Source: Pseudomonadota bacterium (lineage in GTDB: Bacteria; Pseudomonadota; Alphaproteobacteria; SP197). From it: a DNA stretch of 63,230 nucleotides. Location: assembly GCA_039028155.1 (NCBI GenBank), contig JBCCIS010000029.1:1-63230 (forward strand). Direction: 5' to 3'. Under the pieces are notes generated by a model. That model worked only from the letters and a program-made list of their open reading frames with translations. It had not been told where the DNA came from and ran no database searches. The translations under genes and the position numbers were made by a program. Shown one piece after another: positions 1 through 63,230 of the stretch; positions within the stretch are counted from its first letter, which is position 1; the number at the start of each line of letters is the position of its first letter.

Positions 1-58
1 CACGACTTTCGTCACCAGATTCTAAGTCTGGCGTGTCTACCAATTCCACCACGCCCGC
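1..58 (-). tRNA. tRNA-Leu (anticodon TAG), 5' part only
   Basis: Read on the minus strand, the sequence begins GCGGGCGTGGTGG, has a leucine-type D arm, and carries an anticodon stem CCAGA/TCTGG around the loop CTTAGAA, giving anticodon TAG (complement at 22-24). The start of a long variable arm, typical of the class II tRNA-Leu, follows. The window ends inside that arm, so the T arm and acceptor 3' side are missing. It decodes CUA and neighbouring CUN leucine codons. Confidence 0.93.
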
Positions 59-150
59 AGCCTTACGCGGCCGTCGCGGCCAGATAGCCGCCCGGGCGGG
101 ACCATATAGTCGCGATTTCGCCCGCCCGCAAGCATGGCACATGGGGTGGT

Positions 151-1599
151 TCAGACAGACCGCTTCACCAGTTGGCGCAACGCCGACGAGATGGCGACGG
201 TACCACTGCCGACAAAGGCCTCATGGTTGGTTCGGATGTCCTCCAGCCGATAGAGATAATTGACCATGATTCCAGCCGATTGCTCGTAGCCTTTCTGTGA
301 TGTATCGCCGGCCCAGTTCAGCCGCTCGACGCGGGCGCCGTTGGCCAGATGGAAGCGGGCAACCGGGTCCAGTGGGCGATCGTTGCGCTTCTCCATGACA
401 AGGTAACGTGCCGTCAAACGCAGCAGAACTTCGGCGAAACGGTCCAAAGCGTCGCCTGGTCCGGCATCCAGGGCGACGGCAAGATCATCAAGAGCCGCCT
501 GATGCGTCTCATAGCCAAGCTTCTTCAGCTCGTCGGGTCGGATCAGACCCTCATCCACCCCACTTAGGCCCTCGTCGGCGCGTATCAGTTTATCGTCCGA
601 GGTCGCCATGCGACCGCTCAACCAGCGGCGAAACCCGGGAATCGGCGACAACGTTGCAAAGGTCTTCAGATTGCCAAGCTCCGCGCTCAACAGCTCCACG
701 ACCTGTTTGATCAGAAAGTCGCCCAGACTGATCCCCGCCAGCCCACGCTGCGTATTGGAGATCGAATAAAAGATCGCGGTATCCGTGCGATCGGGCGCCA
801 GTTCCGGCGTTTCGGCGTCGAGCAGCGTCTGCACCTGGCTCGCCATCCCGTTGACCAGCGCGACCTCAACGAAGATCAACGGCTCGTCCGGCATGCGCGG
901 GTGGAAAAAGGCAAAGAGCCGCCGGTCCGATCCCAGCCGGTTCTTCAGGTCCTGCCATGAGGCGATCCGGTGAACGGCCTCATAGACAATCAGCTTCTCC
1001 AGCAGCGACGCCGGCGACGACCAGGTGATGCGCGTGAGTTCGAGAAACCCGATATCGAACCAGCCGGTCAGCAGGCGGCGCAGGTCGTTGCTGATGCGCA
1101 CCAGCACCGGTTCCTCGCGTGACCACGACATGGCATCGGCGCGCATATCGACGAGGAACTTGACGCCGTCCTGCAGGCCATTGAATTGAGTGAAGAGCCG
1201 CATGCGGGGTGGTTCCAACGCATCGCGCAACGATCCCGCCAGCGCCCGCTTGGCCTCCGGGTCCTGGACCTGGATCATCGCTTGGGCCTCTGTCTCAACC
1301 TCCGCGATGTCGATTTCGAAGTCACTGGCCAGCATCGCCAGGAAGCGACGCTTGCCGGTCGGCGCGAGCGAGAGATAGCTGCCACCGATCGACGCCGCCC
1401 TGCCCCTCGCCAGAACCTCGCCACCCAGGCCGGTGACACACTCCGCGACCTGGTTGCGCAGCTTGTCGAGATCGTCATCGGGCAAATCGACCCGAATGCG
1501 CCCACCGATGCGGACCATGGCGGCGTCGGCGACGTCCTGCCACGTCGTCGACAGCTGCTTTAGCGCCCGGTCCCAGATGTTGTCTCGCTCGTCGCTCAC
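151..1599 (-). CDS. Malonyl-CoA decarboxylase
   Basis: Predicted to decarboxylate malonyl-CoA to acetyl-CoA and CO2, either for malonate use or to remove malonyl-CoA. The 482-residue product has the usual length of the bacterial enzyme: a helical N-terminal half, then the acetyltransferase-like catalytic half. Family landmarks are FFHPRMPDEPLIFVEVAL near 231-248, FYSISNTQRGLAG near 277-289, and FHLANGARVERLNW near 416-429, which carries the conserved histidine. Start is GTG; its GTGA overlaps the stop of the upstream nnrD gene, so the two are probably translationally coupled. No malonyl-CoA synthetase (matB) or malonate transporter is nearby, which is unlike a dedicated malonate operon. Family assignment is secure; the physiological role is inferred. 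Confidence 0.93.
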   Translation of the reverse strand: MSDERDNIWDRALKQLSTTWQDVADAAMVRIGGRIRVDLPDDDLDKLRNQVAECVTGLGGEVLARGRAASIGGSYLSLAPTGKRRFLAMLASDFEIDIAEVETEAQAMIQVQDPEAKRALAGSLRDALEPPRMRLFTQFNGLQDGVKFLVDMRADAMSWSREEPVLVRISNDLRRLLTGWFDIGFLELTRITWSSPASLLEKLIVYEAVHRIASWQDLKNRLGSDRRLFAFFHPRMPDEPLIFVEVALVNGMASQVQTLLDAETPELAPDRTDTAIFYSISNTQRGLAGISLGDFLIKQVVELLSAELGNLKTFATLSPIPGFRRWLSGRMATSDDKLIRADEGLSGVDEGLIRPDELKKLGYETHQAALDDLAVALDAGPGDALDRFAEVLLRLTARYLVMEKRNDRPLDPVARFHLANGARVERLNWAGDTSQKGYEQSAGIMVNYLYRLEDIRTNHEAFVGSGTVAISSALRQLVKRSV

Positions 1600-3089
1600 G
1601 CAACGTTCTCCTTCAGTGCCGCTAGGACGCGTGGCAGCGCCTCCGGCAGATCCTCGGCAATCAGGCCCGACCCGACCGTCTTGCCGGCTTCGCCGTGGAG
1701 CCAGGCGCCCATGGCCGCTGCCGCCACGGCCTTGACGCCTTGCGCCATCAGCCCGGCGACCACACCTGCCAAGACATCCCCGGACCCGGCGGTCGCCAAA
1801 TCTGGTGGTGCATTGTCGTTAACCATTGCGGTTCCGTCAGGCGCAGCGATCACAGTATCGGCACCTTTTAACAGAACTATGGCACCGGCTTTCTCCGCGG
1901 CCCGACGCGCCCGATCCAGCTTGTTCCCGCTATCATCGAAAAGCCGAGCAAACTCGCCCTCATGAGGTGTAAGGACGCAATCCGCGTGAAGCCGCGCAAA
2001 GAGCGCTTCCGGATCGTCAGCAAAGACAGTCAAGGCGTCGGCATCCAAGACACAGTGCTTCTTTGCCGCCAAGGCCACCTCGACGAGGGCGCGGGTCCGC
2101 TCCGTCACCCCCTGGCCAGGCCCCAAGACGACGCAGTTGAGGCGCGGATCGGCCAGCATCTCAGAAAACGCTTCGGCATCGTCAATCCGCCGCAGCATGA
2201 TCGCGGTCAAATGCGCAGCATAGGTACTGAGCGCTGCCGGTGGCGCGGCAACCGTGACCAGGCCGGACCCGACCCGCAGCGCCGCGCGCGCCGCCAGGCG
2301 CGAGGCGCCGTTCGCGGCAAGATCGCCGCCGGCGACGACCGTGTGACCTCGGGCGTATTTGTGGGCGTTCGGCGCCGGCCACGGAAAGGTTCCAAACCAG
2401 AGATCCCTGCCATTGCGCCATATCGCCGGACCGATGCCGCCCACGATGTGGTCGCCAATGCCGATATCGGCGACCACCACCTCGCCGCATAGTTCGCGCC
2501 CAGGCAGAAGTACATGCCCCGGTTTCGCACGGCAAAACGTCACCGTAAGGACCGCCCGGGGGGCGATACCGCGCACCGCGCCGCTGTCGCCATCAAGACC
2601 GCTGGGCACATCCACGGCGACGACTGGTGCGCCGCGCGACACGACGGCGGCGACCAACACCGCCGCCTGTCCGTCAAGGTCACGCGCCAATCCAGCGCCG
2701 AACAGGGCATCGATCACCAGGTCCGCCTTTTCCACACAGCCGGGCCCGGCCTCGACAACCTCACCCTGCCAGCGTTCCGCCATGATGGCGGCGTCGCCCT
2801 TGAGACGGCCGACATCGCCCAGCAGGGCAAGCTCGACCGGCCAACCGGCCTCGCTGAGCAGACGGGCGACAACAAAGCCGTCGCCGCCGTTGTTGCCGGG
2901 GCCACACAGGACAACAGTCTGACACGGCTCAAACCGTGCTTTGACCGCCTCGGCGATCGCTGCGCCGGCATTGGCCATCAAGATCTCGCCGGGCGCGCCT
3001 GAATCGATCGCCGCACGGTCGGCATCGTACATCTGGTTGACCGCCAGAAGGCGTAAGGCGTGATCGGTCGCAAAGGCCGTCTCAGGCAT
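1596..3089 (-). CDS. nnrD: Bifunctional NAD(P)H-hydrate epimerase / ADP-dependent NAD(P)H-hydrate dehydratase
   Basis: Repairs damaged nicotinamide cofactors: the N-terminal domain epimerises the R and S forms of NAD(P)HX, and the C-terminal domain dehydrates S-NAD(P)HX using ADP. The 497 residues fit the fused NnrE-NnrD form. The epimerase part (about 1-215) carries CGPGNNGGDGFVVARLL and VDVPSGLDGDSG. The carbohydrate-kinase-like part carries VLGPGQG, CVLDADAL, LTPHEGEFARLF and the late GSGDVLAGVVAG signature. It overlaps the upstream methyltransferase gene by 8 bases and the downstream malonyl-CoA decarboxylase by 4 (GTGA), so all three are likely one transcript. In many alphaproteobacteria this gene sits beside glnB/glnA; that is not the case here. 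Confidence 0.95.
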   Translation of the reverse strand: MPETAFATDHALRLLAVNQMYDADRAAIDSGAPGEILMANAGAAIAEAVKARFEPCQTVVLCGPGNNGGDGFVVARLLSEAGWPVELALLGDVGRLKGDAAIMAERWQGEVVEAGPGCVEKADLVIDALFGAGLARDLDGQAAVLVAAVVSRGAPVVAVDVPSGLDGDSGAVRGIAPRAVLTVTFCRAKPGHVLLPGRELCGEVVVADIGIGDHIVGGIGPAIWRNGRDLWFGTFPWPAPNAHKYARGHTVVAGGDLAANGASRLAARAALRVGSGLVTVAAPPAALSTYAAHLTAIMLRRIDDAEAFSEMLADPRLNCVVLGPGQGVTERTRALVEVALAAKKHCVLDADALTVFADDPEALFARLHADCVLTPHEGEFARLFDDSGNKLDRARRAAEKAGAIVLLKGADTVIAAPDGTAMVNDNAPPDLATAGSGDVLAGVVAGLMAQGVKAVAAAAMGAWLHGEAGKTVGSGLIAEDLPEALPRVLAALKENVA

Positions 3090-3798
3090 GGTCCAACTTG
3101 TCGCGGAACAGATAGACGGTCAGGGGTTGGCGGAATCCATAGCCACCGTCGTCGCGTCCGCGTTCAAAACTCTCGCGCACGGCAGGTGCTTCAACATCCG
3201 CGCGGCGGAAGGCGTTATAGGTCAGCGACAGGACCGCGTCGGCAAAGGCGTTGAAATCCGCATAGCGCCGCTCGACGGAAAACGCCGCGACAATCGTGTC
3301 GGCGAAGGCCGGCCGGGCGTGTTCGGCAAGGCAGGCGAGCGCTTGGCGCCTTTCGTTGGACTCATTGTGAAACGGCGACATCAGGTTCGAATACGCGCCA
3401 TCGATGTCGGGCTCCAGAACATAGAGAAAGCCGCCGGGGCGCAGCACCCGCATGGCCTCGCCAACCGCGGCAGGCATGGCCGCGACCGGCACGTGATGCA
3501 ACGACTTGCTGAAGAAGGCACCGTCGGCCGAGCGGTCGGCCAATGGCAGGCTCTCGGCGCCGGCCTCGACAAACTGCAATGACGACAACGGCGGTGAGGC
3601 AGCGTTCTTTCGCGCCTGGTCGGGATCAGGCTCAACAGCGGTTACCCGCGCGCCGCGTCCGGCCAAATGGCGGGCCAGATCACCCGCGCCGCAGCCAATG
3701 TCGACAAGATCGAGCCCTGCCGGGTCGATCAGTCGATCAAGCGCATCAAGCGCCGTGCAGTCACCGAAATCCTTGTCGACCGATGGGAGCGTGGCCAC
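3082..3798 (-). CDS. Class I SAM-dependent methyltransferase
   Basis: A 238-residue Rossmann-fold methyltransferase of the UbiE/Methyltransf_11 type. Motif I is LVDIGCGAGDLARHLAGRG (about 31-49), the acidic end of strand 2 is AVEPDPDQ, and motif IV/post-I regions (FVEAGAESLPLADRSADGAFFSKSLHHV, in two adjoining parts) and LRPGGFLYVLEPD follow. No substrate-specific domain is present, so the methyl acceptor cannot be named. It is the first gene of a tight three-gene run with nnrD and malonyl-CoA decarboxylase, which suggests a metabolite or cofactor substrate; this is weak inference. About 80 bases separate it from the Crp/Fnr regulator gene upstream. Confidence 0.85.
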   Translation of the reverse strand: MATLPSVDKDFGDCTALDALDRLIDPAGLDLVDIGCGAGDLARHLAGRGARVTAVEPDPDQARKNAASPPLSSLQFVEAGAESLPLADRSADGAFFSKSLHHVPVAAMPAAVGEAMRVLRPGGFLYVLEPDIDGAYSNLMSPFHNESNERRQALACLAEHARPAFADTIVAAFSVERRYADFNAFADAVLSLTYNAFRRADVEAPAVRESFERGRDDGGYGFRQPLTVYLFRDKLDHA

Positions 3799-3879
3799 GG
3801 GCGTTGTTCGCTTTTCCTTTGTGCTCTGTCTTTGCCTCGTCGCGCCATGCCGCCCAAGGCGCTGGCCATCACGGCGAAG

Positions 3880-4581
3880 CTAGAGCTCTTCGATACCTGT
3901 ATTGGCCAGTTTCTCAATATGGCGGCGGTCGAGGATCAGAAGCGTGCGGTTGCGGCGCTTGACGATGCCCAGGCTGGTCAACTGGCCGATCGCGCGCGCT
4001 ACCGTATCCGTCGTTGTGCCGGACCAAATCGCAATGTCCTTGTGCGCCGGAACGGTGGGGATCAGCCAGCGGCCATCACCGGTCGGTGACGGTTCAATCA
4101 GGCGCAGGATCTCGTCATAAACACGCTGAATGCCGGACTTGGTGCTCAAGCCCACGACGCGCTCGTTGGAGCGCCGCAAGATCCTGGCGCAATCCTGCAA
4201 CAGGTTCAGCGCAAACGGCGGAAACGCCGCCATCGCACGCAGGATGACGTCGCGCTCGACGACGGCAACGAACGAGTCCTGGATCGCAACGACACTCGCC
4301 GACCGGCTGCCGCCGTCCAATGTCGACAGCTCACCGAAATGGCCGCCGGGTCCGATATCGGCAAAGGCGACATCCTGGCCTGACGCGGCATGGATCAGCA
4401 CCCGCGCCCTGCCCTCGGCCAGAAAAATCATCTCCGTACCCGTATCGCCCTGACGAAAGAACTGTTCGCCATCGTCATAGGTGAACCATTTGGCGTTTTC
4501 CTGCAGCTTTCCCATCTCGGCCTGCGGAAGCCCCGCAAGAATCCTGCTTTCCGAGAGGTCGCCCGCCTCCGCTGCCTGCAT
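3880..4581 (-). CDS. Crp/Fnr family transcriptional regulator
   Basis: A 233-residue one-component regulator: an N-terminal cyclic-nucleotide-binding-like beta roll (about 15-125; FRQGDTGTEMIFLAEGRARV, FADIGPGGHFGELSTLDGG) and a C-terminal winged helix (HKDIAIWSGTTTDTVARAI, near 190-208). The N-terminal cysteine cluster of oxygen-sensing Fnr is absent, so it is not a classical Fe-S Fnr. The Glu-rich GELS segment of the effector pocket is retained, but the arginine/serine that bind cAMP in Crp are not clearly present. Start chosen at ATG 4581, with an AAGGGGA ribosome site upstream; a TTG at 4590 lies too close to that site. The effector and targets are unknown. Confidence 0.88.
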   Translation of the reverse strand: MQAAEAGDLSESRILAGLPQAEMGKLQENAKWFTYDDGEQFFRQGDTGTEMIFLAEGRARVLIHAASGQDVAFADIGPGGHFGELSTLDGGSRSASVVAIQDSFVAVVERDVILRAMAAFPPFALNLLQDCARILRRSNERVVGLSTKSGIQRVYDEILRLIEPSPTGDGRWLIPTVPAHKDIAIWSGTTTDTVARAIGQLTSLGIVKRRNRTLLILDRRHIEKLANTGIEEL

Positions 4582-4809
4582 GTCGATCAAATCCCCTTAC
4601 ACATCGGCGCGTTGCCTCCAACGCCCGCGTCAAAATCGATCGTGACGCGATCGCGATGCCATGCCAAGTGGCCGGCATCGACCGCGTCGGTCATTTATCT
4701 TCCTCCCTGGGGATGCACACCACCTTTTACAGGTTTCTTAGCTGCGTCCCTGACATCTCTACAATGTCACATTAGGTGTGCGTGGTACAACATTGAAATA
4801 ACTAGAAAA

Positions 4810-4886
4810 TGGTCGGAGCGGCAGGATTTGAACCTGCGACCTACGGTCCCCCAGACCGTTGCGCTACCAGGCTGCGCCACGCTCCG
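4810..4886 (-). tRNA. tRNA-Pro (anticodon GGG)
   Basis: On the minus strand this is a complete 77-nt cloverleaf: acceptor CGGAGCG/CGCTCCG, D arm with GCGCAGCCTGGTAGCGC, anticodon stem ACGGT/ACCGT around loop CTGGGGG (anticodon GGG), T arm GCAGGTTCAAATCCTGC. The discriminator A is followed by an encoded CCA (4812-4810). It decodes CCC and CCU. Confidence 0.97.
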
Positions 4887-5017
4887 ACCGATACGGTTTG
4901 CAATCTGCAACCGCGCAAAGCGGCGGCACTATAGTCAACGCGGTTTAGCGCCGCAACGCTTGCGGCTTGGCTCGTTGGGGAGAAGATCGCGGAGCGCGCG
5001 ACAACGGCGCAGGCTTC

Positions 5018-5491
5018 TCAGGAAGCGCCCTTGAGCAGGTCGCGGCAGGCGATCAATTGATCCAGGAGTGACTGCAGCGCGCGGACCTGAGCCGCCGAGA
5101 GCGTAACCGTGGCGCCGTCCTCGGCGCGGGCGGCAGGCGCCGGTGAGGCCGCGGGCGCGTCAGCGGCCGCACCATCAATCGCATGCTGCAGTGCCGCGAC
5201 GCCGCCTTGGCGCAACAGACGCTGGACACCCTTGATGGTGTAACCCTCGGTGTACAGGAGATGCTTGATGTTCCTGAGGAGATCGATGTCCTCGGGCCGG
5301 TAATAGCGCCGCCCGCCGCCGCGCTTCAAAGGGCGGATCTGGTGGAACTTGGTCTCCCAGAAACGCAGGACATGCTGGGCCACGTCCAGCTCGTCGGCGA
5401 CCTCGCTGATCGTCCGGAAAGCCGCCTTCGACTTGCCGCCCCGTCGCCCCGCGGCGCCCGCGCCGCTATTGGCGTCCGCCGCCATCGCCAT
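5018..5491 (-). CDS. MerR family transcriptional regulator
   Basis: A 157-residue DNA-binding protein with a MerR-type winged helix at about 24-95 ([20 protein letters not shown], then [20 protein letters not shown]). It has a long Ala/Pro-rich linker and a short C-terminal helix instead of a metal or drug sensor, and no metal-binding cysteine pattern. It starts inside the ihfA stop (TGATG, one-base overlap). An ihfA-merR pair downstream of the fabH-plsX block is common in alphaproteobacteria. Likely chromosomal regulator or nucleoid-related factor; targets unknown. Confidence 0.9.
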
Positions 5492-5805
5492 CAGGCCCCG
5501 TCACGCCCTGTGAGTTCGTCGTTGATGCGGTCCTTCAGCACATGGGACGCACGGAACACCAGGACACGCCGTGGCAGGATTGGTACCGCCTCGCCAGTCT
5601 TCAGGTTCCGGCCGACGCGCTGAGCCTTGTCGCGGATCGAAAAGCTGCCGAAAGACGAGATCTTCACGGTCTCGCCGTCGATCAAGGATTCTGAGATTTC
5701 GCCCAACACTGATTCGACGAGTTCCGCCGACTCACTGCGTGACAGGCCCACCTCATGGTAGACCGCTTCGGTTAAATCCGCCCGAGTCATGGTTTTCTCG
5801 ACCAT
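5491..5805 (-). CDS. ihfA: Integration host factor subunit alpha
   Basis: A 104-residue HU/IHF-family DNA-bending protein. It has the N-terminal helical dimerisation part ([20 protein letters not shown]), the beta-arm signature [20 protein letters not shown] followed by [11 protein letters not shown], and the C-terminal [12 protein letters not shown] typical of the alpha subunit. It would pair with an IhfB encoded elsewhere, bending DNA at promoters, origins and recombination sites. It has its own upstream region of about 118 bases with a plausible promoter, and a merR gene coupled downstream. Confidence 0.96.
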
Positions 5806-5836
5806 TCCGGCATGTCCCCCTTGTTCTTAACAAGGA

Positions 5837-5865
5837 AGGCTAGCTTTGAAGCGAAAAACCGTCAA
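5837..5865 (-). promoter_or_regulatory. Candidate sigma-70-type promoter for ihfA-merR
   Basis: On the minus strand TTGACG (complement at 5860-5865) is followed after 17 bases by TAGCCT (5837-5842). The -35 is good and the -10 modest. It lies 30-60 bases upstream of the ihfA start in an unusually A/T-rich gap. A small inverted repeat, CCTTGTT/AACAAGG (5819-5835), sits between it and the start codon. Inferred from sequence only. Confidence 0.4.
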
Positions 5866-5923
5866 TATCAAACAGTTGGCTCGGATATCTTAACAAAGAC
5901 TGGACGCGTGGCCCGCCGGGTGT

Positions 5924-6904
5924 CTACCAGCGGATAAGGCCCGAACCCCAAGTAAAACCGCCACCCATGGCTTCAATCAGGACCAGCTCGCCCGGTTTGA
6001 TTCGCCCGTCACCAGCGGCTTCGGCAAGCGCCAGCGGTATCGACGCGGCGGACGTATTGGCATGCCGATCGATCGTATTGACGACTCGCGATTCGTCCAG
6101 GGACAGCTTGCGCGCCATCGCATCGATGATCCGTTTGTTGGCCTGGTGTGGCACAAACCAGTCTATATCACTGGGACTTACACCATTTTTATCAAGCGCT
6201 TCATCAACCGCTTCAGCTAAGTTAATGACTGCATGTTTAAAGACCTCACGGCCTTCCATCCGCAGATGCCCGGCCAAACCGGTGGTCGACGGGCCGCCAT
6301 CGACATAGAGCATGTCGTGATAACGCCCGTCGCTGTGGATGTGTGTCGACAGAACGCCCCGATCCTGGTTGCTGCCGCCGCAATCGCCGGCGCGCAGGAT
6401 AACGGCACCGGCACCGTCGCCAAACAGCACGCAGGTACCGCGGTCCTCCCAGTCCAGAATGCGCGAGAATGTTTCGGCGCCGATGACCAACGCGCAATCG
6501 GCCTGGCCGGTCTTCACGAAATTGTCGGCAACCGACAAGGCATAAACAAAACCCGTACACACCGCCTGCACGTCGAAGGCAGCACCATGATACATGCCTA
6601 GCTTCTTCTGCACCTGGGCCGCGGTCGCCGGGAATGTCTGGTCTGGCGTCGCGGTGGCCAGAACAATGAGATCGACCTCGTCGATAGCGATCCCACTGTT
6701 GGCAAGCGCCTCCTGGGCCGCGTTTGTCGCGAGGTCGGACGTAAACTCGCCATCCGCGGCGATGTGGCGCTGGCGGATGCCGGTTCTGGCGACAATCCAC
6801 TCGTCGGACGTATCGACCTTTTTGGCCAGTTCGGCGTTGGTCAGGCAGCGCGCCGGCAGATAGGACCCGCAGCCAGCAATCTGGCTGCGCCGAACGCCAC
6901 TCAC
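5924..6904 (-). CDS. fabH: Beta-ketoacyl-ACP synthase III
   Basis: Starts fatty acid synthesis by condensing acetyl-CoA with malonyl-ACP. The 326-residue thiolase-fold protein has its active-site cysteine at about 116 ([13 protein letters not shown]), the histidine in [15 protein letters not shown] and the asparagine in [17 protein letters not shown]: a complete Cys-His-Asn triad. It ends in the expected [13 protein letters not shown] glycine-rich strand. Start is GTG; GTGA overlaps the plsX stop, the usual plsX-fabH coupling. It belongs to the rpmF-plsX-fabH membrane-lipid block. Confidence 0.97.
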
Positions 6905-7950
6905 TGCGCAGCGGCCTCGGCGGCGTCCTTCGCCCCCTGATCGAGGCTCTCGATGTCGCGGATCACCTTTTCATTGAAACCCTGGGTCATCATGTCAACG
7001 GCGAACCCGATGGCGTTGGCGTAACCCAGCGCATCGGTGCCGCCATGGCTCTTCACCGCGATGCCGTTGATGCCCAGGAACATGCCGCCGTTGTAGCGGC
7101 GCGGGTCAAATCGCCGTTTCAGCGCCAAAAGCGCCGGTTTGGCCATCCAGTAACCGAGTTTGGAGAAGACCGAGCGGCGGAATGTGGCGCGCAGGAAGCT
7201 GGAATACATGCTGGCCGTGCCTTCGGCCGTCTTCAGCGCCACGTTGCCCGTGAAACCATCCGTCACGACCACGTCGACGGTGCCGTCGGCGATGTCGTTG
7301 CCTTCGACGAAGCCATGAAACTCAAGGGGAAGATCGGCGTCGCGCAGGGTCTGCGCGGCCCGCTTAATCTCCTCATGGCCCTTGCTTTCCTCGCTGCCCA
7401 CGTTCAGCAGGCCGACGGTCGGGCGCCGGACGCCCTGGACACTGCGGGCGAATGCCGCCCCCATAATGGCGAATTGGACGAGATTCTCGGCGTCACACTC
7501 GATATTGGCGCCCAGATCCAGCATCACCGATTCACCGCGGGTGGTCGGAAACATGGTCGCGATCGCCGGGCGATGGATGCCGGGCAGCGTCCGCAGCACG
7601 ATCTTCGACATCGCCATCAAAGCGCCGGTGTTACCGGCCGATACGACGCCCCGCGCCTTGCCCTCCGAGACATCGTCGATGGCCAGCCGCATGCTCGACT
7701 GGCGGCCGCGCCTGAGCGCCTGGGACGGCTTCTCTGAGGCCTCGATCACGGTCTCGCTGGCGACGACGGTCGCCACCTGGGCCAGTTTCGGGAACCGGCG
7801 CAAGAGCTTTTCCAGCTTCTCGGAGTTGCCGAACAGCCGAAACTGCAGGTTTGGGTAACGCACGCGCGCGACGTTGGCACCCGCCACCACCATGTCCGGG
7901 GCGTTGTCGCCACCCATGGCGTCGAGCGCCAAAACCAGCGAGCCGCTCAT
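6901..7950 (-). CDS. plsX: Phosphate acyltransferase PlsX
   Basis: Converts acyl-ACP to acyl-phosphate for phospholipid synthesis. From the ATG at 7950 the product is 349 residues, beginning [19 protein letters not shown], which matches the family N-terminus. An in-frame extension to 8094 would overlap rpmF and is rejected. The body shows [55 protein letters not shown] and [14 protein letters not shown] (quoted in parts). It lies between rpmF and fabH, overlapping fabH by four bases. Confidence 0.96.
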
Positions 7951-7990
7951 AGAGGTCAGTTCCGCGTTGCCAATCGACGAAGCCGCACGG

Positions 7991-8176
7991 TCAGAAGCTG
8001 CCCACCGGCTCCGTGATTTCTCGGTCGTTGTAATAGCCGCATGCCGCGCACACGTGGTGCGGCAGCTTCGTCTCACCGCAATTCGGGCATTCATTCAACG
8101 CCGCTGCGGTCAGCGCGTGATGCGAACGACGTTTGTCCCGGCGGGAACGGGTGACCTTTTTCTTAGGTACCGCCAT
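7991..8176 (-). CDS. rpmF: 50S ribosomal protein L32
   Basis: A 61-residue protein starting [20 protein letters not shown], the canonical L32 N-terminus, followed by two Cys-x-x-Cys knuckles (CPNC and CAAC) that would hold zinc. It is part of the large ribosomal subunit near the peptidyl transferase region. The order DUF177-rpmF-plsX-fabH is widely conserved in bacteria. Confidence 0.97.
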
Positions 8177-8254
8177 CTCACAGATTCCTTAACTGACAGG
8201 AGATTTAAAGGCCCGTTTACCAGTCTTTGGAAGCGGGTACAAGCGACACGAAAC

Positions 8255-8809
8255 TCACAGCTTCAGCTTCTTCAACACCGCAAACGGGTTGGTTTCTTCA
8301 TCATCCTCGGTCGCGCGCGCCGCATACCGTGGGTCGATCTGGGCGCCTTCCTTGCGCGGATAGGGATTGATCGCCAGTCCCAGCTGTTCGGCAACCACCT
8401 CGCCCAGGTCGATCGTGTCATCGACCAGCGGATCGCAGACCGCCTCGTCGAGCAAATCATCGACCGTCAGATCCAGCTCGTCGTCCTCGCTGACGGCCAT
8501 GTCCGGGTCGAAACGGCGCACGAAATCCTCGTCGACCGTTTCCGCCACAGGCTCCAGCGAGACCACGCAGGTCTGGGTCAGATTGCCTTGAAGTCGGCCC
8601 GAAACCTCGACAATGCGGTCATCGCGGCGATAACGCAGATCCGCCTCCAAGCTATCCAGCGACAGCAGGTCGAAGCGTGCGCGAAGCGCGGCGCGTTCGT
8701 CATCGTCGGCGACCAGATGGCGGATGCCTTCGTCGCCGTCTTCCAGGTCGCCAGTTTCGAGCGGCCGACTGAACTCAAGCGGCGCCGTGCCAGAGGATTG
8801 ATCCATCAT
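8255..8809 (-). CDS. YceD/DUF177 family protein (large rRNA subunit accumulation factor)
   Basis: An acidic 184-residue protein with family hallmarks: SGRLQGNLTQTCVVSLEPV in the middle, an acidic stretch, then DPLVDDTIDLGEVVAEQLGL and the C-terminal NPFAVLKKLK. The bacterial YceD/plant DUF177 family is linked to 23S rRNA accumulation and ribosome assembly. The location immediately upstream of rpmF supports that role. The cysteine before the VSLEPV motif is conserved in the family; it is not a zinc site. Confidence 0.88.
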   Translation of the reverse strand: MMDQSSGTAPLEFSRPLETGDLEDGDEGIRHLVADDDERAALRARFDLLSLDSLEADLRYRRDDRIVEVSGRLQGNLTQTCVVSLEPVAETVDEDFVRRFDPDMAVSEDDELDLTVDDLLDEAVCDPLVDDTIDLGEVVAEQLGLAINPYPRKEGAQIDPRYAARATEDDEETNPFAVLKKLKL

Positions 8810-8871
8810 GTCTCAGTGACCCACATCACGATCAGCTTATATGGCCTGCCCCATGGCTTGCGGCAAGCGTG

Positions 8872-9435
8872 TCATGTGTGCGGTGTATCGAACCCCGGAA
8901 ACGTCACCTTCCCGGCCAGAAGATCGTCATCCGCCTGACTGTCAAGCGCCTCCACGGCGGCGAAGACATAGGCCGTTACCGCGGAGACCGATGCATCACC
9001 AGGCTCGACGGTGCCATAAAGGTTGCGCAGGACCGCCTCCTCCATCGCCGCCGCGCCAGCCGCGTTGTCCGCGGCTCTGTCCAGGGCCTCGTCATAAGCC
9101 TTGGCGCGGCCATAGAACGCCTTGAGCATGATTTTGATCCGCCGCCCCACCCTCAGGTCGCCGACGCCCATCTCGCGCAGCGACCGGTCCATATCCGCGA
9201 ACATCAGGTCGAACAACGCCTGATCGAGGCCTCGGCCGGCTTCGCCGCAGGCGCGCAACCGGCGGCCAACCAGCACGGTGTGCATGACAATCATGTCGAA
9301 GCGCCCGTCGACGCTGTCTGGCACTTCAGCCGCCAGGTAGAAGGCCGGCTGACGGGACTGGCCCACGATCGCGTCGTAGAGATCGTGGGCGCGGTCATCG
9401 AACCGGGAACGGGAGAGCAGTGTTGAGAGCTTCAT
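8872..9435 (-). CDS. Ubiquinol-cytochrome c chaperone (UQCC1/CBP3 family)
   Basis: A 187-residue all-helical protein resembling the bacterial homologues of mitochondrial Cbp3/UQCC1, which assist cytochrome b and bc1 complex biogenesis. Visible family segments are ARDHDLYDAIV-like HDLYDAIVGQSRQPAFYL near the N-terminus, FDMIVMHTVLVGRRL, LFDLMFADMDRSLREMGVGD and IKIMLKAFYGRAKAYD. Start chosen at ATG 9435, which has AGGG six bases upstream; the ATG at 9441 abuts that site, and longer frames run into the divergent bamE. The bc1 genes themselves are not in the window. Confidence 0.88.
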   Translation of the reverse strand: MKLSTLLSRSRFDDRAHDLYDAIVGQSRQPAFYLAAEVPDSVDGRFDMIVMHTVLVGRRLRACGEAGRGLDQALFDLMFADMDRSLREMGVGDLRVGRRIKIMLKAFYGRAKAYDEALDRAADNAAGAAAMEEAVLRNLYGTVEPGDASVSAVTAYVFAAVEALDSQADDDLLAGKVTFPGFDTPHT

Positions 9436-9520
9436 GGCCATCCCTAAGCGACCCGGTTGACAGCCGGGTCCAATCGCTCGCATCTTGCGCGTCACATAGG
9501 CGGCAGAACGGGGTCGGTCA

Positions 9521-10015
9521 ATGATGGATATGCGTCGGTTCGGCAATGGAGCGATCAAGACGTGTATGACAGCGTGTGTGACGGCGCTGGCCCTGACGGC
9601 GTGCTCGCCGCGGATTACAACGCACGGCTACGTGCCCGACCCCGATGCCCTGAGCCGGATCGAACCGGGTATCCATAACGAGCTGGAGGTCGCCCAGTTC
9701 CTCGGAACACCATCGACCACCGCCCTGTTCGGCGAGCCGACCTGGCTCTACATCACCGAGCGCACGGAATCCGTCGCCTTCTTCGAGCCAGAAGTGATTG
9801 ACCAACGGGTTGTCGCCATTGCCTTCGACGACGCCGGCGTTGTGAGCGAGATCGACGAATACGTCCTGGCCGACGGCTACCTGGTCGATCCGATCTCACG
9901 GACGACGCCGACCTATGGCAAGCAGCTTGGCTTGCTGGAGCAGCTCCTGGGCAATATCGGCAGGTTCGCGGGCCAGGAAGATGAGCCGCGACGGTCGCCC
10001 GTGCCCGGCGTTTAA
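9521..10015 (+). CDS. bamE: Outer membrane protein assembly factor BamE (SmpA/OmlA lipoprotein)
   Basis: A 164-residue lipoprotein of the BAM complex, which inserts beta-barrel proteins into the outer membrane. A signal peptide ends in the lipobox LTAC (Cys28). The mature part has the family fold with GYVPDPDALSRIEPGIHNELEV, then FLGTPSTTALFGEPTWLYI and DDAGVVSEIDEY. It is divergent from the cytochrome chaperone gene, the usual alphaproteobacterial neighbourhood, and ends just before a strong terminator shared with hppA. A second in-frame ATG at 9530 is also a possible start. Confidence 0.93.
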   Translation: MMDMRRFGNGAIKTCMTACVTALALTACSPRITTHGYVPDPDALSRIEPGIHNELEVAQFLGTPSTTALFGEPTWLYITERTESVAFFEPEVIDQRVVAIAFDDAGVVSEIDEYVLADGYLVDPISRTTPTYGKQLGLLEQLLGNIGRFAGQEDEPRRSPVPGV

Positions 10016-10034
10016 CAACCCAGCGGACAGAATA

Positions 10035-10073
10035 GAAAACGCCCCGGTGTCTCTACGGCACCGGGGCGTTTTC
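10035..10073. terminator. Bidirectional intrinsic terminator between bamE and hppA
   Basis: A perfect 15-bp inverted repeat (GAAAACGCCCCGGTG at 10035-10049 with its complement at 10059-10073) around a 9-nt loop. T runs occur at the end on both strands, so it should stop the converging bamE (+) and hppA (-) transcripts. Confidence 0.92.
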
Positions 10074-10092
10074 GCTTCAAAGGCCTTGGCTG

Positions 10093-12171
10093 TCAGCCGC
10101 CCAGCATGGCGAGCAGCAGCAGTGCGACGATGTTGATGATCTTGATCATCGGATTGACGGCCGGGCCGGCGGTGTCCTTGTAGGGATCACCGACCGTATC
10201 GCCCGTCACCGCGGCATGATGGGCTTCCGAACCCTTGCCGCCGTGCTGACCGTCCTCGATGAACTTCTTGGCATTGTCCCAGGCACCGCCGCCGGACGTC
10301 ATCGAGATCGCGACGAACAGGCCGGTGACGATAGTCCCCAGCAGCATGGCGCCCAGTGTCGAGAATGCCTGGCTCTGGCCGGCGATCGCCCAGATGACGA
10401 GATAGATCACAATCGGCGCCAGGACCGGCAGAAGCGAGGGAATGATCATCTCGCGGATCGCCGCCTTGGTCAGGAGATCGACCGCGCGGCTGTAGTCCGG
10501 TTTGCCCGTGCCTTCCATGATGCCGGCGATCTCGCGGAATTGGCGCCGCACCTCCTCGACCACCGACCCGGCGGCCCGGCCGACCGCCTGCATGGCAAGC
10601 GCGCCGAAGAGATAAGGCAGCATGCCGCCGATGAAGAGGCCGATCACGACGTACGGATCGGCGAGCCGGAAGGTGACGTCGAGATCCGGGAAATAGTGTT
10701 GCAGGTCCTCGACATAGGCCGCGAACAGCACCAGTGCCGCCAGACCGGCCGAACCGATGGCATAGCCCTTGGTTACCGCCTTGGTCGTGTTGCCGACAGC
10801 GTCCAGTGCGTCGGTCGTCTTGCGCACGTCTTCCGGCAATTCGGCCATCTCGGCGATGCCGCCAGCGTTGTCGGTGATCGGGCCGTAGGCGTCCAGGGTC
10901 ACAACAACGCCGGCCAAGGCCAGCATGGTGGTGACGGCAATGGCGATGCCGAACAGGCCGGCGATGAGGTAACCGACCAGAATGCCGCCACAGATGATCA
11001 AGACCGGGACGGCCGTCGCCTCCATGGAAATGGCAAGGCCCTGGATGACATTGGTGCCGTGGCCGGTGGTCGAGGCCTTGGCGATGATCTTGACCGGGCG
11101 ATACTCAGTCGATGTGTAGTACTCGGTCACCCAGATCAAAAGGCCGGTCACGACCAGGCCAAGCAGCCCGCAGAAGAACATGTCCCAGCCGTTGAAGGTC
11201 GTCGTGCCGACGGTAAACTCGGTGCCCAGCCCCAGGATCCATTCGGTGACCGGGATGAACAGGATCGCCGAAATGACGGCCGTGACCAGAAAGCCCTTGT
11301 AGAGCGCGGCCATGATGTTCTGGCTGCCGCCGAGCTTCATGAAGAAGTTGCCGACGACCGTGCCCAGGATACAGGCGCCGCCCAGAACCAGCGGGAACGC
11401 CATCATCGCCAATTGCGTCTCACCGGTGAAGAAGATCGAGGCGAGCAGCATGGTGGCGACGAAGGTCACCGCGTAGGTTTCGAAGAGGTCGGCGGCCATG
11501 CCGGCGCAGTCGCCGACGTTGTCGCCCACGTTGTCGGCGATCACCGCGGGATTGCGCGGGTCGTCCTCGGGGATGCCCGCTTCGACCTTACCGACCAGAT
11601 CGGCGCCGACATCGGCACCCTTTGTGAAGATACCGCCGCCTAGACGCGCGAAGATCGAGATTAGCGAACCGCCGAAGCCAAGCGCCACGAGCGCCTCGAC
11701 AATCTCGCGTTGGGGCACCTCGATGCCAAGCAGGACGACGTAATAGATGGCGACGCCGAGAAGACCAAGGCCGACCACCAGGATGCCGGTGACCGCACCG
11801 CCGCGTACGGCAATGCCCATGGCTTTCTCAAGGCTGGATCGGGCGGCCTCTGCGGTGCGCACGTTGGCACGTACCGAGACCAGCATGCCGATATAGCCGG
11901 CCGCGCCCGACAGCACCGCGCCGATGGCGAAGCCGACCGCCTGCCATAAGCCCAGCAGGAGCAGCAGCACCACAAAAATGACAACACCCGCCGCGCCGAT
12001 CGTCAGGTACTGGCGGTTCAGGTAGGCCTGCGCGCCTTCCTGGACCGCACCAGCGATCTCCTGCATGCGCTCGTTGCCCGGGTCGGCCGCAACCACCGAC
12101 CGAATGGCATAAATGCCATAGATAATGGCTACCACGCCGCACGCGATAGCGAACCACAATGCCGTCGTCAT
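10093..12171 (-). CDS. hppA: K+-independent proton-translocating pyrophosphatase
   Basis: A membrane enzyme that couples PPi hydrolysis to H+ pumping across the inner membrane. The 692-residue product has about 16 hydrophobic segments. The catalytic loops are [20 protein letters not shown], then [22 protein letters not shown], and the C-terminal [17 protein letters not shown]. The subclass marker reads [10 protein letters not shown]; the lysine after GNTT is the known signature of K+-independent enzymes (K+-dependent ones have alanine). Both ends look complete. It appears monocistronic, ending at the terminator shared with bamE, with 138 bases separating it from thiL. Confidence 0.97.
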
Positions 12172-12213
12172 TGTTCAAGAACTCCTGCAAATCCGGCTAG
12201 ATCAGCCTCGCAA

Positions 12214-12232
12214 ACCGCCGCGAAACGGCGGT
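12214..12232 (-). terminator. Possible terminator hairpin downstream of thiL
   Basis: A 7-bp inverted repeat ACCGCCG/CGGCGGT with a 5-nt loop lies about 80 bases after the thiL stop on the minus strand. It is followed by only a short T run, so it is a weak candidate. The rest of the 12172-12309 gap shows no gene. Confidence 0.4.
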
Positions 12233-12309
12233 CTCGTTCCCCCGATCCAAAATCGCGCGGACCATGCCAAAACTGGTAAGCGATTTCAACATATTGCGGT
12301 GCACAACGC

Positions 12310-13281
12310 TCAACCCGCCGATTTGCCGTGCCGCCAACCGGTCTTTGTTGGTGTGATGTCGTGGCCGTCCGCATCGACGATCCAGACACCGGAACCCGCT
12401 TCGACCATGCCGATGACGCGGACCCCTGCATCCGTATCCCGAACATCCGCAAGGTCCGCCTCGCCGATCGTAAACAGCAGCTCATAGTCGTCACCGCCGG
12501 TCAGTACGCTGTCCAGATAGGCAGGGTCACCATCCACCAGGCGCCGCGCCGCGCCGGAAAGCGGAAGACTGTCGACGTCTATCCGGATCGCGACGTTCGA
12601 TTGCTCGCTTAGGTGGCCGGCGTCAGCGGCCAGACCATCGGAAATGTCGAGCGCCGCCGTTGCCCGCCCAATCAATGCACTGCCCAATTCAAGGCGCGGT
12701 CTGGGCAATCGGTAACGGTCGACGAGATAGTCGTGGTCATCGGGATCGGCGGCGATCTCACCGCGCAGGCACCTCAGGCCCAGCGCACCGTCGCCGAGCG
12801 TGCCACTTACCGCAAGCAGGTTGCCCGGCACCGCGCCGGAACGCGTCAGGGCTCCGCCCTGCGGTACAACCCCTAGCGCCGTCAGCGACAGCACCAGAGG
12901 ACCATCGCCAACGGCAATCGTGTCGCCGCCCATAAGTCCGAGCCCGAAGTCCTCCTGATCGGCCGCCAAGCCATCGACAAACTGGATGAGCCAATCCTCG
13001 TCTAAGGGTTCGCTGAAAGCCGCGCCGACCAGGTACCCGAGCGGGCTCGCACCCATCGCCGCGAGGTCGGAGAGATTGACCCTGAGCAGCTTGCGCGCGA
13101 TCAGGTTGGGCGGATCATCGGGTAGGAAATGGATACCGGCCGCCACCATGTCCTTGGTGACGACCAGGTCCTGGCCAACCGGCGGGCTAATGATGGCGGC
13201 ATCGTTGGTCAGATCGAATGTCCCCGGCGTCGCTGCGGCGAGCGGCGCCAGGAGGCGTTTGATCAGGTCGAATTCATCCAC
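12310..13281 (-). CDS. thiL: Thiamine-monophosphate kinase
   Basis: Phosphorylates thiamine monophosphate to the active cofactor thiamine diphosphate. About 323 residues of the PurM/AIR-synthase fold. Motifs are the N-terminal DEFDLIKRLLAPLA, the metal-binding NDAAIISPP, ITKD-like VVTKDMVAAGIHFLPDD, NLSDLAAMGASPLGYL, GGDTIAVGDGPLVLSLTALG and DISDGLAADAGHL. Start chosen at GTG 13281, giving an 8-base overlap with the nusB stop and the normal family N-terminus. An ATG at 13320 would add 13 residues and overlap nusB by 47 bases. It is last in the rib-nusB-thiL run. Confidence 0.94.
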   Translation of the reverse strand: MDEFDLIKRLLAPLAAATPGTFDLTNDAAIISPPVGQDLVVTKDMVAAGIHFLPDDPPNLIARKLLRVNLSDLAAMGASPLGYLVGAAFSEPLDEDWLIQFVDGLAADQEDFGLGLMGGDTIAVGDGPLVLSLTALGVVPQGGALTRSGAVPGNLLAVSGTLGDGALGLRCLRGEIAADPDDHDYLVDRYRLPRPRLELGSALIGRATAALDISDGLAADAGHLSEQSNVAIRIDVDSLPLSGAARRLVDGDPAYLDSVLTGGDDYELLFTIGEADLADVRDTDAGVRVIGMVEAGSGVWIVDADGHDITPTKTGWRHGKSAG

Positions 13282-13780
13282 GCCCGGCGGACGCCGCTTC
13301 AGCCGCGGCAAACTCGGCATCGCGAAGACCGTGGGCCAGCTTGTCGAGCACCGCGTTCACCATGCCCGGCTCGCCCCGGTCGAAGAACGCGTTCGCGACG
13401 TCGACGTATTCGTTGATGACAACCTTGGCCGGCACATCCGGCCGGTCCAGCAGTTCGAACGCGCCGGCGCGCAGGATCGCGCGCATCAAGATCTCCAGTC
13501 GCGCCAGCGACCAATCTTCCGCCAATGCCCCTTCGATCATCTCGTCCAGCCGTTCCTGGGTCGCGCCCTCTGTCACGCCGCGCACGATGATCGAGGCAAT
13601 CTCCGGGTCGGCCTCCGCGGCCAAGCCTGTCTCGTCCAATGTGGCGCCCCGCGCGATGACCGTGGCCAGTGCATCTTCCGGCCCGGCGGCGCCAAGCTCG
13701 ACCTGATAGAGCGCCTGCACGGCCGCCAAACGGGCCGCCGTCGTCAAACCGTTGTTCTTTTTACGTGCCGTTCGGCTCAT
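13274..13780 (-). CDS. nusB: Transcription antitermination factor NusB
   Basis: A 168-residue helical RNA-binding protein that acts with NusE on boxA in rRNA antitermination. It begins MSRTARKKNNGLTTAARLAA, with VQALYQVELG next, and shows the family C-terminal half: LEILMRAILRAGAFELLDRP, KVVINEYVDVANAFF and VNAVLDKLA. The ATG at 13780 overlaps the ribH stop as ATGA, so ribH-nusB is coupled. The longer in-frame extension inside ribH is not credible. Confidence 0.96.
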   Translation of the reverse strand: MSRTARKKNNGLTTAARLAAVQALYQVELGAAGPEDALATVIARGATLDETGLAAEADPEIASIIVRGVTEGATQERLDEMIEGALAEDWSLARLEILMRAILRAGAFELLDRPDVPAKVVINEYVDVANAFFDRGEPGMVNAVLDKLAHGLRDAEFAAAEAASAGRG

Positions 13781-14217
13781 CCGGTAACTCGCAGGGTACG
13801 ACTCAACTCGACCATCTTGATGCAGGCGATCGCGGCTTCGCGGCCTTTGTTGCGCCCTTTGACGTCGGCGCGCGCCTTGGCCTGATCCCAGTTCTCCACG
13901 GTCAGGACGCCAAAGCCGATCGGCGCCATGTGTTTCATGGCCAGTTCGTTCACGCCGCGCGCCACCTCGGCGCAAATGTGGTCGTAGTGGCTGGTTTCGC
14001 CGCGGATCACGCAGCCCAGCGTCAGGTAGCCGTCATACTTGCCGGTCGCGATCGCCATCTGCAGGCCGCCGGGAATCTCGAAGGCACCCGACAGCTCGAC
14101 CCGCTCCCATGTCGCACCCCAGGCTTCCAGCTCGGCAATCGCGCCTTCGGCCAGTTCGTCGGTGATTTCCCGATAGTAACTTGCTTCGAGGATCAAGATA
14201 TGCGGCGTTGTCGCCAT
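13777..14217 (-). CDS. ribH: 6,7-dimethyl-8-ribityllumazine synthase
   Basis: Condenses the pyrimidine ribityl intermediate with dihydroxybutanone phosphate to form lumazine, the penultimate step of riboflavin synthesis. The 146-residue protein shows the family signature VELSGAFEIPGGLQMAIATG, then LGCVIRGETSHYDHIC with the catalytic His, and PIGFGVLTVENWDQAKARAD. It is coupled to nusB downstream. The upstream gene is the divergent phosphotransferase rather than ribBA. Confidence 0.97.
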   Translation of the reverse strand: MATTPHILILEASYYREITDELAEGAIAELEAWGATWERVELSGAFEIPGGLQMAIATGKYDGYLTLGCVIRGETSHYDHICAEVARGVNELAMKHMAPIGFGVLTVENWDQAKARADVKGRNKGREAAIACIKMVELSRTLRVTG

Positions 14218-14378
14218 CGTTGTGTCTCCCTGGCCCCCAAAGCATCAGGGCCACGTGTTTGACGGTTCTGGTTTTTCTGTTGAACCCTGGCTTCGCACAA
14301 ATGCGCGCCGACCGCCAGCATCACGTTAGCATCACCACAGAACGGCGCACCGCCGGTCGCCTGGAGCAAGATCCGCCC

Positions 14379-15299
14379 ATGTCCACGTCTTCACACCGTT
14401 CCGCCGCTTTCGAGCCGTTGGTCGAACTCGTGCAGCCCGGCGCGCGGTTGGTCACGTCCCGCCCCCTGGAGGGGGGCGTCTCGGCCGAAACCACGATGCT
14501 GGAACTGGCGCAGGCGGACGGCGGCGTCGAAAGAGTGGTCGTGCGGCGCCACGGACCGCGCGACCTCGCCGCCAACCCCCATGTCGCCCATGACGAGTAC
14601 CACCTGCTGACCTTCCTCTATGCTGCCGGTCTTCCGGTTCCAGCGCCACGCTATGTCGACGAGGCCGGGGACCTGATGGGTTCACCGCTTATCGTGATCG
14701 ATTTCGTCGACGGCACCGATACGATTGAAGAGGACGACCTGAAGCAGAGCCTGTCGCAAATGGCCGGCTTCCTTGGCGACCTCCATCGTCTCGACGGCGA
14801 CGATCCGGCGCTGTCGTTCTTGTCCGACACCCAGCAGACGGTGGCTGTCTCGTTGGCCACCCCTCCGGACCAGCTTGACGACAGCCTCTCGGAGGGCCTG
14901 ATCCGTGAAGCGCTTGTGCGGCCGTGGCCGCCGAAGGCCGACCAAGCGCGTTCGGTTCTGCACGGCGACTATTGGCCGGGCAACATCTTGTGGCACGACG
15001 GCAACCTGGCCGCCGTGATCGACTGGGAGGACGCCGGCGCTGGCGATCCACTGGCCGATCTCGCCAACATAAGGCTCGAACTTCTGTGGTGGTACGGCCG
15101 CGAGGCGATGGAGACATTTACAGCGCTCTATCGGAAGAACACCGGACGCGATCTGGCAAACCTGGCTCTGTGGGATCTCTATGCGGCGCTTCAGCCCTGC
15201 TCGAAGCTGGGGACGTGGGGGCTGGACGCCGACGAACTCCGGACGATGCAGGAGCAACATGCTGTCTTCGTTCAGCAGGCGCTCGCGGCCTTGCCCTAA
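14379..15299 (+). CDS. Aminoglycoside-phosphotransferase-fold kinase (substrate unknown)
   Basis: A 306-residue kinase-fold protein of the APH/choline-kinase superfamily. The catalytic loop is LHGDYWPGNILWHDG (Asp and Asn in HGDxxxxN) and the metal site is VIDWEDAGAGDPLADLAN. N-terminal lobe residues include VVVRRHGPRDLA. Such proteins phosphorylate small alcohols or drugs; nothing here identifies the substrate, and resistance should not be assumed. Start chosen at ATG 14379; the frame is open further upstream but into the ribH start region. It is on the opposite strand to the rib genes, filling the interval between ribE and ribH, and ends 6 bases from ribE. Confidence 0.85.
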   Translation: MSTSSHRSAAFEPLVELVQPGARLVTSRPLEGGVSAETTMLELAQADGGVERVVVRRHGPRDLAANPHVAHDEYHLLTFLYAAGLPVPAPRYVDEAGDLMGSPLIVIDFVDGTDTIEEDDLKQSLSQMAGFLGDLHRLDGDDPALSFLSDTQQTVAVSLATPPDQLDDSLSEGLIREALVRPWPPKADQARSVLHGDYWPGNILWHDGNLAAVIDWEDAGAGDPLADLANIRLELLWWYGREAMETFTALYRKNTGRDLANLALWDLYAALQPCSKLGTWGLDADELRTMQEQHAVFVQQALAALP

Positions 15300-15305
15300 A
15301 GGCGC

Positions 15306-15917
15306 CTACTCCGCCGCGGCGGCGACGTCCGCCAGCCGCGCGACATAGCGCGCCAGCATATCGATCTCCAGGTTCACACGATCGCCGACCTTATAGGCGC
15401 CGAACGTGGTGACCGCCTGGGTATGCGGGATGATGTTGACGCCAAAGCGGTGCTCACCGTCCTCGACCCAGACGCGGTTGACCGTCAGCGATACGCCATC
15501 GACGGCGATCGACCCCTTTTCGGCGATGAACCGCGCAAGACTGTCGGGGACCGCGAAGTCATAGCGGACGGAGTCACCCTCCGGCGTCATCGCCGCGACC
15601 CAGCCAATCCCATCGACATGGCCGGAGACAATATGGCCACCCATCTCGTCACCAAGTTTGAGCGAGCGCTCCAGATTGACCTTGGATCCTTCCACCCAAT
15701 CACCGAGTACCGAACGCGACAAGCTCTCGGCGGAAACATCGACCGCAAAGCTGTGCTTGTCCTTTTCAACCACCGTCAGACAGACACCGGAACAGGCGAT
15801 CGACGCGCCGATATCGACCTCGTCCATGTCATAGGCGGTCTTGATCACGAAACGTTTGTCGCCGCGCGCCTCGACAACCTCAACCGATCCAACATCGGTG
15901 ACGATTCCAGTGAACAT
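15306..15917 (-). CDS. ribE: Riboflavin synthase, alpha chain
   Basis: Dismutates two lumazine molecules to riboflavin. The 203-residue protein has two tandem beta-barrel repeats, each opening with its landmark: MFTGIVTDVGSVEVVEARGD (1-20), and GGHIVSGHVDGIGWVAAMTP with SIAVDGVSLTVNRVWVEDG. The substrate-binding SIACSGVCLTVVE is present. It follows ribD by three bases and converges tail to tail on the phosphotransferase gene. No FMN riboswitch was recognised upstream of the rib genes. Confidence 0.97.
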   Translation of the reverse strand: MFTGIVTDVGSVEVVEARGDKRFVIKTAYDMDEVDIGASIACSGVCLTVVEKDKHSFAVDVSAESLSRSVLGDWVEGSKVNLERSLKLGDEMGGHIVSGHVDGIGWVAAMTPEGDSVRYDFAVPDSLARFIAEKGSIAVDGVSLTVNRVWVEDGEHRFGVNIIPHTQAVTTFGAYKVGDRVNLEIDMLARYVARLADVAAAAE

Positions 15918-15920
15918 GTC

Positions 15921-17015
15921 CTACTCCTCGGTTTCGGCGTGAACGATGTGCGCCGTACGGAGTATATCGTCGCCTATCCTCCTGGTTTCATCGGGTATCA
16001 GACGGAAAGCCTTGTCGACGCGATCAAGGCCAAGATCGCCCAAAGCCGGCAAGGCATCACCGCCGAGCGCGATTGGCGCGCTGAACCAGGCGACGCGATC
16101 GGCCAGACCGGCTTTCAAGAACACCGTCGCCAGTCGCGGCCCACCCTCTACCAGAAGACGGGTCAAGTCGCGTGCGGCAAGCGCTTCCAGGGCGTCCGCC
16201 ATATCGATCGAGCCGCCCCGGTGGCCGCCAACGTCGACAAACTCGACGTCGGTTTCCGCCAAGGCCTTACGGTTTGCCTTTGGCGCGGCCTTGGTCGTCA
16301 CGAGCCAGGTCGGGATTTTATCGGATGTCGCCACCAACTGGCTGTCGACCGGCGTCGAGAGCTGCCCGTCAAACACAACGCGCACAGGGGATCTTTCCTC
16401 CAGACCATGCAGCCGGCACGTCAGAAGTGGGTTGTCGGCCTTCACGGTGCCCGAGCCGACGGCGATCGCATCGTGGTTGGCGCGCAACAGGTGACCCAGA
16501 CGACGCGCCGGCTCGGCGGTAATCCAATGGCTATGGCCGTTTGCGGTGGCGACCCGGCCATCGATGCTGGCGGCGATCTTCAGCGTCACCATCGGCCGGT
16601 CGGCGGTGAGGCGCATCAGAAATCCCTGATTCAGTGTTTCGGCCGCCTCCCGCATGACGTTCTCGACGACCTCGATGCCGCCGGCCTTCAGGATCGCCAC
16701 ACCCTTGCCCGCGACGCGGGGGTCCGGATCGGGACAAGCGATCACCACGCGCCCTACCCCGGCAGCGACCAGCGCGTCGGCGCAAGGCGGCGTCTTACCG
16801 TGATGGGCACAAGGCTCGAGGGTCACATAGGCGGTCGCGTCCCGCGCCGCGTCGCCGGCACGCTGTAGCGCCTCGGCCTCTGCATGGGGCCTACCGCCGG
16901 GCTGGGTCCAGCCGCGCCCGACGACGCGATCGCGATTGACGATGACGCAGCCGACCGCCGGATTCGGCCAGACTCGGCCCAGGCCGCGCGCGGCGAGCCG
17001 CAGCGCCGCCGCCAT
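15921..17015 (-). CDS. ribD: Bifunctional riboflavin deaminase/reductase RibD
   Basis: Deaminates and then reduces the early pyrimidine intermediate of riboflavin synthesis. The 364-residue protein starts MAAALRLAARGLGRVWPNPA, the normal family opening. The N-terminal cytidine-deaminase-like zinc domain has HAEAEAL and PCAHHGKTPPC. The C-terminal reductase has KIAASIDGRVATANGHSHWI and LLVEGGPRLATVFL. The start at 17015 lies 20 bases after the nrdR stop; longer in-frame versions overlap nrdR and lack a good start. Next in line is ribE. Confidence 0.95.
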   Translation of the reverse strand: MAAALRLAARGLGRVWPNPAVGCVIVNRDRVVGRGWTQPGGRPHAEAEALQRAGDAARDATAYVTLEPCAHHGKTPPCADALVAAGVGRVVIACPDPDPRVAGKGVAILKAGGIEVVENVMREAAETLNQGFLMRLTADRPMVTLKIAASIDGRVATANGHSHWITAEPARRLGHLLRANHDAIAVGSGTVKADNPLLTCRLHGLEERSPVRVVFDGQLSTPVDSQLVATSDKIPTWLVTTKAAPKANRKALAETDVEFVDVGGHRGGSIDMADALEALAARDLTRLLVEGGPRLATVFLKAGLADRVAWFSAPIALGGDALPALGDLGLDRVDKAFRLIPDETRRIGDDILRTAHIVHAETEE

Positions 17016-17034
17016 ATGGGCCCAATCGGCGTCC

Positions 17035-17502
17035 TTAGTCGTCGACGAAACTGGCGCCGTCGATTTGTTCGATGAACTGTTCAAAGTCCTTCGCTTCGCG
17101 GAAGTTGCGGTAGACCGACGCAAAGCGGACATAGGCGACCTGGTCCAAGTTGCGCAATGCTTCCATGACCATCTCGCCGATAACGGTCGACGGGATCTCC
17201 GTCTCGCCCATGCTCTCCAGGCGACGTTGGATGCCGGAGACCATGCGCTCGACGCGCTCCGGGTCGACCGGGCGTTTCCTGACCGCGATCTCGATCGATC
17301 GCGCCAGCTTGTCCCGGTCGAACGGCGCGCGGCTGCCGCTTTTCTTGACGACGGTCAGCTCGCGCAGCTGGATCCGCTCAAAGGTGGTGAACCGTGCGCC
17401 GCATTCCAGGCACTGACGCCGCCGCCGGATGGTGGCGCCGTCTTCGGTCGGCCTGGAGTCCTTGACCTGGGTGTCGTCGTGTCCGCAGAAGGGGCAGCGC
17501 AT
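17035..17502 (-). CDS. nrdR: Transcriptional repressor NrdR
   Basis: Represses ribonucleotide reductase genes according to (d)ATP level. The 155-residue protein has an N-terminal zinc ribbon ([20 protein letters not shown] and [12 protein letters not shown]) followed by an ATP-cone domain ([31 protein letters not shown]). The glyA-nrdR-ribD order is conserved in many alphaproteobacteria; here nrdR follows glyA by 9 bases. Confidence 0.97.
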
Positions 17503-17511
17503 GGTTCGGGC

Positions 17512-18822
17512 TTATCCTACGTTCATATCCTGATAGACCGGGAAGCGCCGGCACAGCTCGGCCACCTTGGCCTCGACCGCTTTCTCCGCCGTGCTGTTGT
17601 CGTCGGGGTTGGCGACCAGGCCGTCCAGCACCTCGACGATCAAATGGCCGACCTGCAGGAACTCGGCGGTGCCGAATCCGCGGGTCGTGCCGGCCGGCGT
17701 GCCGAGCCGGATACCCGATGTCACCATCGGCTTTTCCGGATCGAACGGGATCGCGTTCTTGTTGCAGGTGATGCCGGCGTTCTCCAGGCTGCGCTCCGCC
17801 ACGTTGCCGGTCAGCCCCTTGGGGCGAAGATCGACCAGCATAACGTGCGTGTCGGTGCCGCCGGAGACAACGGCGAGACCGCCGTCGACCATGGCGCCGG
17901 CGAGCGTCTTGGCGTTGTCGACCACCGACTGGCTGTAGGCCTTGAAGTCGGGCCGAAGCGCTTCGCCGAAGGCAACCGCCTTGGCCGCGATCACGTGCAT
18001 CAGCGGACCGCCCTGAAGCCCCGGGAAAACGGCCGAGTTGATCTTCTTGCCGATCGCCTCGTCGTTACACAAGATCATGCCGCCGCGCGGGCCACGCAGG
18101 GTCTTGTGCGTCGTCGTCGTCACCACATGAGCGTGCGGCAGCGGTGTCGGATGGACGCCCGCGGCGACCAGGCCCGCGAAGTGCGCCATATCAACCATCA
18201 GATAGGCGCCAACGGAATCGGCGATCTCGCGCATGCGCGGGAAATCGATGATGCGCGGATAGGCCGAGCCGCCGGCGATGATCAGCTTGGGCTTGTGCTC
18301 CTCGGCCAGCTTGGCCATGGCGTCATAGTCGATCCGCGCGTCGTCTTCACGCACGCCATAACCGACCGCGTTGAACCACTTGCCCGACAAACTGGGGGCG
18401 GCGCCATGGGTCAGATGGCCACCATGGGCAAGCGACATGCCGAGAATGGTGTCGCCGGGCTGCAGCAACGCCAGGAAAACGGCGCCGTTGGCCTGGGCGC
18501 CGGAATGGGGCTGCACGTTGGCGAAGTTGCAGCCGAAGAGCTGCTTGGCGCGGTCGATCGCGAGCTGCTCGGCGATATCGACGAATTCGCAGCCGCCATA
18601 GTAGCGCCGGCCCGGATAACCTTCCGCATACTTGTTGGTCAGGACCGTGCCTTGGGCCTCCAGCACCGCCGTGGAGACGATGTTTTCCGAGGCAATCAGT
18701 TCGATCTGGTCGCGCTGTCGGTGTAGCTCGCCCTTGATGGACTGCAGCAGTTCGGGATCGCTGTCGGCGATCCGGCGGGTGAAGAAATCCGACGACGCAA
18801 GGGTCTGTTCCGCGACGGACAT
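17512..18822 (-). CDS. glyA: Serine hydroxymethyltransferase
   Basis: PLP enzyme interconverting serine and glycine and charging tetrahydrofolate with one-carbon units. It is 436 residues from ATG 18822, which has GGAG upstream; the open frame further upstream is rejected. Landmarks are [54 protein letters not shown] and the PLP-lysine segment [19 protein letters not shown]. No glycine riboswitch was seen upstream. Confidence 0.97.
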
Positions 18823-18865
18823 GGGCGTGTTCTCCAGAATGGGTTTCTCGTCGTTATGATTGGGT

Positions 18866-19312
18866 TCAGGCCGGCAGCTTGGCGAGCTTGTCGACCCGTC
18901 GAACATGGCGGTCACCGTCAAACGCGGTTTCCAAGAATACTCTCAGGCAATCCTTTGCCGTCTCACTGCCAATCAGGCGCGCACCCATGACCACCACATT
19001 GGCGTCGTTGTGGGCGCGGGCCAGCCGGGTCGAGGTGACGTCGTGACAAACAGCGGCCCGGATCCATGGATGCCGGTTGGCCGCCATGCCGATGCCAATC
19101 CCCGTGCCGCAGACGAGAACACCACGATCGGCCTTGCCGTTTTTGATCGCTGTCGCCAAGGCTTCGGCGAAATCGGGATAATCGACGGAATCCTCGGTGT
19201 GCGTGCCCAGGTCATCGACCTTGAGACCCATGGTCTGAAGCTCGTCGCGCAGCACTTCCTTCAGCGGAAAGCCGGCATGATCCGAAGCGATGACAAGGCG
19301 CCCAGCCGTCAC
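18866..19312 (-). CDS. rpiB: Ribose-5-phosphate isomerase B
   Basis: Interconverts ribose-5-phosphate and ribulose-5-phosphate. The 148-residue protein has [46 protein letters not shown] with the catalytic Cys, and [20 protein letters not shown]. It is first in the rpiB-glyA-nrdR-ribDE run. The 266-base gap to livH (19313-19578) is the divergent promoter region; I recognise no specific site there. Confidence 0.96.
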
Positions 19313-19578
19313 GTCATATCCCCCTATATCGGGCGTTCAAGGCGCGGAGGACTACCATACCGTGGGGCTGGGCGCCAGTGCGGCGGTGCCGCCGGCTGGG
19401 CCCGATCCGTTGTCGGAATTGACCAGTTCCGCCCGGAATTCGCTTGCCCGCCCGGTCGCTATTCCGTACCTCTTGCCGAAAGGCGTCCAGTCGGCGTTTT
19501 CGGGCACAAGCCTGAGAAGAAGAACCGGTCAGCGCGTGGGGCAAGGCAACAGCAGGCGTTCTGGGGGCACGGGCTTTC

Positions 19579-20508
<930 letters not shown>

Positions 20509-20512
20509 GCCC

Positions 20513-21844
20513 ATGGCGGTGACGGAAGGTACACCGAACGGCGTCGCGCAAAGGCCGGTCATCGACTATGTGAAGGCCGCGAAAGAAGCGGGCCTGGCCG
20601 GCCTGATAGCGCTCGGTCTGACCGTCATCATGGTCGGCCTCAAGACCGTCGACCAGTCCGGCGGCCTGGGCCTCGATACCCGATGGGGTTGGGTCGCGTT
20701 CGCCGTCGCAGCTGTCGTCATCGGCCGCTTCGGCCTCAACATCTATCTCCAGGTCCGCTCGCCCCAGCGGCGCGAAAAGGTCGACTTCGGCGAGTATGTC
20801 GCCCACTTCAACGCCGACTACGGTCGCTACGTCATGGTGGTGTTTCTGATCCTGGCGATCGGCATGCCGTTCATCCCGGGGGTCGGGCGTTACCATGTCG
20901 ACATAGCAACCCTCGTCGTCACCTACATCATGCTTGGTTGGGGTCTCAACATTGTGGTCGGCCTAGCTGGCCTGCTCGACCTCGGCTACGTCGCGTTCTA
21001 TGCGGTCGGCGCCTACTCCTATGCCCTGATCGCCACCCAGTACGACTGGTCATTCTGGGTCTGTTTGCCGCTGGCCGGTGTCTTCGCTGCCTTCTTCGGC
21101 GTTCTGCTGGGCTTCCCGGTCCTCAGACTGAGAGGCGACTACTTGGCGATCGTCACCTTAGGCTTCGGCGAGATCATACGGATCATCCTGCTCAACTGGT
21201 ATCCGGTAACGAACGGGCCGGACGGCATTTCCGGCATTCCGCGACCGAGCTTCTTTGGCCTTCCGTTCGACCGAAGTCCGGCCGAGGGAACGGACTCGTT
21301 CCATACGTTCTTTGGCTTCGACTATTCGTCGATGCACCGAATCATCTTTCTCTACTATCTGATCCTGGTACTCGCGCTGATCACCAACGCGTTCACCCTG
21401 CGCATCCGCAAACTACCCATCGGACGCGCATGGGAAGCACTGCGCGAAGACGAAATCGCCTGCCGTTCGCTGGGCATCAATCCGACCAACACCAAGCTCA
21501 CGGCATTCGCCATCGGCGCCATGTTCGGCGGCTTCGCCGGTTCATTTTTCGCTACGCGCCAAGGCTTCATCAGCCCGGAGAGTTTCACCTTCATCGAGTC
21601 AGCGGTGATCCTGGCCATCGTCGTCCTTGGCGGCATGGGTAGCCAGATCGGCGTCGTGATCGCTTCTGTCTTGCTGATCGGCGGCACCGAAGTCTTCCGG
21701 GAGCTTGAGGAGTACCGCATGCTCGCCTTCGGCGCGGCCATGGTCGCGATCATGGTGTGGCGTCCCCGCGGGTTGCTGGCCCACCGCGAGCCGACCGTTC
21801 GCCTGAAAGCACGGCGACGACGATCCGATAAGGTGTCACCGTGA
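20513..21844 (+). CDS. livM: Branched-chain amino acid ABC transporter permease LivM (cassette 1)
   Basis: The second membrane subunit. It is 443 residues long with an N-terminal extension of about 120 residues, including two extra hydrophobic helices, before the standard LivM core: YIMLGWGLNIVVGLAGLLDL, GYVAFYAVGAYSYAL, LGFGEIIRIILLNW. The EAA-like loop is AWEALREDEIACRSLGINPT. It starts 4 bases after livH and overlaps livG by GTGA. Confidence 0.93.
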   Translation: MAVTEGTPNGVAQRPVIDYVKAAKEAGLAGLIALGLTVIMVGLKTVDQSGGLGLDTRWGWVAFAVAAVVIGRFGLNIYLQVRSPQRREKVDFGEYVAHFNADYGRYVMVVFLILAIGMPFIPGVGRYHVDIATLVVTYIMLGWGLNIVVGLAGLLDLGYVAFYAVGAYSYALIATQYDWSFWVCLPLAGVFAAFFGVLLGFPVLRLRGDYLAIVTLGFGEIIRIILLNWYPVTNGPDGISGIPRPSFFGLPFDRSPAEGTDSFHTFFGFDYSSMHRIIFLYYLILVLALITNAFTLRIRKLPIGRAWEALREDEIACRSLGINPTNTKLTAFAIGAMFGGFAGSFFATRQGFISPESFTFIESAVILAIVVLGGMGSQIGVVIASVLLIGGTEVFRELEEYRMLAFGAAMVAIMVWRPRGLLAHREPTVRLKARRRRSDKVSP

Positions 21845-22710
21845 ACGCCGAGGCGACACGCGCACTCCTGACCGTCAACCACCTGACCATGCGGTTCGGC
21901 GGCCTGGTCGCCATCGACGACGTTTCGTTCGTTGCCGACGACGCCCGCATAACGGCCATCATCGGACCCAATGGCGCTGGCAAAACGACAGTCTTTAACT
22001 GCATGACCGGGTTCTATGCGCCGACTGTCGGCCGGTTGTCGTTGGAGGCTGAGCACGGGACCTACCTGCTGGAGCAGATGGACGACTTCCGTATCGCCCA
22101 ACAAGCTCGCGTCGCACGCACGTTTCAGAACATACGGCTGTTCCCGGCGATGTCGGTGCTGGAGAACCTGATGGTCGCCCAGCACAATCGGCTGATGCGC
22201 GCTTCCGGCTACACCATCGCCGGTCTGCTCGGCCTGGGCGTATACCGGCACGCCGAACAGCACGCGGTCGAGCTGGCGCGTTATTGGCTTGAGCAGGTCG
22301 GCCTCACCGATCGCGCTGATGTCAATGCCGGCGGCCTCCCCTATGGTGATCAACGGCGCCTGGAGATTGCGCGCGCCATGTGCACCGACCCCGTTCTACT
22401 GTGCCTGGACGAACCGGCGGCCGGGCTCAATCCGCGCGAAACGTCCGATCTCAACGAACTGCTTCTGTTCATTCGCAACGAACACAAGATCGGCATTCTT
22501 CTGATCGAACATGACATGCGCGTTGTCATGGGCATCTCCGACCACATCATCGTGCTCGACTACGGGCGCAAGATCTCTGACGGCACGCCAGAGGAAGTGC
22601 GCAACGACCCGGCGGTTATCCGCGCCTATCTGGGTGAGGAAGACGATGAAGAGATCCCGCCGGAGGTCGTCGCCGATCTCGGTCTGGACGAAGACGGGGC
22701 GAAGCCATGA
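21841..22710 (+). CDS. livG: ABC transporter ATP-binding protein LivG (cassette 1)
   Basis: ATPase subunit; 289 residues. Walker A is IIGPNGAGKTTVFN, the LivG-specific region RTFQNIRLFPAMSVLENLMV follows, and Walker B is LLCLDEPAAGLNPRET with the switch His in LLIEHDMRVVMGISD. The ABC signature is degenerate: GGLPYGDQRRLEIARA, so the usual LSGGQ reads PYGDQ, which is normal for LivG. Start is GTG. The acidic C-terminal tail (GEEDDEEIPPE) is longer than usual. Confidence 0.94.
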   Translation: MNAEATRALLTVNHLTMRFGGLVAIDDVSFVADDARITAIIGPNGAGKTTVFNCMTGFYAPTVGRLSLEAEHGTYLLEQMDDFRIAQQARVARTFQNIRLFPAMSVLENLMVAQHNRLMRASGYTIAGLLGLGVYRHAEQHAVELARYWLEQVGLTDRADVNAGGLPYGDQRRLEIARAMCTDPVLLCLDEPAAGLNPRETSDLNELLLFIRNEHKIGILLIEHDMRVVMGISDHIIVLDYGRKISDGTPEEVRNDPAVIRAYLGEEDDEEIPPEVVADLGLDEDGAKP

Positions 22711-23441
22711 GCGACGTCGCCACGCAGCCACTGCTCCAGATATCCGGCGTCGAGACATTCTACGGCAACATTCAAGCGCTGCGCGGTGTCGACATGACCG
22801 TCGGCAACGGTGAAATTGTTACGCTGATCGGCGCCAACGGCGCCGGCAAGTCGACACTCCTCATGACAATCTGCGGCAACCCGCGCGCCGCTACCGGCGA
22901 CATCGTTTTCGACGGTCGATCCATCACGCACACGCCGACGTTCGAGATCATCCGCATGGGCATTGCCCAGTCGCCCGAAGGACGTCGCATTTTTCCGCGC
23001 ATGACGGTGATGGAGAACCTGCAAATGGGCGCCATCACCACCGACCCCGACAACTTCGACGACGATCTTGAGCGCGTTTTCGTACTCTTCCCACGCCTCA
23101 AGGAGCGTCTCAGCCAGCGCGGAGGCACCCTGTCGGGTGGCGAGCAGCAGATGTTGGCGATTGGGCGCGCATTGATGAGCAGGCCCCGCGTCCTGTTGCT
23201 CGACGAACCGTCGCTCGGCATCGCGCCCATCCTGGTTCGTCAAATCTTCGACGCCATTCGCGAGATCAACGAGCGCGACGCAATGACCATTCTGCTTGTC
23301 GAGCAGAACGCGTTCCACGCGCTGAAGCTTGCCCATCGCGGCTACGTCATGGTTAACGGCACCATCACCATGACGGGGACAGGTGACGAACTGCTCGCCA
23401 AGCCGGAGGTGCGCGCCGCCTATCTGGAGGCCGGCCAATGA
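22707..23441 (+). CDS. livF: ABC transporter ATP-binding protein LivF (cassette 1)
   Basis: Second ATPase subunit; 244 residues. Walker A is LIGANGAGKSTLLMTI, signature TLSGGEQQMLAIGRALMSRP, Walker B VLLLDEPSLGIAPILV, followed by LLVEQNAFHALKLAHRGYVM. It overlaps livG and the following DUF6867 gene by ATGA on both sides, so the subunits are probably made in balanced amounts. Confidence 0.95.
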   Translation: MSDVATQPLLQISGVETFYGNIQALRGVDMTVGNGEIVTLIGANGAGKSTLLMTICGNPRAATGDIVFDGRSITHTPTFEIIRMGIAQSPEGRRIFPRMTVMENLQMGAITTDPDNFDDDLERVFVLFPRLKERLSQRGGTLSGGEQQMLAIGRALMSRPRVLLLDEPSLGIAPILVRQIFDAIREINERDAMTILLVEQNAFHALKLAHRGYVMVNGTITMTGTGDELLAKPEVRAAYLEAGQ

Positions 23442-23797
23442 TCGAACTGCTTGGCACCGATTGGATCGTCTTTCTCATCGTTACGTTGATCCTGGGTGGC
23501 GGCGCGGCGTTCTTAACCGGTCAGGCCATGGCCAACCGCTGGCGTCCGACTTGGATGGTCATCGGCTATAGCCTGCTCCTGGGTTGCGCCGACCGGTTCG
23601 CTGTCTATGCGCTCGCCGACGGAGCCCTCTGGCTGATCACTGGCTACGTCATCGACACCGTGATTTTGACGGTCGTCGCGCTTATCGCCTATCGCATGAA
23701 CAAGGCACGCAACATGGTCGAACAGTACCCGTGGATCTATGAGCGAAACGGGCTCTTCGGATGGCGTGAGCTACCCAAGTCGGCCCAGGTCGAGTAA
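23438..23797 (+). CDS. DUF6867-like small membrane protein linked to the LIV transporter
   Basis: A 119-residue protein with three or four hydrophobic segments (VFLIVTLILGGGAAFLTGQ, VIGYSLLLGCADRF, LWLITGYVIDTVILTVVALI) and a short, tyrosine/tryptophan-rich cytoplasmic tail (QYPWIYERNGLFGWRELP). I believe it belongs to the DUF6867 family, which accompanies LIV-type ABC operons in alphaproteobacteria. Translationally coupled to livF by ATGA, it may be an accessory subunit, but no function is established. Cassette 2 has no equivalent. Confidence 0.75.
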   Translation: MIELLGTDWIVFLIVTLILGGGAAFLTGQAMANRWRPTWMVIGYSLLLGCADRFAVYALADGALWLITGYVIDTVILTVVALIAYRMNKARNMVEQYPWIYERNGLFGWRELPKSAQVE

Positions 23798-23936
23798 TCC
23801 CGATTTCCGTTGCCGCTTGCGGTAGTTAGTCCTAACCTTTTGGTCATGTAAGCGACCTGTAGGGATCGCATACAAGTGCGGGGGCGCAAGTATTCAATCT
23901 CGACCTCTCGGGGTCACTTAAGCAGGGAGGAAATTG

Positions 23937-25037
23937 ATGAAACGTTTTGGATTGGTGGCTTCTGCCGCCGCGACGGCGCTGTTCTTTGGAACGGCGTCGG
24001 CTAACGCGGACATCCTTATTGCAACAGCCGGTCCGATGACCGGCCAGTACGCCAGTTTCGGCGCGCAGATGCAGGCGGGCGCCGAACAGGCGGTCGAGGA
24101 CATCAATGCCGCCGGCGGCGTGTTGGGTGAAGATCTTGGGCTCGCGGTCGGCGACGATGCGTGTGACCCGAAGCAGGCCGTCGCTATAGCGAACCAGTTT
24201 GTGAATGACGGCGTGGTTTTCGTGGCCGGGCACTTCTGTTCGGGTTCGTCAATCCCCGCGTCGCAGGTTTATGACGAAGAGGGTATCCTGCAAATCTCGC
24301 CCGCTTCGACCAACCCGGCACTGACCGACGAAGGTGGCCCGGGCGTCTATCGCGTATGCGGCCGTGACGACCAGCAGGGCCTGGTCGCCGGTGGCTTCAT
24401 GGCCGACAACTTCGGCGACATGAACATCGCAATCGTTCATGACAAGACAGCTTACGGTAAGGGCCTGGCCGACGAGACTCGCGCCGCGCTGAACAACGCC
24501 GGCGTGACCGAGAGCCTCTACGAAGCCTACACGGCTGGTGAGAAGGATTACTCGGCGCTGGTGTCGAAGCTGAAAGCCGAAGGCATCGATGTTCTGTATG
24601 TCGGCGGTTACCACACCGAGGCCGGCCTGATGGTGCGTCAGATGCGCGAGCAAGGCATGGATACGGTCCTGATGTCGGGCGACGCTTTGGTGACCGACGA
24701 ATACTGGTCGATCACCGGTGATGCCGGCGAAGGCACGCTGATGACGTTCAGCCCTGACCCGCGCAAGAACCCAGCCGCTGCCGATATCGTCGAGGCATTC
24801 CGCGCCAAGGGCATCGAGCCGGAAGGCTATGTGCTCTACACCTATGCCGCCATTCAGGCATGGGCGCAGGCTGTCGAAGCGGCCGGCACGACCGACTTCG
24901 ACGCGGTGATCGAAGCGCTGAACGCCGGCACCTTCGACACGGTCCTGGGCGAGATCGGCTTTGACGAGAAAGGTGACGTCACCGCGCCTGGTTACGTGAT
25001 GTACGAGTGGAAAGAAGGCGTCTACGACTACTACTGA
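23937..25037 (+). CDS. livK: Branched-chain amino acid ABC transporter substrate-binding protein (cassette 1)
   Basis: Periplasmic receptor; 366 residues. A signal peptide (MKRFGLVASAAATALFFGTA, cleaved after SANA) is followed by a Peripla_BP_6 domain: ILIATAGPMTGQYASFGAQM, QAVEDINAAGGVLGEDLGL, FVAGHFCSGSSIPAS and a C-terminal lobe ending in YEWKEGVYDYY. An excellent AGGGAGG site six bases upstream fixes the ATG at 23937. A 139-base gap after the DUF6867 gene contains a small hairpin (GACC/GGTC near 23902-23915) and may allow separate, stronger expression of the receptor. Confidence 0.93.
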   Translation: MKRFGLVASAAATALFFGTASANADILIATAGPMTGQYASFGAQMQAGAEQAVEDINAAGGVLGEDLGLAVGDDACDPKQAVAIANQFVNDGVVFVAGHFCSGSSIPASQVYDEEGILQISPASTNPALTDEGGPGVYRVCGRDDQQGLVAGGFMADNFGDMNIAIVHDKTAYGKGLADETRAALNNAGVTESLYEAYTAGEKDYSALVSKLKAEGIDVLYVGGYHTEAGLMVRQMREQGMDTVLMSGDALVTDEYWSITGDAGEGTLMTFSPDPRKNPAAADIVEAFRAKGIEPEGYVLYTYAAIQAWAQAVEAAGTTDFDAVIEALNAGTFDTVLGEIGFDEKGDVTAPGYVMYEWKEGVYDYY

Positions 25038-25062
25038 TCGATCGCTCGTTTGAGCACGATCC

Positions 25063-25101
25063 CATCGGCCGTCGGGGCAGCCCGGCGGCCGATGTCTTTT
25101 T
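25063..25101 (+). terminator. Intrinsic terminator after the first binding-protein gene
   Basis: A 14-bp stem with one G-U pair (25063-25076 with 25081-25094) and a GCAG loop, followed by TCTTTTT. It separates the first LIV operon from the second receptor gene. Confidence 0.92.
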
Positions 25102-25210
25102 CCGAGCGATCATCGTGGTGACAGGCAAAGCCTGGGCACGCTAGTCTCGATCACAATCAACCGACACGTGCAAGTCGGGTGTAGAGTTTAAATCTCTTGG
25201 AGGAGCAATC

Positions 25211-26410
25211 ATGAGAGATGGGCTTAAACTGAAGCAGACGCTTCTTTCGGGCGCAGTGATCGCCGGCCTTGCGGTCGGGGGAAACGCCGCCGCGGAGACC
25301 CTGGGCGCGTTGATGCCGATGACCGGCGATCTGCAGGTCTACGGCGAAACATCGCTTAACGGCGTGATCATGGCGGTCGAGCAGGTGAACGATGCCGGCG
25401 GCGTCAATGGCAACACGCTGGATCTGGTCGTCGGCGATACGCAGACCAACCCGCAAGGCGGCGTCGACGCCGCGCAGAAGCTGGTCTCCGTCGATGGTGC
25501 GACCGTCGTCGTCGGTGCGCTGTCGTCCGGTGTGACAATTCCGATTGCCACCAGCGTCACGTCCGTCAATGGTGTGCCGCAGATCTCGACGGCCTCGACG
25601 TCGCCGGTGATCACGACGTTGAGTGACAACGACTTTCTGTTCCGCACCGTGCCAAGTGACGCCCTGCAAGGCGTCGTGCTGGCCGAAGTGACCAAACAAT
25701 CCGGCTACAACAGCGTCGGCGTGCTCTATGTCAACAACGACTATGGCAAAGGCCTTGCCGAAACGTTCGAGGCCAATTTTGCCGGCGACGTTGTCTCGCT
25801 CGCCTACGAGCCCGGCCAAGCATCCTATCGCGGCGAACTGCGTCAGGCCGCCGGAAACAGTGGCGAGGCGCTTGTCCTGATCGGCTACCCCGAAAACGGC
25901 ATCACCATCCTGCGCCAGGCACTTGAAGAAGGTTACTTTGAGAAGTTCGTCTTTACCGACGGCATGAAGGCGCCGGAAATCATCGACGCCATCGGCGAGA
26001 CGCTGAACGGCTCCATTGGAACGACGCCACAGGCCGTCTCCGACAGCGATGGCGCGGTCAAATTCGTCGAAATGTATGAGGCGCGCTTCGGCGAACTGCC
26101 GCCCAAGCCGTTCATCGACTCAGCTTACGACGCCGCGATGATCGCGGCATTGGCGATTGAGAAGGCGGGTTCTAATGACCCGACCGCCATCCGCGACGCG
26201 TTGCGCACTGTCGCCAACCCGCCGGGCACCGAAATTCTGCCGGGCGAGTTCGCCAAGGCGAAGGAACTGATCGCCGCCGGTGAAGATATCACTTATGTCG
26301 GCGCCGCCGGTTCGCAGAACTTCGACGACAACGGCGATGTCAGCGGCACGTTTGCGTTCTGGGGCATCGAGAACGGTGAGATCGTCACGCACCGCATGAT
26401 CGAACCCTGA
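25211..26410 (+). CDS. ABC transporter substrate-binding protein (Peripla_BP_6 family), second receptor
   Basis: A 399-residue periplasmic binding protein with a signal peptide (basic start, then LLSGAVIAGLAVGGNAAA). Mature features are LGALMPMTGDLQVYGETSLN, EQVNDAGGVNGNTLDLVVGD, VVVGALSSGVTIPIA and GVLYVNNDYGKGLAETFEAN. GGAGG lies 5-6 bases upstream of the ATG. It has its own terminators on both sides, so it is a single-gene unit. The facing minus-strand LIV cassette lacks its own receptor, so this protein probably serves it; that is inference from position. Confidence 0.9.
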   Translation: MRDGLKLKQTLLSGAVIAGLAVGGNAAAETLGALMPMTGDLQVYGETSLNGVIMAVEQVNDAGGVNGNTLDLVVGDTQTNPQGGVDAAQKLVSVDGATVVVGALSSGVTIPIATSVTSVNGVPQISTASTSPVITTLSDNDFLFRTVPSDALQGVVLAEVTKQSGYNSVGVLYVNNDYGKGLAETFEANFAGDVVSLAYEPGQASYRGELRQAAGNSGEALVLIGYPENGITILRQALEEGYFEKFVFTDGMKAPEIIDAIGETLNGSIGTTPQAVSDSDGAVKFVEMYEARFGELPPKPFIDSAYDAAMIAALAIEKAGSNDPTAIRDALRTVANPPGTEILPGEFAKAKELIAAGEDITYVGAAGSQNFDDNGDVSGTFAFWGIENGEIVTHRMIEP

Positions 26411-26435
26411 TCAGGCAAGCGTCTTTCCAGTCAAG

Positions 26436-26468
26436 AGGGATCGCGGCCGTTGCCGCGGTCCCTTTTTT
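26436..26468 (+). terminator. Intrinsic terminator after the second receptor gene
   Basis: Inverted repeat AGGGATCGCGG (26436-26446) with CCGCGGTCCCT (26453-26463), one G-U pair, followed by six T. Directional for the plus strand. Confidence 0.92.
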
Positions 26469-26492
26469 CTTGGCTCGCGGCATGGAGGTTCG

Positions 26493-26888
26493 TCAGAACC
26501 ACAAATCGGCGACGCACCGTTCGTCGCGCGGCAGGCGCGCCCAGGTATCGAGCCCATCGAAGTGATTGACGGGGATCGCCGCCACCAGGGCCGGATCATC
26601 GATCATGCGAAGGTTGACGGCGATCTTGCGCCGACCGTCATTGCCGGGCGCCACGGCCCGGTAGTAGCCAAGACAGCCGCAAGCGGGACAGAAATGGAAT
26701 CCAATGCTCTTATCACCCCACGCATAGACCGCGCTTGGGCCCGACGTCGTGACGTCATCGTCTTCCCAGCCGTAACCCCACAACGCGCCGTAGCGCCGGC
26801 AGATCGTGCAACTGCATGCCGTCGCCGTCTCGGGTCTGTCGGCGAAGCGCCAGGCGAGTTCGCCGCAATGACATGTTCCCGTCAGCAT
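26493..26888 (-). CDS. GFA family zinc protein
   Basis: A 131-residue protein with the three cysteine groups of the GFA/CENP-V fold: GTCHCGEL at the N-terminus, CSCTICRR near 25-32, and HFCPACGCLGYY near 65-76. These bind one or two zinc ions. The family was named after glutathione-dependent formaldehyde-activating enzyme, but most members have no proven reaction. It lies alone between the second receptor gene and the minus-strand LIV cassette, with no adh or formaldehyde genes nearby. Confidence 0.9.
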   Translation of the reverse strand: MLTGTCHCGELAWRFADRPETATACSCTICRRYGALWGYGWEDDDVTTSGPSAVYAWGDKSIGFHFCPACGCLGYYRAVAPGNDGRRKIAVNLRMIDDPALVAAIPVNHFDGLDTWARLPRDERCVADLWF

Positions 26889-26946
26889 GTACTCGCCCGC
26901 CCTTCCGATGAACCCATAGAAACTGACTTGGACGTCCAGAGACCGC

Positions 26947-27906
26947 CTAGGTTTTGTCGCGCCGCCGCGCCTCGCGGCGCAGCATGCCCTCCTCGCTCAG
27001 GATGCCCTGGGGCCGGATGACGAGGATCACGCAGAGCAACAGGCCGACCAGCAGAATGCGGATATGGCCCGCCTGGGTGATCATGTCCGGCGGCAACAGA
27101 CGCGTCGCGAAGTCGGTCGCGGAGAACACGCCCCAAATGACAAACGCGCCCAGGATGGCGCCGCGGTTGTTGCCGCTGCCGCCGGCGATCAGCATGACCC
27201 AGATCAGGAAGGTCGTCTGCATGGGTTCGAACGACTCTGGCGAGATGAACCCGAAAAAGTGCGCGTAGAGCGCGCCGGCCAAGCCCATGATCGACGACCC
27301 CACCACGAACGACTGCAGGCGGAATGAGACGATGTTCTTGCCGGCCGACGAGGCCGCCTGCTCGTCTTCGCGCAGCGCCCTCAGCACCCTGCCCCACGGC
27401 GCCTTGCGCAAGATCTCGCAGAGTCCATAGATGACCAACAAAACGACGACGACAAGCGCCAGGTAGGCATAGTTGAAATCAGCGCCCAGTTCGGGGCCCA
27501 GCGGGCGCGGGATGCCCGGCATGCCGCGCACGCCGTTGGTCAGCCAGTCCTCGTTCTTCAGGATCAACCGCACGAGCTCGGCCAAACCGATTGTCGAGAT
27601 CGCCAGATAGTCGGCACGCAGCCGCAACGTCACGATGCCGATCAACAGCGCCAGTGCGGCCGATGTGATCATGGCCCCGAGCAGCCCGACCGGAAACGGC
27701 AATTCGAAGCCGCCGACATGATTGGGCGACGGCGGCGACGTCAGGATACCGGTCGTATAGGCGCCAATCGCAAAGAAAGCGGCGATGCCGATGTTGAACA
27801 GGCCGGTCAGCCCCCATTGCATGTTGAGGCCCAACGCGACGATGGCGTAGATCCCGGCGAAGACCAGGAAGAACACCGCGTAGTTCATCATGCCGATGAA
27901 TTCCAT
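26947..27906 (-). CDS. livM: Branched-chain amino acid ABC transporter permease LivM (cassette 2)
   Basis: Membrane subunit of the second LIV-type importer; 319 residues from the ATG at 27906. That ATG overlaps the livH stop (TGATG). A longer in-frame version inside livH is a shadow. LivM features are YAIVALGLNMQWGLTGLFNI, ADYLAISTIGLAELVRLI, the EAA-like loop RALREDEQAASSAGKNIVSF and GLLLCVILVIRPQGIL. There is no N-terminal extension, unlike cassette 1, so the two cassettes are not a recent duplication. Confidence 0.93.
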   Translation of the reverse strand: MEFIGMMNYAVFFLVFAGIYAIVALGLNMQWGLTGLFNIGIAAFFAIGAYTTGILTSPPSPNHVGGFELPFPVGLLGAMITSAALALLIGIVTLRLRADYLAISTIGLAELVRLILKNEDWLTNGVRGMPGIPRPLGPELGADFNYAYLALVVVVLLVIYGLCEILRKAPWGRVLRALREDEQAASSAGKNIVSFRLQSFVVGSSIMGLAGALYAHFFGFISPESFEPMQTTFLIWVMLIAGGSGNNRGAILGAFVIWGVFSATDFATRLLPPDMITQAGHIRILLVGLLLCVILVIRPQGILSEEGMLRREARRRDKT

Positions 27907-28775
27907 CAGGTCGACCTCCCCGAGAACAGACCGGTGGGCCGCCAGATCAGGATGATGACCATCAGGCCGAAGGCGATGGCCGGCTTGTAGGCCGGCGCGA
28001 TGGCGAGCGTCGACATCTCCTGGACGATGCCGATGGTCAACCCGCCCGCGATCGCGCCATAGGGTTTGCCGATACCGCCCAGGATCGCCGCGGCGAAGAT
28101 CGGCAGCAGCAGCTTCCAGCCCATGATGGGGTTGAGCTGCGTATCCATGCCCAACATGACGCCTGCGGCGGCGGCGAGCGCGGCGCTGATCGCCCAGGTC
28201 CAGATGATCACGCGTTCGACCGCGATGCCGCTGACCTGGGCGAGATCGCGGTTGTCGCTCATCGCGCGCATCGCTTTGCCGACCTTGGTGCGCTGCAAGA
28301 AAAGATGCAGCGCCAGCACCAGAACCGCGGCACCACCGACAATCATGAACCACGCCGGCTTGATGCGGATGTCACCGACCTTGACCGGCATCTGGATACC
28401 GGCCTGATAGACATGGTTGTCCGGCCCCCAGACCAGACTGATCGCGCTGCGCATCATGAACGCGATACCGACCGAGGCGATCAGCAGAATGATCGGCTGC
28501 GTGCTGCGCAGGCGCTTGTAGAGCGTCTGGTCGATGGCGAGCGCGACCAGAAATGTCATCAGCATGGCAAACGGCATGGCAGCCCATGCCTGAACCCCCG
28601 ATGCGGTGATCGCGAAGAGACCGAAGTACGCGCCCAGCGTCATCACGTCGCCATGGGCAAAGTTCGCGAAGCGAAGGATCCCGTATTGCAGCGACAGACC
28701 GATCGCGCCGAGGGTCAGTATGCTGCCCAGCACCACGCCGTGGATCAGCAGACGAATGATCTCAGCGAATTCCAT
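27906..28775 (-). CDS. livH: Branched-chain amino acid ABC transporter permease LivH (cassette 2)
   Basis: 289-residue membrane subunit with LLIHGVVLGSILTLGAIGLS, LQYGILRFANFAHGDVMTLG and the cytoplasmic loop KAMRAMSDNRDLAQVSGIAV. It follows livF by 9 bases and is coupled to livM. The gene order here is livG-livF-livH-livM, the reverse arrangement of ATPase and permease genes compared with cassette 1. Confidence 0.93.
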   Translation of the reverse strand: MEFAEIIRLLIHGVVLGSILTLGAIGLSLQYGILRFANFAHGDVMTLGAYFGLFAITASGVQAWAAMPFAMLMTFLVALAIDQTLYKRLRSTQPIILLIASVGIAFMMRSAISLVWGPDNHVYQAGIQMPVKVGDIRIKPAWFMIVGGAAVLVLALHLFLQRTKVGKAMRAMSDNRDLAQVSGIAVERVIIWTWAISAALAAAAGVMLGMDTQLNPIMGWKLLLPIFAAAILGGIGKPYGAIAGGLTIGIVQEMSTLAIAPAYKPAIAFGLMVIILIWRPTGLFSGRST

Positions 28776-28784
28776 GGCCGGCCT

Positions 28785-29495
28785 TTAGCTCCCGCCGCCC
28801 AGGAACAGCTCGCCGACTTCCGGATCGTCCAGAAGGTTGGCGCCGGTGTCCTCGTAACGCGCGTGGCCTTGGACCAGAACATAGCCACGGTTGGCGATGG
28901 CAAGCGCCTGCTTGGCATTCTGCTCAACCATCAGAACGGTCGTGCCGAGCTTGTTGATGTCGATGACCTTGTTGAAGATCTGCTCCATGTAGAGCGGCGA
29001 CAGGCCGGCCGTCGGTTCGTCCAGCATGATCAGCTGCGGCTCCATCATCAGCGCGCGGGCGAACGCCACCATCTGTCGTTGACCGCCGGAGAGCGAGCCA
29101 GCGGGATCGCGGCGCTTGTCCTTGAGGTCGGGAAAGAGCTCATACATGCGCGCGAACAAAGGCTGGATGTCGTCGCTGCGCGTGAACGCGCCCATTTCCA
29201 GGTTCTCGTGAACCGTCATGCCGGGAAAGACATTGTACTCCTGTGGGACATAACCGACGCCGCACCGCACGATCCGGTCCGTCCGCAGGCGCGTGATATC
29301 GCGCTCGGCAAAACTGATCGTTCCCTCGCGAACATTGGCAAGACCGAACACCGACTTCATAGCCGTCGATTTGCCAGCGCCGTTCGGGCCGATCAGAACG
29401 ACAATCTCGCCCTCCTCGACCCGCATGGTGAGGTCCTGCAGAATGGTTGAGTCACCGTAACCGCCGGTTACGTGATCGACTTGCAGCAGACTCAC
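28785..29495 (-). CDS. livF: ABC transporter ATP-binding protein LivF (cassette 2)
   Basis: 236-residue ATPase subunit. Walker A LIGPNGAGKSTAMKSV, signature SLSGGQRQMVAFARALMMEP, Walker B LIMLDEPTAGLSPLYM, then VLMVEQNAKQALAIANRGYV. ATGA overlap with livG upstream. Confidence 0.95.
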   Translation of the reverse strand: MSLLQVDHVTGGYGDSTILQDLTMRVEEGEIVVLIGPNGAGKSTAMKSVFGLANVREGTISFAERDITRLRTDRIVRCGVGYVPQEYNVFPGMTVHENLEMGAFTRSDDIQPLFARMYELFPDLKDKRRDPAGSLSGGQRQMVAFARALMMEPQLIMLDEPTAGLSPLYMEQIFNKVIDINKLGTTVLMVEQNAKQALAIANRGYVLVQGHARYEDTGANLLDDPEVGELFLGGGS

Positions 29496-30250
29496 GACGC
29501 CCCGCCAAGATAAGCATCGATGACATCTTTGTCGGCGCGAACCTCGTCCATGGACCCCTGCATCAGGACCTTGCCTTCCGCCATCACGATGACGGTGTCG
29601 CTGAGGCGTGTAATCACATCCATGTCGTGCTCGATGATGCAGATGGTGTAGCCGCGTTCCTTGTTGAGACGCATGATCGTGTCGCAGATCTTCACCAGCA
29701 GCGTTCGATTGACGCCGGCACCCGGCTCATCCAGCAGCGCGACCTTGGCTTCGGTCATCATGGTGCGGCCGATCTCGATCAGTTTCTTTTGACCGCCCGA
29801 AAGTTGGCCCGCCAATTGGTTTCGCAGTTTCTGGATCTGCAGAAAGTCCAGCACCTCTTCGGCGCGCTCGCGTGTCGCCTTGTCGAAGTCGGCGACGCGC
29901 CGGCGTTGAAACAGCGCTCGCCACAGCTCATCGCCCGGCTGATCGGGCGCGGCGACCATCAGGTTCTCGACCACCGTCATCTGCGAAAACTCGCGCGGGA
30001 TCTGAAACGTGCGGACCAGCCCCTCATCATAGAGGCGGTGCGGCGGCCAACCAGTCACGTCCTTACCGTCCAAAACGATTTGGCCGGAATCCGGTTTCAT
30101 GGTGCCGGCGATCATGTTGAACAGTGTCGTCTTGCCGGCGCCGTTGGGCCCGATGACACCGGTGATCTTGCCGGTCTCGATGCGCAGGCTGCAGTTCTCG
30201 ACCGCACGCATGCCGCTGAAGGACTTTGATATGTCCGTAACGTCGATCAA
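29492..30250 (-). CDS. livG: ABC transporter ATP-binding protein LivG (cassette 2)
   Basis: ATPase subunit heading the second cassette. Walker A VIGPNGAGKTTLFNMI, LivG-type VRTFQIPREFSQMTVVENLM, signature QLSGGQKKLIEIGRTMM, Walker B VALLDEPGAGVNRTLL and the switch CIIEHDMDVITRLSD. No ATG fits. TTG at 30250 gives a family-like start (IDVTDISKSFSGMRAV); TTG at 30274 would add eight residues. The exact start is therefore uncertain. Confidence 0.92.
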   Translation of the reverse strand: MIDVTDISKSFSGMRAVENCSLRIETGKITGVIGPNGAGKTTLFNMIAGTMKPDSGQIVLDGKDVTGWPPHRLYDEGLVRTFQIPREFSQMTVVENLMVAAPDQPGDELWRALFQRRRVADFDKATRERAEEVLDFLQIQKLRNQLAGQLSGGQKKLIEIGRTMMTEAKVALLDEPGAGVNRTLLVKICDTIMRLNKERGYTICIIEHDMDVITRLSDTVIVMAEGKVLMQGSMDEVRADKDVIDAYLGGAS

Positions 30251-30394
30251 AGCGAACCCAATGCCCAGCCGCAAAGTAGACCCAGCGTCTTGCGCGCCGG
30301 TGACCCAGCCACCACTAGCCGAAGCCCATGGCCGGGAGCAAGAGAAGATGACAGGGAGCTGTCAGCACAAACGACGGCCTAGAGGGCCTGCGGA

Positions 30395-31108
30395 TCAGAA
30401 CCTGTCGGCCAGTTCCGGTGTGTCGACAAACGGGTTGCGGTTGCCCTGGATGGCCGCGATCGCGTCGTTGCGCCGGCGCTCGTCGGCCGTGACGGGATCC
30501 TCGCGGTTCCACGCGCGCAACAAATCGACCGTCATCGAACGCGGCAGTGCCAAACCGTACTCCCACATCATGTAGAGGATGGCGCGCGCGATATCGCCGC
30601 GCGCCGGCACCGGCGGCTGCGCCAGGCCGCGCGCCGGATCGACCTTGAAGATGCAGTCCTGGCCGAAGTCGCGACGGTCACCGGGCACAAAGCCAAAAGG
30701 CAATTCACCGCGCGCGTCGTCCGTGCCGAGACGCGCGGGATAGAGATTGTGCAAATCAGACTCGATGTAGGCGAAAGCTGGAACGGTCTGCCGGCACTGC
30801 GCGATATCCTCGCACCCCAACTGGCGAGCGACCCATTCCGGCGCGTAGACATGGGTCATGGTGAGCCCAAGCCGCACCGTGAACGGTTGCCGGCAATAGA
30901 GCGTTTCGCCACCGTTCCGGTAGACATCGGGCCAAAAGTGGACGGCTTCGGTGCGCGTGACATCCTTCAACACGGTCTGCCCGGCCTTTGCCGGCGTTTC
31001 CGCGAAGAACACGATCGCCAGGACGATGGAGCCGGCAACACGCCACAGGCGCGCACACCGTCTTGTGGCTGGCGTACCGGCGGTCATCGTGCTTGCCTTG
31101 GCAACCAT
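30395..31108 (-). CDS. Endonuclease I family nuclease, secreted
   Basis: A 237-residue protein of the EndA/NucM (PF04231) family, non-specific DNases of the periplasm or medium. A hydrophobic N-terminal segment (AGSIVLAIVFFAETPAKA, about 25-42) looks like a signal peptide. Family marks are THVYAPEW with the general-base His86, ESDLHNLYPA (116-125), then a divalent-metal region, ARAILYMMWEYGL, and the C-terminal RRNDAIAAIQGNRNPFVDTP. The RGN-type metal segment reads DARGELPFGF. Alternative start at ATG 31087. Not part of the LIV operon; divergent from the PLP decarboxylase. Confidence 0.87.
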   Translation of the reverse strand: MVAKASTMTAGTPATRRCARLWRVAGSIVLAIVFFAETPAKAGQTVLKDVTRTEAVHFWPDVYRNGGETLYCRQPFTVRLGLTMTHVYAPEWVARQLGCEDIAQCRQTVPAFAYIESDLHNLYPARLGTDDARGELPFGFVPGDRRDFGQDCIFKVDPARGLAQPPVPARGDIARAILYMMWEYGLALPRSMTVDLLRAWNREDPVTADERRRNDAIAAIQGNRNPFVDTPELADRF

Positions 31109-31161
31109 CCCCCGACCTTGCGCAAGCGCCAGGTCAAGATCAACCGCGAGGAGCGCACGGC

Positions 31162-32640
31162 ATGACCGACCCCTTCCCCGCCGACCAAATGATCGATGAG
31201 GACGAATTTCGCCGGCTCGGCGAGCGGGTCGTCACCATGGCCAATACGCACCTGCGCGATGTCGTCAACGATCCGATCCGCCCCGATCTCTCGCCGGACA
31301 CCCTGGATGTGCTGCTCAATCAACCATTGCCGGAAACCGGCAGCGATCCCGATTCGATCCTGGACTTTGCCGCCGAGCACATCCTCAGCCAGCCGCGCGG
31401 CAACGGCAATCCGGGTTTCTACGGCTGGGTGATCTCGCCGCCGGCCCACATGCCTGTGCTGACCGAAATGCTGTCGGCCGCCGCCAACATCGCCTGCGGC
31501 GGCGGTTTCCACGGCGCGATCGTCCTCGAACGCTGCGTCGTCGGGTGGCTGAAGGCGCTGATGGGTTTCACCAATCCGGAGGCCCATGGCGTGCTGACCA
31601 GCGGCGGCTCGATGGCGAATCTGACGGCGCTGGCCGCCGCGCGCCACCGCGTCGCCGAACGCTTGGGGTGGGATATCCGCAAGGATGGCCTTCAAGGCGG
31701 CCCGCGGCTCGTGCTCTACGCCGGCGGCGAGGTCCATGCTTGTGTCAGAAAGGCCGTCGAACTGATGGGGTTGGGCAGCGACGCGATCCGGCAGATCCCC
31801 ACCGATGACAACTTCCATATGGATCTGAGAGAACTCTCTGAACTTATTGAAAAAGATAAGGAAAATGATCTCCATCCGTTCTGTGTCGTCGGCAGCGCTG
31901 GGACCGTCAACACAGGCGCCATCGATGATCTCGACGGTCTCGCCGATATCGCCGAGCGCGACGGACTGTGGCTGCATGTCGACGGTGCTTATGGCGCCTT
32001 CGGTATCCTGGACTCGGGCCTCGCCTCGCAATTCGCCGGTTTGGCACGGGCTGACTCGCTGGCGCTTGACCCCCACAAATGGATGGCCGTGCCGATCGAG
32101 TGCGGCTGCGTCCTCGTGCGCGACGCCGCCAACCTGCGCGACACGTTCTCGCTGATCCCACCCTACATCCGCGTCGACGGCCCCGACAGTCGCGACGAGC
32201 TGGGCCCGCCGATGGAGTACAGCTTCCCGCTTACCCGCAGCTACCGGGCCTTCAAGGTCTGGGCCACCCTCATGCACATCGGCCGCGAGGGCCTGGCCAA
32301 GACGGTGACGCGCCACAATCAGCTCGCCCGTCACCTCGCCGAGGTTGTCGGCGGGCGAGACGAGCTCGAGCTGTTGGCCCCGGTCGATCTCTCGATCGTT
32401 TGCTTTCGCTACGCTCCCGCCGCCTTGCGTGGCGATGACGAGCGCCTGAACGCCCTCAACAAGGCCGTATTGGCCAAAATCCAGGCCGACGGCGAGGCCT
32501 ATCCGTCCCAGACCGTGCTGAACGGCCAATTTGCGATCCGCGCCAACATCATGCACTACGCGACCAGCCGTCAGCACGTCGAGCGTCTGGCCGAGCTGGT
32601 GGTCGAGGCGGGAGAAGGCCTGGCAAGGGCCAACCAGTGA
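31162..32640 (+). CDS. Group II pyridoxal-phosphate-dependent decarboxylase
   Basis: A 492-residue amino-acid decarboxylase-type protein (PF00282). Landmarks are GNGNPGFYGWVISPPAHMPV, FHGAIVLERCVVGWLKALMG, GVLTSGGSMANLTALAAARH, WLHVDGAYGAFG and the PLP-lysine segment LALDPHKWMAVPIECGCVLV. The substrate could be an aromatic amino acid, glutamate, diaminobutyrate or another; it cannot be read from sequence. GAG ribosome site and ATG at 31162; the open frame upstream overlaps the nuclease start. Glutaryl-CoA dehydrogenase follows 82 bases later on the same strand. Confidence 0.88.
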   Translation: MTDPFPADQMIDEDEFRRLGERVVTMANTHLRDVVNDPIRPDLSPDTLDVLLNQPLPETGSDPDSILDFAAEHILSQPRGNGNPGFYGWVISPPAHMPVLTEMLSAAANIACGGGFHGAIVLERCVVGWLKALMGFTNPEAHGVLTSGGSMANLTALAAARHRVAERLGWDIRKDGLQGGPRLVLYAGGEVHACVRKAVELMGLGSDAIRQIPTDDNFHMDLRELSELIEKDKENDLHPFCVVGSAGTVNTGAIDDLDGLADIAERDGLWLHVDGAYGAFGILDSGLASQFAGLARADSLALDPHKWMAVPIECGCVLVRDAANLRDTFSLIPPYIRVDGPDSRDELGPPMEYSFPLTRSYRAFKVWATLMHIGREGLAKTVTRHNQLARHLAEVVGGRDELELLAPVDLSIVCFRYAPAALRGDDERLNALNKAVLAKIQADGEAYPSQTVLNGQFAIRANIMHYATSRQHVERLAELVVEAGEGLARANQ

Positions 32641-32722
32641 TGGCGGCACCGGCCTCGCCAAGCGCGCGCCAAGGCGCTATATCATCGGTTAACCCCCAAT
32701 TTCGCGACGCGGAGCCTCGATC

Positions 32723-33946
32723 ATGAGCAAGGCAGCGGCCCAATCCGGCACACCCTCGGCAAGCGCCAAGCAGCGCGCCCACTTCCAATGGGACGACCCG
32801 TTCCTGCTTGACGAGCAGTTGACCGAAGACGAACGCATGATCCGCGACAGCACGCGCCAGTTCGCCGCCGACTATCTGATGGCGCGGGTCCAGGACGACT
32901 TCCGCAACGAGTCGAGCGACCGCGAGGTCATGACCAAGATGGGCGAGATGGGGCTTCTGGGTCCGACCATCGATGGCTACGGCTGCGCCGGCATCAGCTA
33001 TGTCGCCTATGGCCTGATCGCTCACGAGATCGAGTTTGTCGACAGCGCCTATCGCTCGTCGGCCTCGGTTCAATCGAGCCTGGTCATGCACCCGATCCAT
33101 GCCTATGGCACCGAAGAACAGCGTCAGAAGTACCTGCCCAAGCTCGCCACGGGCGAGTTCATCGGCGCGTTCGGCCTGACCGAGCCGGATCACGGTTCCG
33201 ATCCCGGCGGCATGAAGACGCGGGCGCGAAAGGCCGATGGCGGCTATCGGCTGTCAGGCGCGAAGATGTGGATCTCAAACTCGCCGATCGCCGACGTATT
33301 CGTTGTCTGGGCCAAGGACGACGACGGCGATATCCGCGGCTTCATCCTTGATCGCGGGATGAAAGGTCTGACGACGCCGAAGATCGAAGGCAAGTTCAGC
33401 CTGCGCGCCGGGCCGACCGGCGAGATCGTCATGGACGACGTCTTCGTGCCGGAGGAAAACGCCTTCCCTGACATCCGTGGTCTGAAAGGCCCCTTCGGTT
33501 GTCTGAACAACGCGCGCTTCGGCATCGCCTGGGGCGCGCTGGGCGCCGCCAGCTTCTGTTGGCAAGCCGCGCGGACCTACACGCTGGAGCGCACCCAGTT
33601 CGGCCGGCCGCTCGCCGCCAATCAGTTGATTCAGAAAAAGCTCGCCGACATGCAGACCGAAATCGCGATCGGCCTGCAGTCGTGCCTGCGGGTCGGGCGT
33701 CTGAAGGACGAGAACCGCGCGGCGCCGGAAATGATCTCACTGATCAAACGCAATTCGTGCGGCAAGTCGCTGGAAATCGCGCGGACGTCGCGGGACATGC
33801 ATGGCGGCAATGGCGTCAGCGACGAGTACGGCGTGATCCGTCACGTGCTGAACCTGGAAGCCGTCAATACGTACGAAGGCACCCATGACATCCACGCGCT
33901 GATCCTGGGCCGCGCGCAGACGGGCATCCAGGCGTTCACAAATTAA
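32723..33946 (+). CDS. gcdH: Glutaryl-CoA dehydrogenase
   Basis: An FAD acyl-CoA dehydrogenase that oxidises and decarboxylates glutaryl-CoA to crotonyl-CoA in lysine/tryptophan/glutarate breakdown. The 407 residues match GcdH rather than generic ACADs: [55 protein letters not shown], and [20 protein letters not shown] with the catalytic glutamate. The glutarate CoA-transferase that often sits beside gcdH is not adjacent; a family III CoA-transferase lies 9 kb away. Confidence 0.94.
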
Positions 33947-33964
33947 GCAGGTCGGACCTCGCGC

Positions 33965-34363
33965 TCACTCCTGGACCAGGGTGAGCGTGTTGCCCGCGGG
34001 GTCGTCGAAATGGGCGAGCGTGCCGCCCCAAGGTTGGCGTTCGGGTTCGCCGTGGAAACGTATCCCGGCCTCTGACCAAGCCGCATGGACAGCGGCAATG
34101 TCGTTGACCGGAAACGAGATGCCGGCGAAGCGGCCGATCAGTTCTGCTTCCTCGGCATCATCGGGATCGCCCTTTTCGATCAGCAAACCCACTTGGCCGC
34201 TTTGAAACATCGCGGCGTCATCGCTGCGAAAAAGCTCCTTCAGACCAAGCACGTCACGATAGAAATCGGCCACCGGCTCGACCTCAGTACAGAACAGGCG
34301 AACCGCGTTCAACGGGCCGACGGCAAATGACTGTGTTATCGGCGACGACGCAGCGTTGGGCAT
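33965..34363 (-). CDS. VOC (glyoxalase/bleomycin-resistance fold) family protein
   Basis: A 132-residue vicinal-oxygen-chelate protein: VRLFCTEVEPVADFYRDVLG, then a middle strand AMFQSGQVGLLIEKG, and the second half ending WGGTLAHFDDPAGNTLTLVQ. Metal ligands are plausible (His and Glu near the C-terminus), but the reaction is unknown. GGAG lies 8 bases before the ATG. Confidence 0.87.
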   Translation of the reverse strand: MPNAASSPITQSFAVGPLNAVRLFCTEVEPVADFYRDVLGLKELFRSDDAAMFQSGQVGLLIEKGDPDDAEEAELIGRFAGISFPVNDIAAVHAAWSEAGIRFHGEPERQPWGGTLAHFDDPAGNTLTLVQE

Positions 34364-34408
34364 AAGTAAATCTCCAAAACGAAATCTCAGCGCTTCTCGG
34401 CGGCGGTC

Positions 34409-35767
34409 TTATGACGGTCGTAGCGCCGTCAGCAAGTCATCAAGCAAACCGCTATGGCGGTCGACATCAGAGCGCGCGGTTTGCGGCGCAACCAGGCACA
34501 TGTTCTGGAACGGCGTCAGCAACACACCCCGGTTCAGCATGTAGAGATGCAACAGATGATCGAACCTGTCGTCGATCGCCGCCAACGCATCACGGCCATT
34601 CGTCATCGCCTTGCCGAACGGGTCGTACGCGACACGCGCGCCGAGCCGGACGACGTGGCCGTCGCATCCATGCTTCGCGAGAACATCGGCGACGCCCGTT
34701 TCGATAGCCTCAGCCGCGTCAATCATCTGATCGAACGTCTTATCGGTCATCACATGGTCGAGCATCACGCGCATGCCGGCCATGGCGAGCGCATGCCCGG
34801 TCAACGTACCGCCGATGGCGAAGATGCCGGGACCAGTCTCGGCCATCACCAAACCAACCCGTTCGGCCAGGTCAGCAGACAGACCGTAAGTCGCCGCCGG
34901 CACACCACCGGCAATAGGCTTGCCGAGCGTCACCGTGTCTGGCTTGACGTCGTGGAGTGCTGTGTAACCGCCCGGCCCGCAGCAGATGGTATGCGTTTCG
35001 TCCAACGCGAAGATGGCTTCATGGCGGTGCGCGGCAGCCTTGACGGCCTCCAGAAAACCCGGTTCCGGCAACACGACCCGGCAGTTCGTCAACGCCGGTT
35101 CGGTCATGACGCAGGCTATGTCGCCGGCAGCCAGGACACGCTCGACCGCCTCGATGTCGTTGAACTCGACGACCTCCGTGGTCTCACGCGGGTCGACTTC
35201 GTGACCGACCATCTCCGGGCTTGCGGCGGCGACACCGTTCTTTGACGTAATCAGCGCCTCGACGAGATTGCCGTGATAACAGCCATTGAACAGCAGCACC
35301 TTGCGCTTGCCGGTCACCGCGCGCGCCAGGCGCAAAATGAAGCGATTGGCATCGGTCGCCGACACCGCGAACTGCCAGCTCGGCAGGCCAAATCGCCCGG
35401 CCAGCGTCGCGCCGACTTCGGCCGCGTCGGCGGTTGGCAACATCATACTGGCACCGGTCGCCAAACGCGCGTTCAGCGCCTGGGCCACATCCCGCCGGCC
35501 ATGACCGAACAGCGACGCGGTGTCACCCATACAGAAGTCGACATAGTCTAGGCCGTCAACGTCAGTCACATGGGCGCCGCTGGCGCGATCGGCATAGAGC
35601 GGGAACGGTCCGGCCCACCGGCGCATCCAGTTGAGCGGCACGCCGTTCAGGAGGTGCGCGCCAGCCGCCTCAAACAGTGCGCGTGAACGCGGGTGGTCGG
35701 TTTCGAAGGTTTGGATTTCTTGGTCAAGCAGCGCCTGGACGTCGGCTTCGCGCGGCTTCCACACCAT
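34409..35767 (-). CDS. Class III aminotransferase
   Basis: A 452-residue fold-type I PLP enzyme close to glutamate-1-semialdehyde aminomutase and related transaminases. Features are VDGLDYVDFCMGDTASLFGH, FNGCYHGNLVEALI, AIFALDETHTICCGPGGYTA and the PLP-lysine segment TVTLGKPIAGGVPAATYGL. The ATG at 35767 overlaps the stop of the amidotransferase gene (TGATG), so the two are coupled and may act on one pathway. It is unlikely to be HemL: alphaproteobacteria normally use the Shemin route for 5-aminolevulinate. Substrate unknown. Confidence 0.87.
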   Translation of the reverse strand: MVWKPREADVQALLDQEIQTFETDHPRSRALFEAAGAHLLNGVPLNWMRRWAGPFPLYADRASGAHVTDVDGLDYVDFCMGDTASLFGHGRRDVAQALNARLATGASMMLPTADAAEVGATLAGRFGLPSWQFAVSATDANRFILRLARAVTGKRKVLLFNGCYHGNLVEALITSKNGVAAASPEMVGHEVDPRETTEVVEFNDIEAVERVLAAGDIACVMTEPALTNCRVVLPEPGFLEAVKAAAHRHEAIFALDETHTICCGPGGYTALHDVKPDTVTLGKPIAGGVPAATYGLSADLAERVGLVMAETGPGIFAIGGTLTGHALAMAGMRVMLDHVMTDKTFDQMIDAAEAIETGVADVLAKHGCDGHVVRLGARVAYDPFGKAMTNGRDALAAIDDRFDHLLHLYMLNRGVLLTPFQNMCLVAPQTARSDVDRHSGLLDDLLTALRPS

Positions 35768-36501
35768 CAGGCGACGTGGCGTCCATGCGCCTTGATCTCG
35801 CCCAGGAAGTTGTCGAACAGCTGGCGCGAAGCGTTGTTGAAGTCGCCCATGTTGGCGCTGCACTCCTGGTCAAATCGATCGAGCGCACCTGCGCCCAAGG
35901 TCTTCTCCAGCGACTCCTGATATGCCGGCACCGCGCCCCACTCCTGAACAGTCTTGTCGGTCATCTCGACATGGTACTGAATGCCGAATGCCACGTCGCC
36001 GATGCGTTGCGCCTGCACCGCGCATATCGGTGACTGCGCCAAGGCAATGCCACCATCCGGCATTTCTGTCACGGCGACACCGTGCCATTGCAGTGCCTTG
36101 AACGTCTCGGGGATGCCATGCATCAACGCGTCGGTTTTGCCGGCATCGGTCAGCGACACGTCCATGATGCCGACCTCCGGCACCGGCATGCGCTCGCACT
36201 TGCCGCCCAACGCATCGGCCAGCAACTGATGGCCTAAACAGAATCCGAAGTAGGGCATGCCACGTTCGCGCACGGCTTCGCGGATCGCCGCTTTTTCCGG
36301 GATCAGCCATGGCAGTTCGTCTTCGTCGAAGACATCCATCGGCCCACCCATGACCATCAACGCGTCATAGCTGTCGAGCGACGGGATCGGCTCTCCTTCG
36401 TCCAGCTCGACCGCGTCCCATGCGATTCCGGCCTCCGTCATCAGGTCACGGAAGATGCCGGGGTGCTCGATGTCGATATGCTGAAAAACCAGGAAGCGCA
36501 T
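35767..36501 (-). CDS. Type 1 glutamine amidotransferase-like protein
   Basis: A 244-residue stand-alone class I GATase. The nucleophile elbow is YFGFCLGHQLLADALGG (Cys88), and the His/Glu pair lies in FGIQYHVEMTD (His177, Glu179), so the triad is complete. It has no synthetase domain. Its partner may be the coupled aminotransferase, or it may act on a gamma-glutamyl compound. Divergent from the riboswitch-controlled OsmC gene. Confidence 0.87.
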   Translation of the reverse strand: MRFLVFQHIDIEHPGIFRDLMTEAGIAWDAVELDEGEPIPSLDSYDALMVMGGPMDVFDEDELPWLIPEKAAIREAVRERGMPYFGFCLGHQLLADALGGKCERMPVPEVGIMDVSLTDAGKTDALMHGIPETFKALQWHGVAVTEMPDGGIALAQSPICAVQAQRIGDVAFGIQYHVEMTDKTVQEWGAVPAYQESLEKTLGAGALDRFDQECSANMGDFNNASRQLFDNFLGEIKAHGRHVA

Positions 36502-36624
36502 GACGGCAGGTTAGCCGGAGTCCTCGGTGCATCCAAAGGAAACCCACTATACCTTTGGCCGCGACCGGTTGACGCAATTGGTTGCATCGCAGCGACATGG
36601 CCCGGCGCCATGGCAGCGAACCAC

Positions 36625-36654
36625 TTGACAACCGGTAAGCGATGGTGATTTAAG
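36625..36654 (+). promoter_or_regulatory. Promoter for the SAM-switch / OsmC transcript
   Basis: A consensus TTGACA (36625-36630) is followed after 18 bases by TTTAAG (36649-36654). Initiation about seven bases later would put the 5' end of the RNA at the very base of the first aptamer's P1 stem (36662), which is a strong positional match. Confidence 0.65.
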
Positions 36655-36661
36655 ATTTGCC

Positions 36662-36718
36662 AGCGCCGATTTGATTGTCAGCTTGCGGGGCGCTCTAAAA
36701 ATACCAGCTAAAGCGCCG
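36662..36718 (+). promoter_or_regulatory. SAM-II-like riboswitch aptamer (first of two)
   Basis: The conserved SAM-II core is present in order: P1 5' strand AGCGCC (36662-36667), GATTTGA (36668-36674), GCTTGC (36681-36686), P1 3' strand GGCGCT (36689-36694, perfect 6-bp match), the A-rich TAAAAAT (36696-36702), and GCTAAAGC (36707-36714). The last element can form the P2 pseudoknot with GCTTGC. A promoter abuts it and an intrinsic terminator follows 12 bases later, so it should act by transcription termination on SAM binding. Confidence 0.82.
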
Positions 36719-36730
36719 GACCACGTTTCG

Positions 36731-36763
36731 AACCGCCCGGCACCACGCTGAGGCGGTTTTTTT
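36731..36763 (+). terminator. Intrinsic terminator of the first riboswitch
   Basis: AACCGCC (36731-36737) pairs with GGCGGTT (36752-36758) and runs into seven T. GCCGG at the aptamer 3' edge (36715-36719) can pair with CCGGC (36737-36741), which includes the last base of the terminator's 5' arm. That is a possible, short antiterminator. Confidence 0.85.
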
Positions 36764-36788
36764 GTTGGCTTGGTTCCCCGAAGGAACC

Positions 36789-36839
36789 CGCGGGATTTGA
36801 GGGGCAGCTTGCGTCCGCGTCACCAACCGCTAAAGCGCC
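36789..36839 (+). promoter_or_regulatory. Second SAM-II/SAM-V-like aptamer
   Basis: The same core recurs about 120 bases downstream: CGCGG (36789-36793) with CCGCG (36815-36819) as P1, GATTTGA (36794-36800), GCTTGC (36807-36812) and GCTAAAGC (36829-36836). P2 can be extended by GGC (36803-36805) with GCC (36837-36839). The A-rich linker of the first copy is absent. SAM-V shares the SAM-II binding core and is known in tandem behind SAM-II in marine alphaproteobacteria, so this copy may be of that class. Confidence 0.75.
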
Positions 36840-36887
36840 ACGGGAAGTCTCCCGTGGGCCCGTTCGATAACGGTGGTTCAAGGAGAC
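36838..36887 (+). promoter_or_regulatory. Expression platform: hairpin and ribosome site that can pair
   Basis: CCACGGGA (36838-36845) and TCCCGTGG (36850-36857) form an 8-bp hairpin with loop AGTC. Alternatively GTCTCC (36847-36852) is perfectly complementary to GGAGAC (36882-36887), which contains the Shine-Dalgarno sequence of the OsmC gene. The two pairings exclude each other, and the hairpin's first two bases also belong to the extended P2 of the aptamer. A further hairpin CCGTT/AACGG lies at 36860-36873. Confidence 0.6.
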
Positions 36888-36892
36888 GGACT

Positions 36893-37429
36893 ATGACCAC
36901 ATCATCATTCGCGTTCCGCGACGGCTTTAATGGCCTGCGCGATGCTTTCGAGACCGACCGCGAGACGGCAAAAGCAACGTTCAGCGCCACCAGTCGGCAG
37001 ATCGCCGGGCTGCACAGCCGCGTCAACACGCGCAATTTCTTCCTGGATGTCGACGAACCGGAAGCACTCGGCGGCACCGACAAGGGCCCGAACCCGGTCG
37101 AACTGGTGCTTGCGGCGCTGGCGTCATGTCAGGAGATCACCTATCGGCTCTACGCTGACCGACTCGGCATCCCGATCGATGGCGTCTCCGTGCATCTGGA
37201 CGGCGATATCGACTTGAGCGGCTTCACTGCCGCCAACGAGGACGTCAGGCCGGGCTTCACCGCCATTCGTGGCAGTGTGGATATCGACAGCCCAGCGCCG
37301 CTTGAAGACCTCGAACGACTAAAAGCGACGGTTGATCGCTACTGCCCGGTGCTCGACATCATCGGGGGCGAAACGCCCGTTAGCCTGGAAATAACCCCCG
37401 CGGCGGTACATATTTCGGCGGCGGAGTAG
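36893..37429 (+). CDS. OsmC family protein under SAM-riboswitch control
   Basis: A 178-residue OsmC/Ohr-superfamily protein: HSRVNTRNFFLDVDEPEALG, then DKGPNPVELVLAALASCQEI with the first cysteine, and VDRYCPVLDII with the second, the usual thiol pair. OsmC proteins reduce organic hydroperoxides or bind thiols; this branch is not Ohr. AAGGAG lies seven bases before ATG 36893; the open frame further upstream runs through the riboswitch. Its place behind a SAM switch and ahead of metY implies a role tied to methionine or reduced-sulfur supply, which is inference. Confidence 0.9.
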   Translation: MTTSSFAFRDGFNGLRDAFETDRETAKATFSATSRQIAGLHSRVNTRNFFLDVDEPEALGGTDKGPNPVELVLAALASCQEITYRLYADRLGIPIDGVSVHLDGDIDLSGFTAANEDVRPGFTAIRGSVDIDSPAPLEDLERLKATVDRYCPVLDIIGGETPVSLEITPAAVHISAAE

Positions 37430-37445
37430 CCGCCGCAGGGGTCCC

Positions 37446-37489
37446 GATGGGGGGCGGCGCCGGCAGGCTCCGCTCCCCATCTCTTTTTT
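37446..37489 (+). terminator. Terminator/attenuator between the OsmC gene and metY
   Basis: A 12-bp stem with one G-U pair (37446-37457 with 37470-37481), followed by TCTTTTTT. It should stop or attenuate the riboswitch transcript before metY. Confidence 0.82.
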
Positions 37490-37521
37490 ACGACCAACGA
37501 CAGACAAAGGATCAGGGCACC

Positions 37522-40790
<3,269 letters not shown>

Positions 40791-40809
40791 GGCCGCCTCG
40801 CCTGCCCGC

Positions 40810-41703
40810 CTAGCTCTCGGCGGCGAGGCGGTCCTCGCTAAGCGGATGGCCTTCCAGCCAGTCCCGAACCAAATGCATTTGCTCGTCGTCGGTCAGCCAC
40901 AGTGGATGGGTAATTCCGTGAAAGGTGACGAGCGTCGCGCGCGGACCGCGCGTCATCATCGCCTCCGCCGTCGCCTGGTCCAGAACTTCCGACTCACCGC
41001 CGCGCACCACCAGCGTCGGCACCTTGATGGCGTCATAGACCTCCCACAGATCGGCGTCACCGGTCGCCTGACTGACCAACGGCACCACGACGTCGGGGTC
41101 ACACGCCAGGCGCAGGTCACCGTGCTCATCACGCCGACCGCTGTGGTGGGCGAAGTAGGACCACTGTTGGTCAGTGACCGGGCCAAATGGCGTGAAGCGC
41201 TCCATCAGAAAACCCTTGATGGCGTCTTCGTCCTTGAACACCGGCGCCTCGCCTGTCCGCTCGATAATGCCTGCGATGACGTCGGAGGCAATAAACGGAC
41301 CGATGTCGTTCAACACCAAACGGCGCATGGAGATCGCGCCGACGGATGCGGCGACCATGCCGATCATGCCGCCCATCGACGTGCCGATCCAATCGACCTC
41401 ACCCAGTTCCAGTGTCGTCGCCACGTGCGCGATATGCTGAATGTAGGACGGCACGGCGTAGCCGGCGGGGTCGTCCAGCCACTGGCTCGCGCCACGGCCG
41501 ACCATGTCGATCGCGATCACGCGCCAACCGGCCTTCGCCAGTTCGCGCCCAAGCCAATTGAAATCGTGCGCGTTGCGCGAAATGCCATGAATGCACAACG
41601 CCGTTCGGGCGGCCCCGCTGTCACCCCACTCCAGATAGCCAAGCTGCACCGTACCGTCGCCGTGCGGCACGTCGATATGGTGCTGTTTGGCGACCGCCGT
41701 CAT
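40810..41703 (-). CDS. Alpha/beta hydrolase
   Basis: A 297-residue hydrolase: ALCIHGISRNAHDFNWLGRE, IDMVGRGASQWL, nucleophile elbow WIGTSMGGMIGMVAA, acid segment TLVVRGGESEVLD and the histidine in TFHGITHPLWLTDDE. Start at ATG 41703, whose ATGA overlaps the decarboxylase stop; longer in-frame versions lie inside that gene. Coupling to an ornithine-type decarboxylase suggests, without proving, a shared metabolic role. Confidence 0.87.
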   Translation of the reverse strand: MTAVAKQHHIDVPHGDGTVQLGYLEWGDSGAARTALCIHGISRNAHDFNWLGRELAKAGWRVIAIDMVGRGASQWLDDPAGYAVPSYIQHIAHVATTLELGEVDWIGTSMGGMIGMVAASVGAISMRRLVLNDIGPFIASDVIAGIIERTGEAPVFKDEDAIKGFLMERFTPFGPVTDQQWSYFAHHSGRRDEHGDLRLACDPDVVVPLVSQATGDADLWEVYDAIKVPTLVVRGGESEVLDQATAEAMMTRGPRATLVTFHGITHPLWLTDDEQMHLVRDWLEGHPLSEDRLAAES

Positions 41704-42875
41704 GACGCCTTGGCCTGACGCGTGCCGCCGCTCATCGGATCGTCGGCCGCCTTTGTCACTTCGACAAAGGTGTCGGGGTAGAAACCGTTGAAGTTGGTGC
41801 GCAGGGCGTTGCCGTAGGCACCGACCATGCCGATCTCGATCCAATCGCCCTCGCGCATGTCTTCGGGCAGATGGAACGTGAACGGCAGCACATCCAGTGA
41901 ATCACAGGTCGGCCCGGCGACGCTGAAATCCATGCCGGTTTCGGACATCGGCTCGTCAAGACGGATCGCCCGCACCGGCATCTGGACCTGCGCCGTCACC
42001 ATCTCCGACAGGCTGCCATAGATGCCGTCGTTGACGTAGATCTGATCTTCCTTGCGCAGCAGCACCTGCGTGACAAGCGACATGCCATCAGCGACCAAAG
42101 CGCGGCCCGGTTCGCACATCACGGTGCAGTCGCGGCGCAGGTCGAGTTCTTTCAGCCCGTTCGATATTTCCGTCATGTAACTTTCGAGCGGCGGCATTTG
42201 AATGCCCTGATAGTTGGCCGGAAATCCACCGCCGACATCCAGCATGTGCAGGTCCACCTTGGCGGCATCGATGATATCACCGACCATCTCCAACGCCGTC
42301 TTGTAAGCGCGCGGCACCAGGCACTGGGACCCCACATGGAACGACAGACCGGTCTGGCAACCCCAGGACTTCGCTTCCTCCAGGATGTACGGTGCCTCGG
42401 CCGGGCGAACGCCGAACTTCTTAGAAAGGTCATAGGCCGCGCCGGCGGCCGGCGTCGCGATCCGCACGACGATGGTCACGCCCTCGCCACCCGTCTCGTC
42501 GAGCACCTTGGCGAGTTCGGCGGGGTGATCGACCACATAGTGGCGGATGCCATAGACTTCATAGGCGGCCTTGATCGCCGCGCGCGCCTTCACCGGGTGC
42601 ATGAAGTAGGCGCCGGCATCACGGAACTGCTCGCGCACCTGGGCGATTTCCGGCAGGGACGCCGTATCGAAGTGGCGAATGCCAGCGTCATACAGGATCT
42701 GCAAGACCTTGGGGTGCGGGTTGCATTTGATGGCGTAGAGAACCCGGCCCGGGAAGGTCTGAACGAAGTGCTCGGCAGTCGTCTTCAGGGTTTCCGGATG
42801 GATGCAATAGACCGGATAGCTCGGCGTCATCGCGCGAACCATCTGGGTAACATCGTCAAATTTGTCCTTGGCCAT
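41700..42875 (-). CDS. Type III PLP decarboxylase, probably ornithine decarboxylase
   Basis: An alanine-racemase-fold decarboxylase of 391 residues in the ODC/arginine-lysine branch. The PLP lysine is in VLYAIKCNPHPKVLQ (Lys50), the glycine loop is LDVGGGFPANYQG, the phosphate site is MCEPGRALVADG and the catalytic cysteine is in AGPTCDSLDVL. Ornithine to putrescine is the likely reaction; lysine activity is possible. GGAAGGA precedes ATG 42875. A large palindrome occupies the leader just upstream. Confidence 0.88.
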   Translation of the reverse strand: MAKDKFDDVTQMVRAMTPSYPVYCIHPETLKTTAEHFVQTFPGRVLYAIKCNPHPKVLQILYDAGIRHFDTASLPEIAQVREQFRDAGAYFMHPVKARAAIKAAYEVYGIRHYVVDHPAELAKVLDETGGEGVTIVVRIATPAAGAAYDLSKKFGVRPAEAPYILEEAKSWGCQTGLSFHVGSQCLVPRAYKTALEMVGDIIDAAKVDLHMLDVGGGFPANYQGIQMPPLESYMTEISNGLKELDLRRDCTVMCEPGRALVADGMSLVTQVLLRKEDQIYVNDGIYGSLSEMVTAQVQMPVRAIRLDEPMSETGMDFSVAGPTCDSLDVLPFTFHLPEDMREGDWIEIGMVGAYGNALRTNFNGFYPDTFVEVTKAADDPMSGGTRQAKAS

Positions 42876-42887
42876 CCGTCCTTCCCT

Positions 42888-42949
42888 AGAGCGGATCATG
42901 GTTAGGTGGAACTGTTTGACGGTTCCACCTAACCATGTGAATCCGCTCT
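42888..42949. repeat. Large palindrome in the decarboxylase leader
   Basis: The 25-base left arm (42888-42912, AGAGCGGAT then CATGGTTAGG and TGGAAC) matches the complement of the right arm (42922-42949) at every position except a 3-base insertion (TCA). The 9-base loop is TGTTTGACG. On the minus strand the hairpin would form in the mRNA leader, ending 12 bases before the start codon. Confidence 0.9.
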
Positions 42950-42960
42950 TTATCTATGAG

Positions 42961-43024
42961 TAGAGCAGATTCGCCTGTCCTGACGAAATCGCGAAGCGAT
43001 TCCATCAACACAGGATCTGCTCTA
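42961..43024. repeat. Second palindromic element, same outer arms
   Basis: TAGAGCAGAT followed by TCGCCTGT (42961-42978) mirrors ACAGGATCTGCTCTA at the right end, again differing by a 3-base insertion after GAT. An inner inverted repeat AATCGC/GCGATT sits in the middle. It shares its AGAGC(A/G)GAT termini with the preceding palindrome, so both look like members of a dispersed intergenic repeat family. Confidence 0.82.
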
Positions 43025-43166
43025 ACGCCCCCGGCTGTCGAGGGCCCTTCATATTGGAGCAGTATCGCACGATTCAAAGAACTTCGCTGCGACGCCGGGC
43101 GTTGGACCGCGCATGCCTCATGGGCTAGAAACGCGCGTCCTTCCCCCTTTCGACAGGTGATCACCC

Positions 43167-44330
43167 GTGCCAGCCGACGGCCCCTCAAGCGGCCCTTTCA
43201 GTGGATTAACCGTTCTCGACCTCACCCGCGTCCTTGCCGGGCCCTATTGCACGATGGTGCTGAGCGATCTCGGCGCGCGCGTCATCAAGATCGAGGTCCC
43301 GGAAAAGGGCGACGATGCCCGTCATTTCGGCCCCTATATGGGCGAAGTCTCCGCCTATTTCGCCTCGCTCAACCGGGGCAAGGAGAGCATCGCGCTGAAC
43401 CTGAAGGACCAAGGCGACCTCGCGATCTTCCACGATCTCCTGGCAGGCGCGGATATCCTGGTCGAGAACTACCGCGCAGGCGTCATGGATAAACTGGGGT
43501 TGGGCTGGGATGTCCTGCATGAACAGTACCCGCGCCTGATCTATGCCGCCGTCTCCGGCTTCGGCCACAGTGGTCCCTACGCCAAGCGGCCGGCTTACGA
43601 CATGGTGGTTCAGGGCATGGGCGGCGTCATGAGCCTGACCGGCCAGCCCGACGGTCCGCCGACCCGGGTCGGCACCAGCGTCGGCGACATCACGGCGGGC
43701 CTTTTCACCACCATTGGCATCGCGTCGGCCGTGTACGACCGCGAGCGCACCGGCGAAGGCATGAAGATCGACGTCGGCATGCTGGATTGCCAGGTAGCGA
43801 TCCTGGAGAACGCTATTGCGCGTTACGTTGCCACCGGCGACACCCCAAAGCCGCTTGGCGCCCGTCATCCCTCTATCGTGCCGTTTGAGGCCTACGCGAC
43901 CGCTGACGGCCACCTCATCATCGCCGCCGGCAACGATTCTCTCTTTGCCAAGCTGGCCGGAGCCTTGGGCAAGCCCGAATGGGCCGACGACCCGCGTTAT
44001 CTCACCAACAGCGACCGCGCCAACCACGTGGCGGCGCTCAAGATCGAGATCGAGGCAGCCCTCGCCGACCACACGACCAGCCACTGGTTGAAAGTGCTGG
44101 AGGCCGCGGGCGTTCCCTGCGGTCCCATCAACGATGTCGCCCAGGTTCTGGCGGACCCCCAGGTCCTCGCCCGCAACATGGTGGTCAGCGTCGAGGATGC
44201 CGAAACCGGCAAGCTCTCCATGGCCGGCAACCCGATCAAGCTGTCGGCCTATGACGACCCCAGCGATAGAGGGGCCATTCCGCGCCTGGACGAACATCGC
44301 GAAACGTTACTGCGCGACTTCAAGAAGTGA
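43167..44330 (+). CDS. CaiB/BaiF (family III) CoA-transferase
   Basis: A 387-residue CoA-transferase: GLTVLDLTRVLAGPYCTMVL, LNRGKESIALNLKD, ENYRAGVMDKLGLGWD, VSGFGHSGPYAKRPAYD and the catalytic aspartate in GTSVGDITAGLF (Asp174). Start is GTG. Acyl substrate unknown. Given gcdH in the same window it might be a succinate-glutarate CoA-transferase, but its position does not demonstrate that. The 290-base gap upstream (42876-43166) holds the two palindromes and no gene. Confidence 0.91.
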   Translation: MPADGPSSGPFSGLTVLDLTRVLAGPYCTMVLSDLGARVIKIEVPEKGDDARHFGPYMGEVSAYFASLNRGKESIALNLKDQGDLAIFHDLLAGADILVENYRAGVMDKLGLGWDVLHEQYPRLIYAAVSGFGHSGPYAKRPAYDMVVQGMGGVMSLTGQPDGPPTRVGTSVGDITAGLFTTIGIASAVYDRERTGEGMKIDVGMLDCQVAILENAIARYVATGDTPKPLGARHPSIVPFEAYATADGHLIIAAGNDSLFAKLAGALGKPEWADDPRYLTNSDRANHVAALKIEIEAALADHTTSHWLKVLEAAGVPCGPINDVAQVLADPQVLARNMVVSVEDAETGKLSMAGNPIKLSAYDDPSDRGAIPRLDEHRETLLRDFKK

Positions 44331-44340
44331 CCTCAAGTAT

Positions 44341-46776
44341 TTGACGTTCTTGCAAGAAAAACCGAAGAAGCGGCGACGTTGGCTGCGTCGTTTGCTGACA
44401 GGGTTTGCCGCCCTGATTGTCATCTTGGTGGCCCTGGTCGCGGTGGCGGCAGGCTGGATGTGGTACTCGCTGCCGCAACTCGACGGCACCGTCGCGGTCG
44501 ACGGCCCGGCTGACACCATCCAAATCCAGCGTGATGCCCATGGCGTGCCGCATATCTTCGCGGCGACGCCGGCGGATGCCTACTTTGGGCTCGGTTTCGT
44601 TCACGCCCAGGACCGTATGTTCCAGATGGAGCAACAGCGCATGGTCGCCCAGGGCCGCTTGTCGTCGGTCATGGGCAGCGCGACCGTTCGTTTCGACCGC
44701 TTCTTCCGCATGCTCGACCTGGACGGCCTGGCCAAGGCCAGTCTTGAAAGGCTCGATCCGTCGACAATCGGCACGCTCGAGGCCTATGCGGCCGGCGTTA
44801 ACGCCTACCTCGCCACCCATAGCGGTGCGGCGGCGCCAGAGCTCGACCTGTTGCTGGTCGGCGATCCGGCGCCTTGGCAACCGGCCGATTCCGTCGCCTG
44901 GCTCAAAATCATGGCGCTTCACCTGTCGGGCAACTGGCGCGCGGAGGTCCTGCGCGCGCGGATGATCGATCTGCTCGGACCGGAAAAGGCCGACACGTTT
45001 TTCCCACCCCACCCCGCCGACGGCCCTATCGTCATCGATGAGGCGCTGCGCGCCGCCGGCCTGTCCGGCACGCCATGGACGCAGGCCCTGCTCGACCTCC
45101 TGCCCCGGCCGGGCAATGGCTCGAACAACTGGGTGGTCGACGGCACGATGACCGCGTCGGGCAGTCCGCTGCTCGCCAATGACCCTCATCTAGGCCACAA
45201 CATCCCGGCGACCTGGTACATGGCGCATTTGGAAGCGCCCGGCCTTTCGGTGGTCGGCGCAACTCTGCCCGGTGTCCCCGCGATCATCGTCGGGCACAAC
45301 CGCGATCTCGCCTGGGGCGTGACGAACACCGGGCCCGACACCCAGGATCTCTTCCTGCAACGCGTCGACCCGGACGATCCCGACCGCTACATCACACCCG
45401 ATGGCAGCGAGCCGTTTACCCTGCGCGACGAGACGATCGTTGTTCGCTTTGGCAATGATGAGGCCGTCACCATTCGCGGCACACGGCACGGGCCGGTCAT
45501 CTCCGATATCTATCCCGATGCGACCGAGGGTCTGGGCGAGGACGATCAAGTCGTCGCACTCGCCTGGACCATGCTGAGCGATGACGACCGCAGCATCCAG
45601 GCAGCGCTGAAGCTGCATACGGCGACATCATGGGACGATGCGCTGGATGCCGCACGCGATTACCGCGGACCGCAACAGAACATCGTCCTGGCCGAGACCA
45701 GCGGTCGGATCGGCTACTATGCGCCTGCGGTTGTTCCGATCCGCAAGAGCGGCGACGGCTCTGTGCCAGTCCCCGGCTGGTCGGGCGAATACGACTGGGT
45801 CGGCGAAATCCCGTTTGAGGACCTGCCCCATGTGGTCGATCCGCCGCGCGGCTACATCGTCACCGCGAACGAAAAGGTGGTCGGTGACGATTACCCTTAC
45901 TTCCTGGGCAACGACTGGCAGCCCGGCTACCGCAGCCAGCGGATCCGCGACCTCCTGGAATTGAGCCCAGACCACACGGTCGATACGTTCGCGGCCATCC
46001 AGGCCGACACCCATTCCCTGATGGCCGAGCATTTTCTGCCGTTCGCCCTGGCGAGCGAACCGGAGACGACGCTTGGCCAAACCCTGCGCGACCGGCTTGA
46101 CGACTGGCGCGGCGACATGAATGAGGCATCAGACCAACCGCTCATCTTCGCCACGTGGTATCGCGAGCTGACACGCCTGATCTATGCGGACGATCTGGGC
46201 GAGCTGTTCCGTGACGCTTGGTGGCACCGCCCGACCTTCGTCCACGCGGTGATGTCTGGCGACCTCGCCGAATGGTGTCTCGATGAAACGCGAGACGATG
46301 AGAGCGCGGCTGCCGCCTGCCATCGCCTCGCCGGACAGGCCTTCGACGACGCCGCTGTGTTTCTGACCGCGCGCTGCGGGTCCGACCCCGCGGCCTGGAA
46401 CTGGGGCGAGGCCCATGCGGCGGTCTTCCGCCACCGCCTCTTCCAATATGTGCCAGTGCTCTCAGGCCTGACCGAGATACGCGTTCCCGTTGGCGGGGAT
46501 CGATACAGCGTCAATGTCGGCACCTATATCTTCAACAACGACAACGCGGTGTTCGAAACTGTGCACGGCGCCAGCATGCGTGCGGTGATGGATCTGGCCG
46601 ACCTCGACAACTCACGATTTGTCTGGGTGCCCGGGCAATCCGGCCATATCTTCTCGCCCTACTACGACGATATGGTCGCGCGCTGGCGCGACAACGATAT
46701 GGTCACCATCCCGACGGACCGCGCGTTGATCGATCCCGCACACACATTATTGCTTCAACCGGCGGAGGCGCCCTGA
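44341..46776 (+). CDS. Penicillin acylase family (Ntn-hydrolase) protein
   Basis: An amidase precursor of about 811 residues. A basic N-terminus and one hydrophobic helix (ALIVILVALVAVAAGWMWY, about 24-42) target it to the envelope. The alpha-subunit region has DAHGVPHIFA and FGLGFVHAQDRMFQMEQQR. The autocatalytic cleavage site is PGNG|SNNWVV, making Ser261 the new N-terminal nucleophile of the beta subunit, followed by DPHLGHNIPATWYMAHLEAP and VGHNRDLAWGVTN. Substrates in the family include acyl-homoserine lactones and lipopeptides as well as beta-lactams. There is no ATG near the start; TTG 44341 or 44350 is assumed. Confidence 0.88.
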   Translation: MTFLQEKPKKRRRWLRRLLTGFAALIVILVALVAVAAGWMWYSLPQLDGTVAVDGPADTIQIQRDAHGVPHIFAATPADAYFGLGFVHAQDRMFQMEQQRMVAQGRLSSVMGSATVRFDRFFRMLDLDGLAKASLERLDPSTIGTLEAYAAGVNAYLATHSGAAAPELDLLLVGDPAPWQPADSVAWLKIMALHLSGNWRAEVLRARMIDLLGPEKADTFFPPHPADGPIVIDEALRAAGLSGTPWTQALLDLLPRPGNGSNNWVVDGTMTASGSPLLANDPHLGHNIPATWYMAHLEAPGLSVVGATLPGVPAIIVGHNRDLAWGVTNTGPDTQDLFLQRVDPDDPDRYITPDGSEPFTLRDETIVVRFGNDEAVTIRGTRHGPVISDIYPDATEGLGEDDQVVALAWTMLSDDDRSIQAALKLHTATSWDDALDAARDYRGPQQNIVLAETSGRIGYYAPAVVPIRKSGDGSVPVPGWSGEYDWVGEIPFEDLPHVVDPPRGYIVTANEKVVGDDYPYFLGNDWQPGYRSQRIRDLLELSPDHTVDTFAAIQADTHSLMAEHFLPFALASEPETTLGQTLRDRLDDWRGDMNEASDQPLIFATWYRELTRLIYADDLGELFRDAWWHRPTFVHAVMSGDLAEWCLDETRDDESAAAACHRLAGQAFDDAAVFLTARCGSDPAAWNWGEAHAAVFRHRLFQYVPVLSGLTEIRVPVGGDRYSVNVGTYIFNNDNAVFETVHGASMRAVMDLADLDNSRFVWVPGQSGHIFSPYYDDMVARWRDNDMVTIPTDRALIDPAHTLLLQPAEAP

Positions 46777-46817
46777 GAGCAGGCCCGGCCTGTCAGCACG
46801 GCGACCTAGGAGAACCG

Positions 46818-47615
46818 ATGGACCCCTATACGCTGATCCGTGGCGAAGCGCCGCTTCTCGTCAGCTTGCCCCATGCCGGCACCCATGTGCCAATCGACAT
46901 TGCCGAACACATGACCGGCCAGGCTCGCCATGTTCCCGACACGGATTGGCATGTCGACAGGCTCTACGACATGGCCGCCGGCATGGGCGCGACCGTGCTG
47001 ACCGCGACGCATTCGCGCTACGTCATCGACCTGAACCGCGCGCCCGACAACGCGCCGCTCTATCCCGGCGCCAGCAATACCGAACTATGCCCGCTCACCA
47101 TGTTCGACTTCGCGCCGATCTATCTGCCCGGGCAGGCCCCGGACCAGGTTGAAGTCGCGCACCGCTTGGACACCTATTGGCGCCCCTATCACGATCAGAT
47201 CGCTGCCGAGCTGGAACGGCTGCGAGCACGCCACGATCGCGTCGTCCTGTGGGACGGCCATACCATCCGATCGGAGGCACCCCGCTTCTTCGACGGGCGT
47301 TTGCCCGATTTCAACCTGGGGACGGCATCCGGCGCCAGCGCCGCGCCTGAGCTTGCCGACCGCTTGCTGGCAATCGCTGAGCAAAGCGCTGATCACGGCG
47401 CAGTTCTGAACGGGCGTTTCAAGGGCGGCTTCATTACACGCCACTACGGCCAGCCCAATGCCGGCATGCACGCTGTGCAGCTCGAACTTTCCGAGATCAC
47501 CTATATGGAAGAGGACCCGCCGTTTCGCTATCTCGATGACCGCGCCGAGAACGTGAAGGCGATCATCACAGACCTTATGAAATGTGCTCTGGAGTGGGCA
47601 GCGAACGCTAACTGA
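46818..47615 (+). CDS. hutG: N-formylglutamate amidohydrolase
   Basis: Hydrolyses N-formylglutamate to glutamate and formate. The 265-residue protein has LLVSLPHAGTHVPIDIAEHM, DTDWHVDRLYDMAAGMGATV, DLNRAPDNAPLYPG and the C-terminal GGFITRHYGQPNAGMHAVQL. AGGAG precedes the ATG. No other histidine-utilisation gene is in the window, so it may be a solitary member acting on other N-formyl or N-acyl amino acids. Confidence 0.9.
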   Translation: MDPYTLIRGEAPLLVSLPHAGTHVPIDIAEHMTGQARHVPDTDWHVDRLYDMAAGMGATVLTATHSRYVIDLNRAPDNAPLYPGASNTELCPLTMFDFAPIYLPGQAPDQVEVAHRLDTYWRPYHDQIAAELERLRARHDRVVLWDGHTIRSEAPRFFDGRLPDFNLGTASGASAAPELADRLLAIAEQSADHGAVLNGRFKGGFITRHYGQPNAGMHAVQLELSEITYMEEDPPFRYLDDRAENVKAIITDLMKCALEWAANAN

Positions 47616-47683
47616 TTCTATACTTTAGAATAATGCCATAAACTCACGTAATATCTATTTAATATCGATACACTTAAAGTGTT

Positions 47684-48181
47684 CTATGAACTCATCTTTT
47701 CGTACTTTCCGTCGAAATAGAGCAACGGAGGGCCGCCGTCACCGGCGGTCATGTTGAAGGCCTCGCCGACGAAGATGACGTGGTCACCGCCATCGTAGTG
47801 AAAACGGGTGTAGCACTCGAACGTCGCCAATGAGCCGGGGATCAGTGGGCAATTCGTAACGCCGGACGTGTACTCGACGCCCTCCCATTTGTCGACGGAC
47901 GCCTTGGCGAACTTATCGGAGAGGTCCCGCTGATCCTCGCGCAGGATGTTGACGGCGAAAAAGTCGCAGGTCTCGAACTTGTTGAGGCTGTAGGCCTCGC
48001 GCGCCAGGCTGAACAGCACCATGGGAGGCTCCAGCGACACGGAATTGAAAGAATTCGCCGTGATTCCGAGCAACTCGCCTTCGCGGGTACAGGTCGTGAT
48101 GATGGTGACGCCGGTCGCGAAACGCCCGAGGGCATCGCGCAGTTGTCGCTTGGTAAAGTTGCGTTTTCGGCTCAAGGCCAC
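47684..48181 (-). CDS. Flavin reductase family protein
   Basis: A 165-residue FMN-binding split-barrel protein (PF01613): LRDALGRFATGVTIITTCTR, GITANSFNSVSLEPPMVLFS, FFAVNILREDQRDLSDKFA and a C-terminal HVIFVGEAFNM. Such proteins supply reduced flavin to two-component monooxygenases; no monooxygenase is adjacent. Start is GTG 48181, but TTG 48175 is better spaced from the GGGGGA site. Confidence 0.9.
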   Translation of the reverse strand: MALSRKRNFTKRQLRDALGRFATGVTIITTCTREGELLGITANSFNSVSLEPPMVLFSLAREAYSLNKFETCDFFAVNILREDQRDLSDKFAKASVDKWEGVEYTSGVTNCPLIPGSLATFECYTRFHYDGGDHVIFVGEAFNMTAGDGGPPLLYFDGKYEKMSS

Positions 48182-48413
48182 TTCCCCCTGCCGTCACCGC
48201 GCGATGATAGCGCAGTGGCTTCGCGTACCTCTACCCATCGTATGCCAGAATGCCAAAAAATCGCGCTGTTCATGGGCCCGACAAGCCTGTATGACATGCG
48301 CCCGCCGCCCCACAAGAAGCCAGATTTAGCCGCGCCCCACGGAAACGAGCGACGGCACCAACTTTGGTATAATCGGCCACCGCAACGTTCACGGAACAGG
48401 GCGAAAGCCAGCC

Positions 48414-50267
48414 ATGCCCATGCCTGACGCATCTCTTTCGATGTGGCTGACGTTCGCCGTCATTGTGGTGGCGGTCTATCTCTACGCGACCGAGACCTAC
48501 ACGCTAGAGTTCACCTCGATCGGCGTGATCGCCGTGCTGCTGGTCATCTTCAACATTCTGCCGCTGGCCGGACCGGACGGCGACAACCTGATGGCGCCAA
48601 GCGCGGTCCTGGCCGGCTTCGCCGATCCCGCACTGATCACTGTCGTCTGCCTGCTGGTGGTCGGTCAGGGGTTAATCCAGACCGGCGCCTTACAACGCAT
48701 CGCCGGCGGCATGCTGATGTTGACCCGCGGGCGGACCCGGATAGCCATCGGGCTCGCCCTGATCTTCGCGCTCGCGCTGTCGGCATTCGCGAACAACACA
48801 CCTATCGTCGTTGTCTTCATTCCGGTCTTGCAGGCGCTTGCCGAGCGGCGCGAGCGATCGGTCAGCAAGGTGATGATCCCGCTGAGTTACGCCGCCTGCC
48901 TGGGGGGTATGATCACGCTGATCGGATCCAGCACCAACCTCCTGATCTCCGGCAGCCTGCGGGAACTCGGTGAGCGGCCGTTTGACATGTTCTCCTTTGC
49001 CGTGCCTGGCCTTGTGCTGGCATCGGTAGGTCTCGTCTACACGATCCTGATCGCGCCGCGTTTGCTCAAACCGCGCAGCGGCCTTGCCGGCCGTCTGGTC
49101 GGCACCGCCGGGCGCCAGTACATCGCGCAGATCACGTTGGCGCCGTCATCGAACCTGGTCGGGCAACACGCGGCAGCCGGCCAGTTCGCCAGCCTGCCCG
49201 ACATCACCGTGCAGATGGTCCAACGCGGCGAACACGCCGAACTCCCGCCCTTCGATAGCGTCGCCCTGGCGCCGGGCGATACGCTGGTTGTGGCGGGGAC
49301 ACGTCAGGCGCTTGCCGACGCGCTGGCGCGCGACCACGGTCTGATGGCCGATGTTGACCGCCGCGATACCGATGCAGGCGACGAGCAATGGGGCTGGATG
49401 CCCGGCGAGGAGCGCGTTCTGGTCGAGGTCATGATCGCGCCTGCCAGCCGAATGGTCGGTCAGGACCTGGAGCAGATCGGCTTCAGGCGCCGCTTTGGCA
49501 GCCTCGTTCTGGGGATCCAGAGGCGTTCGCGCATGATCCGCCAGAGCATCACGGAGATCCGTTTGGAGCCGGGCGACGTGTTGCTGGTGCAGGGCCGTCG
49601 CAACGAAATCGAGGCACTGCGCGCCAACCCGGACGTTCTCTTGATGGAATGGTCGGCCGCCGAACTACCCAACGTGCCGCTGGCGCGGCGCGCATTGACC
49701 ATCCTGGCGCTCGTCGTCTTGGCGATCGCGACCGACATTCTGCCGCCGGTCATCGCTTCGGTCGCCGGCGCCTGCGCCATGATCGCGACCAGTTGCCTCA
49801 ACGTGCGCCAGGCGACCCGCGCCGTCGACATCAAGGTGGTTATGCTGGTGGGCGCGGCGCTCGCCATGGGTGCAGCGATGCAGCACACCGGCGGCGCAGC
49901 CTATCTGGCCGCGCTGGTGATCGGCGCCACCGGCGATGCCGGCCCCGCTGTCGTGCTGTCGGCGTTGTTCCTGATGATCGCCGTCATGACCAACATCCTC
50001 AGCAACAACGCCGCCGCCGTGCTGTTCACGCCGATCGCCATCAGCCTGGCGCACGGCTTGGGCGTCGATCCGATGGCCTTCGCCGTCGCCGTCGTGATGG
50101 CCGCCAGTTGCTCGTTCGCCTCGCCGATCGGCTATCAGACCAACCTTCTGGTCATGGCGCCCGGCCACTACCGCTTCAGCGACTTCATCACCGCGGGGCT
50201 GCCGCTGGTCCTTATCTTGTGGCTGACGTTCTCGTTCTTCGCGCCCTTCTACTACAACCTGCATTGA
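48414..50267 (+). CDS. SLC13/DASS family transporter with two RCK_C domains
   Basis: A 617-residue membrane protein with about ten hydrophobic segments split by a cytoplasmic insert. The first half has DPALITVVCLLVVGQGLIQT, SAFANNTPIVVVFIPVL and CLGGMITLIGSSTNLLISG (an SNT-type cation/substrate site). The second half repeats the pattern with MTNILSNNAAAVLFTPIAIS and SFASPIGYQTNLLVM. Between them are two TrkA-C-like domains (about 225-405). It probably imports anions such as dicarboxylates, sulfate or sulfonates with sodium. The 230-base gap upstream shows no gene. Confidence 0.9.
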   Translation: MPMPDASLSMWLTFAVIVVAVYLYATETYTLEFTSIGVIAVLLVIFNILPLAGPDGDNLMAPSAVLAGFADPALITVVCLLVVGQGLIQTGALQRIAGGMLMLTRGRTRIAIGLALIFALALSAFANNTPIVVVFIPVLQALAERRERSVSKVMIPLSYAACLGGMITLIGSSTNLLISGSLRELGERPFDMFSFAVPGLVLASVGLVYTILIAPRLLKPRSGLAGRLVGTAGRQYIAQITLAPSSNLVGQHAAAGQFASLPDITVQMVQRGEHAELPPFDSVALAPGDTLVVAGTRQALADALARDHGLMADVDRRDTDAGDEQWGWMPGEERVLVEVMIAPASRMVGQDLEQIGFRRRFGSLVLGIQRRSRMIRQSITEIRLEPGDVLLVQGRRNEIEALRANPDVLLMEWSAAELPNVPLARRALTILALVVLAIATDILPPVIASVAGACAMIATSCLNVRQATRAVDIKVVMLVGAALAMGAAMQHTGGAAYLAALVIGATGDAGPAVVLSALFLMIAVMTNILSNNAAAVLFTPIAISLAHGLGVDPMAFAVAVVMAASCSFASPIGYQTNLLVMAPGHYRFSDFITAGLPLVLILWLTFSFFAPFYYNLH

Positions 50268-50334
50268 CCTTGATCCCGGGCCTCCAGCCGAAGCAATTCC
50301 CTATGGTCGGGATCTGCTCTACCCTTTCGCACCT

Positions 50335-51108
50335 ATGACCCGACCTGACGGCAGATCCCTCGATTCACCACTCGCCTCCAGTGGCGGGCAGGAACGCGCG
50401 CGCCCTCTGGCCTTCTTCTTCGGCACGCGCGGCCAGACCTGCCCTTATCTGCCCAACCGGATGGAAATGAAGATCGTGACGGACCTCTCAGGCCCGTTTG
50501 CACAGGACATTCACGATGAGCTGACTGCGGCAGGTTTTCGGCGCAGCCACAACCTCGTCTACAAACCCGCCTGCCTCGGATGCAACGCCTGCGTCCCCGT
50601 ACGCATCCCGGTCGCCCGCTTCAGTCCAGGACGCACCATGCGCAAGACATGGCGTCGCAACGACGATCTGAAGGCGACCATTGTCAGCGCGACAGCGACG
50701 CTTGAACAGTACGATGTCTTCGACCGCTACCAGAAACAGCGCCATCACGATGGCGGCATGGCGACCATGACGTTCGCCGACTACCGCGCCATGGTCGAGG
50801 AGACGCCGGTCAGGACCCGGTTGATCGAGTTCCGCACGAGTGAGAACGATCTGGTCGGCGTTTGCCTGACCGATTGGATCAACGACGGGCTTTCGGGCAT
50901 CTACAAGTTCTTCGATCCCGATCTCGCCGAGCGCAGCCTCGGGACTTACATGATCCTGTGGCAGATCAACCACGCGGCCGCGCATGGCATGCCATTCGTC
51001 TATCTGGGCTACTGGATCGCCGGCTGCGACAAGATGTCCTACAAGGCCCGCTTCCGTCCTCTGGAGGCGCTGACCGCGACCGGATGGCAGGATCTCCAAA
51101 CCGACTGA
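50335..51108 (+). CDS. bpt: Leucyl/phenylalanyl-type aspartate/glutamate leucyltransferase (Bpt)
   Basis: Transfers leucine from Leu-tRNA to proteins with N-terminal Asp or Glu, making them ClpAP/ClpS substrates. The 257-residue GNAT-fold protein, related to eukaryotic Ate1, has FFGTRGQTCPYLPNRMEMKI, NLVYKPACLGCNACVPVRIP, YQKQRHHDGG and YLGYWIAGCDKMSYKARFRP. The complete cysteine set supports an active enzyme. Divergent orientation to the downstream parC. Confidence 0.93.
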   Translation: MTRPDGRSLDSPLASSGGQERARPLAFFFGTRGQTCPYLPNRMEMKIVTDLSGPFAQDIHDELTAAGFRRSHNLVYKPACLGCNACVPVRIPVARFSPGRTMRKTWRRNDDLKATIVSATATLEQYDVFDRYQKQRHHDGGMATMTFADYRAMVEETPVRTRLIEFRTSENDLVGVCLTDWINDGLSGIYKFFDPDLAERSLGTYMILWQINHAAAHGMPFVYLGYWIAGCDKMSYKARFRPLEALTATGWQDLQTD

Positions 51109-51170
51109 TTGCATCGGCAGCGGGGATCAGCAGGCCAACGGCGCGATAGCTTAGGGCGATTTCACCTGGC

Positions 51171-53393
51171 CTAGCCGAACCGGTTGGAGCTGGCGAAACC
51201 GGGCGGCGCGATGCGGCCGGCCTGGCCGCGCTTGCCGACCCAGTTCTTCAGGTTGGTCTCCGTACGCGTGCGGCTGCCACTGCGCCAGGTCAACCCTTCT
51301 TTCAGCGTGAAGGTCTTGGCATCGCTCAAGCCACCGCTGTTGTAGCGCTGCAGGATCACGCCCCGGCCACGCGTCATCTCCGGTAACTCACCGATTGGGA
51401 AGAGGATGAGTTTGCGGTTTTCGCCGACCACGGCGACGTGACTGCCCTCCGCGACACGGGCGACAACGGCCTCAGCCTGCCCTGAAACGTTCAGCACCTG
51501 CTTGCCGCCACGGGTCTGGGCCAGTACCGCGTCCTCGGGCACCAGGAACCCGCGGCCTTCCGAGGAGGCCACCAGGAATTGGCGGCCGCCGACATAGACC
51601 ATCATAGAGGCGATATCGCCTTCGTTACCCAGGTCGATCATCAGCTTGACCGGATCGCCATAGCCGCGACCACCCGGCAGCTTGTCGCAGGCGACCGTAT
51701 AGAAGCGGCCGTTGGTCGCGAATAGGACCAGCTTGTCGGTCGTATGCGCTTCGCAACGGAAACGCTCGCGGTCACCCTCCTTGAACCGAAGCGTGCCGAC
51801 CGCGTCACCATGGCCCTTGACCGCGCGGATCCAACCCTTGGCCGACAGCACGACCGTGATCGGCTCACGCTCGACGGTCGCCTCGATCGGCACATCGATC
51901 TCGGCTGGCGGTTTGCCGATCGTGGTGCGCCGTTTGCCAAGCTCGGTCTTCTCGCCGAACTTCGCGCGGATATCCTTGAACTCTGCCTTCAACGCCTTCT
52001 TCTGCTGCGGCTGGCTTTTTAGAAGCGCGTTCAAAGCCTTCTTTTCATCGGTGAGCGCCTTCTTCTCGCGCTTAAGCTCCATCTCCTCAAGCTTGCGCAG
52101 GGATCGCAGGCGCATGTTGAGGATCGCTTCGGCCTGCACGTCGGAGAGCTTGAAGCGCTTGATCAGCGCCGGCTTCGGCTCGTCCTCCTCGCGGATGATG
52201 CGGATGACCTCATCCAGGTTCAAAAAGACGATGAGGTAGCCGCCCAGGATCTCCAGGCGGTGGTTGATCTTGTCGAGCCGGTAGCGGCTGCGACGAACCA
52301 GAACCTCCTGGCGATGGTCGATGAACGCCAGCAGCGCATCACGCAGATTCATGACGCGCGGTACGCCATCACCGTCCAGCATGTTCATGTTGAGGCTGAT
52401 CCGCGTCTCAAGCTCCGTCGCGCGGAACAGGCTTTCCATCAGCACCTCGGCCTCGACCGTGCGGCTCTTCGGCTGCAAGACGAGACGGATATCCTCCGCC
52501 GACTCATCCAGCACCGTCTCCAAGAGCGGCAACTTGCGAGCATCGATCAGCTCGGCAATGCGTTCGATCAGGCGCGACTTCTGGACCTGATAAGGGATTT
52601 CGGTGACGACGATCTGGTACTGACCGCGCCCGAGGTCCTCCTTGACCCACCGCGCGCGCAGGCGGAACGAGCCGCGGCCGGTGGCATAGGCTTCCTTGAT
52701 GTTCTCGTGCGGCTCGACCAGCTCGCCGCCAGTCGGGAAGTCGGGGCCGGGAATGTAGCCGGCCAGCGTCGCGGCCTGAGCGTTGCGCTTGTCGACCAAG
52801 TGCACCAGCGCGGCGCACAGCTCGCCCACATTGTGCGGCGGAATGCTGGTCGCCATGCCGACGGCGATGCCACTGGCGCCGTTCGCCAGCAGATTGGGAA
52901 ACCGCGCCGGCAACACGACCGGCTCGTCCTCGGAGCCGTCGTAGGTCGGCCGGAAGTCGACGGCGTCCTCGTCGATGCCTTCGAGCAACGCCATCGCGAC
53001 CTCGGTCATGCGCGCCTCGGTGTAGCGCATGGCCGCCGCGCTATCGCCGTCTACGTTGCCGAAGTTGCCTTGGCCATCGACCAGCGGATAGCGCGCGGCG
53101 AAGTCCTGGGCCAGCCGGACCAGCGCGTCATAGATCGCGACGTCGCCGTGGGGATGGTACTTACCGATCACGTCGCCGACGACACGCGCGGACTTCTTGA
53201 ATCCGTCCGCTGGATTGAGCTTCAGCTGCCGCATGGCGTAGAGCAGCCGCCGATGGACGGGCTTCAGCCCGTCACGCACGTCAGGCAGGGATCGCGCGGT
53301 GATCGTGGAGAGCGCGTAGGCGAGATAACGCTCGGAAAGCGCCTCGCCCAGCGCGACCGGTTCGATGTGGGGTTTGTCTACAACATCCGTCAT
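51171..53393 (-). CDS. parC: DNA topoisomerase IV subunit A
   Basis: Decatenates daughter chromosomes with ParE (not in the window). 740 residues. [39 protein letters not shown], and the catalytic tyrosine in AMRYTEARM (Tyr124). The C-terminal part has only a partial set of beta-pinwheel blades, and the GyrA-box is absent, so it is ParC and not GyrA. In the quinolone-determining region the positions equivalent to E. coli Ser80 and Glu84 are Val85 and Asp89. Confidence 0.95.
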
Positions 53394-53423
53394 TCGCGGG
53401 TTATACCACCAGATATTGTGGAG

Positions 53424-53458
53424 AGAGCAAGATCACTGTTGATGGATTCCATCAGCAG
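53424..53458. repeat. Diverged copy of the dispersed palindrome, overlapping the recO stop
   Basis: AGAGCAAGATCAC then TGTTGATGGA resembles the complement of the element at 42961-43024 (AGAGCAGATCCTG then TGTTGATGGA). It ends in its own hairpin CTGTTGATGG/CCATCAGCAG (53436-53458) that includes the recO stop codon. Confidence 0.55.
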
Positions 53459-54192
53459 CATGAATCGGTCTCTCTGCGAGCCAGGCGATGGATAAATCGC
53501 TCGCGTGCCGGCGCAATGCCGGCGGTGTCGTGGGCGAGCAGATGTCGCTCCAGAAAGTAGCCGGTTAAGGTCAGCCCAGCGAGCACATCATCCCGGCCAG
53601 CGTTGCCGGACCCGGTCAAGAAAGCGGGCAGCGGTAGAAGCCGCGCCTTGTACGTTTCGCCAGCCGCTGCCGAGACAGCCCGCCCCGACTTTGGAGAGAC
53701 ATAGACAAGGTCGTCCGTCGTACCTGTCGCCGCGCACGACGTCAGATCCAGACCAAAACCCAACTGCTCCAAGAGACCGAGCTCCCAGCGCACGTAGACG
53801 GGACGCCAAGCTCCGTTGTCGGCCGAAAGGGCATCCAGCAGCGCGCCAAATGCTTCATAGACCGGCGGATATGGATGGCGTTCCGGCAGGGTCTGCTCGA
53901 CCACCGCGGCCGCCGACGCGAGGCACGCGAGCCGGTCGGCATCGTCCAGCAGCACGGAACCCTGGGCCGTCGCCAACTCCAGGGTGTAGGTGCCCAGGTG
54001 TTCCTCAAGCCGGCCGCGCCAGCGGGCTTCGACACGGTTGCCCGGCTGCAGCATGCCGCGCGACTTGCGCCCTGCCCCGCCGCGCACCAAGCCCGGATGG
54101 CGACCGTGTTCGCGGGTCAAGAGACTGACGATGGCGCTCGTTTCGCCGTGGCGTCGGGCGCTCAGCACATATCCCTGGTCGGACCACTGCAT
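53452..54192 (-). CDS. recO: DNA repair protein RecO
   Basis: Loads RecA on SSB-coated DNA together with RecR. The 246 residues from ATG 54192 begin MQWSDQGYVLSARRHGETSA, the family OB-fold start, with LLTREHGRHPGLVRGG and LLPLPAFLTG near the C-terminal helical part. The upstream open frame is rejected. It is last in the rsh-acpS-lepB-rnc-era-recO series. Confidence 0.94.
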   Translation of the reverse strand: MQWSDQGYVLSARRHGETSAIVSLLTREHGRHPGLVRGGAGRKSRGMLQPGNRVEARWRGRLEEHLGTYTLELATAQGSVLLDDADRLACLASAAAVVEQTLPERHPYPPVYEAFGALLDALSADNGAWRPVYVRWELGLLEQLGFGLDLTSCAATGTTDDLVYVSPKSGRAVSAAAGETYKARLLPLPAFLTGSGNAGRDDVLAGLTLTGYFLERHLLAHDTAGIAPARERFIHRLARRETDSCC

Positions 54193-54254
54193 TGTTTGTC
54201 TAGGTCGTCCTCGGCTTCGCCTGCATCGCCAGCCCGCTCGCCCGCCTCCGGGGC

Positions 54255-54274
54255 AAAACGCCGAGAGGCGTTTT
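54255..54274 (-). terminator. Hairpin in the era-recO gap
   Basis: AAAACGCC (54255-54262) and GGCGTTTT (54267-54274) form an 8-bp stem with a four-base loop. A second inverted repeat GGCCACCC/GGGTGGCC (54281-54310) precedes it on the minus strand. The 180-base gap holds no gene. Possible termination or mRNA-processing site between era and recO. Confidence 0.5.
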
Positions 54275-54372
54275 CGCCGAGGCCACCCATGGCAGCATCC
54301 CAGGGGTGGCCGGGTGGGGGAGCGGACCGGTGCCGATACCGCGCGAGCGAAAGACAATCCGACGACGAGTCA

Positions 54373-55281
54373 TCATTGACGCGGGAACTCCAGCCCCATC
54401 TCGCGATAGCGGGCGGGCTCGTCCAGCCAGTTGGGCCGAACCTTGACGTGCAAGAAGAGGTGCACCCGGCAGCCAAGGATCGTCTCCAGCTCCTTGCGCG
54501 CGGTCGTGCCGATGCGCTTCAGCATCTGGCCGCCCTTGCCGAGCACGATGGGTTTGTGGCCATCCTTGGCGACATAGATGATCTGGTCGATCCGGACCGC
54601 GTCTTCGTCCTCGATCTCCGTCCACATCTCGGTCTCGACCGAGAGGCCATAGGGAAGCTCCTGATGCAGTGCCAGAAACAGCTTCTCGCGCGTGATTTCG
54701 GCCGCCATCATGCGCATGGGGACGTCAGAGATCTGTTCTTCTGGATAGAGCCACGGCCCCGGCGGCATGCGCCCAACCAGGAACTGAAGGAGGTCCTCGA
54801 TACCATCGCCTTGAAGCGCGGAAATCATGAAGATCTCGTCGGCCTGACCGCCTTCGTTGATGGCGGCGGCCAGCGGCAACAGGTTGTGCTTGGCGACCTT
54901 GTCGACCTTGTTGAGCGCCACGACGAACGGCCGCTCTCGCTCCGCGAGGCGCTGAAGGATGCGCCGCGTGTTCTTGTCGATGCCGTGGATCGCATCGATC
55001 AAGAGAACTGCGACATCCGCGCCATCCAGGCCGGCCCACGCCGCCTCAACCATGGCGCGCTCCAAGCGCCGCTTGGGCGCGAAGATGCCAGGCGTATCAA
55101 CGAAGATCAGCTGCGCCCGATCAACGATCCGAATGCCGGTAATCCGCGTCCGGGTCGTCTGCACCTTCGGCGTCACGATCGAGACCTTGGCACCGACCAC
55201 GGCATTCAGCAGGGTCGACTTGCCGGCGTTGGGGGCGCCCAAGAGGGCGACAAAACCGCAGGACGTGGCGCTGTCGGTCAT
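54373..55281 (-). CDS. era: GTPase Era
   Basis: Essential GTPase for 16S rRNA maturation and 30S assembly. 302 residues. G1 is GAPNAGKST (15-23), G2 segment VQTTRTRITG, G3 DTPGIF, G4 NKVDKV and G5 ISALQG. A C-terminal KH domain (ELETILGCRVHLFLHVKVRP) binds the 3' end of 16S rRNA. ATGA overlap with rnc. Confidence 0.97.
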   Translation of the reverse strand: MTDSATSCGFVALLGAPNAGKSTLLNAVVGAKVSIVTPKVQTTRTRITGIRIVDRAQLIFVDTPGIFAPKRRLERAMVEAAWAGLDGADVAVLLIDAIHGIDKNTRRILQRLAERERPFVVALNKVDKVAKHNLLPLAAAINEGGQADEIFMISALQGDGIEDLLQFLVGRMPPGPWLYPEEQISDVPMRMMAAEITREKLFLALHQELPYGLSVETEMWTEIEDEDAVRIDQIIYVAKDGHKPIVLGKGGQMLKRIGTTARKELETILGCRVHLFLHVKVRPNWLDEPARYREMGLEFPRQ

Positions 55282-55976
55282 GGGTTGTCGCCACCGTCGC
55301 CAAGCCGCTCAAGCAGTTCCTGGGCCGCCTGCTGCTGCGCGGCGCGTTTGGAACCGCCTTTCGCCATCACCGCGCCCTGTCCTTTGACGGTCAGTTCGAC
55401 TGTGATCTCGGGCTCGTGCGCCGGCCCCTCCTGCGACACCATGCGGTACGACGGCAACGGCAAGCCGCGCCCCAAGGCCCATTCTTGAAGCCTGGTTTTG
55501 GCATCACGCGGCGGCGTGGTCTGGGCCTGCATGCGGTCGTGCCAGATGCGCCGGATGAATGCCGATGCCGCTTCTAGACCGCCGTCCAGATAGAGCGCGC
55601 CGATCAGCGCTTCCGTCACGTCGGCCAGAACCGAGGGGCTCTCGCGCGTTCCGCTCTCGTCCTCGCCTTCAGACAGGTTGATGAAATCACCGAAGCCGAG
55701 TTCGCGCGCGATTTCGGCCAGGGTCTCCTTGCGCACAAGAGAGGCCTGGCGAACGGAGAGTTTGCCTTCAGGCTCGTCAGGGAAGCCGTCATAAAGCATG
55801 TGCGCGACCACGACGCCCAGAACGCGGTCGCCCAGGAATTCCAGCCTTTCGTAGCCATGGCCAAGCCGCCCGGCAGCCGTGCTTCTATGGGTCAAGGCCA
55901 GACGGGCAAGATCGTCGTCGTCGAAGCGGTGACCCAGGATCTCCTGAAGCTGGTCCAGGCCAGGCTCGCCGGTCAT
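55278..55976 (-). CDS. rnc: Ribonuclease III
   Basis: Double-strand-specific RNase for rRNA and mRNA processing. The 232-residue protein starts [18 protein letters not shown], with the RNase III signature ERLEFLGDRVL at 43-53 carrying the metal ligands and VTEALIGALYLDGG later. A C-terminal dsRNA-binding domain ends KGGSKRAAQQQAAQELLE. The ATG at 55976 overlaps the lepB stop (ATGA). Confidence 0.97.
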   Translation of the reverse strand: MTGEPGLDQLQEILGHRFDDDDLARLALTHRSTAAGRLGHGYERLEFLGDRVLGVVVAHMLYDGFPDEPEGKLSVRQASLVRKETLAEIARELGFGDFINLSEGEDESGTRESPSVLADVTEALIGALYLDGGLEAASAFIRRIWHDRMQAQTTPPRDAKTRLQEWALGRGLPLPSYRMVSQEGPAHEPEITVELTVKGQGAVMAKGGSKRAAQQQAAQELLERLGDGGDNP

Positions 55977-56767
55977 TCGATCGACATGAAGAGACGGCCC
56001 CACCGGATCGAACTTGGCCAGGTCAGCGGGTTGTAAAGGCTGCCGCAAGTATCGGCGGAGAAGAAGATGATCTCGGCGCGACCAATCAGGTTCTCGGCGG
56101 GAATGAAACCGACGCTCGCGACCCGGCTGTCGGACGACTGATCGCGGTTGTCCCCCATTGCGAAAAAATGGCCCTCGGGCACCAGATACACTTCTGTCGT
56201 GTCGAGGTAATGGCCATCTATCTCGTTCAGCACCAGGTGACTGACGCCGTTGGGCAGCGTCTCGATAAACTGTGGGACCTCGCGCGAGCGCGAGCACGTC
56301 TCATCGATGAACTCACCGTCGGCGGTCAGATCGACAGGCTGATCGTTGATATGAAGCAGGCCGTCGATCATCTGAATGCGGTCGCCTGGCAAACCAATGA
56401 TCCGCTTGATGAAATCGATGTCGGGTTCGGTCGGCTTGCGGAACACCGCGACATCGCCGCGTTCGGGATCCGACCCGAAAATCCGTCCTTCGAACAGGTC
56501 GATGCCAAAGGTGGGCAGCGAATACTTGCTGTACCCATAGGCGAACTTGGAAACGAACAGATAGTCGCCGATCAGCAGTGTCGGTTTCATGGATCCCGAC
56601 GGAATGTTGAAGGGTTCGTAGGCAAAGGTGCGGACCACCAGAGCAATCAGCACCGCGTAAAACACGGTACGGATCAGCTCGAACCAGCCGCCATCCTTCT
56701 TCTTGGCCGCCTCGGTTTTAGGCGCCTCAGCTTTGGCCGCTTCGGCGGACTTATCGACGTCAGGCAT
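55973..56767 (-). CDS. lepB: Signal peptidase I
   Basis: Removes signal peptides from exported proteins. 264 residues from ATG 56767, with a charged, Lys/Glu/Ala-rich N-terminal tail, one membrane helix ([16 protein letters not shown]), the catalytic serine in [12 protein letters not shown] (Ser59), the catalytic lysine in [16 protein letters not shown], and the [17 protein letters not shown] box. The start overlaps the acpS stop by 8 bases. Confidence 0.96.
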
Positions 56768-57179
56768 CAACGGGGTTCCCGGACTGCGGAATGGCGGAAA
56801 TGATCACCATGGCCTGGGCCAAGGGATGATCGTCGGTCATGGAAAGGTCGATCACGGCAGTCATGCCATCAGGCACAAGCTCTTCCAGGCGAACGGCCGC
56901 GCCACCGGTCAGCTTCATGGTCGGCTTGCCGCTCGACAGGTTGGTGACCTGTAGGTCGCGCCAGAAGACACCGCGGCGAAACCCGGTACCGAGCGCCTTT
57001 GAGCACGCCTCCTTGGCGGCGAAACGCTTGGCATAGGTCGCTGCGCGCATGCGCCGGCGGTCGGCCTTGTTGCGCTCGGTCTCGGTAAAGATCCGATGGG
57101 TAAAGCGGTCGCCGAAGCGCTCCAGCGTGTTTTCGATACGTCGGATATCGATAATGTCGAGACCAAGGCCCAGGATCAT
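56760..57179 (-). CDS. acpS: Holo-ACP synthase
   Basis: Transfers phosphopantetheine from CoA to acyl carrier protein. 139 residues from ATG 57179: [20 protein letters not shown], the metal/CoA signature [15 protein letters not shown], and C-terminal [19 protein letters not shown]. The upstream open frame is not credible. The 136-base gap between it and rsh (57180-57315) is where pdxJ occurs in many relatives; here I see no gene. Confidence 0.95.
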
Positions 57180-57315
57180 GCGAAAAGGCCTGATCCGGCG
57201 TGATTTACCTGCATTCGGCGCCGCCTGCGGGCCATGGCACACACTCCAAGCATGTCGATTTTCAACGGCGAGCGCCTGCATATAGCCGAAGGTCGGTCCG
57301 GCGGGAACCCCGGCA

Positions 57316-59466
57316 TCACAATCGCGACCTCTCCACGGAGTTGACGCTGGGATTGGCCCTGAGCGCCGCAATAACGTTTGTCAGGTGTTTTACGTCTCTG
57401 ACCTCGACATCGATGACCATGTCGAAAAAGTCGGTCGAACGGTTGGTGATCTTCAGGTTCGAGATATTGCCGTTGTTGCGCGCGATCAGCGTCGACATGG
57501 TACCCAGCGTACCCGGTTCGTTGGAGACCGTGACGTGGATACGCCCGACATGCAGGTCGGCGGCCTCGCCGTCCACCGTCCACGCGACATCGATCCAGCG
57601 CTCCGGCGTCGCCTCGAACTGCAGCAGCATGTCGCAATCGATGGTGTGGATGGTGACGCCCTTGCCTGTGGTGACAATGCCGACAATCCGATCGCCCGGC
57701 AGGGGATGGCAGCAACTGGCGAAATGCACGGCCATGCCGGGTATCAGACCGCGGATTGGGATCGCGTGGTCGCCCGCAGAGCCGCCGTCCTTCTTGCCGC
57801 GCGCCGCCTTGCCCTTGGCCGGTTTGCCGTCCACCGCCTCGGGGTAGACCGCGCTGACGGCGGCCGTTCCGGTTATGCGGCCATCGCCGACCGCGGCATA
57901 GAGATCCTCCGGCGTCTTTTCGCCGAGGACCTCGCAGGCGCGCCGGATCGCCTTGCGTGTCGTCTCGAAACCCGCCTGAACAAAGGCGCGTTCGACAATG
58001 GCCTTGCCCAACTGGATGTATTCGTCGCGCTCCTTGCCGCGGACGAAACGACGAATGCGGCTACGCGCCTTGCCGGTGACGACGAACTGCTCCCATGTCG
58101 GGCTTGGCGCTGCGACATTGGAGCGCACGATCTCTACCTGATCTCCATTCTCAAGAATTGTCCGTAATGGTTTGATTTGACCGTTAATTTTCGCACCGAC
58201 ACAGGTGTCACCAACATCCGTGTGGACGGCATAGGCGAAATCCACCGGCGTCGCGCCACGTGGCAGCGCGATGATGTCGCCGCGCGGCGAAAAACAGAAC
58301 ACCTGGTCCTGGAACATCTCCAGCTTGGTGTGCTCCAGGAACTCCTCCGGCCCGGCCGCGTGTTCCAGAATCTCCAAAAGCTCGCGGACCCAGCGGTACT
58401 GACGCCCGTCGCGCACCGCCGAGGTCGGGTCGTCGGATTTGTAGCTCCAGTGCGCGGCGACACCGAACTCGGCGATTTCGTGCATCTCGCGGGTCCGGAT
58501 CTGGATCTCCAAGCGCTGATGCTCCGGTCCATAGACGGTCGTGTGGATCGAGCGATAGCCGTTCGGCTTCGGCGTCGAGATATAGTCCTTGAAACGGCCT
58601 GGCACGGTCGGCCAGGTGCCGTGCACCACGCCCAGCGTCTCGTAGCAGCGCGGGATTGTATCGACGACGACGCGGAAGGCGACGATGTCGGACAGCTGCT
58701 CAAAACCGACATTCTTGCGCTGCATGGTGCGCCAAATCGAATAGGGCCGCTTTTCGCGCCCGATCACCTCGGCATCGATGCCGGCCTCCGACAACGTCTT
58801 CTCCAGGCGCTCGACAATGCGGGTGATCATGTCCCCGCCTTCCTCGCGCAGATAGCGCAGGCGCTCGACCACCGAGGCGCGCGCCGTCGGGTTGAGCTCG
58901 ATGAAGGCGAGATCCTCCAACTCGTCCTTCAGCGCCTGCATGCCGATCCGCTCAGCCAAGGGCGCGTAGATCTCCATGGTCTCGCTGGCCGTGCGCACGC
59001 GTTTTTCCGGCTTGGCCACGTGGTGCAGCGTGCGCATGTTGTGCAGCCGGTCGGCCAGTTTGACCAACAAGACGCGGATATCCTCCGACATCGCCAGCAG
59101 CAGTTTGCGGAAGTTCTCGGCCTGCTTCGTGTTTTCCGACTGAAGCTCCAGGCGTGAGAGCTTGGTGACGCCGTCGACCAGACGGCCTACCTCGGGCCCG
59201 AACTGGTCCTCGATGCCCTCCAGCGTCGCGTCGGTATCCTCGACGGTGTCGTGCAGCAGGCCGGTGATGATCGATGCGCCATCCAGGCGCATGTCGGCCA
59301 GAATGCCGGCGACTTCGACGGGGTGGGAGAAATAGGGATCGCCGGACTCGCGGGTCTGGTGACCGTGCGCCATCATCGAGAAGACATAGGCGCGGTTCAG
59401 CGCGTCCTCATCGGCGGACGTGTCGTAGTCCCTTACCTTTTCGACCAGCTCGTATTGGCGAAGCAT
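57316..59466 (-). CDS. rsh: Bifunctional (p)ppGpp synthetase/hydrolase (Rsh)
   Basis: Makes and degrades the stringent-response alarmone. 716 residues. The HD hydrolase domain is intact (SHPVEVA with His48, [10 protein letters not shown] with His72-Asp73). The synthetase domain has [40 protein letters not shown] and [18 protein letters not shown] domain ([20 protein letters not shown]), a zinc-finger/helical region with [15 protein letters not shown] and a C-terminal ACT domain complete it. Together with rpoZ upstream this is the standard alphaproteobacterial pair. Confidence 0.97.
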
Positions 59467-59543
59467 TGTGTTCTAGCGCGCTTGGATTGCTTCGCTAGTT
59501 TACACCCGCGCCGCGCGGGTACCACGTGCCGCGATCACAAAGC

Positions 59544-59933
59544 TCAGGTTTGGTTCCCGTCGCTGGGCGGCGTTTCTTCAACCGCCGTCTCGTCAATCAC
59601 CTCGGCACCCAGACCGGCCAAGGCCGCGGCAGCCGCGGCAGCAACCGCGTCACCGGACAGGCCGACCTCATCGCCCAGGCCAAGATCGCCTTCGAGATCG
59701 TCATCGTCCTGCTGGGGCTCACCGCCATAGACGAGCTTGCGGCGCAAACCGTCCAGTTCCACCGTGTCGTCGGCGATTTCGCGCAAGGCGACAACCGGGT
59801 TCTTGTCGTTGTCGCGGTCGACGGTCATCGGGGCGCCGGAGCCGAGTTCTCGCGCGCGCTGGGCAGCCAGCATCACGAGCTCAAACCGGTTGGGGATCCG
59901 GTCAATGCAGTCTTCAACGGTAAGACGCGCCAT
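59544..59933 (-). CDS. rpoZ: DNA-directed RNA polymerase subunit omega
   Basis: Assists assembly of RNA polymerase and forms part of a ppGpp site. 129 residues: [33 protein letters not shown] and [14 protein letters not shown]. The C-terminal third is an Asp/Gly/Ala-rich tail typical of alphaproteobacteria. It is located just upstream of rsh. Confidence 0.96.
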
Positions 59934-60010
59934 GGTTCATGCTTTCCTGTCGACAATCTGTCCTATGTGGCTGTGGTCATAGCCTTATGCAAGGGTGGTG
60001 GCAAGCCTTG

Positions 60011-60544
60011 TCAGCCCTTGTCGTCAGGCACCATCTGCCGAATCTCCTGGTCCGCCGGCAAGGCCGCGATCAAGTCGTCGATCGGCGTTCCGGTGACCGG
60101 ATGACACCATTCCGGCGCCAGACAGCGCAACGGCAACAGCACGAAAGCGCGGTCTGCCATGCGTGGGTGTGGCAAAATGGGACAGCCGTCCTGGCTGATC
60201 AAACCACGATAGTCCAATAGATCGATGTCCAGCACCCGCGCCTCCCAGCGTTCGCGCCGGACGCGGCCAAACGCCTCTTCCGTCTTATGAAGCAGGCTGA
60301 GCAGTTCCTCCGGCTGCAAACCGGTCTCCAACTCAGCGACCGTATTGACGAACCAGGGCTGATCGCTCGCCGGCACCGGCGCGCTCTCGTACATCGGCGC
60401 CACGGCGGCCACGGTAACCCCGGCATCGCTGAGGCTCGCCAGGGCGAGCTCGATGGTCTCGCGCGGCGCGCCATGGCGCGACGTCAGATTGGCGCCCAGA
60501 CCGATCAGGATAGGTTTGGAGCTATCGTTTGAATGGGTCGTCAC
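60011..60544 (-). CDS. folK: 2-amino-4-hydroxy-6-hydroxymethyldihydropteridine pyrophosphokinase
   Basis: Pyrophosphorylates the pterin precursor of folate. 177 residues with LIGLGANLTSRHGAPRETIE, VAPMYESAPVPASDQPWFVN, the catalytic loop RRERWEARVLDIDLLDY with its Asp pair, and LPHPRMADRAFVLLPL. No folP or folB is adjacent; folK-rpoZ-rsh is a known alphaproteobacterial arrangement. Confidence 0.95.
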   Translation of the reverse strand: MTTHSNDSSKPILIGLGANLTSRHGAPRETIELALASLSDAGVTVAAVAPMYESAPVPASDQPWFVNTVAELETGLQPEELLSLLHKTEEAFGRVRRERWEARVLDIDLLDYRGLISQDGCPILPHPRMADRAFVLLPLRCLAPEWCHPVTGTPIDDLIAALPADQEIRQMVPDDKG

Positions 60545-60730
60545 GATCGGAGGCCGTTGCGTTGTCTGAGATGTACAAAGGCGGCAGCCAGCATGGAACC
60601 GCCTGCGTATTCATCACATTGCAGCGGCGGTTGCACGCCAATTCTGGCGCTAGCAGCAGTGGTCTATGGGTGATGCGGGTTCGCGCGCGGCTTAGGCCCC
60701 AGCGCGATCGCGAGCGGTCGGGTGTGAGGT

Positions 60731-61963
60731 TTAGAAGCCGGTTTCGATGCCGTCGGCGACGCTGATGACAACGTTGCGGATGTTGCCGAGGGCCGTCGCC
60801 GCCACCCGCAAGCCGGAGGTGTGCTCCAGCGCGATCTCTTCGAGATGAACGATGGCCATCGCATCGGCATAGGCGAGCTGGTCAACGTCGATCGCGCTGA
60901 TGTCGCCGACATCGCCGACGTCGATATGGGTGGTGTGCAAGTTGGCGAGCGCTGTGGCACTGACATCGGTGAAGACGCCGGCCAGCGAGCCAACGGACGC
61001 CTCGGCAGTAATCTGAGCCTTCTCGACATGGTCATCGCTGACCAAGTCGATCAACACGCCTGACAGCGGATCGGCGTCCTCGTCGGTGACGGCAAGCGCG
61101 GTTTCGACCACCGGTTCGTCGACAACTGGTTCGTCGACAACCGGCTCGTCAACCAGCAGCTCGTCATCCGGCAGGATGGCGCCGACGACGATCTGCACGC
61201 TTTCACCGCGCACACCCATGTCGCTTTCAAGTGTTCCTACGTTGCCCACAGCGGTCGCCGCAACGGTGACTTCCGGCACCTCGGTGACGGGCGCCGGGTT
61301 CTCGACGGCCGGTCCAACGACGATCGAGTCGACGGCCGCGTAGGCATCGACGTGGCCGACCAGCACCTGCGACGTGCGGACATCGTGGGCGACAATCAAG
61401 TCGACCAGGATATAGGCGGTCATCGCGCCAGGACCGGAACCAAGGCTGGGCGCCATCATGCCGGCGAAGTCGATCGACGGTGACGCTTGCGTCTCGGACG
61501 ATGCCGCCTGCAACCCCTCAGTGGTCTCACCACACGCGTCGCCCTCACAAATGGAGACGTCGGACACGTTGGCGATGGCGGTCGCGGAGAAACTGGCGAG
61601 CGGATCGGCGGGGTCATCGACGTTGTGCATCAACGCGCCGCCCTGGGCGTTGGCGGCAACATTGCCGACGAAAACTTGATCCAGGTCGATACGTGTCAGC
61701 CCGGTCTCTTCACGCCAACCGCGGTCGTAGCGTGTGCGGATAACCGGATCATCGAAGTCGACCATGCCGGCATACCAGTCGGTCATGATCCAATCGCCGT
61801 CGCTGTCGTCAGAACCAAGGCTTGGCGCCATCAGCCCTGCAAAGTCGATGTGATCATCGGACGCGTGACCATTATCCTCACGGGCCCAAGAAGGATCTGC
61901 GAACGTCGCCGCACCGAAGGCCATGATACCGACGGCCAGCACACATGCGGCGAAGACCCTCAT
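60731..61963 (-). CDS. Secreted acidic repeat protein, function unknown
   Basis: I do not recognise this gene. The 410 residues begin with a clear signal peptide (MRVFAACVLAVGIMAFGAAT, cleaved near TFA|DPS). The mature protein is acidic and built of about four imperfect modules. Each has an N-terminal QV.VG/DL-type strand and a core of the form ATA(L/I/V)xN(V/L/I) (ATAIANVSDV, ATAVGNVGTL, ATALANLHTT, ATALGNIRNV). The phrase IDFAG(L/M)MAPSLGS occurs twice, and a short DEPVV repeat separates modules 2 and 3. Repetitive beta-strand-rich surface or holdfast-type proteins have similar texture, which is only a comparison. Start ATG 61963. Confidence 0.7.
   Translation of the reverse strand: MRVFAACVLAVGIMAFGAATFADPSWAREDNGHASDDHIDFAGLMAPSLGSDDSDGDWIMTDWYAGMVDFDDPVIRTRYDRGWREETGLTRIDLDQVFVGNVAANAQGGALMHNVDDPADPLASFSATAIANVSDVSICEGDACGETTEGLQAASSETQASPSIDFAGMMAPSLGSGPGAMTAYILVDLIVAHDVRTSQVLVGHVDAYAAVDSIVVGPAVENPAPVTEVPEVTVAATAVGNVGTLESDMGVRGESVQIVVGAILPDDELLVDEPVVDEPVVDEPVVETALAVTDEDADPLSGVLIDLVSDDHVEKAQITAEASVGSLAGVFTDVSATALANLHTTHIDVGDVGDISAIDVDQLAYADAMAIVHLEEIALEHTSGLRVAATALGNIRNVVISVADGIETGF
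61115..61159. repeat. 15-bp tandem repeat inside the repeat-protein gene
   Basis: TTCGTCGACAACTGG and TTCGTCGACAACCGG are adjacent (61115-61144), with a degenerate third unit to 61159 and a degenerate one before. They encode the acidic DEPVV spacer and could change in number by slippage. Confidence 0.85.
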
Positions 61964-62121
61964 GACGCTTGCACCGGGTCGCACCAGTTGTTGGCGCTCG
62001 TGGTGAAACCAAACACGCGACGCGCAGCGCGCCCCGCTTCTTTTCCCCGGGACCGCTGGTGTATGGTTTTTGATGAACCACCCATCTCGCGCGCCGATCA
62101 CCTAAACAACGTCAAAACCCG

Positions 62122-62349
62122 TTACTCAAAACTCACATTCCCGCCAGCCGTAAGCTCACGGCAGAAAGTACTGAGATCACTAGGAAAAAGGTTAACAAGC
62201 ATCGGCTCAAGAAGCATCCGAACATGCGACGTACCCCACCCGGCCATGGCCCTATACGAAATCGACCTAGCCTGCTCGAGAGAGTAGGTCCGCAATTCGA
62301 TCGATAGGGTCAAAGCGGCAAAACACTGTCTATTGCGATTGTATGACAT
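62122..62349 (-). CDS. Possible small gene, no recognised family
   Basis: A 75-codon frame starting ATG 62349 (AGG directly upstream) reads SIELRTYSLEQARSISYRAM and MLLEPMLVNLFPSDLSTFCR, a balanced composition unlike the Arg/Pro-rich noncoding frames around it. Codon third positions are less GC-rich than in neighbouring genes. It could be an orphan, a remnant, or chance. The rest of 61964-62623 shows no supported gene. Confidence 0.3.
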   Translation of the reverse strand: MSYNRNRQCFAALTLSIELRTYSLEQARSISYRAMAGWGTSHVRMLLEPMLVNLFPSDLSTFCRELTAGGNVSFE

Positions 62350-62623
62350 CCTGAAAACATGGCCGAACCGCCCGCTCCCCCTGAGCGACCCACCCAAAAG
62401 GGAGCAAAATTCGCAACCGAGGATTGCGCAAACTCGCCTGCGACCAACAAGCCGGTCGCAGGAGCCGCGCCGGTAATCAAATTGCCCACACATCGACTTG
62501 CGAAGACTCGGCTACGGGCACTAAAACACGTCAGTTGCTGCCGCGCTGTCAGACAAGCGAACATATGCCGCAACAACACAACCAAACCGTCACCGTAACA
62601 GTTACAAGAACGGAAAAAATAAA

Positions 62624-63230
62624 ATGGTAAAGTTCTATAATGAAGAGCGCATGGTTTTGTTTATCGACGGCGCCAACCTATTCGCAACAGCAAAGTCTTT
62701 AGGTTTTGATATAGATTATCGATTGCTGAAAGAAGAGTTTTCTAATCGTGGGCGCCTGATACGAGCGATGTATTACACCGCTCTTGTCGACGATCAGGAG
62801 TATTCGCCGATCAGGCCTCTGATCGACTGGCTTGATTACAATGGCTATACTATGGTGACGAAGCCGACCCGAGAGTTCACCGACGCCATGGGCCGCCGCA
62901 AGATCAAGGGCAACATGGATATCGAGCTGGCGATCGATATGCTGGAAATGGCTGAATTCATGGACCACGCCGTCTTGTTTTCCGGCGATGGCGACTTCCG
63001 CTCCCTGGTCGAGGCCGTGCAGCGCAAGGGCACGCGGGTTACCGTGGTCAGCAGCCTAAAGACCCAGCCGCCGATGGTCGCCGACGATTTGCGCCGCCAA
63101 GCCGACAACTTTATCGATATCGCCGACATCGCCGATGTGATCGCCCGCAAGTATGTCGAGCGGCCCGTCGAACGCATGGACGACGACTATGACCGCAAAG
63201 TCAATCAGGAGATCTCTCAGGCACGATCTG
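62624..63230 (+). CDS. LabA-like NYN domain protein, 3' end outside the window
   Basis: The frame starts MVKFYNEERMVLFIDGANLF and stays open to the window end (about 202 residues shown). NYN/PIN-like nuclease landmarks are FIDGANLFATAKSLG with the first catalytic Asp, KGNMDIELAIDMLEMAE, and VLFSGDGDFRSLVEAVQRKG with the second acidic pair. The family is thought to cleave RNA. The first 100 bases are markedly A/T-rich with a weak ribosome site, while the rest is normal. It is divergent to the folK-rpoZ-rsh block as in many alphaproteobacteria. Confidence 0.88.
   Translation, partial: MVKFYNEERMVLFIDGANLFATAKSLGFDIDYRLLKEEFSNRGRLIRAMYYTALVDDQEYSPIRPLIDWLDYNGYTMVTKPTREFTDAMGRRKIKGNMDIELAIDMLEMAEFMDHAVLFSGDGDFRSLVEAVQRKGTRVTVVSSLKTQPPMVADDLRRQADNFIDIADIADVIARKYVERPVERMDDDYDRKVNQEISQARS

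Follow-up and report, generated by a model that had tools for sequence, protein, structure and literature searches.

Tandem SAM-II-type aptamers of two subtypes ahead of an osmC-metY gene pair in an alphaproteobacterium: a probable two-stage SAM switch

In an alphaproteobacterium of the SP197 lineage (GenBank assembly GCA_039028155.1), the leader of an osmC-metY gene pair carries two SAM-II-type aptamers in tandem, and we consider it likely that this leader switches the osmC-metY operon off in two stages in response to SAM. That it is a tandem SAM-II switch of an already described kind, built from under-annotated subtypes, is well supported. The window, by which we mean the whole stretch of DNA analysed, comprises 63,230 nt of contig JBCCIS010000029.1, and all leader and gene coordinates given here refer to its plus strand.

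From 5’ to 3’, the leader (36625-36892) consists of a TTGACA promoter, aptamer 1, a terminator, a small hairpin, aptamer 2, a strong hairpin and a Shine-Dalgarno (SD) sequence, after which the osmC-family gene starts. The sigma-70-like promoter (36625..36654) combines TTGACA at 36625-36630 with a weak -10 box, TTTAAG at 36649-36654, and the predicted RNA start lies at about the first base of the aptamer-1 P1 stem. It is because of this weak -10 box that a simple promoter scan did not report the promoter at 36625..36654. A position-matched TTGAC(A) box is present in the leaders of eight out of nine relatives, most of which also have a -10-like box just 5’ of P1; in L042 the latter sits further upstream than in the other relatives. 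Aptamer 1 (36661..36719), of the subtype we call type 1, has a 6-bp P1 (AGCGCC 36662-36667 with GGCGCT 36689-36694), the third strand GATTTGA (36668-36674), AGCTTGC (36680-36686), the predicted SAM-binding strand GCTAAAGC (36707-36714) and a GCCGG tail (36715-36719). It is followed by an intrinsic terminator (36730..36763), identified by folding as a bulged GC hairpin and a T7 run. The small hairpin GGTTCC/GGAACC (36772..36788) lies directly 5’ of the aptamer-2 P1, on which it may stack; judged by eye, relatives keep its pairing with another sequence, GGTCC/GGACC. Aptamer 2 (36788..36839), of type 2, has a 5-bp P1 (CGCGG 36789-36793 with CCGCG 36815-36819), the third strand GATTTGA (36794-36800), AGCTTGC (36806-36812), the predicted SAM-binding strand GCTAAAGC (36829-36836) and a P2a strand, GCC (36837-36839), opposite GGC (36803-36805).

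The first-pass annotation of this DNA had placed two ordered cores about 120 bases apart, each within its own P1 stem, with a TTGACA promoter preceding the first core and a T-run terminator separating the two, and this layout was borne out. The pattern GATTTGA-N3..8-AGCTTGC-N8..30-GCTAAAGC matches exactly at 36668-36714 and 36794-36836, 126 nt from start to start. It is absent from 100 dinucleotide shuffles of the window and occurs only three times in the 5.3-Mb genome, where a reversed control pattern has no match. The third copy, on contig C38, lies upstream of a siroheme-synthase type protein (type read from its sequence). Elsewhere in the window, two tRNAs were seen on the minus strand, one truncated by the window edge at 1-58 (RF00005, 29.2 bits, 3’ end missing) and a complete one at 4813-4886.

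How would these elements act together? When SAM is plentiful, aptamer 1 would fold into its SAM-II pseudoknot as it emerges and withhold the GCUAAAGC-GCCG strand from the terminator, upon which most transcripts would end at around 36763. Transcripts that escape would go on to make aptamer 2, where SAM would lock the GCUAAAGC-GCC strand into P2/P2a. This would remove the foot of the P3 hairpin and free the anti-SD GUCUCC to pair with GGAGAC, which would block osmC translation. At low SAM levels, the GCUAAAGC-GCC strand would instead complete P3, so that the anti-SD is hidden and the SD stays open.

For the window copy, we infer the first of these steps, SAM-dependent termination with its anti-terminator, from the subtype and from relatives, since folding predicts the terminator in the window regardless of the state of the aptamer: its equilibrium probability is 1.00 both with and without the aptamer, and in the truncated window RNA the aptamer-1 tail is paired to the terminator side at only 0.18. 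Any SAM dependence of this step would therefore have to be kinetic. The same numbers could be taken to mean that only aptamer 2 works as a switch, aptamer 1 being a constitutive or weak attenuator ahead of a SAM-independent terminator. We regard this as unlikely, though it is the best of the alternatives considered here, as the contact nucleotides of type-1 aptamers are conserved across dozens of families, and relatives with this subtype (L038, the first copy of L043, L044 and L057) have a clean predicted anti-terminator formed by the SAM-binding strand, their terminator probability being 0.00-0.05 in the free state versus 0.80-1.00 with the aptamer strand occupied.

The proposed second step, by which SAM would control translation, is laid out around the P3 hairpin, CCACGGGA-AGTC-TCCCGTGG plus GC (36838..36859). 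Its loop and 3’ arm contain the anti-SD GTCTCC (36847-36852), complementary to the osmC SD GGAGAC (36882..36887). An SD had been noted next to the second aptamer; it is indeed downstream, and as it lies 46 nt beyond the core, ‘next to’ was a loose description. The GC-G-CC that follows GCUAAA in aptamer 2 has two alternative partners, either GGC-A-GC of the aptamer loop, as P2a (bound state), or, in the free state, GGGC at the P3 foot. In folding of the window RNA, pairing of the anti-SD with the SD goes from 0.00 in the free state to 0.93 when the 11-nt P2/P2a strand is occupied. Occupying 8-9 nt results in 0.00-0.01 and 10 nt in 0.42, and in this model the switch needs all of P2a. As such, the window's translation switch is clearly predicted by folding, in contrast to its transcription switch. 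All 15 homologues reach a bound-state anti-SD:SD pairing of at least 0.66, with the SD region mostly paired away, and for more than half of them folding gives extensive anti-SD:SD pairing even in the free state.

Covariation supports both P1 and P3. In class-wide alignments, P1 and P3 show compensatory changes on both sides in 9 of 13 pairs for type 2 and in 4 of 6 for type 1, counts that are tilted in favour of the structure by the alignments having been fitted to it. The observed P1/P3 covariation score was reached by none of 500 shuffles in either alignment. For P3 across the class, six of the eight pairs changed on both sides and 96.9% of cells were paired; slid controls of the class-wide alignments were only 23-63% paired. 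The anti-SD:SD pairing covaries more weakly than P1 and the P3 hairpin. In 13 unique loci of the family, pairing held at 101 of 117 positions, versus a mean of 92.2 with the SDs re-dealt (p 0.0017); the SD of each locus was chosen as the best match and relatedness was left uncorrected, which makes this test supportive rather than decisive. The P2a of type 2 is nearly invariant, and covariation is therefore uninformative on it.

Both aptamers are of the SAM-II type, as follows from their RF00521 matches, the lack of a SAM-V match and the retention of the SAM contacts, and they presumably bind SAM. At the gathering threshold, Rfam reported no riboswitch in the leader, and a permissive scan was therefore needed. 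In it, both copies matched RF00521 (SAM_alpha, SAM-II) best, with 33.4 bits for aptamer 1 and 29.1 bits for aptamer 2; genome-wide, the E-values were 1.9e-5 and 2.7e-4, respectively. Thus, the covariance-model search that the first-pass annotation had proposed gave sub-gathering yet significant scores for SAM-II and nothing for SAM-V. It should be noted that the 36-bit gathering cut-off is a curators' threshold and not a structural feature. Both window copies miss it, but homologues of the same subtypes pass (L129 at 42.8 and L055 at 38.0 bits for type 1, L154 at 37.9 bits for type 2), for which reason we read the low scores as probable divergence inside SAM-II, rather than failed membership. 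A canonical SAM-II aptamer of 77.8 bits is found on contig C3 of the same genome, upstream of a Cys/Met-metabolism enzyme that is 32% identical to MetY and that we labelled metZ by resemblance. The long-loop SAM-II family RF01726 was rejected for the leader at only 13.4 bits, and sub-threshold matches to Bp2_287 (antisense) and the sRNA RcsR1, which overlap aptamer and terminator, were taken as by-products.

The known SAM-contacting nucleotides are all kept: three U's in GAUUUG, two in CUUGC, and the U and three A's of GCUAAA. This list of contacts comes from the crystal structure of SAM-V, whose core is shared with, and superposes on, that of SAM-II (PMC6061858). The P2/P2a pseudoknot strands are nearly invariant, and are complementary in copy 2 (GGC-A-GC with GC-GCC) and more weakly so in copy 1. 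It is in P2a that the aptamers depart most from canonical SAM-II: this helix is AGC/GC, probably with a bulged A, and copy 2 lengthens it by GGC:GCC. Since RF00521 scores both subtypes far below canonical copies of the class (about 24-43 versus 55-88 bits), these variants could be thought to sense a ligand other than SAM, for instance SAH, or both. This is very improbable, given that the two uridines responsible for recognising the sulfonium charge are intact along with all other known contacts, and that targets such as metY, metZ, cysH and siroheme genes fit feedback by SAM. Least credible of all is a SAM-II aptamer followed by a SAM-V aptamer as in Pelagibacter, which would have the identical order of platforms (terminator, then ribosome binding site) and the common core (PMC6061858), as neither the genome, searched at E<=10, nor the leader scan gave a match to RF01826, and the SD, 46 nt off, pairs by way of a P3/anti-SD device distinct from the core. 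The earlier description of a SAM-II transcription switch followed by a SAM-II/SAM-V translation switch thus holds for the tandem and for the order of its platforms, and fails for the SAM-V option, the SD lying outside the aptamer's own 3’ helix.

With SAM-II-type aptamers as the preferred reading of both copies, how far do their subtypes extend? We built one covariance model, R2, on the first copies of the family and another, R1, on its second copies including P3. R2 scores aptamer 1 at 78.6 bits (E 9.3e-16) and R1 scores aptamer 2 at 102.8 bits (E 3.9e-18), each copy being among the training rows of its model. Because family sequences trained both models, the independent evidence consists of matches in other families. 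Within 385 genomes of the class, R2 has matches in 106 and R1 in 74 at E<=0.001. Pairs of type 1 and type 2 within about 250 nt (coordinates read by eye) are found in family f1, to which the relatives of the window belong, and in ten others (f29, f37, f65, f71, f79, f84, f105, f107, f124 and f125). Scores under the type-1 model fall into two separate bands, 70-81 versus 32-45 bits, in every family. This led us to reject recent duplication as the origin of the tandem, and these scores suggest that the pair is an old cassette.

The subtypes are also coupled to different platforms. According to a simple custom script, a terminator lies 3’ of the type-1 aptamer in 29 of 32 loci; for type 2, an SD and start codon lie 20-35 nt past a conserved GGGCCC in 19 of 31 loci, with more seen by eye, and a terminator-like match is present in 7 of 31. 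An osmC-metY pair behind a SAM-II tandem also occurs in family f37 (L108, L112, L123 and L125). We tentatively suggest, and with rather less than even confidence, that these are SAM-II subclasses of Alphaproteobacteria that diverged long ago and are each linked to one platform (a terminator for type 1, a conserved P3/anti-SD for type 2), that no fewer than 11 families combine them as a standard two-stage cassette, that the current Rfam model largely misses or barely reaches them, and that osmC is a recurrent member of the regulon. As a separate observation, three loci of family f135 (L103, L116 and L117) have a type-1 aptamer and terminator upstream of an osmC-like gene, with another type-1 aptamer some 700 nt downstream, ahead of the next gene.

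The osmC-family gene (36893..37429) encodes 178 aa with two cysteines, in SCQ and YCP contexts, and matches Pfam OsmC (PF02566) at 80.8 bits; its 78.4 bits for the NCBIfam OsmC_like_Se domain are under the cut-off of 95. The downstream metY (37519..38811) encodes an O-acetylhomoserine sulfhydrylase (NCBIfam TIGR01326, 622.9 bits against a cut-off of 495.1). In between, at 37390..37480, a hairpin spans the osmC stop codon and is followed by a terminator-like hairpin; the two are possibly part of operon control between osmC and metY. We infer that metY is co-regulated with osmC, and because of the terminator-like hairpin co-transcription is not assured.

In a survey of 61 genomes, every f1 genome had matches, and comparison of leaders, which the first-pass annotation had recommended, shows the tandem to be kept in nine f1 relatives (G001-G006, G012, G013 and G015), in some of which one of the two copies fell short of the survey threshold. 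Downstream of these tandems lie osmC-metY in G001 (same genus), G002 and G006, metY without osmC in G003, G012, G013 and G015, and sulfate-assimilation genes, cysH-like by resemblance, in G004 and G005. Four other genomes (G008, G010, G011 and G014) have a single type-2 aptamer before hemB, with no osmC or metY in between, and G007 resembles these hemB-type loci with a weak type-1 copy added. At L048-L051 and L054, such a type-2 aptamer ahead of hemB appears as an orphan riboswitch, at a site without osmC or metY; it possibly drives a short ORF or is a relic.

Relatives without osmC have kept coding sequence for the OsmC C-terminus (FTPAVASITAAE-stop in L053) in the interval that separates aptamer 2 from metY. 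In L052, the reading frame set by the type-2 SD runs for 45 codons and ends at the retained osmC stop. Homologues of the stop-codon hairpin and the terminator-like hairpin are found at L041, L042 and L047-L055, including relatives that lack osmC and even metY. On these sequences, the simplest reading is that osmC was ancestral and was then lost, its tail being retained. The stop-codon hairpin, of which genomes have a single strong copy, is restricted to family f1 and shows some covariation; we rejected it as a widespread RNA family, with only near-threshold matches beyond f1.

These findings provide an example of how SAM may be used at two levels of control through a pair of aptamers belonging to one class, and comparison has defined the platform for translation closely enough for point mutations to probe it. 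They also point to an annotation gap: many aptamers of both subtypes score too low for the Rfam cut-off, which leaves a portion of the regulon for methionine and sulfate assimilation (metY, metZ, cysH and siroheme genes) unannotated. Furthermore, that SAM switches recur ahead of osmC in several families of Alphaproteobacteria may point to a function of this OsmC group in sulfur metabolism. The literature we searched held no description of the split into two subtypes with a P3/anti-SD platform, nor, in a search for SAM-II with osmC or metY, of an osmC-metY pair behind SAM-II aptamers. Both the tandem architecture and SAM control of osmC are already on record (PMC9481103; PMC5069961), and the claim that an OsmC target is non-standard was overstated: the usual SAM-switch target metY follows, and in Candidatus Pelagibacter ubique osmC is part of a bhmT-osmC-ordL cluster behind a SAM-II/SAM-V tandem, its mRNA being 50-fold up under sulfur limitation (PMC5069961).

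Like SAM-II of RF00521, the aptamers described here combine P1 with an H-type pseudoknot and the GAUUUG third strand, GCUUGC and GCUAAA strands, are alphaproteobacterial, and precede methionine and sulfur genes, type 1 with a terminator. They differ in the AGC/GC P2a, which is longer in canonical SAM-II, in scores under or around the cut-off, and in the conserved P3/anti-SD translational platform that type 2 adds. The SAM-II of Sinorhizobium meliloti metA (PMC9373788) is likewise translational, with a further terminator past the first start codon, but is a single aptamer without osmC. In SAM-V, the SD lies directly 3’ of the core in an extended P2, unlike the SD 46 nt downstream seen here. The bhmT tandem of Pelagibacter (PMC11508383, PMC5069961) similarly places transcriptional before translational control and has osmC in the controlled cluster; its second aptamer, however, is SAM-V where ours is of the SAM-II type, and its genes are bhmT-osmC-ordL instead of osmC-metY. 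Further counterparts are found in PMC9481103, which counts 149 SAM-II/SAM-V tandems and 44 tandem SAM-II riboswitches; some of the latter, like the present leader, have two SAM-II aptamers with a terminator after the first and control of ribosome binding site access after the second.
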